Part shown: piece after piece, positions 1-45,151 of the stretch
How positions within the stretch are numbered: the first letter of the stretch is position 1
Layout: each line of letters opens with the position of its first letter
From: Methanobacteriota archaeon
GTDB lineage: Archaea; Thermoplasmatota; Poseidoniia; Poseidoniales; Poseidoniaceae
Length of the DNA stretch: 45,151 nucleotides
Assembly (NCBI GenBank): GCA_002719815.1
Contig: PBET01000015.1
Span: forward strand, 1-45,151
Direction: 5' to 3'
The notes under the pieces: generated by a model
Database searches by the model: none
Told to the model about the DNA's origin: nothing
What the model saw: only the letters and a program-made list of their open reading frames with translations
Position numbers and translations under genes: made by a program

Positions 1-153
1 CAAGTCTTTGCCATTGCACTTGGTCTCCTTTCACCATCAATTCATGCAGCCCGTCTCCACTTTGTGGAATGGATGGGCAAGTTTTACGACGGCTCCGGCA
101 GGGTCTTTTCCCCGCTTGGTGGCCAACCCCTCCACGTGGAGGGGAAAGCATAG
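1..153 (+). CDS. atpI: A-type ATP synthase subunit I, C-terminal fragment
   Basis: The reading frame is open from the first base and stops at 151-153, giving the last 50 residues of a protein that begins outside the window. The tail contains the pattern SIHAARLHFVEWMGKFYDG followed by a Pro/Gly-rich end. This is typical of the last membrane helix and C-terminus of the V/A-type ATPase I (a) subunit, which forms the ion half-channels facing the c-ring. It lies 30 bp upstream of subunit K in an ATP synthase operon, which supports the call. Only the C-terminus is visible, so the length and the conserved channel arginine cannot be checked. Confidence 0.88.
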   Translation, partial: QVFAIALGLLSPSIHAARLHFVEWMGKFYDGSGRVFSPLGGQPLHVEGKA

Positions 154-183
154 TCCACTGGACATAAAATGGAGGTAGAAAAT

Positions 184-495
184 ATGAACAAGAATACCCT
201 AAAGACAAGCCTACGAATGATGATCGTACTCGGCGCACTCGTCCTGATTGCTCAGGGCGCTGCAGCTGCTGAAGACGATGCAGCAACAACCGCCGATGAC
301 AACTGGGGCACTCCTATGGGAGCTGGCCTAGCATTGGGACTCGCAGCCATTGGCGCTGGTTTCTCCCAAGCAGCCATCGGTAGCGCTGCTGTCGGTATGA
401 TTGCAGAAGACGGATCCAAATTCGGTCCTGCACTCATCTTCACGGCTCTTCCTGAGTCGATTGTTATTCTCGGTGCATTGCCACTCTTCCTCTGA
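184..495 (+). CDS. atpK: A-type ATP synthase subunit K (c-ring proteolipid)
   Basis: This is the membrane rotor subunit that carries the translocated ion in the c-ring. With the chosen start it has 103 residues. Residues 7-29 form a hydrophobic leader ending in an Ala-rich stretch, like a signal peptide. An acidic linker follows, then two membrane helices (about 45-73 and 82-103). The ion-binding glutamate is E91 in ALPESIVILG, and Q62 lies in the first hairpin helix (FSQAAIG). An upstream in-frame ATG at 169 overlaps the Shine-Dalgarno site GGAGGT (171-176). ATG 184 sits 7 nt after that site and is the better start. The 103-residue form is longer than a bare two-helix proteolipid because of the leader. 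Confidence 0.93.
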   Translation: MNKNTLKTSLRMMIVLGALVLIAQGAAAAEDDAATTADDNWGTPMGAGLALGLAAIGAGFSQAAIGSAAVGMIAEDGSKFGPALIFTALPESIVILGALPLFL

Positions 496-545
496 AGATT
501 GGCTCCGAAACAGACCCGTTCTGTTGTACCTAAGGAGATGATACT

Positions 546-1109
546 ATGACACTTGAAACACTTGCAAAAGACATTGCTGCGTCCGCTGAAGCACAGGCGA
601 AAGCAATGCTCACAGAAGCGAAAGCGGAAGCAAAGACAATTGTTGGAGAAGCTGAAACAAAGGCTGCGTCCATTCGTGACGAGGCCCAAGCCCGTGCTGA
701 TCGTGAAGCAGACCAAATCTCCCAAGAGATGGTCGCTAGCGCTCGACAAGGGAACCAGAAAGAATTGCTGATTGCACGACGTGGTGTCCTCGATGCTACA
801 TACGATGCAGCCAAGTCGCAACTCGCTGACCCAGGCATGAAAGGGCGGGCAACGCTCCTTAAGTCTCTGCTCAAGCGAGCGAACGATGTTTCTGGGAAAG
901 ATTTCGTTCTCCGACCTGTCTCTGTCGACGCTGCTGCGTTGAAGAAAGAAGCAGGCTCTCGCTCCATCGGTGATGAAATCGATGGACTCGGAGGGTTCAT
1001 GATGGAAGCTGCTGATGGATCGGTATCGTTTGATTTCCGATTTGAATCACTTCTGGACCGAACTTGGGTCGAAGAGCGTGCAGCAATCAATGAAACACTG
1101 TTTGGATGA
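546..1109 (+). CDS. atpE: A-type ATP synthase subunit E (peripheral stalk)
   Basis: A 187-residue protein forming half of the peripheral stalk that holds the A3B3 head against rotor torque. Residues 1-70 are a long Ala/Glu/Lys-rich helix (EAQAKAMLTEAKAEAKTIV), as expected for the stalk coiled coil. The C-terminal half is the mixed globular domain that contacts the head. Length and position between K and C are normal for archaeal operons. An AAGGAGATGAT ribosome-binding site lies just upstream of ATG 546. Three bases separate it from subunit C, which suggests translational coupling. Confidence 0.9.
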   Translation: MTLETLAKDIAASAEAQAKAMLTEAKAEAKTIVGEAETKAASIRDEAQARADREADQISQEMVASARQGNQKELLIARRGVLDATYDAAKSQLADPGMKGRATLLKSLLKRANDVSGKDFVLRPVSVDAAALKKEAGSRSIGDEIDGLGGFMMEAADGSVSFDFRFESLLDRTWVEERAAINETLFG

Positions 1110-1112
1110 GGG

Positions 1113-2156
1113 ATGAGAATGTTGTCGGGGAACGTACCATATGTCGCATCACGAGCCAAGGCTCGTCGACAAGCACTGATGGATAAGGCTCGACTACGTC
1201 AACTCATCAATCAATCACCCGATCAATTGATCAATACCGTTGCCGATAGCGGATATCAAAACGAGGTCAACCTCTATGCATCCCGCTATTCCGGTGGCGA
1301 TTTGATTGAGGCTGCCCTTACGCACAATCTTGAGAACGAACTCGAGAACATGCTGTCGCATTGCCGTGGTAAGGTTCGGAAGATCGTCGAGATTTACTCA
1401 AGTCGCTATGAATACCAGAACGCTAAGGCCGTGCTACGTGCTGTTTCGAATGGAATCGAAGCCGAGAAACTCGGTAAAGACATTCTCCCTGACTTGAACG
1501 AAATCAACACGCCATGGATTAAAATCCTCGAAAGTGCAGATGATCTTCGTTCAGCAGCACAGCAAATGCGCCGCAAGCCGTTTGGACCTGCGTTGTTGAA
1601 CCTACCAGATGATGCACGACTATCGCATTACGAAGACGCACTCGATCGTCATTACTTCTCATCATCATTGAAGGCGCTTTCACACAGCAGCAACGATGCA
1701 CGATATCTCAGAAACATCCTAGCGACTGAAATTGACCATCGCAACATCTTGAACGTCCTTGAAGCCGCCGCCTTTGGAATCGAAGGCAACGCTTTGCTCG
1801 AAGAACTACTTCCTGGTGGCAAACTGATGCCACGTCGAGCGCTCGCTTCTGTCGCCAACGGTGGACGAAGCGCCATGATGGACGTTTTGAGAACGAATGC
1901 GAAATTCGATATTGCTGGATTTGAACAAGCCTTGCAGCAAGCCAACGAAGAGCGTTCATTGGATGCTGTTGTCACTTGGCTACATGCACGAGAATACGCT
2001 CAGATGCAGAAGATGAGTTATCTGTATCCTGTATCTGCACTACCGATTGTTCACTTCATTGCTATGAAGGTCAAAGAAGTCACAGACCTACGAATGATTG
2101 TTCGAGGTCGACTCGCAGGTTTGCCGCCTGAAATCCTAGAGGCTCACATTCTATGA
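1113..2156 (+). CDS. atpC: A-type ATP synthase subunit C (central stalk/rotor cap)
   Basis: A 347-residue, mostly helical protein of the V-ATPase d/C family. It caps the c-ring and connects it to the D/F rotor shaft. Family-like features are the N-terminal Y/ASRAKARR segment (near residue 10), internal repeats of helical hairpins with YASRY and SSRYEYQNAKAVLRA, and the C-terminal EVTDLRMIVRGRLAGLP near residue 330. The length matches the family (about 340-380). It lies between E and F, 3 bp after E and 9 bp before F. Confidence 0.9.
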   Translation: MRMLSGNVPYVASRAKARRQALMDKARLRQLINQSPDQLINTVADSGYQNEVNLYASRYSGGDLIEAALTHNLENELENMLSHCRGKVRKIVEIYSSRYEYQNAKAVLRAVSNGIEAEKLGKDILPDLNEINTPWIKILESADDLRSAAQQMRRKPFGPALLNLPDDARLSHYEDALDRHYFSSSLKALSHSSNDARYLRNILATEIDHRNILNVLEAAAFGIEGNALLEELLPGGKLMPRRALASVANGGRSAMMDVLRTNAKFDIAGFEQALQQANEERSLDAVVTWLHAREYAQMQKMSYLYPVSALPIVHFIAMKVKEVTDLRMIVRGRLAGLPPEILEAHIL

Positions 2157-2165
2157 GGTGAAAAC

Positions 2166-2465
2166 ATGGAAATTGCAGTCGTAGGAACACCTGAATTTAC
2201 ACTCGGCTTCCAGCTTGCTGGAATCTCGAATCTTTACAATCCAGAAGGCGAAGAGGAACGCATCAAAGTGTTCCGTGACCTTCTCAACTCAAAGGATGTT
2301 GGAATTGTTGTTGTTGACTCCGCAGTTCTTGCATCCTTGCCAGATCGATTGCGCTCGCAATTGTCTGGTTCCGTCTCGCCGACGGTTCTTGGAATCGGTA
2401 CGGACGAAGACAACACGCTCCGAGAAACCATTCGACGAGCCATCGGAGTCGACCTATGGAAATGA
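2166..2465 (+). CDS. atpF: A-type ATP synthase subunit F
   Basis: A 99-residue Rossmann-like small protein that binds subunit D in the central rotor. It begins with MEIAVVGTPEFTLGFQLAGI, the usual opening of V-ATPase subunit F. A switch-like DVGIVVVDSAV segment follows, and it ends with an IRRAIGVDL helix. The ribosome-binding site GAGGTGA overlaps the stop region of atpC, which indicates coupled translation. Length and gene order are normal. Confidence 0.92.
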   Translation: MEIAVVGTPEFTLGFQLAGISNLYNPEGEEERIKVFRDLLNSKDVGIVVVDSAVLASLPDRLRSQLSGSVSPTVLGIGTDEDNTLRETIRRAIGVDLWK

Positions 2466-2489
2466 TGTTCCAAAATGGAGGAAAAGAAC

Positions 2490-4229
2490 ATGAGCAAAGA
2501 AGGAGTAATTTACCGAATTTCGGGACCTGTGGTCACCGCAACGGGAATGAGCGCAGGAATGTATGACGTTGTCCGTGTGGGCAATGAAGGATTGATGGGA
2601 GAAGTCATCGAATTACACGGTGAGAAAGCTGTCATCCAAGTCTACGAAGATACGTCAGGTATTCGACCTGGTGAACCAGTCATCAACACGGGTGAAACCC
2701 TCTCGGTTTCACTTGGACCTGGTTTGCTGACCCAGATTTATGACGGTATCCAGCGACCGCTTCCAACCTTGGAAGAAGTCATGGGTGTGTTCATTACACG
2801 TGGTGTCGATGCTGATGCGTTTGACCTCGAGAAGAAGTGGACCTTTGAAGCCGTTATCGAAAAGGGCGCTGCTGTGGAAGGCGGACAAGTCATCGGTCAC
2901 GTACAAGAGACCGAAACCATCGTCCACAAGATCATGGTTCCTCCAACCATGAACGGTGTTATCAAAGACATCAAGTCCGGTGACTTCAACGTGACAGAAA
3001 CCGTTTGTACGCTCGAAGATGGATCCGAAATCCAAATGATGCAAAAGTGGCCTGTCCGAACACCTCGTCCTTACCGACAGAAGTACGCACCAGATACACC
3101 ATTGATCACCGGTATGCGTATCCTCGACTTCCTCTTCCCACTCGCTAAGGGCGGTGCAGCAGGTATTCCTGGTCCATTCGGTTCAGGAAAGACGGTTACA
3201 CAACAATCGCTTGCAAAGTATTCCGACGCTCAAATCGTTGTCTACATCGGTTGTGGAGAACGTGGAAACGAGATGACAGAAGTATTGGACGAGTTCCCTC
3301 ACTTGATTGACCCGAACACCGGTAAGCCTCTGATGAACCGAACGGTCATGATCGCCAACACATCCAACATGCCTGTAGCAGCTCGTGAAGCATCTGTCTA
3401 CACTGGAATTACCATTGCTGAGTACTTCCGTGACATGGGCTACGACGTTGCGCTGATGGCGGATTCAACCTCTCGATGGGCTGAAGCAATGCGTGAGATT
3501 TCCTCTCGGCTCGAAGAGATGCCTGGTGAAGAAGGATATCCTGCTTACCTCTCATCCCGAATTGCTGAGTTCTACGAACGTGCAGGTCGTGTTGAAACCA
3601 AGAATGGTGACGATGGATCGGTTACCGTTATCGGTGCTGTAAGTCCACCTGGTGGTGACATTTCCGAACCTGTTTCGCAAGGTACACTGCGAATTGTCAA
3701 GGCTTTCTGGGGATTGGACGCAGGTCTTGCACGGCAACGTCACTTCCCGGCAATCAACTGGCTCAACTCGTATTCCCTGTACCCTCAGAGTCTGAACCAA
3801 TGGTTCCGTGACAACATTGCACAAGACTTCCCTGAAATCCGAACACAAATCAGCGGTTTGTTGCAGATTGAAGCCGAGTTGCAAGAGATTGTCCAACTTG
3901 TTGGTTCTGATGCACTACCGGTCGACCAACAACTTACACTGGAAGTCGCTCGTATGATTCGTGAATTCTTCTTGCAACAAAATGGATTCCACGATGTTGA
4001 CGCATACTGTGACATCCACTTGCAATACTCCATGTCCAAGGCCATTCTCAGTTTCCAAGAAGCTGCAAAGAATGCTATGGCTGCTGGTGCACAACTCAAC
4101 GATGTTGTCAACGTTCCAGCACGAACCGCACTCATGCGTGGCCGATTCGAAAAGGGATACATCGATACAATCGACGATATGGTCAAGGCCATGGTCGATG
4201 AAATCGCTGACACTGTGGAGGACAACTAG
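2490..4229 (+). CDS. atpA: A-type ATP synthase catalytic subunit A
   Basis: The catalytic nucleotide-binding subunit of the A3B3 head, 579 residues from the chosen start. Domains in order are the N-terminal beta-barrel (1-75), the bulge region specific to the A subunit (about 115-185), the nucleotide-binding domain with Walker A GPFGSGKT at 228-235, the downstream GERGNEM and [11 protein letters not shown] motifs, and the C-terminal helical bundle. No intein interrupts the P-loop. An in-frame ATG at 2475 lies on the Shine-Dalgarno GGAGG (2477-2481). ATG 2490, which gives [13 protein letters not shown], is 8 nt after it and matches the family start. Confidence 0.97.
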
Positions 4230-4240
4230 GACGTGATATC

Positions 4241-5620
4241 ATGACAGGAAAAGAATACCGAACCATTACTGACGTCAAGGGACCACTCGTTTTCTTGAAC
4301 AAGACCGAACCAGTTGCTTTTGGTGAAATCGTTACCATCCGTCTTGCAGATGGTTCCATCAAGAACGGCCAAGTTCTCGATACTTCAGACGATCTCGTTA
4401 TTGTCCAAGTTTTCGAAGGAACTGCAAAGATTGACCGAACTGCTGGTGTAACCTTCATGGGCGATGTTTTCAAGCTCCCAGTTAGCAAGGACCTTGTCGG
4501 TCGAATTCTCGATGGTGCAGGGCGACCTCGTGACGGTGGACCTGACATCGTTGCTGAAGAAAACGCTGACATCATCGGTGCTGCAATCAACCCATACAGC
4601 CGACAGAGCCCACACGATTTCATTCAGACTGGAATTTCTGCAATCGACTGCTGTACAACACTCGTTCGTGGACAAAAGTTGCCAATTTTCTCGGCTTCTG
4701 GTCTTCCGCACAACGACATTGCACTGCAAATCGCTCGACAAGCAAAGTTGAAGGGAAGCGATGAGCAATTTATTGTCGTTTTCTGTGCAATGGGTATTAC
4801 CGCTGAAGAATACAATTTCTTCCGTTCCGACTTGGAGCGAACCGGTGCGCTTGAGAACGCTGCATTGTTCGTCAATCTTGCAGACGACCCTGCAGTCGAG
4901 CGAATCATTACGCCTCGTCTTGCTTTGACAGCTGCTGAATACCTCGCATTTGAGCACGACTACCACGTTCTCGTTATCTATACGGACATGACCAACTACT
5001 GTGACGCACTTCGACAAATCGGTGCAGCACGTGAAGAAGTTCCTGGACGACGTGGTTACCCTGGTTACATGTACACGGACCTTGCTATGCTCTACGAGCG
5101 TGCTGGAATTGTCAAGGGCAAGAAGGGATCGATTACTCAGTTCCCAATTCTGACCATGCCTGGTGACGATATTACCCACCCAATTCCTGACTTGTCTGGA
5201 TACATTACCGAAGGACAGATTGTTATCTCTCGTGAACTTCACCAACAAGGTATCTATCCGCCGATCAACGTTCTTCCATCACTTTCGCGATTGATGGGTT
5301 CCTGTATCGGTGCTGAAACAACCCGTGAAGATCACAAGTCTGTTTCCGACCAAATGTATGCTGCATATGCTCAAGGTCGTGAACTTCGTGGACTTGTTGC
5401 CATCGTCGGTGAAGATGCATTGAACGAGCGTGACAAGCAACTGCTTGACTTCTCAGGTGTCTTCGAAGACCGTTTCCTACGTCAGTCTCGTGATGAGGAC
5501 CGTTCCATCGATGAAACACTCGACCTCTGCTGGGAATTGATGTCATCCATTGACACCAAGTATCTCGTCCGTCTTGACCAAAAGTGGATTGAGAAGTACC
5601 ATCCTGACAACAAGGCTTGA
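4241..5620 (+). CDS. atpB: A-type ATP synthase regulatory subunit B
   Basis: The non-catalytic nucleotide-binding-type subunit that alternates with A in the head, 459 residues. It starts with [16 protein letters not shown] and has the family segments [15 protein letters not shown] and [20 protein letters not shown]. In place of a Walker A it has SASGLPHN, as expected of B subunits. The family-typical [23 protein letters not shown] lies near residue 305 and the SRLM signature near 350. It follows subunit A by 11 bp and precedes subunit D by 16 bp. Confidence 0.97.
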
Positions 5621-5636
5621 ATTTTGAGGTGAAACC

Positions 5637-6254
5637 ATGGCGCTTGACATCAAACCTACCCGAAGCGAGTTGATCAAACTCAAGGGTCGCATCAAGCAAA
5701 CCAAGAACGGTTACAAACTCCTCAAGATGAAGCGTGATGGTCTCTTCCATGAGTTCCGACAACTGCTCGCTGAAATGATTGAAGCAAAGCGAGAGATTAC
5801 TGATGCGTTCCGTCTTGCAAAGCAACGAATCGATCTTGCAAACGCCATCGAAGGTGGACTTGCAGTCCGAGCAGCGGCGATCGCCAACAGTGCACATCCT
5901 GAAGTTGAAGTCGAGCGACGAAACATCATGGGTGTTGTTGTTCCAAGCGTAAGTGGAACCAATCTCAAATCGACCTTTGCTGAACGGGGTGTCGGTTTCA
6001 TCGGTTCATCCCCATACATCGATGAAGCGAGCGACAGTTTCAGTGAATTGATTGAGAAGATTGTCAAAGCAGCTGAAATGGAAGCAACACTGAAGCGACT
6101 TCTTGAAGAAATTGAAGCGACAAAGCGACGTGTTAACGCACTCGAGTTCAAAGTCATTCCAGAGTTGGAGGAGGCGAAGGTCTTCATTCAACTCCGTCTT
6201 GAGGAAATGGAACGTGAGGAAACGTTCCGTCTCAAGCGATTCAAGAACAAGTGA
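5637..6254 (+). CDS. atpD: A-type ATP synthase subunit D (central rotor shaft)
   Basis: A 205-residue helical rotor protein that turns inside the A3B3 head. It begins with the diagnostic KPTRSELIKLKGRIKQTKNGYKLLK-type N-terminal helix. A middle globular insertion follows (about 80-125), then a long C-terminal coiled-coil helix rich in Glu/Arg (RLLEEIEATKRRVNALE). The ribosome-binding site TTGAGGTGAAACC is just upstream of ATG 5637. It is the last gene of the ATP synthase block; a 77-bp gap follows with no convincing terminator. Confidence 0.95.
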   Translation: MALDIKPTRSELIKLKGRIKQTKNGYKLLKMKRDGLFHEFRQLLAEMIEAKREITDAFRLAKQRIDLANAIEGGLAVRAAAIANSAHPEVEVERRNIMGVVVPSVSGTNLKSTFAERGVGFIGSSPYIDEASDSFSELIEKIVKAAEMEATLKRLLEEIEATKRRVNALEFKVIPELEEAKVFIQLRLEEMEREETFRLKRFKNK

Positions 6255-6331
6255 GACTCGTCTTCACCCTGAAAAAAGGGCATGATTGATGTGGGAGTAG
6301 TGGCCAGTTCTCATCAGGGGGCCCGATTTTC

Positions 6332-8797
6332 ATGCGTGAAGAAGATGGAAATCAAGCAATACCTCTCTCCGTTCACAAGGATGCATGGAGCCAAAAAGAC
6401 CTGCTTGAAGGTATTGTGGGGCGCTATCTAACCGTACGTTCGCACGTTGGAGGTTTGTGGCCAACATGGGAAGTTGACTCCGATGAACTGGATGAGAAGT
6501 TTGAGGCATTGAATCAATATCTTGAGCGCTTAGGATGGATGGCTCGACTCTACCGCGGCGAAGTAAACCAACTAACAGCACTCCCATTACCACATCGTCA
6601 ATTCCCTGGCTCAAGAATTCACGTCTACATGTGGACAGCTTCGCTCATTACCCTCATTTTGTCCGCAGTTCGTTGGATGGATCAAGGGCGTCCTGAGGGT
6701 GGATGGTTTTCTGAATCGATCTATCTTGATGCACTCATCGGTTTTGCATTACCGATCCTTTCAACACTCGTCCTTGCATCATTCATTCAAACGAGAATTG
6801 CAGCAAACTATGGTATGCGAAGCGGACATATCTTGCCAATACCTGATCCATCGGTTCTACTTTGGCTGTTCTCAGGATTGTCGACTTCGTATTTCATTTG
6901 GCCATTTGGTATCTTCTTCATTCCAACCCTGCCAAGGATGGATGCAAGACCATGGCCCAATTCCAAATCGCTTGCTTGGACCTCAATATCCGTCCCGGTT
7001 GTAATGCTTCTTTCTGGATTCATATTCTGGGCGCTCGGTTTTGCCTTTACGGCGAGTTCCTACGATTTGACTGGTGAACCATATCGAGCAAATGCGCCAT
7101 TCCTGATTGAATTTCTTGCAACAATTTCACCGCTTTCAATCGAACATCTGGATTGGAGTCATCCATTCTTTTTCGCTGCTGGATTCTTGACGCTTGTTGG
7201 TTGGTTGCTCATGCTACCAATCCCTACATTCCCCGGCGGTCGATTACTCGTTGCACGCATGGGCATTGAAGAAGCACGAAGTTCTGGAACACAAATTCTC
7301 ATGTTCATGATTTTGATCAGTGCTGCCTACTTCCTTTTCAATGCATTCAATGGATTCACTATCTGGATTCCAGTTCTTTCAGTTCTCATACCACTCCTGC
7401 TCTTCATGGGCAGTGATGCCCGCATCCCTGTCATGCTCGATGGTGATTTGCCTCTTGATGAGGATACTCATCGTCGACTTGGAATTATTCTTTTCGTTGC
7501 TATTTTGTTTGCAATACCGCCTGAATTCCCCGTAGAACCGATCGAGCGTTGGGATGCTGCTGCAAGCTACTCGCTCGATGTTGATGAATTCGCAGAACTC
7601 TCCGAAGATTGGAAAGCAACGCTTGTCGTCGAACTGACAAACCCATCCATGCAGGATCGAGCCTATACCATGACTGCGACGATACTTGGTACGTCATTAT
7701 GGAACATGGACACATCTTGCGAGAACACCGTCTGTGAAGGAATTCTGCAACCCGGGGAAAGCAAATCAATCGATGTAATTGTGACCCATGAGAATACAAC
7801 ACATCAGCCAACATTTGCTAAATACCATCTCGAGATTAATTATGATGATGCCCATACACATGCCGAAACCGGCACGATTCATCCGCTTCTCGATGCATCT
7901 GTAGGTGCTGAATGGTATCACGTTCGAAACACAGAAACAGTACTCTCTTGCCTCGATGTTTATGTTCAAGAAGGGACAACTGCAGAACTTTCCTTCCCTG
8001 ATGTAGGTGATGAATGGCTTCCCTATCTTTGGCTTGATGGTCAAGCAGGTTTGACACAATCCCTTACTTCAGAAGATACGATTGTCTGTTTGGAGGGGGT
8101 TGATCAGGCCCTTCCTGTGAATGCTCAATCGATGATTCAGAATGTACAATTAGGCAATGCAACATTTGCTGTTGGTTTTGATACAGCATGGCCTCATGTC
8201 GTCTCAGCTTCTGAAGAAGGTTGGCTCATTGATGAAACCCATCCATGGGGTCTTCCCTTTGCAAATGGTGGAACTCTGTATCAAGAGAACGCTTCATCCT
8301 GCACCGGAAATGAATTCCCGCAAACGCCGCGTCGTTCAAACGCTTCAAATTGGACATGGGACATGACCATCTGGCCCAATCAAGCACTACCTTCCATCGA
8401 AGAAGGTGAGCGACTGTATCTCAAACTGGCACCAGATACCTATGTTCATTGCAATCAGGAAGAACGCAAATCAACATCATTCGTTGTCGAAGAAGGCCCG
8501 AATTTAATCCTCCATGATGGAAACGAAGCCATACGGCTTTGGGATGCGCCAAGGACGACATCCTCGCAACAACTCGAACTTATGATTTTCAACAGTCATG
8601 AAGATGATGTTGTCTTACGTCATGACGTCCAGGGGGATGAAACTTGGAATCTTGATCTTCTCCCAGACGCCCTCGCATCGGGTTGGAATAATTTCACCAT
8701 CGATGTCCCAACTTCCATGTTGAACACCTATCAGTTAACGCATCAGGATGGAGCAATTCTCATCACCTTTGGAGCCTACATGGAGGTCCAATCTTGA
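6332..8797 (+). CDS. Site-2-protease-like (M50/EGY-type) membrane protein lacking the catalytic motifs, with large extracytoplasmic domain
   Basis: An 821-residue protein. Residues 25-90 resemble the small N-terminal domain found before EGY-type site-2 proteases. Membrane helices fill about 95-400, and 405-821 is a soluble, probably extracytoplasmic, beta-rich region with several Cys. The hydrophobic core follows the M50 plan: helix, x-AANYGMRSGHILPIPDP, a middle helix beginning SLAWTSISVPVV, and WLLMLPIPTFPGGR. Where active enzymes have HExxH this protein has ASFIQ (149-153). Where they have a DGG motif it has PGG (301-303). So it is probably a non-proteolytic member that binds or scaffolds membrane substrates. 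The M50 link is my own motif alignment, and the C-terminal half is unrecognised. No ribosome-binding site is evident. Its stop overlaps the next gene. Confidence 0.6.
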   Translation: MREEDGNQAIPLSVHKDAWSQKDLLEGIVGRYLTVRSHVGGLWPTWEVDSDELDEKFEALNQYLERLGWMARLYRGEVNQLTALPLPHRQFPGSRIHVYMWTASLITLILSAVRWMDQGRPEGGWFSESIYLDALIGFALPILSTLVLASFIQTRIAANYGMRSGHILPIPDPSVLLWLFSGLSTSYFIWPFGIFFIPTLPRMDARPWPNSKSLAWTSISVPVVMLLSGFIFWALGFAFTASSYDLTGEPYRANAPFLIEFLATISPLSIEHLDWSHPFFFAAGFLTLVGWLLMLPIPTFPGGRLLVARMGIEEARSSGTQILMFMILISAAYFLFNAFNGFTIWIPVLSVLIPLLLFMGSDARIPVMLDGDLPLDEDTHRRLGIILFVAILFAIPPEFPVEPIERWDAAASYSLDVDEFAELSEDWKATLVVELTNPSMQDRAYTMTATILGTSLWNMDTSCENTVCEGILQPGESKSIDVIVTHENTTHQPTFAKYHLEINYDDAHTHAETGTIHPLLDASVGAEWYHVRNTETVLSCLDVYVQEGTTAELSFPDVGDEWLPYLWLDGQAGLTQSLTSEDTIVCLEGVDQALPVNAQSMIQNVQLGNATFAVGFDTAWPHVVSASEEGWLIDETHPWGLPFANGGTLYQENASSCTGNEFPQTPRRSNASNWTWDMTIWPNQALPSIEEGERLYLKLAPDTYVHCNQEERKSTSFVVEEGPNLILHDGNEAIRLWDAPRTTSSQQLELMIFNSHEDDVVLRHDVQGDETWNLDLLPDALASGWNNFTIDVPTSMLNTYQLTHQDGAILITFGAYMEVQS

Positions 8798-9723
8798 GAA
8801 TTGGAATCGTTGGTGCTGGTTCAATCGGTTCACTTCTCGTAGGCTGTTTGTCGAAAACATCCGCAGAACTTCTTGTTTACGGACGAGGTCTCCATGCAGC
8901 CCATCTTACTGCATCAGGCCTTACACTCCATATTGATGGGAAGGATGTTGTCGTATGCAATCCAAACGACTGGGAAATGCTCCTTGAGGAGCAAGGTTTG
9001 CCCGAATCCGTACAATCGTCTTGCGATGCGATCATTATGACGGGCAAAGCATCTGCCTTTTCCGAACATCTTGAAGTTTCAAAACACCTTCTTCGTAACA
9101 ACGGCCTCATTTGTACACTCTCCAATGGTTTGGGGCATGAAGAACGGTTGGTACAGGCCTTTGGAGCGCACCGTGTGCTTGCTGCAACAACAACTCATGG
9201 CGCCTACCGTCCTGAGCCTGGACAAGTAAAATGGGCAGGTATTGGTGAAATCAATATCGGCCCTTTCGTACATCCTCATACTGAAGATTCGGTCAAAACG
9301 TTTCTTCAATTCCTTGCTGATGCTTCGCTTGAACCGCGCTGGGAAGATGATGGAAGGGCATTGTTATGGAACAAAATGTTGCTTAACATCGCCATCAATC
9401 CAATCGCTGGATTGCTTGGAAAGGAAAACGGTGCGTTGTTGGAATTGACCATCTTCGAATCAGTGGCGAGTGTTCTGCTTGAAGGTGCTACGATTGCTCG
9501 AGCAGAAGGGGTCCGACTTGATGACGATGCAGTCCTCATCGATCGATTACGAAACGTTCTCGACAAGACAAGAACAAATTATTGTTCCATGTTGCAAGAT
9601 ATCAAAGCAGGACGTCCTACGGAAATCGAATCACTCAATACAGAAATTTGTCGTCGTGGTGAAATGTTCGGGATTCCTACACCCTTAAACGAATTGCTTT
9701 CAACGATCATTCAGAACCTTTGA
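8794..9723 (+). CDS. panE: 2-dehydropantoate 2-reductase (ketopantoate reductase)
   Basis: Reduces 2-dehydropantoate to pantoate with NAD(P)H in coenzyme A synthesis. It has 309 residues, normal for the family. The N-terminal Rossmann fold starts MRIGIVGAGSIGSLL with GxGxxG. The helical C-terminal domain carries the family segment WNKMLLNIAINPIAGLLG, which includes the catalytic-type lysine, near residue 190-205. NRAP-like closing motifs (RPTEIESLN) follow near residue 270. The start is TTG at 8794, overlapping the stop of the upstream gene (TTGA) and placed 6 nt after a strong GGAGGT (8782-8787). The 3' end overlaps the convergent nadB by 17 bp. Confidence 0.9.
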   Translation: MRIGIVGAGSIGSLLVGCLSKTSAELLVYGRGLHAAHLTASGLTLHIDGKDVVVCNPNDWEMLLEEQGLPESVQSSCDAIIMTGKASAFSEHLEVSKHLLRNNGLICTLSNGLGHEERLVQAFGAHRVLAATTTHGAYRPEPGQVKWAGIGEINIGPFVHPHTEDSVKTFLQFLADASLEPRWEDDGRALLWNKMLLNIAINPIAGLLGKENGALLELTIFESVASVLLEGATIARAEGVRLDDDAVLIDRLRNVLDKTRTNYCSMLQDIKAGRPTEIESLNTEICRRGEMFGIPTPLNELLSTIIQNL

Positions 9724-11317
9724 TGAGGTCCTTATTAAAATGCAGGCCTCTGTTTTCTTGACGACCATTTGCATCTTTTGCGACAAGAATTCCGACCAGA
9801 ATCATGTTCCTTAATTCGACGATTTCTCTTGATGGAAGACTTGATTTCCAAATTGCATCAATCTCTTGCTCGAGCAGACGAAGACGTCGAATCGCCCGTT
9901 GCAATCTTGAAAAACGTCTCGATACGCCTACTTCAAAGCGCATGGTTTGATTCAAGGTCGCTCGGTCATGGGCAATTGGACCATGCTCTCGTAGTTCATC
10001 AAGACCATCGGATCGCCAGCTTGGAGGTGATGCACTGACTGCAGGAATTCCCTTTTCGATGAGATGGGAAGAACAACGATGAGCAAAAACAACTGCTTCA
10101 AGAAGACTGTTTGAAGCCAACCGATTTGCTCCATGCATGCCAGTACAAGCGACTTCGCCAATGGCATACAACCCTGGAATTGATTCTGTTGATTCCTTTT
10201 GTAGAGCCGACCCGACTTCGTCAACTTCAATCCCTCCTACGATGTAGTGTGCTGCTGGAGCGACAGGAAGTGGGTCAATTCCAAGTTGCAAACCATCTTT
10301 TTGTAACCGCTTGGAAATCATTGGAAATCGGTTGTCCAAGTGTGCTTTATCGAGATGTTCGGTGATAAGATAGACATGCGATTCACCGGATTCAGCACAT
10401 CGTTGATCGATTGCTCGAGCCACAACGTCTCGTGTTGCCATCGACCCGAGCGCTGAAGCTTGGAGCGTAAAGGAAAACTGAGCAGGATCTGTTTCTGATG
10501 AAGCCTTCCACGACGTATAGCCTTCCCGATCGAGAAGAACTGCTCCTTCTCCCCGTAGTGCCTCTGTAATCAAAAATGGTCGTTCTCCTTGAACAACAAG
10601 CGCTGTAGGATGGAATTGAACAAATGCCATGTTCACAATGGAGGCACCCGTTCTATAGGCCATGGCAATACCATCGCCAGTCGAGACAGAAGGATTGGTT
10701 GTCTTCTCCCACAGTTGGCCAGCACCACCGGTTGCTAGAATGACGGCATCGCCTTGAATTGTTCGCACTTGATTCGTTTCTTGATCAAGTGCCCATACGC
10801 CACAAACGCCCTTCTCGGGAAACTTGTGTTGACGTTGAATCAAATCAATGGCAAGCGTATTTGGACGCATGGATATCCTTGGATGCTCTTGAGCTGCTGT
10901 TGTGAGCGCCCGTTCAATCTCCTTTCCAGTAGCGTCTTTAGCGTGTAGGATTCGTCTTGATGAATGACCGCCTTCTTGAGCAAGTTGGAACTCACCGGAT
11001 TGATTTCGTTCAAACTCAACACCGATTGAAAGCAAATCCCGAATCCGCTCTCCAGCCTCTTCGACCACCATTCGAACAACGTCTTCATCGCACAGGCCAT
11101 CGCCCGCATCGAGCGTATCATCAATATGGCCATCGATGGCTTTGAGGTCTGTTTTGTCCAAAATGGCAGCAATTCCACCTTGTGCCCAATTTGTTGAGGA
11201 ATCCTTTGGCCGTTGTTTGGTGATGATTTCGACTTCAAAATCTGCGTTGGCCAGCCTCAATGCTGCGAAGAGGCCAGCAATGCCTGTTCCTATGATGAGA
11301 ACACGAGGCATGACCAT
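9707..11317 (-). CDS. nadB: L-aspartate oxidase
   Basis: FAD enzyme that oxidises L-aspartate to iminoaspartate, the first step of de novo NAD synthesis. It has 536 residues. The N-terminus has the dinucleotide motif IIGTGIAGL and the FAD-contacting SSTNWAQGGIAA, with DAGDGLCDE downstream. The active-site region has FVQFHPTAL and the arginine of LRGEGA. The C-terminal helical domain starts around 420. These features separate it from succinate dehydrogenase A. ATG 11317 or 11311 (MPRVLIIG) could be the start; neither has a clear Shine-Dalgarno site. nadA and nadC are not in this window. Confidence 0.93.
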   Translation of the reverse strand: MVMPRVLIIGTGIAGLFAALRLANADFEVEIITKQRPKDSSTNWAQGGIAAILDKTDLKAIDGHIDDTLDAGDGLCDEDVVRMVVEEAGERIRDLLSIGVEFERNQSGEFQLAQEGGHSSRRILHAKDATGKEIERALTTAAQEHPRISMRPNTLAIDLIQRQHKFPEKGVCGVWALDQETNQVRTIQGDAVILATGGAGQLWEKTTNPSVSTGDGIAMAYRTGASIVNMAFVQFHPTALVVQGERPFLITEALRGEGAVLLDREGYTSWKASSETDPAQFSFTLQASALGSMATRDVVARAIDQRCAESGESHVYLITEHLDKAHLDNRFPMISKRLQKDGLQLGIDPLPVAPAAHYIVGGIEVDEVGSALQKESTESIPGLYAIGEVACTGMHGANRLASNSLLEAVVFAHRCSSHLIEKGIPAVSASPPSWRSDGLDELREHGPIAHDRATLNQTMRFEVGVSRRFSRLQRAIRRLRLLEQEIDAIWKSSLPSREIVELRNMILVGILVAKDANGRQENRGLHFNKDLIKGSE

Positions 11318-11343
11318 GCCAGAGGTTGTTTGTTCTTGATGAC

Positions 11344-11380
11344 ATCGGTTCTATCAGCGACAGGGCTATTTGTAACCGAT
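11344..11380. promoter_or_regulatory. Inverted repeat in the divergent nadB / membrane protein intergenic region
   Basis: ATCGGTT at 11344-11350 is matched by AACCGAT at 11374-11380. The arms are exact 7-bp inverted copies with a centre-to-centre distance of 30 bp, about three helical turns. The site lies in the 76-bp gap between the starts of nadB and the gene at 11394. It could be an operator for either gene. A chance match cannot be excluded. Confidence 0.3.
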
Positions 11381-11393
11381 TCCAGCGGAGTTC

Positions 11394-12152
11394 ATGTTGC
11401 GCAAGGTCGTTGGCTTGCTTGGCCTAGCAACGATCGTCTTTGTCATTGCAAACGTCCATTTTGGAATGGTAGCGGACAACGTTGTGGAAGGAGCAGGTAC
11501 GGCAAGGTTGGACGTCTTACGTCTCGCAGATCCGGGATGCACGATTCCTGAGATGGAGAAAGAAATTCAGGAAACAGGCACTGCATTTTGCCTTGGTGAA
11601 AAAGGGACCTGGGGTGCAGCCGATATCTTCCTCCTGTTTTGGGGTATCCTCATCGTCACTGCAGGTCGGTTTCGAATGCCCTCGGATCCACGCCTTGCAA
11701 AGCGAATCCGTCGCATTATGTTCGTATCAGGAGCAGTGTTGTTCGCTTTAGCTCTCCTCGATCGTTTTGAACTTCTCCCGACTTCTGCAAACTCGAGTAG
11801 TATCTCTGACATCATACCGTTCCCTCTGGATGCATGGATGGTGCAGATTCTCTTCGCAATCGTTGGTGCGATGCTGATGCGAGGTCCGAAATATGAACTC
11901 TCTGAATTCGAACAAAACTATCAACGCTTGGAAAATGAGCGAGAAAAAGAGCGACGTGTGCAGCAGGTCTTCAATGAAAAAGCACGTTCGATGTCCGCAT
12001 CACGTGAAGGTCTTGCACGTCGTAGCCGATTGCTCGACCGAGATGCCCATTTGGTTCCATTCCGTACACGTAATTCTCCAAAAGTTCGAGCAACCTGTCC
12101 ATTCTGTAAAGGAGCCGGCTGTAAAGAATGCCGATGGACGGGTGTTGTTTGA
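11394..12152 (+). CDS. Membrane protein with C-terminal CxxC zinc-ribbon-like motif, unknown function
   Basis: A 252-residue protein I do not recognise. Hydrophobic segments lie at about 5-25, 78-95, 108-122 and 142-160. Between the first two is an exposed stretch with two Cys (residues about 49 and 70). A charged, probably cytoplasmic helical region (about 170-220, rich in Glu/Arg) follows. The C-terminus ends in CPFCKGAGCKECRWTGVV, which has the CxxCxGxGCxxC spacing of DnaJ-type or treble-clef zinc sites. A GGAG site sits 5-8 bases before the ATG. The gene precedes smc but is separated from it by a promoter-bearing gap. Confidence 0.8.
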   Translation: MLRKVVGLLGLATIVFVIANVHFGMVADNVVEGAGTARLDVLRLADPGCTIPEMEKEIQETGTAFCLGEKGTWGAADIFLLFWGILIVTAGRFRMPSDPRLAKRIRRIMFVSGAVLFALALLDRFELLPTSANSSSISDIIPFPLDAWMVQILFAIVGAMLMRGPKYELSEFEQNYQRLENEREKERRVQQVFNEKARSMSASREGLARRSRLLDRDAHLVPFRTRNSPKVRATCPFCKGAGCKECRWTGVV

Positions 12153-12214
12153 ACAAAACGGCACAATTTCTCAACCTCAAAAACGAGTTGCTCCGACGCA
12201 TAATCAACCGATTG

Positions 12215-12253
12215 TTTAAATGTCCTCGATGTCCGGTGTTTGACCTAAGGTCA
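12215..12253 (+). promoter_or_regulatory. smc promoter with TATA element and 13-bp palindrome at the start site
   Basis: The TATA-like TTTAAA lies at 12215-12220. About 25 bp downstream, where archaeal transcription would begin, is the perfect 13-bp inverted repeat TGACCTAAGGTCA (12241-12253). The position fits an operator that blocks initiation of the smc-scpA-scpB operon. The repeat is read directly from the sequence; the regulatory role is inferred. Confidence 0.5.
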
Positions 12254-12275
12254 ATTTCGACCAAGAGGGATGGGG

Positions 12276-15200
12276 ATGTTTCTAAAAGCGTTAGAGATGG
12301 AGAACTTCAAATCGTTTCGCGGCGAGGTCGTTATCCCTCTCGATCGTGGATTTTCTGCCATCACTGGTCCGAATGGTTCAGGGAAGTCCAATTGTGGGGA
12401 TGCGATTCAGTTTGTTCTCGGGCCAAAATCAACACGAACCATTCGCGCTCAAAATACAAAGCAACTGATCTTTAACGGTGCAGAGGGCTACAAACCGGCT
12501 CGAGGTTGTGTCGTAACACTCGTCTTTGGCAATCCTGTATTGTCGAATGGCCGTCGCCGACTTCCTATCGAGAACGACGAAGTTCGTATGACCCGTTCCA
12601 TCCGTCTGACCGCTTCGGATAATGTCGTATCGACCTATCTTCTCGATGGTGAAGAATCATCCCAGAAGTCGTTCCACCGTCTACTCAATGCTGCAAACGC
12701 TCGTCCGGATGGCTACAACATTGTCCTTCAAGGCGATGTCACAGGACTTGCTCGAATGACGCCTATTGAGCGACGTAAGGTCCTCGATGGTGTTGCAGGT
12801 GTGACCTCTTACGATGATGAAATTCGAAAGGCGAAGAAGCAGAAAGAAAGCGTTGATTCATACATTGAACGTATCGGTATGTTGCAAGAGGAGCAACAAG
12901 TTCGCCTCAAGGAACTTGAACAAGAGCGAAAGGTTGCCATGAAGGCGCAATCGATTACGGTTGAGTTAACGACATCCCGTGCACAGCGCTATCAAGCAAT
13001 GTATGCGAGTCTTGGGATGGAATTGGAACACCAAATTGCTGAGCAACTTCGGTTTGTTGAAGAGGCAACAGACCTTGAAGAACAGGTAAAGGCAGGAAGC
13101 AAAACCTTGGTTGAACTCGACGATCGAATCGGCGAAATTCAGAAGCAAATCGACGCATTGCTTGGTGATGAAGGCGATGGATTGTCGAAGGCTATCCATG
13201 ATTTGAGAGTTCAACTTGATCGAGATAAGGACCGAATCGAGGATTCTCTCCAAGCCAACATCGATGACGGTGATGAGCGAGAACAGGTGCTTGCACGCTA
13301 TGAAGAAGCAGAGGTTGCATTGAATGCCTTGCTCGAAGAGGCAACCACAAGTCAACACCAGATGGAAGAAGCACAACGTATGCTGGATGAAGCCCAAGCC
13401 GAGGAAGAGAAGGTACGGGCGCTTCTTGAAGGCTCTGGAAAGAACCATGCTGAACTCAATCGTTCACTCAGTGAAGCCATTGCAGGCCTTGAGAAAGCCA
13501 AGGAAGCGGTTGCAGCCGCACAATCGGATGTTGACCGAACGGCGGCGCAAGCAGAGTTAGTCGAAGCCAACCTCGCCAAAGCACAAGAGGCAGCAGAGGA
13601 ATCTCGCCTCGAACTTGAAGAAAAGGAAGCAGAATTCAAGGCATTGGCTGGTGGAAAGAAGGTTGATCGTTCCTCACTCACAAAGAATATTCTCGAAGCG
13701 GAACGTTCTGAGAGCCGCCTCTTGGAAGAGGCTGGCGCCGTCGAGCGAAAAATGACCGAGACGGAACGACAACTTCGTTCAGCTCGTGCTGAACTTGAGA
13801 ACAAATCCAATTCGAAGGGAATGGCTGGCGGTGCAGCAGCAATTCTTGGTGCACGAGACAGAGGTGAAATCAAGGGTATCATTGGAACAATTGCTGAGTT
13901 GTGTGCACCAATCGATTCGGAACATGAAACCGCTCTTGCTACCGCATTCGGAGGAGCAATGACGTCGGTTGTTGTCGATTCGGACGAAGTTGCTGCAGAA
14001 GCGATTCGTTGGTTAGCGCAACGAAAAGCGGGTCGTGCGACCTTCCTACCACTCAACAAACTCACGACAAGTCGTGCAGGTGGAAAGGCGATGATGGTTG
14101 CAAGGAAACCTGGCGTGATTGGATTTGCGTATGAGTTGCTTGAATATGATGCACGTATTGATACGGCCATTAAGTTCGCTCTGCGTAACACATTGATTGT
14201 TCAAAACATGGACATTGCCCGCCAAAACATGGGTGGTGTTCGCCTTGTCACCATGCGTGGCGATGTGACCGAAGCAGGCGGTGCGATGGTCGGTGGTTCT
14301 CGACAGCGAATGTCGGTTAGTTTTGGTGGCGGTATTGCAGGAGCAAAAGAAGTTGAGCGACTCACTGCGGAAATTGAACGTCTTCGTTTGATTTCAGATA
14401 CTGTTTCAGCTGCACTTGCAGATGTTCGAAAAGAGCAACAGACGTTACGTCAGCAAATTAACGAACTCGCCAACGAAGAAGGTGCAATCCAAAGAGAGAC
14501 TTTGCGTGCAGAAGTTACGACCTTCAAGAAAACCCATTCGAAAGCCATCGGTGTTGTTCAAGGTTTGAAAGAAGATCTTCAACGCTTGGAAACCTTGGCA
14601 AGTTCTCAACTTGAGTTGTTGGATGAGGCTGAGTCAAAGGTTGCTGATGCAGAAGTTTTACGCGCAAGCGCTCAAACTGCGCTCGAAGATGCAAGTCCGC
14701 AACATCTCAAAGATCGATTGCATGAGTGTACTGTAAAACGTACGCAAGCAGAAGGTATTCGTTCGAATGCTGATGTTTCACTTCGTTCTATTTCAGAACG
14801 TAAAAATTTGCTTACTTCTTCGGTATCCTCCGAAAAGGAACGTCTCGGTCAAATCGATATGGCCGTTAAGGAACGCTTGGAAAATATTGCAACACTCAAG
14901 CAGAATGTTGCTGAAAATAACGAAGTTCTTGCTGAAAAAGAAGCAGAACGTGCTCAGTTCCTTGAAGAGAACAAAGGCTTGGAGGATGAACGGATCGAAC
15001 TGGTCGAAGAACGAGCAAGCTTGAATTCGACACTTACGCAAAAGGCTTCACAGGCTCGAAGCCATCGTACGCTTTCAACTGAACTTGAGCGAACGATTCA
15101 AGCAAAGCGAAAGGAGCTGTATGATGTTGAAATGGAAATGGGGGCAGTTGGTATTCAAGCTCCTGAAGAAGGAACTGTGTTGGATTCTGTCGCCGATATC

Positions 15201-16148
15201 GATCGACGTATACGCCGTCTTGAGCGTCGACTTGAGGAATTTGGAGCAGTCAATATGCGGGCGATTGAACAGTACGATGCTGTTGAACAACGTTTGGAGG
15301 AAATGGAAGGAGATTTCAAGAAACTCCAAGACCGCAAGAAGCATCTCATCGATGTAGCAGAACGTCTCGAAGAACAACGAAAGGTTCGCTTAATCGCCGT
15401 TCTTGAAAAGGTGAATGAGAATTTCAAGAAGGTCTACAAATCGCTTAGCAATGGTGGCCGTGGTGAACTCTATCTTGAGAACAAGGAAGAACCATTCAAA
15501 GGAGGACTCGAACTATGGGCGCAGCCAAAGGGCAAGTCATCCAACGTTACTCGTCATCAACTTTCAGGTGGTGAACAGTCCGTTGCTGCCCTTGCACTCA
15601 TCTTTGCCATCCAGGATTACGACCCAAGCCCATTCTACTACTTTGATGAAGTTGACCAAAACCTCGACAGTGTGAATGCGGAATGCATCGCAAAGATGTG
15701 TCGAGAGCGAAGTAAGGCTGCCCAATTCATCATGGTCACGTTGCGAAAGGTTTCACTGCAACTTGCCGATCATCATATTGGAATTACCCATGGTGGCGAT
15801 GGATGTAGTCGTCGAATCATTGATTTCGATCAGGAGCAAGCCATCGCTCTTGGAGAACAAGCACTCAAGGAAGCGGAATCAGCTGCTGCGAAGAATGCAC
15901 AACGAGCGAAGGAAGAAGAGGAAACGCTGGCAGAAATGCCTCGTGTACCTGAAGCACTTCCTGCTCCGAGCAGCCTCGGTGGTTTGCTCAAGCACATGCA
16001 AGAGGATGAGAGCCTTTCATCGCTGGCTGAGCGAACTGCTGAAACCAATGAAGACATCGAAGAGCGTTCCGCCCTTGTCGATGCTCTTTCAGAACTTGAA
16101 ACTGAGGAATCGGATTCACAAGAAGCGACTGTAGAACTTGATGAGTGA
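12276..16148 (+). CDS. smc: Chromosome segregation protein SMC
   Basis: ATPase of the condensin-type complex that loops and segregates chromosomal DNA; 1290 residues. The N-terminal ATPase half starts MFLKALEMENFKSF with Walker A GPNGSGKS at 31-38. Coiled coil runs from about 155 to 520. The hinge (about 530-660) begins GEIKGIIGTIAELC. The second coiled coil extends to about 1020. The C-terminal ATPase half has signature LSGGE at 1096-1100 and Walker B FYYFDEVD at 1120-1127. After the ATPase domain (from about 1180) comes an acidic tail of about 110 residues not usual in SMC. ATG 12270 is also possible, but 12276 matches family starts and sits 7 nt after GAGG. The gene overlaps or abuts scpA. 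Confidence 0.97.
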   Translation: MFLKALEMENFKSFRGEVVIPLDRGFSAITGPNGSGKSNCGDAIQFVLGPKSTRTIRAQNTKQLIFNGAEGYKPARGCVVTLVFGNPVLSNGRRRLPIENDEVRMTRSIRLTASDNVVSTYLLDGEESSQKSFHRLLNAANARPDGYNIVLQGDVTGLARMTPIERRKVLDGVAGVTSYDDEIRKAKKQKESVDSYIERIGMLQEEQQVRLKELEQERKVAMKAQSITVELTTSRAQRYQAMYASLGMELEHQIAEQLRFVEEATDLEEQVKAGSKTLVELDDRIGEIQKQIDALLGDEGDGLSKAIHDLRVQLDRDKDRIEDSLQANIDDGDEREQVLARYEEAEVALNALLEEATTSQHQMEEAQRMLDEAQAEEEKVRALLEGSGKNHAELNRSLSEAIAGLEKAKEAVAAAQSDVDRTAAQAELVEANLAKAQEAAEESRLELEEKEAEFKALAGGKKVDRSSLTKNILEAERSESRLLEEAGAVERKMTETERQLRSARAELENKSNSKGMAGGAAAILGARDRGEIKGIIGTIAELCAPIDSEHETALATAFGGAMTSVVVDSDEVAAEAIRWLAQRKAGRATFLPLNKLTTSRAGGKAMMVARKPGVIGFAYELLEYDARIDTAIKFALRNTLIVQNMDIARQNMGGVRLVTMRGDVTEAGGAMVGGSRQRMSVSFGGGIAGAKEVERLTAEIERLRLISDTVSAALADVRKEQQTLRQQINELANEEGAIQRETLRAEVTTFKKTHSKAIGVVQGLKEDLQRLETLASSQLELLDEAESKVADAEVLRASAQTALEDASPQHLKDRLHECTVKRTQAEGIRSNADVSLRSISERKNLLTSSVSSEKERLGQIDMAVKERLENIATLKQNVAENNEVLAEKEAERAQFLEENKGLEDERIELVEERASLNSTLTQKASQARSHRTLSTELERTIQAKRKELYDVEMEMGAVGIQAPEEGTVLDSVADIDRRIRRLERRLEEFGAVNMRAIEQYDAVEQRLEEMEGDFKKLQDRKKHLIDVAERLEEQRKVRLIAVLEKVNENFKKVYKSLSNGGRGELYLENKEEPFKGGLELWAQPKGKSSNVTRHQLSGGEQSVAALALIFAIQDYDPSPFYYFDEVDQNLDSVNAECIAKMCRERSKAAQFIMVTLRKVSLQLADHHIGITHGGDGCSRRIIDFDQEQAIALGEQALKEAESAAAKNAQRAKEEEETLAEMPRVPEALPAPSSLGGLLKHMQEDESLSSLAERTAETNEDIEERSALVDALSELETEESDSQEATVELDE

Positions 16149-16158
16149 GGTGAAGAAA

Positions 16159-17331
16159 ATGGTGCAGCAAGGACTCGATCAGTGGTTTTTGCGCCAGGAT
16201 GTTATCGATCAACTCTTACAAAGTGGTGATGATGACCTTGAGGGAATCAGTGCTTATGCTGACCGCATTCTTATGATTGCACAGACTGAGGAAGCAGAGC
16301 ATCAGACACTTGAAGACCCCTTCGACCGTAGTGTTGCTCTGGTCTTATCACTGGTCAATAGTGAAGGTCTGGACGCATGGAACATCGATTTGACATCTTT
16401 CCTTCGTCAATTTACCAAGCGAGTCAAATCACAGGCGAAAAATCTCGATCTCCCTGCTTGTGGACGTCTCATTCGAATGGCCTGGGAGGTTCTTAATTAC
16501 CAGGCAGCACATCTGTTTGATCGCATTCAGTATCAAGATATGGAGGATGAATGGGACATGGATTTCGAATTTGGCTGGGAGGCTGAATACGATGACCATG
16601 AATTTCATTTCACCAACACAGTCCTGCAAGGTGGTGCTGACGATGTGCTTGAGACACTCTTTGATGAACGAGTGCGTAGGGATGAAGGCCGGCCAGTCAC
16701 GCTCGGTGAACTGCTCTCAGCCCTCAAGGACGCAGCAGATGATGCGGATGCCTTGAAACTACGAGAAAAGAACCGCGTTGCACATGCTATCGAAGTTGAA
16801 GAAATGATTTCCAACGTCGGTGGCCGAATGCATAATGAGGATCTCGATGGTGACATCGAACGTTGTTGGAACGCATTACGGCAAACGACTCAGGATATGG
16901 ACTCGAGCAATGTTCCGCTCAAATCGGTCATCAAAACGATGATTCCTCTTCTTGAAGCAACGTTTGGTGAAGTACCTGAAGGCTATGGTGATGATGCACG
17001 TGTAAGCTCGTTCATAGCAGGCCTTTTCCTCACGCATAAGGGTCTTGCTTCCATTACACAAGGGAATCAGATTGATGATGTCATCATGATTGAGGACTTG
17101 TGGCCACAATTGGCAACGTTTGAGGACGTCCTTGCCGCAACAATCGAAGCCGATCAGCAGGCTCAAGAAGCACGTGAATCATTAAAAACGGGTTCAACGT
17201 TGCATGCTGAGCGACTTCAGGAACGTGCTGAAAAGGCACGACTTGCTGAAGAGAAAGCAAAGGCAAAACTCGAAAAGGAACAAGAAGAAAGCAAACCTGA
17301 TTTTCAAGAGCATGAATGGTTGGTAGAATAG
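16159..17331 (+). CDS. scpA: Segregation and condensation protein A (kleisin)
   Basis: Kleisin that bridges the two SMC heads; 390 residues from the chosen start. The region DPFDRSVALVLSLVNSEGLD and the following WNIDLTSFLRQF (about 50-85) is the N-terminal ScpA pattern that docks on the SMC neck. A winged-helix-like C-terminal part with an ATFEDVLAATIEAD-type segment follows, then a charged coiled tail. In-frame starts at 16138 (TTG) and 16141 overlap smc. ATG 16159 has a GAGGTGA ribosome-binding site 5 nt before it (16147-16153) and is preferred. It lies directly between smc and scpB, as in bacterial operons. Confidence 0.88.
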   Translation: MVQQGLDQWFLRQDVIDQLLQSGDDDLEGISAYADRILMIAQTEEAEHQTLEDPFDRSVALVLSLVNSEGLDAWNIDLTSFLRQFTKRVKSQAKNLDLPACGRLIRMAWEVLNYQAAHLFDRIQYQDMEDEWDMDFEFGWEAEYDDHEFHFTNTVLQGGADDVLETLFDERVRRDEGRPVTLGELLSALKDAADDADALKLREKNRVAHAIEVEEMISNVGGRMHNEDLDGDIERCWNALRQTTQDMDSSNVPLKSVIKTMIPLLEATFGEVPEGYGDDARVSSFIAGLFLTHKGLASITQGNQIDDVIMIEDLWPQLATFEDVLAATIEADQQAQEARESLKTGSTLHAERLQERAEKARLAEEKAKAKLEKEQEESKPDFQEHEWLVE

Positions 17332-17339
17332 GTGGTACA

Positions 17340-17939
17340 ATGACTGAACTTGCACTAGAAACACTTCTTGAAGCAACCATGTTTGGTTCGGGTAAATCTC
17401 TCTCAGTCAAAGAATTGTCAGAAGCGCTTGGTTATGAGGAAGAGGAGATTGCAGAAGCGCTTACTTCACTGCAAACAACACTGAAGCGAAGGCGTGGAGG
17501 CGCTTTACGTATTGTTGAGATTGGTGGCAAGTGGGCGATGGAAGTACGTTCCGATGTTGCAGATCATCTGCCAAAAGAAACCAAGACTGAGATGCCCAAA
17601 AAGCTCCTCAAAGCTGCAGCGCTTATCGCTTATCATCAGCCAATGCCTCAATCAAGATTGGTTGATTTACTCGGTCAGAAGGCCTACGATTATGTTCGTG
17701 AACTTTCACAATATGGAATGATCATGCGTCGACGTGATGGAAATACCAGAAGGCTGACGACAACTCGACGATTCTCTGAAGCGTTTGGCTGTCCTCATAC
17801 CGACCTGAGAAAAGTCCGAAAATGGTTCAGAGAACAAGTTTCTGATGCAGGGCTATTCGATGATATGGACTCAGAAGCACTCAAGGATGTTGGAGAGGAT
17901 GGATTGGTTCAAGCCACATTGCCTCTAGAAGAAGAATGA
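17340..17939 (+). CDS. scpB: Segregation and condensation protein B
   Basis: The KITE subunit that binds the middle of ScpA; 199 residues. It has two winged-helix domains. The first starts LALETLLEATMFGSGKSLSVKELSE; the second contains LIAYHQPMPQSRLVDLLGQKAYDYVRELSQYGMI, close to the ScpB signature of bacteria. The upstream ATG 17316 lies inside scpA. ATG 17340 follows GGTGGT (17331-17336) and gives the expected N-terminus. The stop at 17939 directly abuts the end of the convergent HMG-CoA reductase gene with no spacer. Confidence 0.92.
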   Translation: MTELALETLLEATMFGSGKSLSVKELSEALGYEEEEIAEALTSLQTTLKRRRGGALRIVEIGGKWAMEVRSDVADHLPKETKTEMPKKLLKAAALIAYHQPMPQSRLVDLLGQKAYDYVRELSQYGMIMRRRDGNTRRLTTTRRFSEAFGCPHTDLRKVRKWFREQVSDAGLFDDMDSEALKDVGEDGLVQATLPLEEE

Positions 17940-19235
17940 TTACTTCCTCAACTCTTCGAGGATTTCAGCCACTCTTGTCTGCGTTTTCGGACCTTCTTCT
18001 GTGATGAGACGTTGAGCGACGATTTCGATTTCATCGCCAATGGCTCCTGCACTAACGGCCATGTTCTTTGCATGCAGGCGCATGTGTCCTTTTTGGATAC
18101 CACTGGTTGCAAGAGCGCGAAGTGCTCCAAGATTTTGTGCTAAGCCTGCTGCGGCCATAATCGATGCTAATTCTTGTGCGGATTCAACGCCTAAGATCTC
18201 CAGATTCGTTCGGGCAACTGGATGTACTTTTGATGCTCCACCAACAATACCGACCGCCATCGGTGTCTCGATGGTTCCAACAAGGTTGCCGTTTGCATCC
18301 TTTTCCCAATGTGTCATTGATCCGTATCTTCCTTGATGAAATGCCACATAAGCATGGCAACCTGCTTCAACGGCTCTCCAATCCTGGCCACATGCTACTG
18401 CTACAGCAGAAATGCCGTTCATGACGCCCTTGTTGTGCGTAGCTGCTCGATATGGGTCAGCCATTGCGAAGTGATGTGCTTCGAGGATTCCATCGATAAT
18501 CGAAGAACCCTCTCCAGCATCGCCAGAATTGCTCATTTCTTCTGGCGTAAAGGTCGCAGATACGCGAGCAAGTCGCTGCGTTGCAAGATTGGAAAGAATT
18601 CTCAACAATGAACGGCCGTTCGTGATGTTTTCCAATTCAGGTGCAAGAAGTTCTGCCATCGTATTGACAGCATTCGCTCCCATTGCATCGCGGCAATCAA
18701 CGTGGATATGGACGATGAGCATCGGTCCTGAAAGGGTTTCAATTGACCGAGTTGTAATGTCCTTACATCCTCCTCCCAATCGAATCATTGTTGATGGTAG
18801 GCTGTTTGCTAAAGCCATCAATTCGCTCTTTTGGTCCTCAATTTGTTGGACAGCAACCTCATGATCCTCAATATCGAGAAGTTGAATTTGTGCAATCATC
18901 ATTGGTCCGTCACTACTCGAAACGAATCCGCCTGAGGCATGGCATCGCTTTGCCATGTTTGACGCAGCTGCAACAACACTGGATTCCTCGAGACAAAATG
19001 GGACGACGTAATGCTTTCCGTCGAGAATAAAGTTCGTTGCAACACCCACTGGTAGGGACATTGTCCCAATGACATTCTCAATCATTCGATCTGCGGCGGC
19101 ATCATCCAATTCTCCATTGCTTGCAAGAGCCTCAATTTGCTCATCGCTAAGATTTGCAAGTTTCGCAATCATCGCTCGACGTTCCTCAACATCGAGTTTG
19201 TAGAAGCCCTTGAGGCGGCTGTTGTCAACAGGCAT
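17940..19235 (-). CDS. mvaA: Hydroxymethylglutaryl-CoA reductase, class II
   Basis: Converts HMG-CoA to mevalonate for archaeal isoprenoid lipid synthesis (family knowledge). It has 431 residues with no membrane anchor. Catalytic positions of the Pseudomonas mevalonii class II enzyme are all matched: E83 in CLEESSVVAA, K269 in HNKGVMNGI, D285 in CGQDWRA and H384 in QKGHMRLHAKN. ENVIGTMSLPVGVA (53-66) and DAMGANAVNTMAE (183-195) are the substrate- and cofactor-binding motifs. The class II form, known in Archaeoglobus and Thermoplasmatales, points to an old transfer from bacteria. The start ATG is preceded by GAGGAG (19241-19246 on the opposite strand). Confidence 0.95.
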   Translation of the reverse strand: MPVDNSRLKGFYKLDVEERRAMIAKLANLSDEQIEALASNGELDDAAADRMIENVIGTMSLPVGVATNFILDGKHYVVPFCLEESSVVAAASNMAKRCHASGGFVSSSDGPMMIAQIQLLDIEDHEVAVQQIEDQKSELMALANSLPSTMIRLGGGCKDITTRSIETLSGPMLIVHIHVDCRDAMGANAVNTMAELLAPELENITNGRSLLRILSNLATQRLARVSATFTPEEMSNSGDAGEGSSIIDGILEAHHFAMADPYRAATHNKGVMNGISAVAVACGQDWRAVEAGCHAYVAFHQGRYGSMTHWEKDANGNLVGTIETPMAVGIVGGASKVHPVARTNLEILGVESAQELASIMAAAGLAQNLGALRALATSGIQKGHMRLHAKNMAVSAGAIGDEIEIVAQRLITEEGPKTQTRVAEILEELRK

Positions 19236-19293
19236 GGTGTCTCCTCTTAATCGATACCAAGTGTTGAGGGTGAATGAATCAATCGGATGAAAT

Positions 19294-19346
19294 TAACGGG
19301 ATTAACGCTTTAATTAACGCGTTATATTTGCGTTAGGCATGCGTTA
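19294..19346. repeat. Six-copy GCGTTA/TAACGC hexamer array in divergent promoter region
   Basis: In the 218-bp gap between the HMG-CoA reductase start and the AAA+ operon, TAACGG (19294), TAACGC (19303 and 19315) and GCGTTA (19319, 19330 and 19341) form a nearly mirror-symmetric array. The three right-hand copies are spaced exactly 11 bp apart, about one helical turn. The two central copies fuse into the palindrome TAACGCGTTA (19315-19324). TATA-like stretches TTATATTTG and TTATTTAAG fall between the copies. It looks like a multi-site operator for a cooperative regulator. A replication or plectonemic role is also conceivable. No protein partner is identified. Confidence 0.7.
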
Positions 19347-19453
19347 TTTAAGCCCAATAATGCTTGATGGCAGTACGATTAACGTCTCATAACAGGTTTG
19401 TACAACCTCGTATCTTCGTGAAACGTCATATACTTGTTCGAAGTTGCTCGGTC

Positions 19454-21181
19454 ATGCATGGAAATACCATCGATTTTGGCTTCCCTTCTCTAAGCGAAGA
19501 TCCATTTTCATCAAGTCCACTCGATAAGGATGAACTCGATTTACTCGTAGGTCGGCATGGTATGTTTGAGGAACTTGAACGAAAGATTACCTTCAAATCA
19601 GCAGATCGGATGTTACTCGTTGGTGAATTTGGTTCTGGAAAAACCTCGTTTATGCAGTGCTTGAGTGTACGAACAAACCTTCATTTGAGCATCGATCGTA
19701 TTGCTCTCTCAGAACCCGGAATCGAGTTGCTAAAGGACATGTATGCCCAATTAATCGATGGCTCACCCCCTCATGATTATCAGAAATTGAGCCGTGATTT
19801 GCAACGTATGCTTCATGATTCACGCCAAATGCTTCCACTGATTACCATTGATGCTGATATGGCTGATGTCTCATCTCTGGAAGCGTGCCTTCGTTCATCA
19901 TTGCCGTTTTTTGAACGGCTTCCTGCACTTATCCTCATCGCCATCAATCCACGGCAACAATCGCTCATCTCGGAACAACTTCTGCAACGATTCGAAGTAC
20001 GCAACATGGCGAGTTTGGACATCGATGGAATCAAGGCCCTCGTAGAACGAAGGATTGCAAAAGCCTCTTCTCAGCCTTATTCACTCACTTCAGAGGATGC
20101 GAATCGACTGCTTCAATTGAGTCAAACAGGCCAACCTGGAGCGATTATACGAGTCCTACGTCATGCTGTTTCTGGAAATTATGTTGCTCCACAGCGAACT
20201 GAACCGGTTCCGATGGAATCCTTGCCCCAAGAAACAACCTTGCCTCTTGATGAGGTTGAAGTTGAGCAAAACATTGAACCAATACTTGACGATGTGATTC
20301 AAGATGCTATTGAGGATGATGAAAATGAACCTGATTCAGAGGATTGGGAAGAAACACCGGGCATGACACAAGCTACTGGATTTGATCTTGATTTCGGTAT
20401 TTTGGATGAACCTGTTGAAGAACCACTTGAAATCTTCGACGAACATCCTGAAGAAGCGCCTGAAGCGTCCGTTGATGATGCCTATGTTACCGAAGAGAGT
20501 CTGCCCTTCTCTGGCGTTTTTGGAGGATTGAGGAACAGGCGACGAATTGTGAACAATGACTTGCAATCAGCACCAGAGGGTCAGTTTAAGGCAACAGAAA
20601 AGGGGACTGCGTTTTGGTCGGCTGAAGAATCGAATCTCCCTGAAGAGGTTCTCGAAACCAGTGACGAGGTTGCTGATGAATACGTTCCTGAATTCGATGA
20701 GCAAATTGATATCGACGACGAGGTGGACTTGATCGGTTTGCAAGAGATTCATGCTTCTGAAACCGTCGTTTCTGAATCAGCTACAATTGAGACATTTGCT
20801 CGACTTCTATCGCAGTTGATTCAGCCATCGAATCAGGGGCTCGAAGGTGATAGCGATTTAGTCGATCGTCTACGTGCTCTCTCAAGGCCACGATTTGCGC
20901 AAAAGGAGGAGCATGTACTTGATGTTGCAGTTCTTAGTTCACTCACATCATCTGAGTCCATCGTTGTAGCAGAAGCCAAGAAACGAAATCTTTCTCCTTC
21001 GGACATTGCGCTCTTGAACCGACTCTCAATCAAACGTGCGCGTCTTTCTCAAATTTGCAATCGATTGCATAAGGCAGGAATCCTTCATGCTCGCATGGCG
21101 GGTCGTTCTCGAATGTTTGGACTTACACGTAGCGCCCTTGCCCAATTGATTGCTTGGGGCCTTGTTGGAGGTGATGAATGA
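19454..21181 (+). CDS. Orc1/STAND-like AAA+ ATPase with acidic linker and C-terminal winged helix
   Basis: A 575-residue protein of unknown role. An N-terminal AAA+ domain (about 25-260) has Walker A GEFGSGKTS at 57-65 and a Walker B-like ITIDAD near 130. A sensor-1-like ILIAINP and a GQPGAIIRVLRHA sensor-2-like helix follow. Residues about 270-480 are highly acidic and low in complexity. Residues about 490-575 look like a MarR-type winged helix (LSIKRARLSQICNRLHKAGI). This resembles the Orc1/Cdc6 layout with an added acidic arm. The frame opens earlier (TTG 19364, ATG 19367), but ATG 19454 has an ATATAC TATA-like box 24 bp upstream (leaderless type), so it is preferred. It heads an operon with the two following genes. 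Confidence 0.7.
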   Translation: MHGNTIDFGFPSLSEDPFSSSPLDKDELDLLVGRHGMFEELERKITFKSADRMLLVGEFGSGKTSFMQCLSVRTNLHLSIDRIALSEPGIELLKDMYAQLIDGSPPHDYQKLSRDLQRMLHDSRQMLPLITIDADMADVSSLEACLRSSLPFFERLPALILIAINPRQQSLISEQLLQRFEVRNMASLDIDGIKALVERRIAKASSQPYSLTSEDANRLLQLSQTGQPGAIIRVLRHAVSGNYVAPQRTEPVPMESLPQETTLPLDEVEVEQNIEPILDDVIQDAIEDDENEPDSEDWEETPGMTQATGFDLDFGILDEPVEEPLEIFDEHPEEAPEASVDDAYVTEESLPFSGVFGGLRNRRRIVNNDLQSAPEGQFKATEKGTAFWSAEESNLPEEVLETSDEVADEYVPEFDEQIDIDDEVDLIGLQEIHASETVVSESATIETFARLLSQLIQPSNQGLEGDSDLVDRLRALSRPRFAQKEEHVLDVAVLSSLTSSESIVVAEAKKRNLSPSDIALLNRLSIKRARLSQICNRLHKAGILHARMAGRSRMFGLTRSALAQLIAWGLVGGDE

Positions 21182-22230
21182 TGACTTGGTCGGTAAGTTG
21201 GTCATGGCAAGCACCATCGAGAATTAGTGCAATTGAATCTGTAAGTGGACACCTGTGCGTGGCATATGGTCTTGAATTGACGCTCTTCGATGCGAAAAAT
21301 GAGATTCAATGGCAACGGAGTATGCCGTTTAAGGCTCATGCTATCTGCAACGGCGATGGGCGCATTGGCGTTCTTGCTGCGCATGCATTCTATTTGCTTA
21401 ACACAGTTGATGGTTCAATGGTTCATGAAGGTCGTTCTTGTCCAGGCGGTTTCCTTCATCTCCTCAATCGACCGGGTGGTGGCTGGGTCGTATCCGGACG
21501 AGACGGGAATTTGCATCTCTTCGATGCGAACGGTATCGGTATTCGACGTATTCAATCTGGAATCGTTCGCCGCTTAATCGGTTGGCTTGACAGAGAACAT
21601 CTGCTATGGCAAGATGCCAGTGGTGTTGTCTATTGTGGCCAAATTGCGCAACAAGACAAGCGCAGAGTGGTTGATTCAACGGTTTGGAGTTGGGTTTCAC
21701 CATTGATCGATGGGCGAACACTCCTGCAATCTGCTGATGGTCAATTGTGGGATGGCATTCCACATCCTTATGGATGGGATCGCCTCGAACGCATTGAAAT
21801 TGACTCTCTTGAACCATTGATGGCGACACGCGTAGCCGATGGATGGTGGGTGTTAGGAATTGAAGGCCACCTTGACCATATGACCTCGAGTTCTGAAGAA
21901 ATTCGGGTTGGAGAAGGAATGGAACTTGGAGATCTCTTGGTCCGTCTTGGTCCAAATTCGATGGTGACTTGTCGTCGAGATGGACTCGTCCGTCGATGGG
22001 TCGCTCCTCATCTTGCAGAACAACAACGCCGACATCGACAGAAAGAGGCAGCTGATGCGAAGTTGGCCCGCTCATGGGATGAGCGACGTCAGTTGTTTGA
22101 ACGAGCGCAAACCGCTGAAGATGAGGGTCGCCTCTCCCGTGCAGTAGAATTGTATGAAGCACTCGGCCGAATGGATGATGTTCAACGCTTGTTGCGACGT
22201 CAAAAAGGAGGTGGAGATACTGAATCCTGA
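21181..22230 (+). CDS. Beta-propeller-like protein with C-terminal helical (TPR-like) tail
   Basis: A 349-residue protein of unknown function. Residues 1-275 are repeated beta-strand units with motifs such as GHLCVAYGLELTLFDAKN, GWVVSGRDGNLHLFDANG and MVTCRRDGLVRRWVAP, typical of WD40/PQQ-type propeller blades. A charged helix follows (about 280-310). Then comes a helical hairpin, LFERAQTAEDEGRLSRAVELYEALG, like one TPR repeat. No signal peptide is seen, so it is likely cytoplasmic. The Shine-Dalgarno GGAGGTGA (21167-21174) lies inside the upstream gene. ATG 21181 at 6 nt is favoured over ATG 21178 at 3 nt. Overlap with the AAA+ gene suggests the products work together. Confidence 0.7.
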   Translation: MTWSVSWSWQAPSRISAIESVSGHLCVAYGLELTLFDAKNEIQWQRSMPFKAHAICNGDGRIGVLAAHAFYLLNTVDGSMVHEGRSCPGGFLHLLNRPGGGWVVSGRDGNLHLFDANGIGIRRIQSGIVRRLIGWLDREHLLWQDASGVVYCGQIAQQDKRRVVDSTVWSWVSPLIDGRTLLQSADGQLWDGIPHPYGWDRLERIEIDSLEPLMATRVADGWWVLGIEGHLDHMTSSSEEIRVGEGMELGDLLVRLGPNSMVTCRRDGLVRRWVAPHLAEQQRRHRQKEAADAKLARSWDERRQLFERAQTAEDEGRLSRAVELYEALGRMDDVQRLLRRQKGGGDTES

Positions 22231-22513
22231 TGAGACGTTGACAATTGAGCGAGTAAAGCACTATCTTTCGATTACTGCAAAAGCAAGAGACAAAGCGACT
22301 TCACTCGCATCAAATCCAGATGAAGAATCCATGCTCAATACATTGCTTTCAATGGCTGATGACTATGCAAATGATGCTCAGTACTTCCTTGATCAAGGTG
22401 ATCTCATTCGTGCTTTTGGTGCAATCAATTACGCACATGCATGGATTGATGCTGGCGTAAAACTACGCCTTCTTGACGGCCATGGTGATGATGTACTGTT
22501 CACGCTGCCGTAA
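22220..22513 (+). CDS. DUF357-like helical protein
   Basis: About 97 residues. The region DDYANDAQYFLDQGDLIRAFGAINYAHAWIDAGVKL matches my memory of archaeal DUF357 proteins: a helical hairpin with a conserved NYAxxWxDAGxxL block. No ATG lies in a sensible place. The frame extends back to ATG 22154 inside the previous gene. A strong GGAGGTG (22207-22213) lies 6 nt before CTG 22220, the spacing used by neighbouring genes, so CTG is the likely start; GTG 22211 and TTG 22238 are alternatives. It overlaps the propeller gene by 11 bp and the convergent HTH gene by 14 bp. Function is unknown. Confidence 0.72.
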   Translation: MNPDETLTIERVKHYLSITAKARDKATSLASNPDEESMLNTLLSMADDYANDAQYFLDQGDLIRAFGAINYAHAWIDAGVKLRLLDGHGDDVLFTLP

Positions 22514-22913
22514 AGGCTTGATGTTGCGTTGTTTCAACTTGACCAACCAATTCACGTATGGATTCAACATCGTTGAGGATCTCATTGGCCCGCTTCTTCG
22601 CAAGATTGACAAATGGTTGAATCGATTGTTCGAGGCTCATGCGCAATCGATAAATGTGTGCAGGGCGCCCTCGACTTGATTCTGTACGAGAGGAAAAGTG
22701 CACGAGATTCATATCCCTTAGTTCCGATATTGCCAGGCTGACATCGGGTTGTCGAATGTTGCAATGACATTGCAAATCTTTGGATGAAGCGGCACCATGA
22801 TGGTGCAAACAGATGAGTACACTTGCCGTGTTCTCGTTCGCTCCGAGTTGAACGAGTTTCTGCCACAAAGAAAACTCTGAAGTGCTCAAGGTATGTGGCG
22901 ACTCGGAACCCAT
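22500..22913 (-). CDS. Winged-helix transcriptional regulator (MarR/TrmB-like)
   Basis: A 137-residue predicted DNA-binding protein. Residues 15-90 form a winged helix: GANENTASVLICLHHHGAASSKDL, then recognition helix QPDVSLAISELRDMNL, then the wing with SSRGRPAHIYRL. A C-terminal helix (95-137) probably forms the dimer. The segment CHCNIRQ holds two Cys next to the HTH that might sense metal or redox state, but this is a guess. The TATA box at 22935-22942 lies about 25 bp before the ATG, so the mRNA is probably leaderless. Regulatory targets are unknown. Confidence 0.78.
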   Translation of the reverse strand: MGSESPHTLSTSEFSLWQKLVQLGANENTASVLICLHHHGAASSKDLQCHCNIRQPDVSLAISELRDMNLVHFSSRTESSRGRPAHIYRLRMSLEQSIQPFVNLAKKRANEILNDVESIRELVGQVETTQHQAFTAA

Positions 22914-22933
22914 GGCATTAATAGGAAAATCCG

Positions 22934-22943
22934 AATATATAAT
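22934..22943 (-). promoter_or_regulatory. TATA box of leaderless winged-helix regulator gene
   Basis: On the minus strand the sequence reads ATTATATATT, centred about 25 bp upstream of the ATG at 22913. Archaeal transcription starts about 25 bp from the TATA centre, so the start codon would be at or next to the mRNA 5' end. No Shine-Dalgarno site is present between them. Confidence 0.55.
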
Positions 22944-22959
22944 ACAATCACCGACGTTT

Positions 22960-23018
22960 TATTGAAAATATAAATTAAAATAAGACAATGTAACAATGAG
23001 GTATTATATTCGCCTCAT
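22960..23018 (-). terminator. Probable terminator of the rps6e-aIF2gamma-PIN operon
   Basis: Seven bases after the PIN gene stop on the minus strand, ATGAGG and CCTCAT (23018-22996) can form a 6-bp hairpin with an 11-nt AT-rich loop. A strongly T-rich stretch follows (TCTTATTTTAATTTATATTT, about 22985-22966). Archaeal RNA polymerase terminates at T-rich tracts, with or without a hairpin. This AT-rich gap also holds the promoter of the next minus-strand gene. Confidence 0.5.
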
Positions 23019-23024
23019 GATAAC

Positions 23025-23399
23025 TTACAATCCATTGACAAAACGGATGTTTTTTCCCTTAACAATTTCAAGTATACCTACGCCTGCATCGAGGGATCTG
23101 CGTTTAAGATCCGCATCAACAGTAAGGATTGGAATGTCTCGCTCGATTGCGATTTGCAACAAAGCATCATCGGTATGGGTCGGGTTGGAATCAACCAGTG
23201 TTGAACGCTGAAGCAAAAGGTCGAGCATGAGCTTCTTCCCTCGAGGACGACCCGATTCAATCGCCTCCAATTCATCGAGAACCAAATCAACGAGAATGAA
23301 ATGTGGTGGGCCTACCAGTTGCGACAAGGATGCATCAATGTTGAATGCACCATCGACCAGTGCAACCCAGCCGCAAGCATCGATGAGCACATCGCCCAT
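23025..23399 (-). CDS. PIN-domain ribonuclease (VapC9/Fcf1-like)
   Basis: A 124-residue single PIN domain. The four acidic metal-ligand positions of the fold can be seen: D7 in LIDACG, E43 in LDELEAIE, D77/D78 in HTDDALLQIA and D95/D97 in LTVDADLKRR. In archaea a PIN protein of the COG1412 type is often found directly after aIF2-gamma, and the order here is the same, with 9 bp between the genes. That points to RNA processing linked to translation or ribosome assembly rather than a toxin. No antitoxin gene is next to it. GAGGTG overlaps the aIF2-gamma stop and serves as its ribosome-binding site. Confidence 0.85.
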   Translation of the reverse strand: MGDVLIDACGWVALVDGAFNIDASLSQLVGPPHFILVDLVLDELEAIESGRPRGKKLMLDLLLQRSTLVDSNPTHTDDALLQIAIERDIPILTVDADLKRRSLDAGVGILEIVKGKNIRFVNGL

Positions 23400-23408
23400 A
23401 GAAGCACC

Positions 23409-24647
23409 TCAAAGAATGGTACCATGGCCGATGAGTCGCCATCGAGCACCAACACGACGAGAGAGCGAAACTCTCTGCCCTTGATCAGCACAAATCGGTA
23501 GACGAAGTTGGAGGTTTGCTTTTCCTTTTTCAACACCTTTGACAACACCAACCGATGTGGATGTAGCAACGTTGACCATCAGCATCTCGTTGTTTCGAAG
23601 GGGATGAATCGTATCTGGCTCATCGTCAACTCCAGCAACCATGTTCTTCATCAAATGAATTTCAATGGCACATTCTGAACGAACTTCTGGGAGTTCACCT
23701 TTCTTTGCAAGAACTTGACCAGAGAGGTTGTCAGCCGTAGTGATGGATGGATCGAGGAGTGTTCCAAATCCGCACAAACCTCCAGCGGTCATCTCATCAC
23801 GCTTACCACCGCCTCCTTGCATGCTTGTAATCGTGGTTTCAATGGGTTCCCAATGGGATTTGTTTCCATTTTCGATTTTACGTCCAGGTCCGATGATGAT
23901 TTCATCACCCTCTCTGAATGTTCCTTCAACGATTGAACCGCCAATGACACCACCCGTCAATTTTGTAGGGCGTGTTCCTGGTCGATTGACGTCAAATGAA
24001 CGTGCAATGTGCATCACTGCTCGCTCATCGGATTCTCGATCTGGTGTAGGAATCGTCATTTCAATGGCTTCGATGAGGATATCGAGGTTCACGTCATGAT
24101 GCGCTGAGACTGGAATAATCGGTGCCTCTTCAGCGATGGTACCCTTGAGGAATGTCTTGATTTCATTGTAGGATTCCATCGCTCGTTCCCTTGAGACTAA
24201 GTCGATCTTGTTCTGAACGATAACGATGTTCCTGATACCAGCGATTTCGAGTGCCATCAAGTGTTCTCGTGTCTGTGGTTGTGGACATGTTTCATTGGCA
24301 GCAACCATGAGCATAGCTCCATCCATAATCGAGGCACCTGTGATCATAATCGCCATCAGTGTCTCGTGACCAGGTGCATCAACGAAGGAAACAACACGTT
24401 GGAGTTCATTTTCAACATCCTTTCCACCTTCTGGATGGCGTCCTGTTGCATAATATTGCCCAGAACCCGTCTTGTAGAAGGCTGTATCAGCATAACCGAG
24501 TTTGATGGAGATTCCACGGCGCCGTTCTTCGGAATGTGTATCGGTCCAAACTCCAGACAATGCTTGGGTGAGCGTTGTTTTTCCGTGATCGACATGGCCT
24601 ACAAGACCAATGTTCACTTCAGGTTGGGATGGAAGGGTTCGTGCCAT
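23409..24647 (-). CDS. eif2g: Translation initiation factor 2 subunit gamma
   Basis: GTPase subunit that delivers initiator Met-tRNA to the small ribosomal subunit. It has 412 residues, standard for archaeal aIF2-gamma. G-motifs in order are GHVDHGKTTLTQAL (P-loop, about 16-29), RRGISIKLGYAD (switch 1), DAPGHE (G3) and NKID (G4). The two beta-barrel domains follow. Between switch 1 and G3, where many family members have a Cys-zinc knuckle, no CxxC pair is seen (the segment reads TAFYKTGSGQYYATG). AAGGAGG lies upstream of the ATG. It sits in the conserved order rps6e, aIF2-gamma, PIN. Confidence 0.97.
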   Translation of the reverse strand: MARTLPSQPEVNIGLVGHVDHGKTTLTQALSGVWTDTHSEERRRGISIKLGYADTAFYKTGSGQYYATGRHPEGGKDVENELQRVVSFVDAPGHETLMAIMITGASIMDGAMLMVAANETCPQPQTREHLMALEIAGIRNIVIVQNKIDLVSRERAMESYNEIKTFLKGTIAEEAPIIPVSAHHDVNLDILIEAIEMTIPTPDRESDERAVMHIARSFDVNRPGTRPTKLTGGVIGGSIVEGTFREGDEIIIGPGRKIENGNKSHWEPIETTITSMQGGGGKRDEMTAGGLCGFGTLLDPSITTADNLSGQVLAKKGELPEVRSECAIEIHLMKNMVAGVDDEPDTIHPLRNNEMLMVNVATSTSVGVVKGVEKGKANLQLRLPICADQGQRVSLSRRVGARWRLIGHGTIL

Positions 24648-24689
24648 ACTTCCCTTCCTCCTTGTTCACCGATTCAACCCTCTCGGGTT

Positions 24690-25205
24690 TCACTCCGCTG
24701 CAGCTTCTTCCTCACCGAGCAACTTGTCAAGGCCGATGTTTCCGGCATCAACAACTTTGAGATTGATTTGACGTGTATCTTGTGTGATGGTGTTTCCACG
24801 GAAAACACGTCGCTTACGCATACCTTCTGGCTTGTATCGGAATCGCTTCTTTTCGCCCTTCTTGGTCTTGGAAACGAGGTTGTGACCCTTGAAACCGGTT
24901 GAAGCGGTGACGAGAATTGCTTGGCGAGAACCGCCTTCGAGATCTCGACGCATCGGTGTTCCAGTCTTGTCGGAACCGCCGGTAATCTCGAGTTTGTAGC
25001 CAGTCAAGGTCGATTCACCTTCTCCAACGAAGATTCCATCGATGACATCGCCAATTTTCTTACCGAGTAATTGAGCGTGATTGTTACCCGAAATCACCGT
25101 CTTGTACGATGGGGAGTATGTCTTCTCCTTACCGTTCTTGGTGGTACGAGTTAACTTCGTTGTGGTATCGTTGACCACTGCAACAAATGAATTTCCATCA
25201 GCCAT
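24690..25205 (-). CDS. rps6e: Small ribosomal subunit protein S6e
   Basis: A 171-residue ribosomal protein. It starts MADGNSFVAVVND. The S6e core has LLGKKIGDVIDG, YKLEITGGSDKTGTPMRRDL and a basic GEKKRFRYKPEGMRKRRVFRGN. A short extension ends in an acidic EEEAAAE tail. It is somewhat longer than the shortest archaeal S6e proteins. The frame extends six codons further upstream, but ATG 25205 has AGAGGA close before it and gives the family start. It is the first gene of the operon with aIF2-gamma. Confidence 0.95.
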   Translation of the reverse strand: MADGNSFVAVVNDTTTKLTRTTKNGKEKTYSPSYKTVISGNNHAQLLGKKIGDVIDGIFVGEGESTLTGYKLEITGGSDKTGTPMRRDLEGGSRQAILVTASTGFKGHNLVSKTKKGEKKRFRYKPEGMRKRRVFRGNTITQDTRQINLKVVDAGNIGLDKLLGEEEAAAE

Positions 25206-25241
25206 GATGCATTCCTCTAGCAACCTAGCGACAAACGACCC

Positions 25242-25249
25242 CTATTTAG
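25242..25249 (-). promoter_or_regulatory. Promoter of the rps6e operon
   Basis: On the minus strand, CTAAATAG preceded by a purine-rich GTGAGG (BRE-like) lies about 40 bp upstream of the rps6e ATG at 25205. This places the mRNA 5' end about 15 nt before the start codon, leaving room for the AGAGGA ribosome-binding site. The element occupies the 64-bp gap after orc1/cdc6. Confidence 0.45.
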
Positions 25250-25269
25250 CCTCACCGCATGCTATTTGT

Positions 25270-26457
25270 TCATGTGCGTTTGAGTTTTCGAGCAACACGC
25301 CCTTCAATACGAGCAGCAACATCCATCGGGAGAGCATGTGGCATGGAGATGTGTGTTGTTCGCCCTCGCCCTTCGCCTACCGTATCGACTCGCGTTGCAA
25401 TGATGTTCAATGTCTCAATTTGCTTGAGAAATTTCCAAACCGTCGTGTGGCTGCGTGGTTTGACTTCATATTCCTCGCAGACGACCGCATAAATCGATTC
25501 AACATCTTTGCTGGTCATGAATTCGGCCTTTCGCAACCTTCTGCAAATACCGAGTAGGACCAACATCGAGTGCCCCGATAACTCATCAAGGACATCCTCC
25601 GGCATGACTTGAGGGACATCTCGTGCTTTCGTCTGGACATGTTCCGCCATGATGGTCCTGTGACCATCCGATTCAGCATGCTCAACAGCTGCTTTGAGCA
25701 ATTCGATCACTTGTCGAGCATCACCAGATGGGGCTGCAGACGTGGCGATAAGTTTCAGAATTTCTTCATCCCATGAGTTGGAATTCAAAGATGCTTCAGC
25801 TCGTTGACGAGCAATGGCAAGAAGCCCCTTCATTTCGTACGGTGGAATCGGTAGATGATTGGTATGTCCAAATCTGGAAATAACAGCGTTCTCGAGAACA
25901 TCGAGGACTTGCTCTTGACTAATGAGAATCAATGAAAGCGTCCCACTGCCTTCCTGGTCCTCATCGATTCGAAGCAACTGATAGATCAGGTCATTCCCTG
26001 ATTTTCTCAACAAGTGGTCGACCTCGTCCAAGACGATAATGAGATGACGTCCATTGTTCCTCAGCAATTTTCTGAGACTGCTCAACAACTCGCCCATCGA
26101 GAGCCCTCGATCGGGATGACCAGGGTCCAAAGACTGAACGATGCGCTGTGCAACACGCACATTGGTTGTTGCATTCCGACAGTTGATGTGAACGCTTCGA
26201 ATTGGCCGTTTATTCCGTAGATGATGCTCAATATCGCGACAAAACGTTCGTGCAAGGAGCGTTTTCCCACTTCCAACCGGGCCGGTAATGACAACATTTG
26301 CACTTCCGTTTGGATGAGCGATGGAATGGAATTTCCCTGCAAGTGCCTCTTGGATATCTTCTCGACCGACCATGACTTCTGGAATGTAGTCAAAGTCGAG
26401 GGGGTCAGGATGCAACAAGATGAATCCTGAACCAATTCGGTCGAGATAGTCGCTCAT
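25270..26457 (-). CDS. orc1: Orc1/Cdc6 replication initiator
   Basis: Origin-binding AAA+ protein that recruits the MCM helicase; 395 residues, normal for archaeal Orc1/Cdc6. Walker A GPVGSGKT is at 59-66. Walker B LIIVLDEVDHLL is near 140. Sensor 1 is LSLILISQ, and ISRFGHTNHLPIPPY matches the initiator-specific motif region. GDARQVIELLKAAVEHA is sensor 2. The C-terminal winged helix (about 300-395) has SHTTVWKFLKQIETLNII. It follows dph2 by 67 bp on the same strand. No repeated origin-recognition boxes were seen beside it. Confidence 0.95.
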   Translation of the reverse strand: MSDYLDRIGSGFILLHPDPLDFDYIPEVMVGREDIQEALAGKFHSIAHPNGSANVVITGPVGSGKTLLARTFCRDIEHHLRNKRPIRSVHINCRNATTNVRVAQRIVQSLDPGHPDRGLSMGELLSSLRKLLRNNGRHLIIVLDEVDHLLRKSGNDLIYQLLRIDEDQEGSGTLSLILISQEQVLDVLENAVISRFGHTNHLPIPPYEMKGLLAIARQRAEASLNSNSWDEEILKLIATSAAPSGDARQVIELLKAAVEHAESDGHRTIMAEHVQTKARDVPQVMPEDVLDELSGHSMLVLLGICRRLRKAEFMTSKDVESIYAVVCEEYEVKPRSHTTVWKFLKQIETLNIIATRVDTVGEGRGRTTHISMPHALPMDVAARIEGRVARKLKRT

Positions 26458-26524
26458 ACTGAATCAGTCTTGATGCCAACCGTTCTTGAACACTCGCTCG
26501 TTTCCAAGCAAAAGAATGCGAAGT

Positions 26525-27631
26525 TCAAGGTATTTCATCGAATTGATAACCAAGTTCCCATTTCTTTTCGCCGAGAGCAACTTCGAGTTCAAATGGTGTG
26601 ATCAGAGGTTTTGCATATTTGACAGCATCATCGATGGCGATTCTTGGGCATGCAGTGTTAACAAACGCATCAACAGGATAGAAATCAATCAATTCAGGTC
26701 CAACGTGTTCAAGAGCCAGAAGATAGCCCTTTTTGCCATGCTTTTCCAGCAAACGTTTCATTCTCAACGCAAGCGTTCTTCGCATTTGTCCAGGCTTCTC
26801 ACCGATCAAGATGCCAAATTTTTCAGCATCCATGGATGACATAATCAAACCGAATCGTTGGCGGAGTATACGCTCAATTCGCTCAAACGACATCTCAATC
26901 GCATCACCAGAATATGGATCGAGCATCGCCAATGGTTTCCCAGTATGAAGGACCAAGCCAATGGGGTGGAAATCGCCACTTCCGAGGAAGAGATAGTGTC
27001 CAATGGTATCGTCATCGCCTGAGTAATTGCATCCGAGTACTTGACCTGGGAATGTAAGTCGTGCTCCACCCATTGGGATTGTAACATCAAACCCGGCTTG
27101 TTCAAGTCGGTCATGGAATTCTGGAAGAAGGTGCAGATGTTGAATGCTTCCGACCAATCCAAGTTTCGTATCCTTGAGTGGCGTCATTCGTCCGACTGCA
27201 TCCATAAAGCGCTCCTGTGCTTCTTCTTCGGTCAGTTCTCCAGACGGTTGTTCTGCCATTCTCTTCTTGGCGATTTGAAGATGGGCGTTGAGCATAGGGA
27301 GAACAGGTGCGAGTTCAGGATCTCCATCGTAGGTGACATCGATGAATTGCGTTGGCATACCTGAGTCGATGTTCATTTGTGAATGCCCCATGTGAGCAAC
27401 AAGTTCGACACCCATCATCTTCATCTTGTCGTGGACTAAATCGCACGCACCATAGCACGGATCTGCTGCAAGGACCACTTTTGCTCCTGAACCGGATTCA
27501 ATCTCATCCATCATTTCAAGCGCTTGCATCTTCAACCCTTCTGGAACTTGAAGAGCAACCAAACGATTGTCATTCTTTTGAATGCGTTCAATCAGTTCTT
27601 CCAATTGGAAATCGTGTCTATCCAAATCCAT
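26525..27631 (-). CDS. dph2: Diphthamide biosynthesis enzyme Dph2
   Basis: Radical SAM-type enzyme (non-canonical 4Fe-4S) that transfers the 3-amino-3-carboxypropyl group of SAM to a histidine of elongation factor 2. It has 368 residues, typical of the archaeal homodimeric enzyme. The three cluster cysteines can be placed in ADPCYGACD (about 59), VLGCNYSGDD and NTACPRIAIDD (about 320). It overlaps the upstream phosphoribosyltransferase by one base (TAATG) with GAGGTGA just before, so the two are translationally coupled. Confidence 0.94.
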   Translation of the reverse strand: MDLDRHDFQLEELIERIQKNDNRLVALQVPEGLKMQALEMMDEIESGSGAKVVLAADPCYGACDLVHDKMKMMGVELVAHMGHSQMNIDSGMPTQFIDVTYDGDPELAPVLPMLNAHLQIAKKRMAEQPSGELTEEEAQERFMDAVGRMTPLKDTKLGLVGSIQHLHLLPEFHDRLEQAGFDVTIPMGGARLTFPGQVLGCNYSGDDDTIGHYLFLGSGDFHPIGLVLHTGKPLAMLDPYSGDAIEMSFERIERILRQRFGLIMSSMDAEKFGILIGEKPGQMRRTLALRMKRLLEKHGKKGYLLALEHVGPELIDFYPVDAFVNTACPRIAIDDAVKYAKPLITPFELEVALGEKKWELGYQFDEIP

Positions 27632-28212
27632 TAAATCACCTCGTCCAAAAGAACAACCTTTCCACCATCCATTTCCAAGCGTACAAGGGATGATATCTTG
27701 ATGTGAGGGTATTTTTCTTGCAGTTGTTTGAGACCAGGCCCTTTTTCGACGACGACGATGACCGCCTCGATGATTGCACCGATCTTCTCAACGCCCTGAA
27801 GAATTGCATCGAGCGTTCCACCGGTCGAGAGAACGTCGTCGACGATGAGCACTCGCTCACCCTTCTGAATATCATTCAGGAACATTGAGCCTTTGGAATA
27901 ACCAGTGGATTGGTCGATGGCAACCTCGCCTTCAAGGCCATAGGATCGCTTGCGAACGACCACTTGCGGTCGTTCGTTTCGCATGGACAATGGGCTTGTG
28001 AGGGGAAGTCCCATTGCTTCGATTCCTAGAATAAGATCGATGGATTCCCAATCGACCATGCTTTCAATGATTTCAACAACCGCTGCGAGCACGGACGGTT
28101 CAAGGCGTGGTACTCCATCCGTCAATGGATGAATGAAGTAGGGGTAATCACCTTTCCAAATAATTGGAGCAGCAAGGAGTGAATCCTTCAATCGCTGCAA
28201 TGCTTCGCTCAT
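27631..28212 (-). CDS. hpt: Purine phosphoribosyltransferase (archaeal hypoxanthine type)
   Basis: A 193-residue type I phosphoribosyltransferase that transfers phosphoribose from PRPP to a purine base in salvage. The PRPP-binding loop is VLIVDDVLSTGGT (about 115-128). LILGIEAMGLPLTSPLS and VVVRKRSYGL are the base-side and PPi-side segments, close to archaeal Hpt/Apt-like enzymes. Exact base specificity (hypoxanthine/guanine or adenine) cannot be read from the sequence. ATG 28212 (MSEALQRL) is preferred to the upstream in-frame start at 28233. It is coupled to dph2 downstream. Confidence 0.85.
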   Translation of the reverse strand: MSEALQRLKDSLLAAPIIWKGDYPYFIHPLTDGVPRLEPSVLAAVVEIIESMVDWESIDLILGIEAMGLPLTSPLSMRNERPQVVVRKRSYGLEGEVAIDQSTGYSKGSMFLNDIQKGERVLIVDDVLSTGGTLDAILQGVEKIGAIIEAVIVVVEKGPGLKQLQEKYPHIKISSLVRLEMDGGKVVLLDEVI

Positions 28213-28229
28213 GCGCCCACTTCTTCCAA

Positions 28230-28634
28230 TCAAATCTCGGAGAGATACTCGACATATTCATCAGGTTCGAGGAGATTCTCCATATCGAATTGGAACGGTT
28301 GGAGGACCAAAATCCAACCAAGGTCGTATGCGGATTCATTGACGAGATCAGGGTTGATTTCGACTTCCCCATTGACTTCAGTAATTGTGCCTGAAAATGG
28401 AGCAATGAAAGCAATCTTCTCGTCAGCAGTCCACAGCGAAAACATATCTTGACCTTCATCGACAACCGTTTCAGCTTGCGGAAGAATCACCCGAAGGACT
28501 TCACCAATTTCGACGCCCATGAATTCACTGATGCCGACCATGATCTTCTCATCGTCTTTTTCCTGATACCATAGATGGTCAATCGAGTACTTTCGGTTGT
28601 GTGCAATGTTAAATTCAACTACTTCTTCATCCAA
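28230..28634 (-). CDS. gcvH: Glycine cleavage H-like lipoyl-domain protein
   Basis: A 134-residue protein with the H-protein fold pattern: YSIDHLWYQ at the start, MVGISEFMGVEIGEVLRVILP, then FIAPFSGTITEVNGE, and YDLGWILVLQP near the end. In standard H protein the lipoylated lysine is 8 residues before the Pro of PxSG. Here that position is D71, and the nearest lysine is K73 (ADEKIAF). Either the loop is two residues shorter with K73 modified, or the protein is not lipoylated. The start is TTG 28634 with AGGTGA 6 nt upstream. No other glycine cleavage genes are nearby. Confidence 0.78.
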   Translation of the reverse strand: MDEEVVEFNIAHNRKYSIDHLWYQEKDDEKIMVGISEFMGVEIGEVLRVILPQAETVVDEGQDMFSLWTADEKIAFIAPFSGTITEVNGEVEINPDLVNESAYDLGWILVLQPFQFDMENLLEPDEYVEYLSEI

Positions 28635-28752
28635 GCATCATCACCTATACGCGGCTCAAACATCTCCTATATGAACCTCGCTATTTCCGCTTTGATATGG
28701 CCATAGCACATCCATTAAGTGAGGACCGCCCTTAGATGCAACCGGTGAGGAG

Positions 28753-29922
28753 ATGGACTTCAAAGCAACCGACGAACAAGACATGATTCGTGAAATGGTA
28801 CGGGACTTTGCCGAAACGGTTCTGGCGCCAACGGTCGAGCACAGAGACCAGACACAAACGCCTCCATCGGAAGAATGGAAGCAGTTCCTTGAACTTGGTC
28901 TGCAAGGTGTTACTGTTCCTGAATCATATGGCGGTATGCCAGTGGATGACATTTCTGAGTCAATCATCGTTGAGGAACTCGCTCGCGTCGATCCTTCGTT
29001 CTCAGTCATGTACTGTGTTCATGTCGGATTATGTGCAAAAACAATCGCGTTGCATGGTGATGAATATCAAAAGCAAACCTACCTTTCTCGTCTCGCAGAT
29101 GGTGAAGTAGGTGCATACTCACTTTCCGAAGCGGGCGCAGGAACAGATGCTGCAGCAATGTCCTGCAAAGCGAAACTTTCCGATGATGGAACACATTACG
29201 TCCTCAACGGCGAAAAGATGTGGGTCACCAATGGTGCACAGGCGAAAATCATCGTCTTGTTTGCCAAAGATGTCGATCATCCTGATTATGGTGTCAAAAG
29301 GCATGGTGGAACAACAGCGTTTATTGTCGATGCATCATTTGAAGGATTCTCAGTTGGAAAGAAAGAAGATAAGCTCGGAATTCGTTCATCCGATACCTGT
29401 ACGCTCGTTCTCGAAAACTGCAAAGTTCCCGTTGAGAACGTTATCAAGGGTGCTGGAAACGGTTTCCCTATTGCAATGAATGCGCTCGATAATTCCAGAA
29501 TTGGTATTGCTGCTCAAGCGCTCGGTATTGCCCAGGGTGCATACGAAGCCTCGCTGAAGTATGCGCATGAGCGGGAAGCGTTCGGAAAGCCAATCGCTCA
29601 TCATCAGATGATCATGGGATACTTGGCGGACATGGCAACTCGAATTGAGGCTGCTCGTCATTTGGTCTACAAGGCATCGTGGGCAAAGCAACAACACTAC
29701 GAACACAATGGGCCTCGTCATACCAAAGAAGCCAGCATGGCAAAATTGTATGCAGGAGATACAGCCATGTGGGTTTCAGAGCGAGCCATTCAGGTTCATG
29801 GCGGATATGGATACACCAAAGAGTTCCCAGTTGAGCGATTCTTCAGGGATGCGAAGATTACACAAATCTATGAAGGGACACAAGAAGTTCAACGGATCGT
29901 CGTTGCACGTAGCCTTCTATAG
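28753..29922 (+). CDS. Acyl-CoA dehydrogenase
   Basis: FAD enzyme for alpha,beta-oxidation of acyl-CoA in fatty or branched-chain acid degradation. It has 389 residues, normal length. The helical N-terminal domain starts MDFKATDEQDMIREMVRDF. The FAD-binding beta-domain has AYSLSEAGAGTDAAAM and WVTNGAQA. The C-terminal domain has REAFGKPIAHHQ and QVHGGYGYTKEFPVERFFRDAKI. IYEGTQEVQR carries the catalytic glutamate of the short-chain/butyryl type. A GTGAGGAG site directly precedes the ATG. Its closest relatives are bacterial-type enzymes; the exact substrate is not determinable. The end overlaps the convergent EF-hand gene by 6 bp. Confidence 0.94.
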   Translation: MDFKATDEQDMIREMVRDFAETVLAPTVEHRDQTQTPPSEEWKQFLELGLQGVTVPESYGGMPVDDISESIIVEELARVDPSFSVMYCVHVGLCAKTIALHGDEYQKQTYLSRLADGEVGAYSLSEAGAGTDAAAMSCKAKLSDDGTHYVLNGEKMWVTNGAQAKIIVLFAKDVDHPDYGVKRHGGTTAFIVDASFEGFSVGKKEDKLGIRSSDTCTLVLENCKVPVENVIKGAGNGFPIAMNALDNSRIGIAAQALGIAQGAYEASLKYAHEREAFGKPIAHHQMIMGYLADMATRIEAARHLVYKASWAKQQHYEHNGPRHTKEASMAKLYAGDTAMWVSERAIQVHGGYGYTKEFPVERFFRDAKITQIYEGTQEVQRIVVARSLL

Positions 29923-30855
29923 GTATTGGAATTCTGTTGCAGCAAAGATCGCTCGTCTGCGACCAACGTTCCAATCACAAATTTGAGCATCCGCTTCAAT
30001 CGTATGCTTCGACTGAAACATCATCGTCTGCTCATTTGCTTCAGCAGGTAGTCGAAGTTCAACCTCAATATCATTGTTCTCGGACAATGTTCCAATAATG
30101 GTCATCCCATTCTTCAACGGTCCTTGACCGACAAGTGTCTTTTCGATCGATGAAATATGAATCTGACACGACTGTGTTGGTGATTGTGCAATCATTTCTC
30201 GACGTTCACTGCTAAGTTTCATTCCCTCAAGAATCTCAATGAATCGTGCATGACCAACCATCGTTCCATCCTCTTCGAGAAGAATTGGTTGTGGTTTTGC
30301 TTTTGCGGCCTCTTCCTCTCGCTTCGCCTGTTCAGCTGCTTCACGTTCAGCCGCTTCTCTTGCTTGTTGTTCCTCAAGCAAACGTTGTCGTTCAGCTTCT
30401 TTTTGTCGAATGAGTTCTTCAACTTGCCTTCTGGCTTCCTCCTCAATTTCCTGGTTGAGTTCTTCAAATTCATCCACTTCAGGTTCGGGAGTTGCTTCAG
30501 GTGCCGGCGTTTCCTCAATACCACTTGGTAGGCCAATTGATTCAAAATACGTGTGCAAATCAGCAACCGTCACGTTTCCGTCTTTGTCCATGTCGAGAAC
30601 GGACATCAGTCCGTTAATGACCCAGCCAGGTGGTTGCGTTCCAGTGGTTCTCTCGAGTGCAGTGGACAATTCAACGGGCTGAATAGTTGCATCCATGTTT
30701 GTATCGATCATCTCGATGATTTCTTTTCCAGTAAGGCCAGATCCAAGCAACCAACTGGTAAATTGCGTATTCAATTGACCAATCATTGGATTTGTAGCAA
30801 CCATTTGTTGAATATGTTGTTCCATTTTCGCTTTTACTGCATTTTTGACAGACAA
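29917..30855 (-). CDS. EF-hand calcium-binding protein with coiled coil
   Basis: A 312-residue protein with no signal peptide or membrane helix. Two canonical EF-hand loops are seen: DTNMDATIQPVE (51-62) and DMDKDGNVTVAD (88-99). A Pro/Glu-rich hinge follows (113-125). Then comes a long charged coiled coil (about 126-190, rich in Glu, Arg, Gln and Ala). A C-terminal beta-rich domain (about 195-312) has QSCQIHISSIEK and DIEVELRLPAEAN. The paired EF-hands suggest intracellular calcium binding, unusual in archaea. The C-terminal domain is not recognised. Neighbouring genes give no clear functional link. Confidence 0.75.
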   Translation of the reverse strand: MSVKNAVKAKMEQHIQQMVATNPMIGQLNTQFTSWLLGSGLTGKEIIEMIDTNMDATIQPVELSTALERTTGTQPPGWVINGLMSVLDMDKDGNVTVADLHTYFESIGLPSGIEETPAPEATPEPEVDEFEELNQEIEEEARRQVEELIRQKEAERQRLLEEQQAREAAEREAAEQAKREEEAAKAKPQPILLEEDGTMVGHARFIEILEGMKLSSERREMIAQSPTQSCQIHISSIEKTLVGQGPLKNGMTIIGTLSENNDIEVELRLPAEANEQTMMFQSKHTIEADAQICDWNVGRRRAIFAATEFQYL

Positions 30856-30898
30856 TCTGACACGTCCTCAACCATCTCGGTATGTTTAGACTAGCCAC

Positions 30899-32224
30899 TT
30901 AAGGGAATTGAAGTTTTGGCCAATGCGATGCATCGTCTGTCTGCCATGATAGTGTACAGAGCAATCGGTCAATCTCGTCCAAGGATTGTAAGTTACGAGC
31001 GATTTGTTCGTAGAACAACCATGCTTTGAGCGCTCCAAGTTTTGGTCCTTCTGTCATGTTTGTTTGTTGCATGATGTAGTCACCAGTCGCCAACGGTCGT
31101 TCATCGAAATTGATTTTGAGTCGATTCAGTCGATCGATGCATCGTTGAACATCCTCTTCAGAGAAATCGCTTACCCATGTTTCATGAGCCGCAAACAATT
31201 TCTCAATTTGCAAGTGTTGATGACTCCATGTTCCAACCACTGCTGCATAAATTCGGATTGAGGAATCCATGTCCTCGGGTACATGTCCCATTTTCGAATG
31301 GCGGAAAAGAAATTCTTTCTTCTCCTTTCCACTCAGGCGAAGCGTTGTTGCAAAGTCTTCACATTCCGTTGAGTTGAAGTTTCTCATCAATACGACGAGA
31401 CGGTCGATGACATCATCGCCATCGAGTTGATTCAGAAGTTGGATGGCCAGATCATGTTGAAGCCAGTCGATGCCAAAGAGCTGTTTCAGAATTCCATCAT
31501 CGGCCATTCGTTGAACAATTTTTGAAGCCTGTTTACCAAGAAGAATTCGCTTGAATTCGGACCAGATGCGCTCTGATGCGATGCGTGAAAGCATTGGTTT
31601 TGTTGTTCGTAGTGCTTCAGCAAGTTGGTTTTCTGGCCACCATATGCCTGCATTTCCTTGGTCCATGAATCGATAACATCGTAAAATACGCAACGCATCT
31701 TCACTTAATCGCTTAATTGGTTCGCCAACAGAGCGTATACGTTGGTTGTTCAAATCATCGTACCCATTGAATGGATCGTAGAACGTTTGTTTTGAGACGT
31801 TGACAGCGATGGCATTCATGGTCAAATCTCTTCTTGATAGATCGACGAGAAGCGAATCTCCCCACTGGACTTCATCAGGTCGACGCCCATCGTTGTAGCC
31901 AAGTTCGGTTCGTAATGTTGTGACTTCGTAACTGTCTCCATTATTCCGGAAGGTTATCGTCCCGTATTGTCGACCTGTTGGAATCGTATCTGGATATGCT
32001 TCCATCGCTTCAGGTGTCATCGTTGTTGCAAGGTCATATTCATTGATTTCCGTACCGAGAAGCGCATTTCGAACTGCTCCACCCACAATCCAAACATGTG
32101 CATCGTTCTCTTGGAACCAATCAAGTACATTCATCAGGCTCTTTGGAAGCCCTTCAACCATGGTTTCCAAACGAGGAAGAAGGGGTAAATCTTCCATTCC
32201 GCGCTCGGGTTGCATACTCGACAT
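30899..32224 (-). CDS. cca: Class II CCA-adding / poly(A) polymerase-type nucleotidyltransferase
   Basis: About 441 residues. The nucleotidyltransferase head has IVGGAVRNALLG, then EYDLATTMTPEAM, IPTGRQYGTITF, RRDLTMNAIAVN (neck, base selection) and EDALRILRCYRF. This is the bacterial/eukaryotic class II pattern, not the archaeal class I one. The family DxD metal motif reads ExD (residues 62-64 from the chosen start), an Asp-to-Glu change. The C-terminal half is helical and divergent. It may finish tRNA 3' CCA ends or add A residues. Several ATGs are possible (32338, 32242, 32224, 32197). The divergent gene starts at 32284, so starts upstream of it are unlikely. Confidence 0.82.
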   Translation of the reverse strand: MSSMQPERGMEDLPLLPRLETMVEGLPKSLMNVLDWFQENDAHVWIVGGAVRNALLGTEINEYDLATTMTPEAMEAYPDTIPTGRQYGTITFRNNGDSYEVTTLRTELGYNDGRRPDEVQWGDSLLVDLSRRDLTMNAIAVNVSKQTFYDPFNGYDDLNNQRIRSVGEPIKRLSEDALRILRCYRFMDQGNAGIWWPENQLAEALRTTKPMLSRIASERIWSEFKRILLGKQASKIVQRMADDGILKQLFGIDWLQHDLAIQLLNQLDGDDVIDRLVVLMRNFNSTECEDFATTLRLSGKEKKEFLFRHSKMGHVPEDMDSSIRIYAAVVGTWSHQHLQIEKLFAAHETWVSDFSEEDVQRCIDRLNRLKINFDERPLATGDYIMQQTNMTEGPKLGALKAWLFYEQIARNLQSLDEIDRLLCTLSWQTDDASHWPKLQFP

Positions 32225-32283
32225 CCATTCTTGCGTGTACATCCAAGACAAAGCATTATCCTGTGAATTCTGTTGGTCAAGGC

Positions 32284-32730
32284 ATGTCTTGGGAGGAAAG
32301 CGATGTACGGTTGGTTCCTGTCGAGTGGTTGAAAGCACATGAAGAAATCAAAGTCAAGAACATGGAGAAACTCCTTGAGATGACGCTCAAGTGGGATGGG
32401 TTTACGAAGCCATTGATCGCTGATAAGGCAACAGGAACGATTCTTGATGGACACCATCGTTTTGCAGTTGCAAAGCGGTTGGAACTTGCCCGTATACCTG
32501 CTGTTTGCATTGATTATCTCAATGATGAAACGGTCGAGCTTGAACTCTGGCCCGCATCATCGTTGGAGTCGATTTCGAAGCAGGACGTCGTCGATATGGC
32601 CCTTTCATCAAACCTTTATCCTCCTAAGACAACCAGACATCGTATTTCGGATCACTTGCCTCCGATTCACGTCTCTTTGAGACGGCTCTCGTTGCTTACG
32701 CCGAGTCAGCCTGACGGGAACGAATCGTAG
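32284..32730 (+). CDS. ParB/sulfiredoxin-fold protein, SerK/SbnI-like
   Basis: A 148-residue protein. VRLVPVEWLKAHEEI is followed by GFTKPLIADKATGTILDGHHRFAVAKRLELARIPAVCIDY, which has the DGHHR motif of ParB-type nucleotide-binding domains. The tail holds LYPPKTTRH. This set resembles free L-serine kinases (archaeal SerK, staphylococcal SbnI) more than DNA-segregation ParB. There is no HTH domain, which also argues against a ParB role. A serine-kinase role is an inference from motifs. The frame is open to 32098, but ATG 32284 starts the conserved part. A TATA-like CATTATC is about 28 bp upstream. The 3' end overlaps the convergent M61 gene by 35 bp. Confidence 0.7.
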   Translation: MSWEESDVRLVPVEWLKAHEEIKVKNMEKLLEMTLKWDGFTKPLIADKATGTILDGHHRFAVAKRLELARIPAVCIDYLNDETVELELWPASSLESISKQDVVDMALSSNLYPPKTTRHRISDHLPPIHVSLRRLSLLTPSQPDGNES

Positions 32731-34537
32731 ATTTCCATAATCGATTTCCATCGCTCGTGGTCACAGTTGGGTACTTTGGCTCAAGAAGGACATCAACTAC
32801 GCAGGTATGGATGACAGAATTTCTTGCATACATCACTCGTACAGAGGTGCCAACCTTGCCCTTAAGGCAGGATTTCAACTGTTCAGCATTTGCAACACGT
32901 AAGGTGTCAATGGCAATGATTTCGTCACCTACTTGAAGAAGCTCGCGAACTGGGGAGTGTTGCATATGGCTCGTCACTTTCAGTTTGTTTCCTTGCAAGC
33001 GAAGATGGACACCAAGCCATCCCTGTGCAAAATTTTCCCAAACAACGCTTTCAGTACCGCCTTTTCGTTCGACATCATCCGAAGGTTTGTAGGTTAATGC
33101 AAACGTTGAGAATGCCTTCTCCAAGTCAAGATTGCCCGGCTCTTTGGTTAGATCATCAAGGAACGATCCAAGACGTCGACCACCAGGTAATGACGTCAGC
33201 GCCTTTCGAATATCGTTGTACTGAACACCTCTCATCGATTCATCTTCGACATGGATGTTGTGTTTCTCATACATGGTTTGCATTAAATCACATACACCTG
33301 TTGCACCTTTGGAACGTTTCCTTAATTCAGCATCCAAGGCAAACATTGCTAATTCACCTTCAAGGTAATACGAGATTTGCGTTTCTCTTGAGTGGGCATG
33401 GCTTCTATAGAGGTGAATCCACGCTTCATGGCTTGCTTCACAGAGCGCTTGACATGAAGAACCGCTTCGTGTATGGTGACGCTTGAGTTTGCGCTTCATA
33501 TCTGCAAAGTAATCATCTGGACTCCAAGCTCCTGCGCGTAAACAAAGGATGTCGCCAATCCATGAGGTTGCACCTTCAAACCACCAAAGGAGGTCTGTGT
33601 TGACTTCGCGTTGCAGATCGTAATCGAGGAATCGCTTTGGGCGTAGCCGTTTCACGTTCCATTGGTGGACGTATTCATGGCTAAACAGGCTAACAAGGTC
33701 TCTGTACTCTTCAACATGACCTGGGTGAAGCGCAGTACGAGGTACCATGGAGGTCTGTGAATTGGTGTGTTCAAGACCTCCTCGTCCACCATCGGTGAGG
33801 TGGAGGATGGTATGGTATGGTTCTTCGAGGGGTCCGAAAACAGCATGATGTTCCGCAATGATGCGTTTCATATCCTCAATGAACCGTTGGAGCATGACCT
33901 GATTTGGCGCATGACCTCCTGCATCCCAGTAATGCAGGGAGTGATGACGACCGTCAACGGTGAATTGATGAATCTCATTTTCATTGCACTCTGCAATGCC
34001 ATCGAGGAGCGCATCCCGATGTTCTGCAATAAATACGTGCAGACGGCCATCATCTCTTTTTTGCACATCTTGAAGTGCCAATTGCGTCGATACATTCCAT
34101 GCGGATGGTAAAATGAATTCGACTTGATGCGGCATGTTCATACGATTCATCGCAATTCCAGAAACAGGTAAGAACCACGTGAAAGGAGGCATGAGGTGAA
34201 GATGTGTTTCATCAAAATGGTTCGAACGTACAGTATTATCAACGCACAGAAGCAGATAACAAATTCGAACCGTTTCCACGGACTGTACGTCCTTGATGAC
34301 GATGGAATCCACTTCTTTTCGTACAACCTTGAGTGGATTTCCACGTTCATCATGTGCTTCCAAATGTGAGACGTGTTGAATTGGTTCACGTAGAAAGTAT
34401 GAACCTGGAACCCATCGAGGGAATGAAAGTTTCAGTGATGGTGATGTAAACGGAGCACTGACTTCGATTTCAACACGTAGTCGTTGGTTTCCCGGAGAGG
34501 TCGCTACGACTCGAAATACGACATCTGAAACTGTCAT
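32696..34537 (-). CDS. M61-family metallopeptidase with PDZ domain
   Basis: A 613-residue peptidase of the glycyl aminopeptidase family. The N-terminal beta-domain (1-170) has the family pattern FPRWVPGSYFLREP. The gluzincin catalytic domain has GGLEH at 253-257, zinc motif HEYVH at 287-291 and the third ligand E321 in WWFEGAT. A C-terminal PDZ domain (about 495-590) contains GWLGVHL and VGDEIIAIDTLRV. No signal peptide is seen, so it probably acts in the cytoplasm on peptides. The start overlaps the HEAT-repeat gene by 4 bp (ATGA), which indicates coupling. Bacterial homologues are usually secreted. Confidence 0.92.
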   Translation of the reverse strand: MTVSDVVFRVVATSPGNQRLRVEIEVSAPFTSPSLKLSFPRWVPGSYFLREPIQHVSHLEAHDERGNPLKVVRKEVDSIVIKDVQSVETVRICYLLLCVDNTVRSNHFDETHLHLMPPFTWFLPVSGIAMNRMNMPHQVEFILPSAWNVSTQLALQDVQKRDDGRLHVFIAEHRDALLDGIAECNENEIHQFTVDGRHHSLHYWDAGGHAPNQVMLQRFIEDMKRIIAEHHAVFGPLEEPYHTILHLTDGGRGGLEHTNSQTSMVPRTALHPGHVEEYRDLVSLFSHEYVHQWNVKRLRPKRFLDYDLQREVNTDLLWWFEGATSWIGDILCLRAGAWSPDDYFADMKRKLKRHHTRSGSSCQALCEASHEAWIHLYRSHAHSRETQISYYLEGELAMFALDAELRKRSKGATGVCDLMQTMYEKHNIHVEDESMRGVQYNDIRKALTSLPGGRRLGSFLDDLTKEPGNLDLEKAFSTFALTYKPSDDVERKGGTESVVWENFAQGWLGVHLRLQGNKLKVTSHMQHSPVRELLQVGDEIIAIDTLRVANAEQLKSCLKGKVGTSVRVMYARNSVIHTCVVDVLLEPKYPTVTTSDGNRLWKSTIRSRQADSA

Positions 34538-35544
34538 GAATCGTCGTTGGTGGAAGAAGTGTATAGGTTCTGTGCTGCACTCAGGACGAGTTCATCAGAA
34601 GAATTCTCGATCAAATCGACTGCAAGTTGTTGAATTGATGCTTCGTTTTGTCGATGCAACAAACGCTCCAACAATCGTGATTTGTCGATGCTATCAAGGC
34701 GTTCATCAAACAATACTTCTGTTCTTAATCGATCGCTTTTTTCGTCATTTCGGCCAACAAGCCATCGAGCGACGAGCGAGATTCCATTTCCATCGATGAG
34801 CATTCGAAGACGTTGGTCATCTGCTTCATGCACGAATTCTTTCAGCGTTTGAATGAGGAATCGTCGCTGTGCGTTCTCTTTGGAGGTCATCAAGTCAACG
34901 AAATTGGGTCGTGATTGTTGAAGCGCAATTGGAACTGCAAGTTTCCACAATGCCTCATCATGCTTGAGCGCTTCCTGAAGTTGTTGGTTGTGATCCTTGT
35001 CTAATTCGAGTGCTAAGAGCGACGTAGCTGCTTGCCTGCGAACATCCGGATGTTCATCGCTCAACATTGAAAGGAGTGCATCGGTATCGTCGCTCTCCAT
35101 TGCAGCAGCAGTTCGGATTGCATAGTCCTCTGATTGTTGAAATTGATGCAATTCATCCTCTGTAACTTCCTTGGTTACAATGAGTTGACGTACCGCTTTT
35201 CGGACGACGACACGATCCTCGCAATCGAGTAACAATCGAGAAAGTTGAGCGCTTAATGTCACGTTTTGAATGGATTCAAGGACGGATGCGACACATCGTT
35301 GGCCATCAAGCTCTCCTCGTTGAGCCAATTGCTCGAGCAGGTGAGGTGCGTGGAGAGGCGCCCATCGGCGATAGGCTTCAATGGCTTTGTTTCGAAACCA
35401 AACATCCTGATCTTCGAGCAATGGCGAGAATGCTTCGACGCTCTCGTAAGCATCAGCATCAAACAGGATTCGTACCGCTCGACGTCGTTGCCGAACATCC
35501 TTGTGTTTCAACTTCGCAATGGCGGACTGAATACTTGCAACCAT
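34534..35544 (-). CDS. HEAT-repeat protein
   Basis: A 336-residue all-helical protein made of HEAT-like repeats. Examples are KDVRQRRRAVRILFDADAY, DVWFRNKAIEAYRRW, DYAIRTAAAME and HPDVRRQAATSLLALE. The D-x-x-V/I-R-x-x-A pattern recurs about every 30-35 residues. Such solenoids act as protein-binding scaffolds. No catalytic motif is seen. The start ATG has GAGGTGG just upstream. It sits 9 bp after the PCMT-like gene and overlaps the M61 peptidase gene, so the three are probably co-expressed. Confidence 0.85.
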   Translation of the reverse strand: MVASIQSAIAKLKHKDVRQRRRAVRILFDADAYESVEAFSPLLEDQDVWFRNKAIEAYRRWAPLHAPHLLEQLAQRGELDGQRCVASVLESIQNVTLSAQLSRLLLDCEDRVVVRKAVRQLIVTKEVTEDELHQFQQSEDYAIRTAAAMESDDTDALLSMLSDEHPDVRRQAATSLLALELDKDHNQQLQEALKHDEALWKLAVPIALQQSRPNFVDLMTSKENAQRRFLIQTLKEFVHEADDQRLRMLIDGNGISLVARWLVGRNDEKSDRLRTEVLFDERLDSIDKSRLLERLLHRQNEASIQQLAVDLIENSSDELVLSAAQNLYTSSTNDDS

Positions 35545-35553
35545 TGGCCCACC

Positions 35554-36498
35554 TCATGGTCTGAACTCATCGAAATCAAAATCATGATGTTCTTCGTTCT
35601 CGATATCACCAGGACGGGCAAGTGTTGGTGCAAACATCAACTGAATCATTGGCCATAGGTGGATAAAATTCTGCAAATGGCCGGTAATGAATGCTTCCAG
35701 CTCACCTTCTTGAGGATCCTGCATCAATCGTAATTCATCAGCGATGTTACCAAGTTGTTGGAGTTCTTCAGGTTCACAGAGATCCATCTCGTGACATGTT
35801 TCAATAAGTGTTTCAAGAAGGTCAGCAATTTCAATCGCAGAAAGTGGCTTTGGTTCACTTTCAAGAATATCAACAGGCCCGAACGAGACCGGTCCAAGCG
35901 ATGTTGGATGCAATTCACCAAGTTGGCGTTCCATTTTCATTAATTCTTGATGGTGACTTTCGCCGATGGGTGCGAGAACAAAACCACCCTCGACAATACG
36001 TTCCTCCATCCAGTTTGGTATTGATTCGATGCTTCCAGTAATTAACACTCGATTCAGTTCACCCGGCAACTCAATTGGTGCAACCTCAATTGATTCAACT
36101 TGGCGAAGGTCAACGGTGGGCCATCCTGCAAGTGCATTTGCAGTATGACGGACAATTTCGTGCGAAGGGTCGATGAGAACGACCCGTCCATCTTCGCCGA
36201 TAATGCTTGCAATCAGCGCAGCTATGTAACCTCCCTTCGAACCTACAACAAGGACTTCTTGACCTTGATGCAATTCCAAATGATGAAGTAAGGTGACGAT
36301 CATATGCGGTGCTGAAATTGTCTTCACTCCACCGTTTTCCGTTTCCATGAAGACGACTGGTCGGTCATGAAAAAAGCCATTGAAATCATAGGTTGTAAAC
36401 TGCTCAAGATGGAGGCTGCACATTGCTTCTCGGACCGTTTGAGGGACTTCGATTCCCGATTTAGAAATCCGGTCGAGAAGTGACCTCATCTCCTCCAT
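35554..36498 (-). CDS. Protein-L-isoaspartate methyltransferase-like protein
   Basis: A 314-residue protein. Residues 1-200 follow the PCMT plan: VPQTVREAMCSLH at the N-terminus, TISAPHMIVTLLHHLEL, and the SAM-binding region VLVVGSKGGYIAALIASII, then GRVVLIDP. In PCMT the SAM motif is usually EIGTGSGY; here it is VVGSKGGY, so the acid is lost and Thr-Gly is changed. It may have altered activity. Residues 210-314 are an acidic helical extension not found in the basic enzyme. In-frame ATGs at 36522 and 36489 are alternatives; 36498 has GGTGAGG a few bases before it. Confidence 0.75.
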   Translation of the reverse strand: MEEMRSLLDRISKSGIEVPQTVREAMCSLHLEQFTTYDFNGFFHDRPVVFMETENGGVKTISAPHMIVTLLHHLELHQGQEVLVVGSKGGYIAALIASIIGEDGRVVLIDPSHEIVRHTANALAGWPTVDLRQVESIEVAPIELPGELNRVLITGSIESIPNWMEERIVEGGFVLAPIGESHHQELMKMERQLGELHPTSLGPVSFGPVDILESEPKPLSAIEIADLLETLIETCHEMDLCEPEELQQLGNIADELRLMQDPQEGELEAFITGHLQNFIHLWPMIQLMFAPTLARPGDIENEEHHDFDFDEFRP

Positions 36499-36537
36499 AG
36501 TTCCCTCACCCCATCGACTCATAAAAACATGAGCGAA

Positions 36538-37404
36538 TCACGAAATATCATCTTGAATGCGTTTCAAAATCTCTTCAGGAGGCTCGTTCGCATCGAGTTC
36601 AGGTTCATGATATTCGTTCGAGTCCTCATCGTGTATGTTCTCCTTTATTCGATTGATAAGGCCAACGAAGGATTCGGTTTGATAGGATTCGGTCTGATCC
36701 ATGTCCGCTTCCATTGTCTCGACAATAATCCGTGCTTGTTCTGGCGTCAATCGAACATCGGTCATCGACGAGAACATATCATCCATCAAGATGCCTTCGA
36801 TCTTCGTCAAATGCTCCGAAATGGTTGCTCGTGCAAGTCCGAGTTGTTCTGCAAGTTCGGTAATTTTTATCCGTTTAGGAATGTCATAGTAGCCACGATC
36901 GTAGGCAAATTTTGCCAACTTGAGTTGCTTTTCGGTCAGGACCGATTCGTGGTTTTGTGGCGTTAATTTGAGCGTTCGTGCACTTGTACGATCGGGTTTT
37001 GCCATGAGTCGAAGAACACCAGAAAGCAAACGCAACTTGATGGAGGACCCTTGCAGAATGTATGTCAATCCTTCCTCATTGAGTTTCGAGCCAGCTACTG
37101 CATAGGTTCCGTTCGTGCGAGCGTTGAGTATGGGTAATGGATGCACAACGCGACAAATGACCAAGCATCCTTCATCCGGATTCTCAGAGGTTTGAACCAC
37201 CTCCAACACATCGAGCGAGTCAATGGTATCGAGGTCTCCAACTGTCTTGCCTTGCCGGAAGTGTATCTTGAACAAACAGCGTATATCCTTGGGAACTCGC
37301 TTGATGTACGATAGGAACTCAATTCGTTGTGCAATGTCTAAAACAGAATCAATACCAACGGCACTCAAACGGTCGGCTCGCCAGAAAAACGTAACCTCCC
37401 GCAT
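36538..37404 (-). CDS. HTH_10 (bacterio-opsin-activator type) transcriptional regulator
   Basis: A 288-residue regulator. The N-terminal 1-150 is a sensory-like alpha/beta domain not tied to a known ligand. Residues about 155-205 are the HTH_10 domain, LTEKQLKLAKFAYDRGYYDIP then ELAEQLGLARATISEHL, as in haloarchaeal Bat proteins. An acidic C-terminal tail (about 235-288) follows. It is probably leaderless: CTTATTTC lies 24 bp upstream of the ATG. An inverted repeat between the TATA box and the start may allow autoregulation. It heads the block with PCMT-like, HEAT and M61 genes. Confidence 0.85.
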   Translation of the reverse strand: MREVTFFWRADRLSAVGIDSVLDIAQRIEFLSYIKRVPKDIRCLFKIHFRQGKTVGDLDTIDSLDVLEVVQTSENPDEGCLVICRVVHPLPILNARTNGTYAVAGSKLNEEGLTYILQGSSIKLRLLSGVLRLMAKPDRTSARTLKLTPQNHESVLTEKQLKLAKFAYDRGYYDIPKRIKITELAEQLGLARATISEHLTKIEGILMDDMFSSMTDVRLTPEQARIIVETMEADMDQTESYQTESFVGLINRIKENIHDEDSNEYHEPELDANEPPEEILKRIQDDIS

Positions 37405-37408
37405 GGTT

Positions 37409-37435
37409 TGGGCTCAACGCCCATCGAAATAAGTG
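37409..37435 (-). promoter_or_regulatory. Promoter and inverted repeat of the HTH_10 gene
   Basis: TGGGC (37409-37413) and GCCCA (37419-37423) form a perfect inverted repeat with a 5-nt centre. It lies between the start codon at 37404 and the TATA-like CACTTATTTCG (minus strand, 37435-37425). A protein bound there would cover the transcription start. Confidence 0.4.
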
Positions 37436-37449
37436 AATCGTCGTTCGGT

Positions 37450-38082
37450 TTACCTCATTTCCAGCCATCCAAGGAAAGTCGCAATCGGTAGGAAGATGGC
37501 CAGAAGCATGTTGACCTTCTTACGTTGATTTCGTAAACGTTCAGGTAATTCTGGTGAGATTTCAATCGCAGATGTGTATCTTGATTGTCTGGTTTTTGGG
37601 AATTGTTGATCGAGAACCGAGAGGACCTGAGCACGCAATTCAGGTTGACGACTTGCATGCACCCCTCGTCCAACCATGTATCGGACAGGAAACTCATCGG
37701 CAAGAGGTGTTGTGACATTGAGAATCTGCTCAACTCGGCTTGAATCGTGAAGATCGATACGGACAGTTCTGCCATCGCTTCGAACATGGCTGAGAATCCT
37801 CCACTTGCCTTGCCCTTCATCCATGCCTTCTAGGGCCTCCATTGTGCGTTGAATTGGAGGAATTGCGGAAGCGACCGGCCGTTCTCTTCTTGCAAGAAAT
37901 GGGCCGAGAAGAATGCCACCAACCATTGGGAAAAATGTGATCAAGTAGACAATTCGCATGAGTTCATCGGGACTTGTTAAAGCAGAAACAAGTGCCAGAC
38001 TGAATCCAAAATACAAGCCAAGAAAAGCACCTGCCTGAATGCCGAGCCACAAACCAACTGGTTCGGTTGATGTCTCCGCCAT
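37450..38082 (-). CDS. Membrane protein of unknown function
   Basis: A 210-residue protein with two N-terminal membrane helices (about 10-35 and 42-62). A soluble alpha/beta domain (about 75-185) contains GKWRILSHVRSDGRTVRIDLHD and FPVRYMVGRGVHASRQPELRAQV. One C-terminal helix (about 190-207) follows. The family is not recognised. The next gene on this strand starts 45 bp downstream. It is divergent from the DUF2085 gene at 38159. Confidence 0.7.
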   Translation of the reverse strand: MAETSTEPVGLWLGIQAGAFLGLYFGFSLALVSALTSPDELMRIVYLITFFPMVGGILLGPFLARRERPVASAIPPIQRTMEALEGMDEGQGKWRILSHVRSDGRTVRIDLHDSSRVEQILNVTTPLADEFPVRYMVGRGVHASRQPELRAQVLSVLDQQFPKTRQSRYTSAIEISPELPERLRNQRKKVNMLLAIFLPIATFLGWLEMR

Positions 38083-38130
38083 GCTTCAACCATGCAACAA
38101 CACGAAAAGAAACCGTCGATGAACCAAGAA

Positions 38131-38137
38131 TTAAATG
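38131..38137 (+). promoter_or_regulatory. TATA element of the DUF2085 gene
   Basis: TTAAATG is centred about 26 bp upstream of ATG 38159. This is the distance for a leaderless archaeal transcript and favours 38159 over the in-frame ATG 38135, which would lie too close to the TATA box. Confidence 0.45.
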
Positions 38138-38158
38138 ATTCAATTCGATAGAAGCGAT

Positions 38159-38854
38159 ATGGAACGAAACGGTCTTGCGTCACGAAGACGAGACCAGAAG
38201 GTTGGACGATGGGTTGGCGGAATCAGTTTCTTCTTTCTTGTGTCGTTTTTTCTTGCTCCTGCACTCGCCGAATCTGGAACGATTGTCGAACTATCAGGTC
38301 GAGCGAATATGCTGGACTATCACAAAGAAAACGACCAAAATTTCACTTGGACTGAATTAAATTTCTACAGTGCAGCCATCTATGCATTCGGTGATTTGAA
38401 TTGCCACAACAAACATGAACGGTCATGGTCCATAAATGGAAACCAAATGCCTGTTTGCGTTCGGGATCTTGGTATTTTTGCCGGCCTGGCCCTCGGAGGC
38501 TTCGTCTATTCACGCTATGGTGTGAATCGATGGACGGTTCGTGATACGTTTCTTTCGATTCTACCAGATGCGAAATTGAAACCAATTTATCAATCGAATC
38601 GTCGAACCATGGCATTTGTTTTGATTGGACTGGTTTGTGTTGTCCCGATGGCATTGGATGGCTTTACACAACTTCTGACAGACCGTGAATCAACAGCGTT
38701 CCTCCGACTCGCAACAGGTCTTCCCTTTGGATTTGGACTAGGGCTCTTTTTTGCGGCCGCGTACAGTGCCAGACCAACCAAGTTTACTGGTCCAAGCCAG
38801 GTAAAGTTGCCAGGAAATGTGCGATTCCAACGCCCAACTCAGGAAGAGGAATGA
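38159..38854 (+). CDS. DUF2085 membrane protein
   Basis: A 231-residue protein. A signal-anchor-like helix at 19-38 ends in Ala. Next is the DUF2085 signature CHNKHERSWSINGNQMPVCVRDLGI (82-106), with two Cys that may bind metal, and an adjacent helix (FAGLALGGFVYS). Two further membrane helices lie at about 158-175 and 190-205. In the family the motif normally reads CHQxxxRS...CxRCxG; here the second Cys of the latter pair is Asp (CVRDLG). Function is unknown. The end overlaps thymidylate kinase by 16 bp, tail to tail. Confidence 0.75.
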   Translation: MERNGLASRRRDQKVGRWVGGISFFFLVSFFLAPALAESGTIVELSGRANMLDYHKENDQNFTWTELNFYSAAIYAFGDLNCHNKHERSWSINGNQMPVCVRDLGIFAGLALGGFVYSRYGVNRWTVRDTFLSILPDAKLKPIYQSNRRTMAFVLIGLVCVVPMALDGFTQLLTDRESTAFLRLATGLPFGFGLGLFFAAAYSARPTKFTGPSQVKLPGNVRFQRPTQEEE

Positions 38855-40191
38855 TCGGGCGGAGGCATGGACCACCATACCAGTAATTGCTCAGCATTTT
38901 CAGGTACTGGACAATTCTCATGACCGCTCGTTAAGATTCGTAGTCGTTCGATTGTATTCTCGACGGCTTTCTTGAGTTGAGCATTGCTGTTGGCGAGAAT
39001 TTCTTGCAGTGCTTTTTCCCAGGGTGTTTCTAGGTTGTTTTTCCTCCATGTTGAAAGAGCGACACGGAACGGCCACATGGCGAGTGTTAAGCGAGCAAAC
39101 CCAATCCAAGCATCTCGAAGTTTGAACACTTGGCCCTCGGCAAAAGGGATGTGGTTTTGTTGACGATGAATCCAATTTCCCTCTTCCAGCCACTTCACGA
39201 GGCGTTGCGTGTGTCGTTGCGTTACCATGCGATGCGGACCCAGAGATTTGTGCAAACGTGGGATTTCGCAGGAACCGGCCATGAGTGAAAGTGTACCCAA
39301 TATTGACCAACTTGATCGAGCAAGTGGATTGCTCGGAACATCGGATTGTCGTGCTTGGTTGGAATCCCATTCATCTTCAGCGGTTTGCATCCATTGAGCC
39401 GGAGAACGTCCACTCAACCATCCAATGTGGACTGAAGTCCGTTCCATTGGAGCGCCTGGCAATCGAGTTTGTTGCTGAACATCGTGGGACAGTTTCTCGA
39501 GTAAGTATCTGTCAACTTTATCTTCATCAACGTTGAGTGGTGCTGGCCTTCGATTGAAAAACGAACGTAGTTCTTTACGCAGTTTTTGACGTAATTCATC
39601 CAATCCCCCCTCGTTGAGAATTGGTCCAACAACACAGCATTTGTCGAAGGGAGGTGCAACTGCGACTGTTCCAGTAAAGAGGTCATGAAATCCCTTGCGA
39701 ATGGTTTTCTGAATTTCAGGCGTTTCAAAATATTCTTGCTTGTCGGAACTCATTCGCAAGGTTGCATGTTTGATGCGATCGATGGCGCGATCTGGATCGC
39801 AATCGATCCAAAACACAAGATCGGGGATCATTGAAGCCGAATTCACCTGACAAACGGTATCGATTCCTAAATCGCCAACAACACCTTGGTAGATGATCGA
39901 AGAATGGATGTTGCGATCTGAGACAACCACTTCTCCACGCTCCAATCGAGGTTTAATCCATGTATGGGAATGATCAAGTCGGTCGGCAGCAAAGAGTCCC
40001 GCTTCCTGTAGTGGCGTCTTATCTCCAAGTTTGACGGCTTCGAGAGCAAGTTTACCGAGATCACTGTGGCGACGAGGCTCGTGTGTGCGATGGACTTCTC
40101 GAAAGGGGTAGTTGGTCAGCAATTCGCTGAGAATCCGAACGGCTTCACCTTTACCAGAGCCATCTCCACCTTCAACGGTGATGAGGTACAT
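38839..40191 (-). CDS. tmk: Thymidylate kinase fused to an extra C-terminal domain
   Basis: A 450-residue protein. Residues 1-215 resemble dTMP kinase, which makes dTDP: EGGDGSGKG P-loop (7-15), RTHEP, GLFAADRLDHSHTWIKPRL, SDRNIHSSIIYQG and a LID-like RMSSDKQEYFETPEIQ. The P-loop Ser/Thr that follows the lysine is Gly15, unlike active kinases, so activity is uncertain. Residues about 235-450 are an additional domain with a winged-helix-like stretch (QRLVKWLEEGNWIHRQ) and Trp-rich helices that I do not recognise. Ordinary dTMP kinases are near 210 residues. A TAATG overlap with the upstream gene and GAGGTGGAG before it indicate coupled translation. Confidence 0.82.
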   Translation of the reverse strand: MYLITVEGGDGSGKGEAVRILSELLTNYPFREVHRTHEPRRHSDLGKLALEAVKLGDKTPLQEAGLFAADRLDHSHTWIKPRLERGEVVVSDRNIHSSIIYQGVVGDLGIDTVCQVNSASMIPDLVFWIDCDPDRAIDRIKHATLRMSSDKQEYFETPEIQKTIRKGFHDLFTGTVAVAPPFDKCCVVGPILNEGGLDELRQKLRKELRSFFNRRPAPLNVDEDKVDRYLLEKLSHDVQQQTRLPGAPMERTSVHIGWLSGRSPAQWMQTAEDEWDSNQARQSDVPSNPLARSSWSILGTLSLMAGSCEIPRLHKSLGPHRMVTQRHTQRLVKWLEEGNWIHRQQNHIPFAEGQVFKLRDAWIGFARLTLAMWPFRVALSTWRKNNLETPWEKALQEILANSNAQLKKAVENTIERLRILTSGHENCPVPENAEQLLVWWSMPPPDHSSS

Positions 40192-41009
40192 TACTCCACC
40201 TCTGTTTCCTGGAATTCATCTCGTGCGAAAATCAACAATCCCATTCCGCAGAGAATGAGGAATGGTCCAAAGACGATGAAACCACGACTAAACAACGCAA
40301 ATCCTGCGAGATATTGTGTACGTCGGTAATTGGTGGCTCGTCGTGCATTGATAGCTGCATTCAAGCCGATGATACCAGCAAGAATGGTCACAAGGGCAAT
40401 TCCCGTTGAAAGGGCCACGGCGTTTTGAAGCGACCATCCAGAGGTGGATAGCGTCAAGTCTTCTTTGAGAAGCTCGTCTCCTTTACTGAGCGTAAACGGG
40501 GCCTGTGTTGCACTATCCGGGGCAAAGGTACGTTCAATTGTGCTATAGTTTTCAAACGTAACTCTCAGCACATGCTCTTTTGAAACAACGTTTTGAAATT
40601 CATAGTATCCGTAGGAATTGGTTTCTACCTTCTGAATGGATTGTTTTGTTTGGGCGTTGATCAAATCCATGGAAACGCCTTCGATTGCTTCACCTGTTTC
40701 GGCTTCGAGAACGATACCATACACATCGATGACATCTTCACCTGCTGACTGATCGAGCAATTCGGATGGATTTCCTTGAAGCAGAAGCAATCCAGTGATG
40801 ATCCCTAATACGCTTCCAATGAAGATAAGTGAGGATGCAAGTGCAAGAAGACCATTTTGCTCCTCGATCAAGAGTAATGATTCACCTTCTGTGGTCGAGT
40901 TCGTGATTTCCGAGGCTTGAACCACGAGTTCTTCTTCCTCCACGGGTTCTGGATGTAATTGTTGACGAACACGTGCACGCAAGGCCTCACGTCGTTCATT
41001 TATGTCCAT
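40191..41009 (-). CDS. Membrane protein with carboxypeptidase-regulatory-like domain
   Basis: A 272-residue protein. A charged cytoplasmic N-terminus (1-50) is followed by a membrane helix (about 54-78). A beta-sandwich domain (about 92-165) has YGIVLEAETGEAIEGVSMDL, then YGYYEFQNVVSKEHVLRVTFENY, the pattern of CarboxypepD_reg domains. Two or three C-terminal helices (about 195-218 and 240-262) follow. The sandwich probably faces outside. The gene overlaps tmk by one base (TAATG), so the two are co-translated, although no functional link is known. Confidence 0.78.
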   Translation of the reverse strand: MDINERREALRARVRQQLHPEPVEEEELVVQASEITNSTTEGESLLLIEEQNGLLALASSLIFIGSVLGIITGLLLLQGNPSELLDQSAGEDVIDVYGIVLEAETGEAIEGVSMDLINAQTKQSIQKVETNSYGYYEFQNVVSKEHVLRVTFENYSTIERTFAPDSATQAPFTLSKGDELLKEDLTLSTSGWSLQNAVALSTGIALVTILAGIIGLNAAINARRATNYRRTQYLAGFALFSRGFIVFGPFLILCGMGLLIFARDEFQETEVE

Positions 41010-41076
41010 ACTTCATCCACTCAAACTCGGATGTGCGCGAAAAACGTACCTTCCGTGTGTATCCGCGCACGCAGCC

Positions 41077-42228
41077 CTATCGTTTCAAACGCACGCTTTG
41101 ATGTAAACCAAGGAATGCGAGCGAAATCATGACCACAACCGTCAGAACAACGCCCGATACGATCGGGGAAAATGTGGTCGACACCTCGGTTGTTTCGGGT
41201 GCTTCAGCGGTTGGTTCGAGAACATCAGCTCTCAACCATGAGCCTTCTCTCAAGCCGAGTTCGAGTAACCGGCCGATGTGAGCCAATGATTCCGCTGAGA
41301 CCTTGTCCGGCGTATCTTCATGCGTGTGCCAGTAACCTTGCCATGCTGTTGCATTCTCGCCGTAGCGTATATCGATAAAATCGATGGCTGGAATTCCGAC
41401 CTCGTTCATCGGAACGTGATCGTCGTTCACACCATCCATCGATGAGAAATTGATGATGTCTTGGCCGATTGAACCACTGCAATCTTCAACGCCATCCAAC
41501 AATCCGAGTGGCCCGGAGAGATTTTCAACAGCCATCCATAATCGATTGCCTTCTTCATTGTTCAAAGATGGGGGGAAGGTTCGATAAATTTTCAAATCTG
41601 CATCGCCAATCATATCGACCAACAGGAAGCCATCCGTTCTGTTGATGTCATCTTGTGTTTGATTTTCAGCCCATGCCCTTGCACCTAATGCCCACGTTGA
41701 TGGATCATTGTTCGAACCTTGGTCCTCTGCATCGGTGAGGAGAATCCAAATCTCATGGTCAAGATTCAAACTTGGAATGATGCGTGCAAGTTCCCACAAT
41801 ACTGCGACGCCGCTCCCTCCATCATTTGCACCAGGTATTGGTTGCTCAGTCATGTCTGGATTGGAATCTCTCTCCGCTCTGTGTCTTGAATCATAATGTG
41901 CAGCGAGAACAATGACGGGCGTTTCTTCTGTCGAATCAGAGGGGATGAGTTTTCCTTCAAGATTGGTAAGATTGTATCCTCCTCGATGATGAGGGTCAAG
42001 TCGCCAATCAAACTCGGGTCTCGTCTCCATAAACCAATTTCGAAGATCCATCGAAGCGTTACTTCCTGGAATTCGTGGTCCGAATTCAACTTGTGTCGTT
42101 ACACTTTCATTCGCGTTGTTTCCATCAAATTCCAAAACATCAACCGTTGAACAAACATCTGCTGAAGCGGTCATTGGAAATGCAACCGTGGAGAGGAGAA
42201 AGGTTGCCAAAAGAGCCATTGTTCGCAT
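41077..42228 (-). CDS. Secreted M28-family metallopeptidase
   Basis: A 383-residue aminopeptidase-type protein with a signal peptide (MALLATFLLSTVAFPMTASA). The zinc ligands of M28 are in place: H and D of VLAAHYDSR, the bridging D of GANDGGSGV, the catalytic and ligand acids of LLTDAEDQG, and the His of YWHTHEDTPDKVS. A C-terminal membrane helix (about 355-375) followed by RLKR would anchor it outside the cell. An upstream in-frame ATG (42315) adds a stretch without signal character, so 42228 is chosen. It shares a symmetric TATA element with the divergent peptidase gene at 42333. Confidence 0.92.
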   Translation of the reverse strand: MRTMALLATFLLSTVAFPMTASADVCSTVDVLEFDGNNANESVTTQVEFGPRIPGSNASMDLRNWFMETRPEFDWRLDPHHRGGYNLTNLEGKLIPSDSTEETPVIVLAAHYDSRHRAERDSNPDMTEQPIPGANDGGSGVAVLWELARIIPSLNLDHEIWILLTDAEDQGSNNDPSTWALGARAWAENQTQDDINRTDGFLLVDMIGDADLKIYRTFPPSLNNEEGNRLWMAVENLSGPLGLLDGVEDCSGSIGQDIINFSSMDGVNDDHVPMNEVGIPAIDFIDIRYGENATAWQGYWHTHEDTPDKVSAESLAHIGRLLELGLREGSWLRADVLEPTAEAPETTEVSTTFSPIVSGVVLTVVVMISLAFLGLHQSVRLKR

Positions 42229-42265
42229 GATTCGCCACTCGATGATGTTGATGCTAAGAACGCGG

Positions 42266-42278
42266 GGTATTAAATACC
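42266..42278. promoter_or_regulatory. Palindromic TATA element shared by two divergent secreted peptidase genes
   Basis: GGTATTAAATACC is a perfect 13-bp inverted repeat centred on 42272. It contains a TATA-like core on both strands. It lies 44 bp before the M28 gene ATG and 61 bp before the HExxH peptidase gene ATG. It may drive both genes, with the strand choice set by flanking BRE sequences, or be bound by a dimeric regulator. Confidence 0.55.
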
Positions 42279-42332
42279 TCATTTCGATACAAGGATTTGT
42301 GGTATGGCACCACATTTTGCTGAGGATTTCAT

Positions 42333-45151
42333 ATGTCTGAACGACGCTCTACTACGGCCCTCTTTCTCGTCCTGCTGATGTTGACCTCTGTTGTAGGACA
42401 TGCTACAGCGAATGAATCAGAGAGTGATGTCGAAGAAACCGTCACTGAAATCGGTACCGTCTACGGTGATTTGAACGAATTCGACGTTGCAGAAGGTTCG
42501 GAGTATTTGCTGATCAACGAAAGTCAACCTGTCGTTTCGGCTACATCGTTCATCAAACAAGCATGGATTGAGGAAGGTCGACCAGGTGTTGATGATATTC
42601 GATATCAACCGACGATGGCTCGTTCAACATGCACGCAACATGTTGTTGGCGACACGCTAACAGTACCTATTTCAGGAGGATCAACGAATGTATACGTCGC
42701 AAAAACAACTGCGACTGTTGCCTTTTTGGTCCAATCGGGAAGAACGCTTTCTTCGACTGTTTTGCAAAATCTCGCATCGACATGGGATCAAACGATTTAT
42801 CCTACGATGACCACCTATTTCGGTAAGGATTATCAGGACGGTCGTGGATTGGCTCCTCCGGATAACGACAACAATTGTCAAGTTGAAATTGTCGTTTACG
42901 ATATCGATGGTGCATACAACATCGGCGGATATTTCTCCCCAGGTACTGCTCCTTCACGAGACGTTGTTTACGTCGACTTTGCGGATATCACTCTCGCATG
43001 GGGTAAATCCATTATTGCTCACGAATTACAACATCTCCTTCACAACGCACAAGATCCGTATGAAAACCTCTGGTTGGATGAAGGAAACGCCGACGTCGCC
43101 ATCTATCTGTGCTTTGGAGCAGATGGAACACTTGCTGGCCATCTCAATGGATGGACACAACAATCCGACCTAAGCGTTCGTTGGTGGAATCAGCGAAATG
43201 CCGATTATGGTGCAGGCTTCATTTTTACGATGTATTTGGCTGATCATCTGGGTGGAGGTCCTGCCGTTCGACAACTCGTGCAAGATTCAGCAACTGGAGG
43301 TCTCGGTGTTGAGAACCTTGCATTATCGCCTGTCTCTGGACAATCTGGAAAGATCGGTCGGACCATGGGCGAAATTTTCGCTAATTTCTCCATTGCGGCA
43401 ACACTTGACTCTGACCAAGGTATCTATGGCTTCTCAAATCTCGTCCTCAATCCATCGTGTGGAGGCTCTACCTTCTGCCGAATTACGCCAGCCGACACCA
43501 ACTCAGACTGGTCAACGCCTTGGAGTTCGACAGGCCATACAATGGAAGGATGGGGCATTCGTTCATTCAAGTTCACGCCAGGATCTGCTTCACCAGCTCC
43601 GCTCACCTTGAGAGTGACTTCCGATGTATCGAACTTCGATGGAGTTCTCGTCTACAAATCAACGGCCGATGGACTTTGGTCGACACAAGATTTGGATTTC
43701 ACCAACAATGTTGCAACAGGTCTGATTCAAGGATTTGGCAACCTCACCGATGAAGTCTATGCCATTGTTTGGTATGCGAGTGCGATTGCAGATTGTGACT
43801 ACACTTCCTGTGGACCCTCCTACCCTCAAGGAACCATCGATATCGAGGCTGCTCGAATCACTTCGCCAGCAACAATGATGCTCAATGGCACAGCCCTCGG
43901 AGACCGTGATGGAGATGGTGCTGCGGACACGGTTCAAGTCAACTATTCCATCTTGTCAAATGCCTTCTTCGAAGATTTAGATGTTGACATGCTTGTACGT
44001 GATAGCAACGGTACCGTCGTCGACACGATTTCGACTCGTGTGCAGGCTGGTGGCGGTGTCCATGTTCCAAACAATGTCTATTTTACGGCAAACAAGGACG
44101 ATCAATACACGCTCCAATTTACCATGAAGAACATGCTTGGAGCGGTGCTTGATACTGAAACAACAGCGCCTCAGGCCTTATCGAATATGGCACCAGTAGC
44201 CAACGGTTCAGTTTCAACAAACCAAAGCCAGACCTATGAGAAAATCCAGTTCACTGGTGATGGTTTTGATGCTTGGGGTCTCTCACTGGATAACAACACT
44301 CTGCCGTATTTCGATTCGCCTATCGCCTATGCTTGGGACTTTGATGACAACATGACGTCTGGCCTTCGCTCGCCATTACGGTCCTTCTCCCAGGCAGGTA
44401 CCTACAACACAACACTCCGAGTTATGGATGTTGGAGGGACATGGTCGGATGTTAGTGTGAATGAAATCAACATCACCGATGATTCGGAGCCAATCCCAAT
44501 TATCTCCGTTAACAACAACGTTGTTGCAGATCGGATTGAAATTCTTACAAATCAACGAATTATCTTCTCTGCCTATCAAACAGCGGACAATGTTCCATTG
44601 GAATACCTTACCTTTGAATGGGATTGGGGCGATGGCTCCGATGCAACGACAGGGGTTGGCCTCTACACTGCAAATCACGAATGGGGCGATGTTGTCGGTC
44701 CGAATCAAACGTATATTCTCACACTGAATGTATCGGATGGTGTCAATGTAGGACAAAAAACAATCGAAATCGTCGTCAACAATCGTCAACCATACCAAAT
44801 TTTCACTGAGGAACTGACCACTTACACCTACACGCCACTTCTCATGCCAGACATCTTTACCGATGATGACGGAGAAAACCTGTCCTTGGGATGGGTGTTT
44901 GAGGATGGTGTGAATCTTGATGGCATTGACGTTGATCGCAACGATGATTTTTCTTCAACCTCTTCCGCAGCCCTCTATCCTTCACCTGCTTGGAATACGC
45001 CTGGAATGAAAAACATCACAGTCACCGTGACCGATGAAGATGGCGCAGTGTCCGTCGCTGAACTTCGTGTGAACGTTATTAATCAGATCCCAGTTGCAAA
45101 TTACATCGTTAAACAATCAGGTGCGAATGGTGAATCACAGATTGATTTCCT
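42333..45151 (+). CDS. Secreted HExxH metallopeptidase with PKD-like repeats, 3' truncated by window end
   Basis: The reading frame is open from ATG 42333 to the last base, 939 codons, with no internal stop; the end is missing. It has a signal peptide (TTALFLVLLMLTSVVGHATA). A gluzincin domain has HELQH at 230-234 and the probable third ligand E250 in WLDEGNADVA, similar to M30-type hyicolysin-like enzymes. A Cys-containing beta region (about 360-520) is followed by a DRDGDGAAD calcium-type motif (about 523). At least three PKD/Ig-like domains lie at about 620-715, 718-815 and 816-918, with YAWDFDD and FEWDWGDGS cores, and a fourth begins at the end. It probably degrades extracellular protein. 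A weak GAGGAT site is 5 nt before the ATG. Confidence 0.88.
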   Translation, partial: MSERRSTTALFLVLLMLTSVVGHATANESESDVEETVTEIGTVYGDLNEFDVAEGSEYLLINESQPVVSATSFIKQAWIEEGRPGVDDIRYQPTMARSTCTQHVVGDTLTVPISGGSTNVYVAKTTATVAFLVQSGRTLSSTVLQNLASTWDQTIYPTMTTYFGKDYQDGRGLAPPDNDNNCQVEIVVYDIDGAYNIGGYFSPGTAPSRDVVYVDFADITLAWGKSIIAHELQHLLHNAQDPYENLWLDEGNADVAIYLCFGADGTLAGHLNGWTQQSDLSVRWWNQRNADYGAGFIFTMYLADHLGGGPAVRQLVQDSATGGLGVENLALSPVSGQSGKIGRTMGEIFANFSIAATLDSDQGIYGFSNLVLNPSCGGSTFCRITPADTNSDWSTPWSSTGHTMEGWGIRSFKFTPGSASPAPLTLRVTSDVSNFDGVLVYKSTADGLWSTQDLDFTNNVATGLIQGFGNLTDEVYAIVWYASAIADCDYTSCGPSYPQGTIDIEAARITSPATMMLNGTALGDRDGDGAADTVQVNYSILSNAFFEDLDVDMLVRDSNGTVVDTISTRVQAGGGVHVPNNVYFTANKDDQYTLQFTMKNMLGAVLDTETTAPQALSNMAPVANGSVSTNQSQTYEKIQFTGDGFDAWGLSLDNNTLPYFDSPIAYAWDFDDNMTSGLRSPLRSFSQAGTYNTTLRVMDVGGTWSDVSVNEINITDDSEPIPIISVNNNVVADRIEILTNQRIIFSAYQTADNVPLEYLTFEWDWGDGSDATTGVGLYTANHEWGDVVGPNQTYILTLNVSDGVNVGQKTIEIVVNNRQPYQIFTEELTTYTYTPLLMPDIFTDDDGENLSLGWVFEDGVNLDGIDVDRNDDFSSTSSAALYPSPAWNTPGMKNITVTVTDEDGAVSVAELRVNVINQIPVANYIVKQSGANGESQIDF

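Follow-up and report, generated by a model that had tools for sequence, protein, structure and literature searches.

A conserved array of YGTTA boxes beside an AAA+ winged-helix gene of Poseidoniales as a candidate helically phased control site

A stretch of 45,151 nucleotides from a member of the Poseidoniaceae (contig PBET01000015.1 of assembly GCA_002719815.1), the whole of which is referred to here as the window, carries a dense cluster of short repeated boxes between two divergent genes, and this cluster raises the question of which gene it serves and what kind of protein would bind it. A sequence-only reading of the locus described six GCGTTA hexamers within 53 bp, one of them with a mismatch, and these are present at 19294-19346. 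The three plus-strand copies at 19319, 19330 and 19341 are spaced by exactly 11 bp as claimed, the minus-strand copies at 19315, 19303 and 19294 follow one another at 12 and 9 bp, and the fused palindrome described at the center is TAACGCGTTA. The mismatched copy is the one at 19294, which reads CCGTTA. Two further sites, TAACG at 19380 and TAACA at 19390, were missed by that reading and occupy positions that are equally conserved. In the aligned Poseidoniales loci the core of the box is YGTTA, with a preferred G before it and a preferred A after it. The features of the locus are listed in Table 1.

Table 1. Genes, boxes and predicted promoter elements at the locus, in window coordinates; conservation is given for 37 Poseidoniaceae loci.
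Feature	Position	Strand	Remarks
HMG-CoA reductase, divergent neighbor	17940..19235	-	PF00368, E 8.4e-111
Site L3, TAACG (6-mer CCGTTA on -)	19294..19298	-	HMG-CoA reductase-proximal; offset kept in 57% of loci
Site L2, TAACG	19303..19307	-	9 bp from L3; 95% of loci
Site L1, TAACG	19315..19319	-	left half of palindrome TAACGCGTTA; 100% of loci, rows selected on the palindrome
Site R1, CGTTA	19320..19324	+	right half of palindrome; anchor for distances; 100% of loci, by selection
Site R2, CGTTA	19331..19335	+	11 bp from R1; 86% exact, 100% with one mismatch (TGTTA)
Site R3, CGTTA	19342..19346	+	11 bp from R2; 73% exact, 100% with one mismatch
Spacer, array to distal pair	19347..19379	.	fixed length, drifting sequence; the only length change among compared genomes is 11 bp
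Distal site D1, TAACG	19380..19384	-	offset +60; 78% exact, 95% with one mismatch
Distal site D2, TAACA	19390..19394	-	10 bp from D1; the TATA-like box follows about 35 bp downstream; offset +70, 38% exact, 95% with one mismatch
Predicted BRE/TATA of the AAA+ gene, GAAACGTCATATAC	19420..19433	+	conserved TGAAA..TCATATAC in footprint
Degenerate AAA+ ATPase, joined by a long disordered linker to a C-terminal winged helix	19454..21181	+	candidate array binder
WD40-like beta-propeller protein	21178..22230	+	second operon gene in Poseidoniaceae

The cluster is denser than any that chance models of the window produced. The window contains 6 CGTTA/TAACG cores in 58 bp, a density that was never equaled in 900 Markov simulations of the window (order 1-3), where the maximum was 4 and the typical value was 2. 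Among 1.37 Mb of Poseidoniales DNA that was sampled, this locus alone has three cores within 40 bp, the reversed-motif control yields 33 such triplets, and a second cluster of the kind that a regulon would feature was not found. Pairs of the form CGTTA-N6-CGTTA outside the locus are rare and have no conserved place. Full-text literature searches for the motif, for Poseidoniales replication origins and for Poseidoniales Cdc6 returned nothing.

Conservation of the array was determined from HMG-CoA reductase orthologues found in 57 of 60 related genomes, together with named public genomes, and the removal of duplicates left 59 distinct loci, 37 from Poseidoniaceae and 22 from Thalassarchaeaceae. 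The array is present upstream of HMG-CoA reductase in both families. The Poseidoniaceae rows were aligned on TAACGCGTTA and the Thalassarchaeaceae rows on CGTTA-N6-YGTTA; because these anchor boxes both selected and aligned the rows, the independent evidence comes from the other boxes only. Over the 59 loci of both families the box positions are fixed and the bases in between drift, and the comparison indicates that the boxes are under selection. In the aligned footprint that includes the spacer of Table 1, the information content is 1.2-1.7 bit per base over the boxes versus 0.35-0.62 at offsets +35 to +54. Boxes in Poseidoniaceae lie at offsets -26, -17, -5, 0, +11, +22, +60 and +70 from the anchor (percentages in Table 1). 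In the Thalassarchaeaceae loci the plus-strand boxes are at -42, -30, -19, 0 and +11 and the minus-strand boxes at -27 and -16 (100%), and one distal box follows at +88. A gap of 5 bp separates the minus arm from the plus arm in one family; in the other family this gap is 11 bp longer, at 16 bp. The exact template TAACG-N7-TAACGCGTTA-N6-YGTTA was additionally scanned over 195 genomes of the class, and it occurs as one copy per genome in 71 of the 95 Poseidoniaceae genomes. It is absent from Thalassarchaeaceae, whose box layout differs, and from all 21 genomes of the outgroup family f3, which we take to be Marine Group III; the reversed control never occurs. No array is found upstream of HMG-CoA reductase in the outgroup or in Bathyarchaeota.

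The boxes are about one helical turn apart within each arm. Considered together, all sites have a poor helical phase coherence (mean resultant 0.1-0.45 for periods of 10, 10.5 and 11 bp), so the phasing claim rests on the repeat spacing within the arms and on the spacer lengths, and phasing does not imply that every site is on one face of the helix. The sequence-only reading had proposed a cooperative multi-site array for protein binding, and this proposal is well supported at the sequence level by the order-wide box positions, the same 11-bp period and the length-locked spacer. Neither of the two outcomes that this reading had named as refuting it, a missing array in orthologous regions and clusters just as frequent in shuffled sequence, was observed.

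The distances from the array to its two flanking genes indicate where it belongs. Between the anchor and the TATA-like box of the AAA+ gene there are 105-106 bp (mean 105.3, sd 0.5) in 34 Poseidoniaceae loci and 119-123 bp (mean 122.5, sd 1.2) in 21 Thalassarchaeaceae loci, the TATA-like boxes being sequence predictions. The distance from the anchor to the HMG-CoA reductase ATG varies from 59 to 106 bp (mean 78, sd 7.9) in Poseidoniaceae and from 109 to 217 bp (mean 149, sd 48.6) in Thalassarchaeaceae. Because the distance is constant to the AAA+ promoter and varies to HMG-CoA reductase, the array is assigned to the AAA+ promoter. The distal boxes have the same register in the two families, since the start of D2 (+70, TATA-like box at +105) and that of the Thalassarchaeaceae distal box (+88, TATA-like box at +123) each precede the TATA-like box by 35 bp. 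A promoter operator is recognized by a constant distance from a core promoter, and this locus has such a distance, with the core promoter itself represented by a predicted TATA-like box.

A set of 50 genomes for which the coordinates of both the template and the AAA+ gene were at hand, and which partly overlaps the 59 loci, gives the same picture. The template is 118-120 bp from the AAA+ start in 46 of them and 130-131 bp in the other 4 (G092, G122, G128 and G159), which all belong to one genus. In these four genomes the extra 11 bp lie between the array and the distal pair, and the distal pair shifts together with the promoter; the four may represent one ancestral insertion. The order HMG-CoA reductase, array, AAA+ gene is kept where SMC-ScpAB is gone or where the Cdc6 block is inverted. 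The identity of the divergent neighbor as HMG-CoA reductase, as named in the sequence-only reading, was confirmed by its PF00368 match. In most Poseidoniaceae genera the outermost box is 55-58 bp from the HMG-CoA reductase ATG, which makes joint control possible in that family. The earlier suggestion of joint control over lipid synthesis and the AAA+ operon is supported in its AAA+ half, where the register is kept in every measurable lineage, and is not supported in its HMG-CoA reductase half, where the distance varies by genus. A conserved block, GCATGAACCAATCGGA, is located at 19260-19290 between the array and HMG-CoA reductase in the genus of the window, and it may mark the start site or the leader of HMG-CoA reductase.

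The AAA+ gene starts at ATG 19454, and not at 19364; this ATG is in a conserved register and predicts a short leader or none. The gene is found throughout Poseidoniales and had 0 matches at E 1e-10 in the other genomes of class- and phylum-wide samples. The Thalassarchaeaceae genome G051 is without both the AAA+ gene and HMG-CoA reductase, probably due to an assembly gap. The array and the gene are co-distributed, both occurring throughout Poseidoniales and neither in 21 outgroup genomes of the same class. An AlphaFold2 model of the protein (mean pLDDT 71, pTM 0.45) features an AAA+ module at residues ~35-240 and a winged helix at ~490-570, separated by a long linker of mostly low confidence. 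Foldseek neighbors of the model include MuB, RFC and Orc1/Cdc6, the last in an Orc1/Cdc6-origin complex, and a single hhalign comparison of the module with the AAA+ module of Poseidoniales Orc1/Cdc6 aligned 217 columns (96%, E 4e-9). A search of solved structures by sequence returned no meaningful relative. On the model, the module is of the initiator/clamp-loader type and not of the ParA or tubulin type.

Two features of the Orc1/Cdc6 family, a Walker A Lys with a Walker B Asp-Glu and a Cdc6_C winged helix directly after the lid, do not hold for the AAA+ protein. Of 48 AAA+ proteins, 28 have Arg in place of the Walker A Lys and none has the Walker B Glu (the residue after the invariant Asp is A, F, Y, V or H), and a profile search found no Cdc6_C match. 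TIGR02928 is matched by 6 of the 48 members, with a best E of 1.6e-4. The winged helix is MarR/ArsR-like, based on weak matches to ArsR/MarR-type profiles, and no other part of the protein is as well conserved, the remainder being 20-32% identical when distant genera are compared. Its invariant residues are P515, S516, D517, R528, R530, S532, Q533, G542, G550, R551 and R553, which include putative DNA contacts in the recognition helix (R528-x-R530-x-SQ) and in the wing (GR-x-R). Since these residues are invariant and the Walker motifs are degenerate, DNA binding appears to be better conserved than ATP hydrolysis.

Several other genes of the neighborhood were considered. The beta-propeller gene overlaps the end of the AAA+ gene, and its product has C-terminal helices. 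The propeller was rejected as an obligate partner of the AAA+ protein, since in most of the Thalassarchaeaceae examined no propeller gene was found behind the AAA+ gene. The MarR gene of the window was likewise rejected as the source of the array binder. Genes for SMC, ScpA and ScpB form a run at 12270-17939, on the far side of HMG-CoA reductase. A second Orc1/Cdc6 paralogue is located at 25270-26457, about 6 kb from the array and not adjacent to it. This paralogue is ~25-29% identical to Cdc6-1, was found in 9 of 9 Poseidoniales genomes tested and is always linked to the array; a second copy was found in 1 of 8 outgroup genomes tested. In locus L171 (G044:C3) the block Cdc6-2 / ORF / eIF2gamma / PIN / MarR has the opposite orientation to that in other genomes, and the order HMG-CoA reductase, array, AAA+ gene, propeller is unchanged.

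These comparisons make it very likely that the array is a control site of the AAA+ gene. The more specific explanation preferred here, in which we place about even confidence, is that of a helically phased operator or upstream activating array of the AAA+ gene, with the AAA+ product as the candidate binder. The array would be a cis-regulatory module of the AAA+ promoter, and D1 and D2 would be a promoter-proximal pair of the same boxes. The array, the distal pair and the TATA-like box have a fixed spacing that tolerates a length change of one turn, and a YGTTA-specific protein could cover the array cooperatively and contact the distal pair. This protein is probably the AAA+ winged-helix protein itself, which would bind through its recognition helix and wing, and the degenerate AAA+ module might serve nucleotide-controlled self-assembly along the array; these two steps are less certain. 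The protein would in this way regulate its own gene and, in Poseidoniaceae, possibly HMG-CoA reductase as well. We infer the sign of regulation, the cooperativity and the identity of the protein alike. Linkage and co-distribution point to the AAA+ protein as the candidate factor, and the neighboring Orc1/Cdc6 paralogue shares both. One site cluster per genome is unusual for a regulator, AAA+ modules are atypical of archaeal one-component regulators, and a purely autoregulatory role would leave the real job of the AAA+ protein unexplained.

Other explanations assign the boxes to replication. They could be initiator-binding iterons for the Orc1/Cdc6 paralogue or the AAA+ protein, marking a second, lineage-specific origin. 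There is one such element per genome, the second Orc1/Cdc6 gene is within ~5-7 kb of it in every Poseidoniales genome tested, even where the block is inverted, 7 of 8 outgroup genomes tested are without a second copy, and the AAA+ module is initiator-like in both its Orc1/Cdc6 alignment and its structural neighbors. Archaeal origins can also be without ORBs and have a linked initiator, as in Sulfolobus oriC3/WhiP (PMC4010727). The unique locus, the order-specific Orc1/Cdc6 within a few kb and the initiator-like module make an origin a serious rival. However, the fixed register with the AAA+ promoter is an operator signature, and the ORB sequence TTCCANTGGAAA with up to 2 mismatches shows no excess in the window (25 found, 22 expected). 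Several genomes, from both families, instead have canonical ORB-type elements at a distance of 5-6 kb from the other Orc1/Cdc6 gene. Skew, corrected for gene strand at four-fold sites, was sampled in G033 (at the Cdc6-1 locus and in 40 stretches of 20 kb), G053:C8 and G031:C26. In none of these three genomes did GC or AT skew switch at the array, a weak test given that the ORB locus of G033 fails likewise. The AT skew of G033 changes sign near 0.5 and 1.2 Mb, with the array at 694.9 kb and the ORB locus at 1.824 Mb, so the changes match neither Cdc6 locus and skew is uninformative here; the pattern reflects either unusual origin use or errors of assembly order. A second origin is considered unlikely. 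A somewhat less improbable, though still doubtful, variant is a single-copy chromosomal nucleoprotein center, origin or partition-like, formed by the AAA+ winged-helix protein and the Orc1/Cdc6 paralogue, whose boxes would also control the AAA+ gene. The ORB-like elements, for example TTCCAATGGAAACAGAGGGGGG and TTCCAGTGGAAATATGTAATTAAATG, are ~500 bp apart where paired and are located at L155:1664 and 2165, L162:1731 and 2231, L163:12489 and 13019, L157:12851 and L158:2544. They lie ~5-6 kb from the Cdc6-1 gene and make a promising candidate for the main origin of replication.

The two remaining alternatives look to the other side of the array. It seems quite improbable that the array is an operator of HMG-CoA reductase, through which a sterol/isoprenoid-type regulator with no relation to the AAA+ protein would control mevalonate synthesis, leaving the AAA+ gene as a bystander. 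HMG-CoA reductase is always the divergent neighbor, and the outermost site lies, in most Poseidoniaceae, 55-58 bp from the HMG-CoA reductase ATG and so at the place expected of a core promoter; however, it is this distance that shifts by genus in the ranges given above and the AAA+ TATA-like distance that does not, outgroup and Bathyarchaeota HMG-CoA reductase genes have no array, and the MarR gene, a possible factor, went undetected at the majority of the Thalassarchaeaceae loci examined. A centromere-like or SMC-loading site, with phased repeats beside their own NTPase/DNA-binding operon and acting with SMC-ScpAB, has the least to recommend it and is highly unlikely. The single copy per genome, the two opposed arms of direct repeats with a period near 11 bp, the NTPase fold fused to a winged helix and the SMC-ScpA-ScpB genes across HMG-CoA reductase would fit such a site. 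Against it, the array is kept in five Thalassarchaeaceae loci (L064, L070, L079, L164 and L165) where SMC-ScpAB was not found beside it, and the putative initiator/clamp-loader module without a Walker B Glu is of neither the ParA nor the tubulin kind.

The operator reading of the array can be compared with known systems. Autoregulatory operators of the MarR/ArsR type similarly have their boxes between divergent genes and keep them in register with the promoter of the regulator itself, but they consist of one or two inverted repeats, whereas the array has six to eight boxes, mostly 11-bp direct repeats in opposed arms, and its candidate regulator has a degenerate AAA+ module, unlike MarR/ArsR-type regulators. 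Plasmid partition centromeres such as parC of R1 and tubC consist of phased direct repeats beside the operon of their binder and have a double use as an operator. The array differs from these in being chromosomal and order-wide and in its AAA+ initiator-like fold, in place of an actin, tubulin or ParA NTPase. Archaeal origins linked to Orc1/Cdc6 share with the array repeated boxes beside an AAA+ winged-helix gene, with Orc1/Cdc6 nearby (PMC4010727). The boxes of the array are, in contrast, unrelated to ORB and length-locked to a promoter, no skew switch was seen, and ORB-type elements are found elsewhere.

The array is of a known general kind, and its sequence, geometry and partner are new. 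To our knowledge, next to nothing has been charted of the cis-regulatory elements of Marine Group II, a group of archaea abundant in the ocean. An element that is present once per genome, is kept box by box and changes its length by one turn offers a clean, testable protein-DNA pair in an uncultured lineage, and the order-specific AAA+ winged-helix protein, together with the Orc1/Cdc6 paralogue, may reveal lineage-specific chromosome handling.
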